A stretch of 7,076 bases of DNA from NCBI GenBank assembly GCA_021160245.1, contig JAGHCW010000023.1, positions 1 through 7,076 on the forward strand. Reading direction: 5' to 3'. Below the pieces are notes generated by a model that was not told the origin of the DNA, made no database searches, and saw nothing but the letters and a program-made list of their open reading frames with translations. The translations under genes and the position numbers were made by a program. Source of the stretch: a bacterium. GTDB lineage: Bacteria; B130-G9. Shown here one piece after another: positions 1 to 7,076 of this stretch. How positions within the stretch are numbered: the first letter of the stretch is position 1; the number at the start of each line of letters is the position of its first letter.

Positions 1-2
1 AC

Positions 3-317
3 TCCAAGCTCTATACATACGATATGCTTGGCGTAACGAATGAGCATATCGCCCACACGGAGCCCCAGCCGAACCGCAACGTCTCCGTTGACATCGAGGC
101 GACGTTCCCGGACAAACCCAAGGGCATCGTCAAGAATATACTGATAACATCGCACCTAAAGAGCGATAATGAGTACATAATCCGCTTGAATCCGACGCTT
201 ATCATTGAGGGCTATGACATTGCTTTCCGCAGAGCTGGCTACAAGATGTATCGCATGCCCATTAAGGAATTTACGCAGCATTACTTCGCCAAGCAGCCGG
301 TGGAGTTCTTACCTTAG
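3..317 (+). CDS. Hypothetical protein, C-terminal fragment (5' end outside window)
   Basis: The frame is open from the first complete codon (base 3) to the TAG at 315-317, giving 104 visible residues. The ATG at 24 has no convincing ribosome binding site and the frame continues upstream of it, so this is most likely the end of a longer protein. The visible part is soluble-looking and mixed alpha/beta, with no hydrophobic span. Strand-like stretches (VSVDIEATF, IVKNILITSHL, YIIRLNPTLIIEGYDI) are followed by a basic, aromatic tail (RRAGYKMYRMPIKEF). I do not recognise a family and assign no function. It is separated from the next gene by about 417 bp and so is probably not in the same transcription unit. 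Confidence 0.6.
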   Translation, partial: SKLYTYDMLGVTNEHIAHTEPQPNRNVSVDIEATFPDKPKGIVKNILITSHLKSDNEYIIRLNPTLIIEGYDIAFRRAGYKMYRMPIKEFTQHYFAKQPVEFLP

Positions 318-428
318 AAGGTCCCGTGCAGACAGATGGCGGGGTCATTTCATTCTATTATCTGCCCATATAGCGCGGTTTCTTGCGCATGCTCTTTTTA
401 TCTAGCCTTGATGTTCATCTCCTTGATG

Positions 429-576
429 GGGGTGGATCAATTTGTGACCATCAATATGTTGCCAGGGGGGGTCAATTATTGACCCACCCCCCAGCTCTGG
501 CTATAGGAGCCGAGAATGGCCGTTTGCCGGGGCGAATTCTCCTCACAAGTGGGTCAATTTAGAGCCACTCCACCCC
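429..576. repeat. Repeat cluster bounded by 8-bp inverted repeat; possible decayed mobile-element end
   Basis: The segment begins with GGGGTGGA (429-436) and ends with its exact inverse, TCCACCCC (569-576). Inside are three related units in the same orientation: GGTGGATCAATTTGTGACC (431-449), GGGTCAATTATTGACCC (469-485) and GTGGGTCAATTTAGAGCC (549-566). All share TCAATT, followed after three or four bases by an (A/G)(A/C)CC-type end. Multiple short subterminal repeats of this GGGTCAATTT kind resemble those seen near the ends of some IS21-family elements (recollection, not a search). No transposase reading frame is present and no target-site duplication is evident at the borders. Alternatives are a miniature element, or binding sites for a regulator acting on the promoter that lies 32 bp downstream. 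Confidence 0.4.
465..490. repeat. Strong intergenic hairpin (8-bp perfect arms plus G/C extension)
   Basis: GGGTCAAT (469-476) and ATTGACCC (478-485) form perfect arms around a single central T. The stem can extend through GGGG (465-468) and CCCC (487-490) if A486 is bulged. No T-tract follows on either strand, so it does not look like a classical rho-independent terminator. It is the central unit of the repeat cluster that surrounds it. Confidence 0.55.
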
Positions 577-607
577 AGCCATGCCCGGCGCCCCAAAACA
601 GCTCTCT

Positions 608-616
608 TGCTATAAT
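608..616 (+). promoter_or_regulatory. Extended -10 promoter (TGC TATAAT)
   Basis: A perfect sigma70 -10 hexamer TATAAT (611-616) is preceded directly by TGC, the extended -10 motif that can compensate for a poor -35. The bases at the usual -35 distance (about 588-593) do not match TTGACA. Transcription would start near 622-624, giving a leader of about 110 bases before the TTG start at 735. The orientation and position fit expression of the beta-propeller gene. Confidence 0.5.
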
Positions 617-720
617 CGACCTTATAGTGCTACAGTAGGCGCGATCATGTGAAAGAATTATTCGATATGGCATGTTTAGTGCTTGTATTATGAGCAGATA
701 TGGGAGTCATGTTGTGACTG

Positions 721-727
721 AGAAAGG
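721..727 (+). promoter_or_regulatory. Ribosome binding site deciding a TTG start
   Basis: AGAAAGG (721-727), followed by A728, lies 6-7 bases before TTG at 735-737. The upstream in-frame ATGs at 672 and 690 lack a comparable site. Translation from 735 begins directly with a compact Sec signal peptide, which supports this start. Confidence 0.6.
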
Positions 728-734
728 AATTGCA

Positions 735-3035
735 TTGAACAAGTTCACGATTGCAGCGCAGGTCGCCCTGCTTATTCTGGTGATGTCGGTAGCGGCAGCT
801 CAGGACACGATTGTGTCAACAGTTCCGTGGTCAGGCGCGGGACAGGGACCGGCCAGAACATATTGCAGCCCGTATGCGGGACCGCTAGGCGCGCCTCAGG
901 AGACAATGCTCCTCTTCGTGGACGATGTGAGCGAGTACATTGTGTTGGGCCGCGATGGCTTAATTCAGACTGCTACTCCGGACGGCCTCGTTTACAAGTC
1001 TCTTGCTAAAGCGGGCTCTGAGACCGTGGCGAGCTGCGTTGAGACCTTCCTAAATCCCACGGACCTGGCAGTTTCCCATGATGGGATAACGTTCATTGGG
1101 GGATTGCAGGACGGCAACTCCAAGATCATGGCCATTGAGGACGCCAGTGTGCAGTGGACGCATCCATTGGGTTGGGCATCTGGTCAAGTTTACGTTGTGC
1201 CTAGCCAAGACGGCGTCGTCGCATTCACGGCCGATGGAAGACTGTCCTATCTTACAATCGACGGAGAGCAGGAATGGGACTTTCAGGCGCCGGGGGCCTT
1301 CGACGAATGTTCTATGCCGGCCATAGGCCACTCAGGCACGATATACTTCGCGGCGAGCGGAGTCTCCACGCGGATTGGCCCTTTCCTTGAGGATAGTATG
1401 GTCTTTGCCATTTCTGCTGACGGAGAGATGCTCTGGTGCAGACCGGCTCCGGTTGCTTCGCTAACGCATCCTGTGGTGGACGAAGATGAGAATATATATC
1501 TTTTCGGATCTGATGGCCTGCTGTATTCATTCTGCTCAACCGGCGGTCTGAACTGGGCTCAGCCGACTCCACGACGCGATGGCTCCATTTATGTCTGCTA
1601 TCACAATGAAATAGTTTATGTCCTTGTTGGTGGTGACGTCACCGCATTCAATACTGATGGTTCGGAAGCCTGGGACAGCTCTGTCCATGTTGGAGAATGC
1701 TTTGTTTCGGCCCCGGCGATCGGGAGTGATGGTATTCTCTATACCATTACGAAATCCGTGTTCCAGGAAAGCAAGCCCTACCTCACCGCTCTGGGGGAAA
1801 ATGGCGAGGTAAAGTGGTCTGTGCAGCTCCACTACTTCATACAGACCGCGCCAATCATCACTATTGACGGCGACGTGGCAGTGGGAACCACGGACGGAGG
1901 GTTGCTCTATCTGATTCCCGGCAGGGGAGACATCAGCCCCCCATATCTCGCGGAGACGTTCCCACCTCAAGGTACAGTCATTCCAATTGATGACTTCAAT
2001 CTATCGATGGTTATGTTGGACCCCGGTGTTGGAATTAGACCGGACAGCATTTGGCTTTCCGTCAACAATCAGGAGGTCGAGGTCGATAGGCACGAGGTCA
2101 TCGGAGGCTATGCGCTTTACGCCTCGCCTCGTCAGATTTTATCGCCATTTCAGAATGTGATGATCGAGGTCTATGGCGAGGACAGGAGATTCAGCAAGGG
2201 CACGAGGCCATTCCACCTCACGGCGATTGAGTTCCATAATACACCCAAGGTCGTTATGGCGGGCTACGGGATGACGACTGTCAGCAGCGAACACGGTGGT
2301 GATCTCTACATCTACGCTCTGATCGATCCGCTCTCTGAAATATCGAAGGTGGAGCTATCCGTCCCCGATAGCGCTTTCTTATTGCAGCTTTCCGATGAGG
2401 GCAGGAGCATTGACGAAAAGCTCGATGGCCGGTGGTATTCGGCGAGCTATTGCGTGCAACCCGGTATGCTCAAAGGACGCTATTTGCTGGAGATAGCCGC
2501 AGAAAACACCGATGGCCGACGAAGCCTTCCCTGGCCATATCTGACCGTGGAGACGGAGGAGCCTGTGTCACCCCGGCAAGGCGCCTCGGGCAAGGTCTCC
2601 CCGTCGCCTAAATCCGCCGCGGCATCCAAGTCGTCTGGCAGCGGCTCCCATGCCCCCATGCTCCACTCGCTTGCTCTTGCTGGCAAAGGAGGTCAGGGCA
2701 ATGAGATGCACCGGCCCCGGATACTCGCCGCTGGTTACTCATACACTCATTTGACTGTTCAGGGCGGAGTTATCCGCTTCCAAGCGTGGGTAGAGGACTA
2801 TGACGGCATAGACAACATTGACAGAGTGGAAGTCTATGCGGAGGGCAACCCAATCGGTCTGCGCCTCTACAATAACGGTCAAGGCGGCGATGACGATGCG
2901 CTCGATTCGATATACACTTTCCAAGCCTTCATGGGGAGCGATATCCTGGCGGCAGGTCCCCGTTTGTTTGAACTCAAAGCATTCGACAAGCAGAGTAATG
3001 AGAGCGACCTATGGCCCTATTTGGAGATAAAGTAG
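735..3035 (+). CDS. Secreted PQQ-like beta-propeller protein with Ig-like and duplicated C-terminal modules
   Basis: From the TTG start this is a 766-residue protein. Residues 1-22 form a signal peptide (NK, hydrophobic core, cleavage at AAA|QD), so it is exported. Residues about 50-395 contain repeated blade-like units with PQQ-propeller signatures such as DGEQEW, DGEMLW, TGGLNW, DGSEAW and NGEVKW, each preceded by strands like GTIYFA or GILYTI. This is the BamB/pyrrolo-quinoline-quinone-like fold, usually a binding or scaffold fold, and no catalytic residues can be identified. Residues about 400-485 resemble a bacterial Ig-like domain (DPGVGIRPDSIWLSVNN). Residues about 502-607 and 659-766 are two copies of one module: each opens with AGY and closes with WPYL. 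They are joined by a Ser/Ala/Gly/Pro-rich linker (about 610-655). No membrane anchor or sorting signal is visible. The upstream ATG at 672 would add 21 residues without a ribosome site. It is probably co-transcribed with the two small genes that follow. The substrate or partner is unknown. Confidence 0.85.
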   Translation: MNKFTIAAQVALLILVMSVAAAQDTIVSTVPWSGAGQGPARTYCSPYAGPLGAPQETMLLFVDDVSEYIVLGRDGLIQTATPDGLVYKSLAKAGSETVASCVETFLNPTDLAVSHDGITFIGGLQDGNSKIMAIEDASVQWTHPLGWASGQVYVVPSQDGVVAFTADGRLSYLTIDGEQEWDFQAPGAFDECSMPAIGHSGTIYFAASGVSTRIGPFLEDSMVFAISADGEMLWCRPAPVASLTHPVVDEDENIYLFGSDGLLYSFCSTGGLNWAQPTPRRDGSIYVCYHNEIVYVLVGGDVTAFNTDGSEAWDSSVHVGECFVSAPAIGSDGILYTITKSVFQESKPYLTALGENGEVKWSVQLHYFIQTAPIITIDGDVAVGTTDGGLLYLIPGRGDISPPYLAETFPPQGTVIPIDDFNLSMVMLDPGVGIRPDSIWLSVNNQEVEVDRHEVIGGYALYASPRQILSPFQNVMIEVYGEDRRFSKGTRPFHLTAIEFHNTPKVVMAGYGMTTVSSEHGGDLYIYALIDPLSEISKVELSVPDSAFLLQLSDEGRSIDEKLDGRWYSASYCVQPGMLKGRYLLEIAAENTDGRRSLPWPYLTVETEEPVSPRQGASGKVSPSPKSAAASKSSGSGSHAPMLHSLALAGKGGQGNEMHRPRILAAGYSYTHLTVQGGVIRFQAWVEDYDGIDNIDRVEVYAEGNPIGLRLYNNGQGGDDDALDSIYTFQAFMGSDILAAGPRLFELKAFDKQSNESDLWPYLEIK

Positions 3036-3092
3036 TGGCAGATAACGAGAATCAGAATCGCGAGGCGATCGGTTCGCTCACAGAGGTAAAAT

Positions 3093-3194
3093 GTGGCGAT
3101 GACGCTTGATTTGATAGGTTATTTATTTCTTGTAGTTGCTTTGGTCGGCTTGATCTTCCTTGCGCTTGCGGGCGCATTCAATCAGGGAAGCTGA
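3093..3194 (+). CDS. Small single-span membrane protein (33 aa)
   Basis: The start is GTG, 6 bases after AGAGG (3082-3086). An in-frame TAA at 3087-3089 blocks any longer form. An ATG two codons downstream (3099) is the only other candidate start. The product is 33 residues: a short N-terminus with one Asp, a hydrophobic stretch of about 22 residues (GYLFLVVALVGLIFLALAGA) and a short polar tail (FNQGS). It contains no Lys or Arg, so its orientation cannot be predicted by the positive-inside rule. It lies 57 bp after the propeller gene and 34 bp before another small membrane gene, which suggests one operon. I do not recognise a family. Small accessory subunits of membrane complexes have this form, but that role is only a possibility here. 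Confidence 0.6.
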   Translation: MAMTLDLIGYLFLVVALVGLIFLALAGAFNQGS

Positions 3195-3228
3195 GTTGCC
3201 CGGGGCGACTAATAGAGGGGATTTGCGC

Positions 3229-3369
3229 ATGAGCAACGTCATATCACACATCAATCGACCGGACGACACGATGGAGAGTTCGGTAGCCGTCTTTGCTATC
3301 CCGTTCATCCTGGCTTTGGGTGTTACGGTCTTCTTTATCGTAAAGGAAGTCTTCATACAGCTCCTGTAG
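3229..3369 (+). CDS. Small membrane protein with C-terminal span (46 aa)
   Basis: ATG at 3229 follows AGAGGGG (3214-3220) with an 8-base spacer. The same frame is open upstream to an ATG at 3160, but that start lies inside the preceding small gene and has no ribosome site. The 46-residue product has a polar N-terminal half (SNVISHINRPDDTMESS) and one hydrophobic span at about residues 19-38 (VAVFAIPFILALGVTVFFIV), then KEVFIQLL. This is a tail-anchor-like layout with no cleavable signal. It lies 34 bp downstream of the other small membrane gene and is probably co-expressed with it and with the propeller gene. No family is recognised. Confidence rests on the ribosome site, the clear hydrophobic segment and the context, not on homology. 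Confidence 0.6.
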   Translation: MSNVISHINRPDDTMESSVAVFAIPFILALGVTVFFIVKEVFIQLL

Positions 3370-3400
3370 TAGCGAGACATCCTACGGCTTCAAGCATTCG

Positions 3401-3456
3401 TCGGGGTGGGGAGTTGGCCATTTGTTATTGGGCCGGGCGGAGGCGCTCCACCCCGA
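3401..3456. repeat. Inverted repeat / long hairpin after the small genes
   Basis: TCGGGGTGG (3401-3409) pairs exactly with CCACCCCGA (3448-3456) and can extend by a G-T and a G-C pair. Inside, GGCC (3416-3419) can pair with GGCC (3431-3434). It starts 31 bp after the last small gene. It may end that transcript or protect its 3' end, but there is no following T-tract, so an intrinsic terminator is not clear. The stem shares CTCCACCCC with the right edge of the repeat cluster at 429-576. Confidence 0.5.
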
Positions 3457-3510
3457 TAGCTTACTTCAAAAACCTCAATCAGATGAGACTCCACAATTCT
3501 CCGCAATGAT

Positions 3511-3564
3511 CGGTTGGCGGTTGGCGGTGTAGAGCGGGCTTTCCAACCTGTCCATGAGCGGGCT
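3511..3564 (+). repeat. Short direct repeats with alternative pairing in the beta-helix leader
   Basis: CGGTTGG occurs twice in tandem (3511-3524). Either GGTTGG copy (3512-3517 or 3519-3524) can pair with the single CCAACC at 3543-3548. GAGCGGGCT is also repeated at 3532-3540 and 3556-3564. All lie within 90 bp upstream of the beta-helix start. Whether they form a regulatory structure is not known, and no clear promoter was found in this gap. Confidence 0.3.
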
Positions 3565-3596
3565 GCTACCTGTAAATGGGACAGAAGGAGGATGCC

Positions 3597-5543
3597 ATGA
3601 CGACAGGTGTTTGGACAACAAGGGTGATTCTGTTCATCAGTACTATTGCACTGCTCGCATTATGGCCGACAATGGCTGCCGCGGGACCAACAATCGCGAT
3701 CTACACGGACGCGGATAGTTACGCTCTGGGCGACGTGATTGAAGTGAGCCTGTCGGGCGAGAACTATGACGAGGCGATGAACGTTGATGTTTATGTGGGC
3801 CTCATCGCGCCGGGTGTTCCAACGTACACTCTGGGCGAGAGCGGATGGAGCGGCTTTATCGGCCCGTGGATTTGCGGTATTCACGTCCCGAACCCGTTCT
3901 TCATGGGCCGCGTGCCATTCAAGTGGTTTGGTGTGCCGTCCGAGATCGTCCCGATTGGCCACGAGGGCCAGTACTATTTCGCCTCAGTCCTGACCCGTCC
4001 GGGGACATCTGAATACGTCTGCGATCTGAGCCTCGCCCCCTTCGAGATAAGCTGCCCCTCAGGCTCGGATGTTTACGTCGATTCAGCATTCGGGGATGAC
4101 TCAAGCGATGGCTCCGAGAACGCTCCGTGGCAGACAATAACCTACGCCCTCGCCTCGGTTGATGCCTCAGAGTCGCATCCCGTGACGATCCATGTCGCCG
4201 CCGGCAAATACGCCGCCAGCACGAACGGCGAGTCTTTTCCGCTGAACATGAAGAGCTGGGTCTCGCTCTGCGGCGAGGATCGAGAGACGACCATCCTCGA
4301 TGCGGAGAACGAGGCGCCTCATGTGATTACATGTTTCGGTATGAGCAGCTTCACAATAAAGGAATTCACGATTACAGGGGGGCATGCAGACTCCTGGGAC
4401 TGGCCTGACCATGAAGGCGCGGGTATATTCTGCTGGCTTAGCTCCCCTGTCATTCAGAACAACACGATTACAAAGAACTGGGCGCTAGGCGGCAACGGGG
4501 GAGGAGGTGGGGGCATCTACTGCTCTGGTTGGGCAACGATTGCCAACAACACAATCAGTGATAATGAAACTGAGGAGTATTGGACCTATGGTGGGGGCAT
4601 CTACTGCTCCGCCTCGGCAACAATCACAGACAATCTCATCATTGGAAACCGAGCCGGGGGGGGGGGCGGCGGGGGACTCTACACCACAGAATGCTCGCCG
4701 GATATCATTGGCAATACCATTGCCAAGAACTTCGCGGGCAGCAAGGGTGGCGGCGTATATTGTTGGTTTGAGTCTCCGAGTATTATGGACAACACAATCA
4801 GGGACAATTCAACCGACGGCGACGGCGGCGGTATAAGTTGCTTTGCAGCAGCAGATATATTCAACAATCGGATAACAGACAATTCTTCCGGCTGGCATGG
4901 AGGCGGCATCTACTGTCAGGTTAAAGACGCGGTCATCCGAGACAATGTGATTACGGGCAACAGCGCCGGTCTCTGGAGTGACGGTGGCGGGATAAACTGC
5001 GATGAATGCTCGCCATTCATTCAAAGCAACACGATCATGGGAAACTCCGCTGGCTCGCAAGGTGGCGGAATCCATTGCAGATCGAGCGATTCTGCTGTGA
5101 TTGACAATAATCTGGTCACCAAGAACACCGGGGATGAAGGTGCCGGCATATCTTGTATGGGCAGCTACCCGACGATCTCAAACTGCACGATCGCTGACAA
5201 CTTCGCGATCGAGCCTTGGGACATTGGAGCAGGAATATGGACGGACTTTGGACAACCGACAATAACGAACTGCATCATCTGGGGCCATGAGGATGATCTC
5301 TATGATTGCTCGGCCACGTATTGTTGCGTAGAAGACGATCACGCTGGTGCGGGCAACATCCATGACAACCCGATGTTCGTCATCGGGCCATTTGGCGACT
5401 ACTACCTCGATCCGGACAGCCCTTGTATCGACGCCGGCAGCAGATCAGCGGAGGAGGCAGGGCTATCGGATACGACAACTCGGGCGGATGGGACTCCGGA
5501 TACCGGCACCGTCGATATGGGCTTCCATTATCCGCTGCCATAA
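3597..5543 (+). CDS. Secreted right-handed parallel beta-helix protein (DUF1565/choice-of-anchor Q type)
   Basis: ATG at 3597 has a strong AGGAGG site (3586-3591, 5-base spacer), so the in-frame ATG at 3576 is rejected. The product is 648 residues. Residues 1-29 are a signal peptide with cleavage at AAA|GPT. Residues 31-150 look like a beta-sandwich module (YTDADSYALGDVIEVSLSG, then VDVYVGLIAP). Residues about 156-260 match a DUF1565-like start of a beta-helix (VYVDSAFGDDSSDGS, PWQTITYAL, IHVAAGKY). Residues about 273-562 contain about eleven coils of 25-30 residues with the pattern GGGIYC...(D/N)NTI..N, giving Asn and Cys ladders. The end (SPCIDAGS, then DMGFHYP) resembles the closing part of choice-of-anchor Q proteins. 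No membrane anchor follows. The fold is typical of polysaccharide-binding or -cleaving and surface proteins, but no lyase residues can be assigned. It is a single gene between two gaps. An 11-G tract lies in coil four. Confidence 0.88.
   Translation: MTTGVWTTRVILFISTIALLALWPTMAAAGPTIAIYTDADSYALGDVIEVSLSGENYDEAMNVDVYVGLIAPGVPTYTLGESGWSGFIGPWICGIHVPNPFFMGRVPFKWFGVPSEIVPIGHEGQYYFASVLTRPGTSEYVCDLSLAPFEISCPSGSDVYVDSAFGDDSSDGSENAPWQTITYALASVDASESHPVTIHVAAGKYAASTNGESFPLNMKSWVSLCGEDRETTILDAENEAPHVITCFGMSSFTIKEFTITGGHADSWDWPDHEGAGIFCWLSSPVIQNNTITKNWALGGNGGGGGGIYCSGWATIANNTISDNETEEYWTYGGGIYCSASATITDNLIIGNRAGGGGGGGLYTTECSPDIIGNTIAKNFAGSKGGGVYCWFESPSIMDNTIRDNSTDGDGGGISCFAAADIFNNRITDNSSGWHGGGIYCQVKDAVIRDNVITGNSAGLWSDGGGINCDECSPFIQSNTIMGNSAGSQGGGIHCRSSDSAVIDNNLVTKNTGDEGAGISCMGSYPTISNCTIADNFAIEPWDIGAGIWTDFGQPTITNCIIWGHEDDLYDCSATYCCVEDDHAGAGNIHDNPMFVIGPFGDYYLDPDSPCIDAGSRSAEEAGLSDTTTRADGTPDTGTVDMGFHYPLP
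4506..4609 (+). repeat. 20-bp exact direct repeats within beta-helix coils
   Basis: The 20-base sequence at 4506-4525 recurs exactly at 4590-4609 and encodes the end of a GGGIYCS motif both times. The copies are 84 bp apart, exactly 28 codons or one helix coil. Recombination or slippage between them would remove or add one coil in frame. This is a by-product of coil duplication in the protein rather than a mobile element. Confidence 0.8.
4656..4666 (+). repeat. Homopolymeric tract of 11 G within the coding sequence
   Basis: Eleven consecutive G residues occur inside a run of seven glycine codons in the beta-helix gene, next to further G-rich codons up to 4675. Such tracts are prone to strand slippage and also to sequencing error. 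As written the frame is open across the tract. A change of one or two bases would shift the frame around residue 358 and remove nearly half of the protein. Confidence 0.85.
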
Positions 5544-5641
5544 TGAGTGGGATGGGCTTTCCGATGCCGCCTCACAGGTCGATTTTCGACGGAGATGGCA
5601 CATGACTGCGCACCTGGCCTTCAGTCGATAATTCACTGGGC

Positions 5642-5671
5642 GTTACACAACCGCCTCTGATTTGCTATTAT
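5642..5671 (+). promoter_or_regulatory. Promoter with extended -10 (TGC TATTAT) before the permease
   Basis: TATTAT (5666-5671) matches five of six bases of the -10 consensus and is preceded by TGC (5663-5665), an extended -10. GTTACA (5642-5647), 18 bases upstream, matches four of six bases of the -35 consensus. Transcription would start near 5678-5680, about 35 bases before the ATG at 5714. The TTGC-TATWAT core matches the promoter at 608-616. No T-tailed terminator was seen between the beta-helix stop and this site. Confidence 0.42.
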
Positions 5672-5713
5672 GGCTCGCATAAGAAGCTCGAGCATATCTT
5701 GAGGCGCGGCAAT

Positions 5714-6541
5714 ATGAGAGTTCTGAAGCGATTTCCATTATCCGCCAGGATTGGGATGGTCATCTTGGCCTTATTCGTGATCGTGGCCTTGGCCGCGCCT
5801 CTTATATCGCCCCACGAGCCAAACGACCAGGACCTTAAACGTCGCCTCGAGGGCCCAAGTTGGGAGAACCTGCTGGGCCGCGACGAGTTTGGGCGGGACA
5901 CACTCTCAAGGCTTATCTACGGCGCGAGGGTATCTCTCACTGTCGGGGCGCTAGTCGTCTCGATCTCGCTTGTGATCGGCGTCTCATTGGGCGCGCTGGT
6001 CGGTTACTGCGGGGGATGGCGGGATGAGGCGGCGATGCGAGTTGTTGATATCGTCTTGGCTTTCCCGGGGATACTCCTTGCGATAGGTATGATGGCGGTG
6101 CTTGGGCAAAGCCTTTTTAACGTTGTCCTTGCGCTCTGCATCTGTGGCTGGGCGCCTTATGCGAGGCTTGCCAGAGGGGAGGCGCTCTCGATAAGGACGC
6201 GGGGCTATGTCCTTGCAGCGGAGTCGCTTGGCGCAAGCACATTCCGCATCGTTGGCCGGCACATTTTGCCGAACATCATCTCGCCGATACTCGTAAGGGC
6301 GACGCTTGGCATGGCGGGCGTTATCGTGGCCGAGTCGGCGCTCAGTTTCTTGGGACTGGGCATCCAGCCGCCGACCGCTAGTTGGGGCTCAATGCTGAAT
6401 GGCGGAAGAATCTATCTACTCGTCGCTCCGCACCTTGTATTCATCCCGGGTGTTACAATAATGCTGGTGGTTTTGAGCCTCAATTTCTTTGGAGACGGGC
6501 TGCGGGACGTTCTTGACCCGAGGCGCGGCGAGTATGTATAG
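5714..6541 (+). CDS. ABC transporter permease, DppC/OppC (peptide/nickel) family
   Basis: This is an inner-membrane permease subunit of a peptide/opine/nickel-type ABC importer. The 275-residue length and the pattern are those of the DppC/OppC branch. There is an N-terminal helix (IGMVILALFVIVALAAPLI) followed by the diagnostic PHEPNDQDL, the conserved LLGRDEFGRDTLSRLIYGAR segment, and several further membrane helices. The cytoplasmic EAA-type loop that contacts the ATPase is at about 166-187 (VLAAESLGAS, then RHILPN). The family signature SFLGLGIQPPTASWG and the C-terminal GDGLRDVLDPR are also present. ATG at 5714 has GAGG nine bases upstream. A TTG at 5699 would add five residues without a good site. 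No DppB-type partner, ATPase or binding protein is adjacent in this window, and the substrate cannot be inferred. It overlaps the next gene by 8 bp, suggesting coupled translation. Confidence 0.93.
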   Translation: MRVLKRFPLSARIGMVILALFVIVALAAPLISPHEPNDQDLKRRLEGPSWENLLGRDEFGRDTLSRLIYGARVSLTVGALVVSISLVIGVSLGALVGYCGGWRDEAAMRVVDIVLAFPGILLAIGMMAVLGQSLFNVVLALCICGWAPYARLARGEALSIRTRGYVLAAESLGASTFRIVGRHILPNIISPILVRATLGMAGVIVAESALSFLGLGIQPPTASWGSMLNGGRIYLLVAPHLVFIPGVTIMLVVLSLNFFGDGLRDVLDPRRGEYV

Positions 6542-7076
6542 ACATATATGTCGGCGATTTGGCCGTAGTTTGTGTCCGTTTGATAGCAGGACAATTATCC
6601 TCATTTTTGCCGTCATCGTCCTTGCCTCGACGCTCATCATCTTTCCTGGGACCTCTCAATCGGAGGAGACGGATGGCGCGGACGTTGAAGACGTGCAGCC
6701 AGCACCGGTGCTGCCGGGGGACATAGACGGCTCGGGAGTGGTCGATAAGAATGACCGACGGTTGATGGAGAGTTCCTTGGGAGCCACTCCGGAAGACCAC
6801 GATTGGGACATCCGGTGCGACCTTGACCACGATGATTTCGTGGGCTTTAAGGACTTCGCAATTCTTAAAGAGAATATGGGGAAGCGGCTCTCTGGTGGGC
6901 GGATTGTCCAGGGCATCCCGGGCGACAAATGCCCCCATCCAAAGCTTCGATTTGCGCCTCTTCTCGAGATGACAGTCGCCTATCCTGAAGAGCTCTCCCA
7001 AAGCAAGGTGTGGCTGGTTATAGGCATCGATAAGACTGGAGATGTCATATCTGCTAGGCCGGCATTTTCTGAACTC
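6534..7076 (+). CDS. Membrane-anchored or exported dockerin-type protein with TonB C-terminal-like start (3' end outside window)
   Basis: The frame is open from ATG 6534 to the window edge, giving 181 residues. Residues 1-19 are Arg-rich and residues 20-39 are hydrophobic (TIILIFAVIVLASTLIIFPG), so this is an uncleaved anchor or a signal peptide. An acidic linker follows. Residues 63-116 form a type I dockerin-like pair: the first Ca2+ loop has D63, D65, S67, D71 and D74; the second, after WDIRC, has D96, D98, D100, G104 and D107, ending FAILKENMG. Residues about 142-181 (AYPEELSQ, then VWLVIGIDKTGDVISA) resemble the YPEEA...V.IDE.G.V start of a TonB C-terminal domain; this is weaker and truncated. 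The start overlaps the permease stop by 8 bp, and GAGG (6520-6523) lies 10 bases upstream, so the two genes are probably translationally coupled. The dockerin assignment is firm; the TonB-like part is tentative. Confidence 0.78.
   Translation, partial: MYRHICRRFGRSLCPFDSRTIILIFAVIVLASTLIIFPGTSQSEETDGADVEDVQPAPVLPGDIDGSGVVDKNDRRLMESSLGATPEDHDWDIRCDLDHDDFVGFKDFAILKENMGKRLSGGRIVQGIPGDKCPHPKLRFAPLLEMTVAYPEELSQSKVWLVIGIDKTGDVISARPAFSEL

Follow-up and report, generated by a model that had tools for sequence, protein, structure and literature searches.

At the right-hand end of the window, i.e. the whole stretch of 7,076 nucleotides analysed here, a gene encodes a small protein in which an N-terminal hydrophobic segment is followed by a dockerin type I-like module and, very probably, by a divergent TonB/TolA-type C-terminal domain (C-domain). 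Known domains are thus joined in a new architecture which is apparently confined to one small phylum. We read this protein as a Ca2+-stabilised periplasmic adaptor that combines an anchor or signal peptide, a dockerin and a peptide-capturing TonB/TolA-type end and that is not driven by ExbB/ExbD, at a rough probability of 55%. The N-terminal hydrophobic anchor or signal peptide would place the protein in the envelope or periplasm, while the dockerin would fold on Ca2+ into a compact stalk. Judging by homology only, the C-domain would take up a partner protein of the envelope by adding an extended peptide of it as a strand, in the manner of TonB and TolA domains, and the protein as a whole would run without ExbB/ExbD drive.

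The window is the entire contig C104 from a genome of 3.4 Mb (G000), the nearest named relatives of which are Candidatus Coatesbacteria metagenome-assembled genomes. On the forward strand, a frame with ATG at 6534 extends over 181 codons without a stop and is still open at the last base of the window (6534..7076). Everything that the first-pass annotation had described for this frame is present, including the Arg-rich start, the hydrophobic segment (residues 20-37), AYPEELSQ together with VWLVIGIDKTGDVISA, and two aspartate loops exactly at the residues claimed (D63/D65/S67/D71/D74 and D96/D98/D100/G104/D107). No early stop occurs at the window edge: a search of the same genome found residues 140-181 again, with 100% identity, at the very beginning of contig C2, and window positions 6950-7076 equal C2 1-127, an exact 127-base overlap of the kind ordinary in assembly graphs. 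With the remaining codons located on L011:128-283 (contig C2) and the stop at C2:283, the joined gene comprises 232 codons and encodes a protein of 232 residues. We infer the join from the 127-base overlap, and the orthologues described below back it. Feature coordinates are compiled in Table 1.

Table 1 Features of the dockerin-TonB-like gene and of the gene overlapping its start (window positions)
Feature	Position	Strand	Residues	Basis or remark
OppC/DppC-type ABC permease gene	5699..6541	+		8-base overlap with the start of the dockerin-TonB-like gene
Hydrophobic segment	6591..6644	+	20-37	after the Arg-rich N-terminus; without His, without SHLS
Dockerin type I-like domain	6714..6875	+	61-114	Pfam Dockerin_1, family profile, dN/dS
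Calcium loop 1 (predicted), DIDGSGVVDKND	6720..6755	+	63-74	aspartates invariant in 4 orthologues
Calcium loop 2 (predicted), DLDHDDFVGFKD	6819..6854	+	96-107	aspartates invariant; usual glycines are H and D here
Probable divergent TonB/TolA-type C-terminal domain, start	6951..7076	+	140-181 of 140-232	profile-profile comparison, predicted fold

Coatesbacteria, an uncultured phylum, was sampled with four genomes (G000, which holds the window, G001, G002 and G003), and each of them carries one copy of the gene. The orthologue of G001 is complete, with 213 residues counted from its likely start, and that of G003 has 217 residues; the G002 orthologue is split across two contigs, and an internal ATG was used as its start. 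In all four genomes the gene precedes purC-birA, i.e. housekeeping genes, and on C2 purC is followed by birA and coaX (purC and birA named from sequence, coaX by Pfam). An assembly chimera at the contig end was ruled out, since every one of the genomes examined carries the gene beside purC with the same domain order. The completed frame and the four orthologues beside purC-birA show that the gene is real and inherited. On the upstream side, the OppC-type permease with its 8-base overlap is present in G000 and G002, whereas other genes take this place in G001 and G003. As only two genomes share the overlap, an operon was not inferred from it and it was set aside as functional evidence. The window furthermore encodes a right-handed beta-helix protein of 655 residues (3576-5543; DUF1565, NosD and Chlamydia PMP-type repeats), apparently a surface or secreted protein, and, at 672-3035, a secreted protein of 787 residues that contains a PQQ/BamB-type beta-propeller and may have an Ig-like part at its C-terminus.

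The proposal of a dockerin-like Ca2+ module was borne out by a Pfam search with Dockerin_1 (PF00404). Three orthologues, which keep all loop aspartates, reach 31.7-32.8 bits (E 8e-8 to 1.8e-7) and thereby exceed the cut-off of 22.9, while the window copy scores below it (19.8 bits, E 9e-4). All loop aspartates are invariant across the four sequences, the family profile matches solved dockerins and EF-hand proteins, and the AlphaFold model gives weak matches to dockerins. In the second loop, the window copy reads DLDHDDF versus DLDGDGL, having lost both glycines that are kept in all three other orthologues; because of this loss, it may bind Ca2+ less well than they do. Neither a cohesin (PF00963) nor any dockerin besides this one was matched in the window's genome, which is 95% complete. 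Hence, a cellulosomal function was ruled out, and as far as sequence tells, the dockerin more likely serves as a self-contained Ca2+ module than for attachment to a cellulosome.

The C-terminal domain required more sensitive methods. In the Pfam and NCBIfam searches, neither the completed C-terminus nor its orthologues matched TonB_C (PF03544, cut-off 24.6 bits) at E-values up to 10, the sole weak NCBIfam row being myxo_SS_tail (E 0.25) for one orthologue; direct annotation as TonB through these collections was therefore rejected as unsupported. Likewise, a sequence search of the PDB with the C-domain profile returned no meaningful match. The family was then compared by hhalign with a TonB_C profile built from 29 TonB_C domains gathered from related genomes, whereby family columns 19-72 aligned with TonB_C columns 13-66 at a probability of 92.8 and a score of 38.2, the family alignments being shallow (4-5 sequences). 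The best of 300 column shuffles scored 16.3 and the reversed alignment 9.7, and the score stayed at 32.6 or above when any one sequence was dropped.

Structure prediction points in the same direction. For the C-domain of the G001 orthologue, AlphaFold predicts, at moderate confidence, the order short helix, strand, strand, helix, short strand, strand. In the window copy, the short helix and strands 1 and 2 lie within the window, with the helix, last strand and tail encoded on contig C2. The strand-strand-helix-strand fold appears in the predicted models at moderate pLDDT (means of 58.7 and 66.3 for the two models, with most of the C-domain core at 74-84). In Foldseek searches against the PDB, the 19 best-ranked matches of the G001 orthologue, followed by dockerins, and the 18 best-ranked matches of the window's C-domain, predicted separately from C2, were all C-terminal domains of TonB, TolA, HasB or FusB, with no E-value under 0.001. 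VIA-align gave Z-scores of up to 7.3 for the G001 orthologue, where the first 23 rows were TonB/TolA-like and the first unrelated row had 4.2, and of 8.2 (against TolA domain III) for the window's C-domain, where the 23 best rows were TonB/TolA-like and unrelated ones scored 3.6 or less. The C-terminus is therefore most probably a divergent TonB/TolA-type domain; the assignment falls short of certainty because none of the Foldseek E-values drops under 0.001 and confidence in the models is modest. It is very unlikely that the resemblance reflects convergence on a small beta-beta-alpha-beta fold in an unrelated exported Ca2+-binding protein: the shallow alignments, the modest model confidence and the lack of a match to any curated family would fit this explanation, but profile-profile comparison and fold search point to the same relation, as do both models, and in each VIA-align search even the closest of the unrelated folds has a lower Z-score.

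The pairing of a dockerin with a TonB-like domain, for which the first-pass annotation had 42 residues of the second domain to go by, is thus upheld by hhalign and by the fold in the completed gene; for the TonB C-terminal-like domain itself, the profile-profile match and predicted fold sustain the claim, while a direct PF03544 match is missing. The YPEE motif that had served as a cue is not conserved: the window copy has it, but the orthologues show SASDA, SALDA or PGEDL at that site. Hence, the YP motif before the first strand, a TonB_C feature, is no trait of the family and belongs to the window copy only.

As a rough estimate from short sequences, dN/dS between G001 and G003 is about 0.14 in the dockerin, as opposed to 0.58 in the C-domain and 0.63 in the N-terminus, which makes the dockerin the most constrained part of the protein and leaves the C-domain only moderately constrained. 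This difference, together with a C-domain that lacks the YP motif in the orthologues and escapes direct profile matching, is what one would expect if the dockerin were the working part, attached to some surface or to a cohesin-like protein that escaped detection, and the C-domain a degenerate structural cap without peptide binding. We regard this reading as rather unlikely, given that the genome offers no match to a cohesin or to another dockerin. In clostridial dockerins, the cohesin-contact residues at loop positions 10-11 are usually Ser/Thr, whereas these positions are occupied by K/N and F/K here. In addition, the complete orthologues preserve WYFE as well as the C-domain's strand pattern.

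TonB and TolA reach across the periplasm through a Pro-rich or helical domain II. The first-pass annotation had envisaged an energy-coupling protein with a Ca2+-binding spacer where the Pro-rich linker would be, and this part of its proposal was not supported. Motor docking of TonB and TolA relies on a transmembrane Ser-3X-His-6X-Leu-3X-Ser motif (PMC12905483, PMC12204202) and, as a second element, on a D-box strand with flanking prolines (PMC10907165). In the protein described here, the Arg-rich start leads into a stretch of about 18 hydrophobic residues followed by G-E or S-E, and by its sequence the hydrophobic segment could be a Sec signal peptide or a signal anchor. All four orthologues lack a His in this segment, an S-3X-H or SHLS motif and a Pro-rich stretch, and the D-box pattern is absent from all four as well, a strict pattern which also missed the genome's two ordinary-looking transducers, used as controls. 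The strict SHLS pattern similarly fails on these two, though both keep the transmembrane His. As the strict patterns missed both controls, it is the His, the linker and the gene context that carry the case against a transducer. With regard to the linker, the 80 residues after the helix contain 1-5 prolines in the orthologues, whereas the two control transducers have 9 and 17 there, and the dockerin lies just 14-22 residues from the helix. As to gene context, no ExbB/ExbD was found beside the gene in the flanking stretches examined; elsewhere, the window's genome holds four ExbD matches and two TonB-receptor plug matches.

Against the energy-coupling proposal also speaks that these two transducers, in contrast, possess a transmembrane His and a Pro/Lys-rich linker; both are of ordinary make-up. 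One is L002, with the transmembrane His and the Pro/Lys-rich linker. The other, the TolA/TonB-like protein L003 (G000:C166, minus strand), has S-3X-H in its helix and adjoins PD40 propeller and response-regulator-like proteins. The PD40 propeller neighbour suggests that L003 is TolA; TolB_N (PF04052) had no match in the window's genome. Taken together, it is decidedly unlikely that the protein acts as an energy-coupling transducer, the helix of which would dock to ExbB/ExbD and the C-domain of which would pull on an outer-membrane protein, with the dockerin substituting for the Pro-rich linker as a spacer set by Ca2+. Such a role would agree with the N-terminal hydrophobic helix, the TonB/TolA-like C-domain and the ExbD and receptor-plug matches of the genome, but not with the missing docking features, the few prolines, the short distance to the dockerin and the gene neighbourhood just described. 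Since the parts that TonB and TolA use for motor docking are missing, ExbB/ExbD drive is unlikely, and the protein seems not to depend on it. A Ca2+-gated envelope force transducer, i.e. a TonB/TolA paralogue without the standard docking helix and linker in which the Ca2+-folded dockerin sets the periplasmic reach, is highly improbable.

Outside the phylum, the full protein was not found among 382 genomes; only the dockerin part matched, in 23 of them, and among 11 dockerin loci inspected no frame also held TonB_C. As these matches are limited to the dockerin part, the protein looks specific to Coatesbacteria within the genomes sampled. No description of a dockerin-TonB pairing was found among the listed titles and abstracts of open papers in which both terms occur, and dockerins go unmentioned in a 2025 survey of periplasmic force transducers (PMC12204202). 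The preferred reading as a Ca2+-stabilised adaptor thus presents, for a deep and uncultured phylum, a TonB/TolA-type C-domain that is separated from the motor-driven setting and coupled to a Ca2+ module, with the warning that a TonB-like end need not imply an energy transducer. If the C-domain still captures peptides, the protein would afford a ready system for testing force-free function of TonB/TolA domains.

In comparison with known systems, the protein resembles TonB/TolA transducers (PF03544, TolA domain III) in its predicted C-domain fold and remote profile similarity as well as in an N-terminal hydrophobic segment and export across the inner membrane. It differs from them in lacking SHLS, the transmembrane His and the D-box, in carrying a dockerin where the long Pro-rich or helical domain II would be, and in that the orthologues have no YP motif and ExbB/ExbD neighbours were not seen. 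With non-cellulosomal dockerins of type I (PF00404) it shares two Ca2+ loops, each with its full set of aspartates and followed by a helix, as well as a Pfam score over the cut-off in three orthologues. In contrast to these, it has neither a cohesin nor a second dockerin match in the genome and no enzyme attached, and its dockerin precedes a TonB-like domain. The same genome encodes a further protein with a TonB-like end that is no standard transducer, namely a lipoprotein-like protein with a clear TonB_C domain (L001:1501-1740, on G000:C217). This protein differs by its lipobox-like LTCISC, its clear PF03544 match (68.6 bits) and the absence of a dockerin, while both proteins are exported, carry a TonB-type C-domain and do without a transmembrane His.
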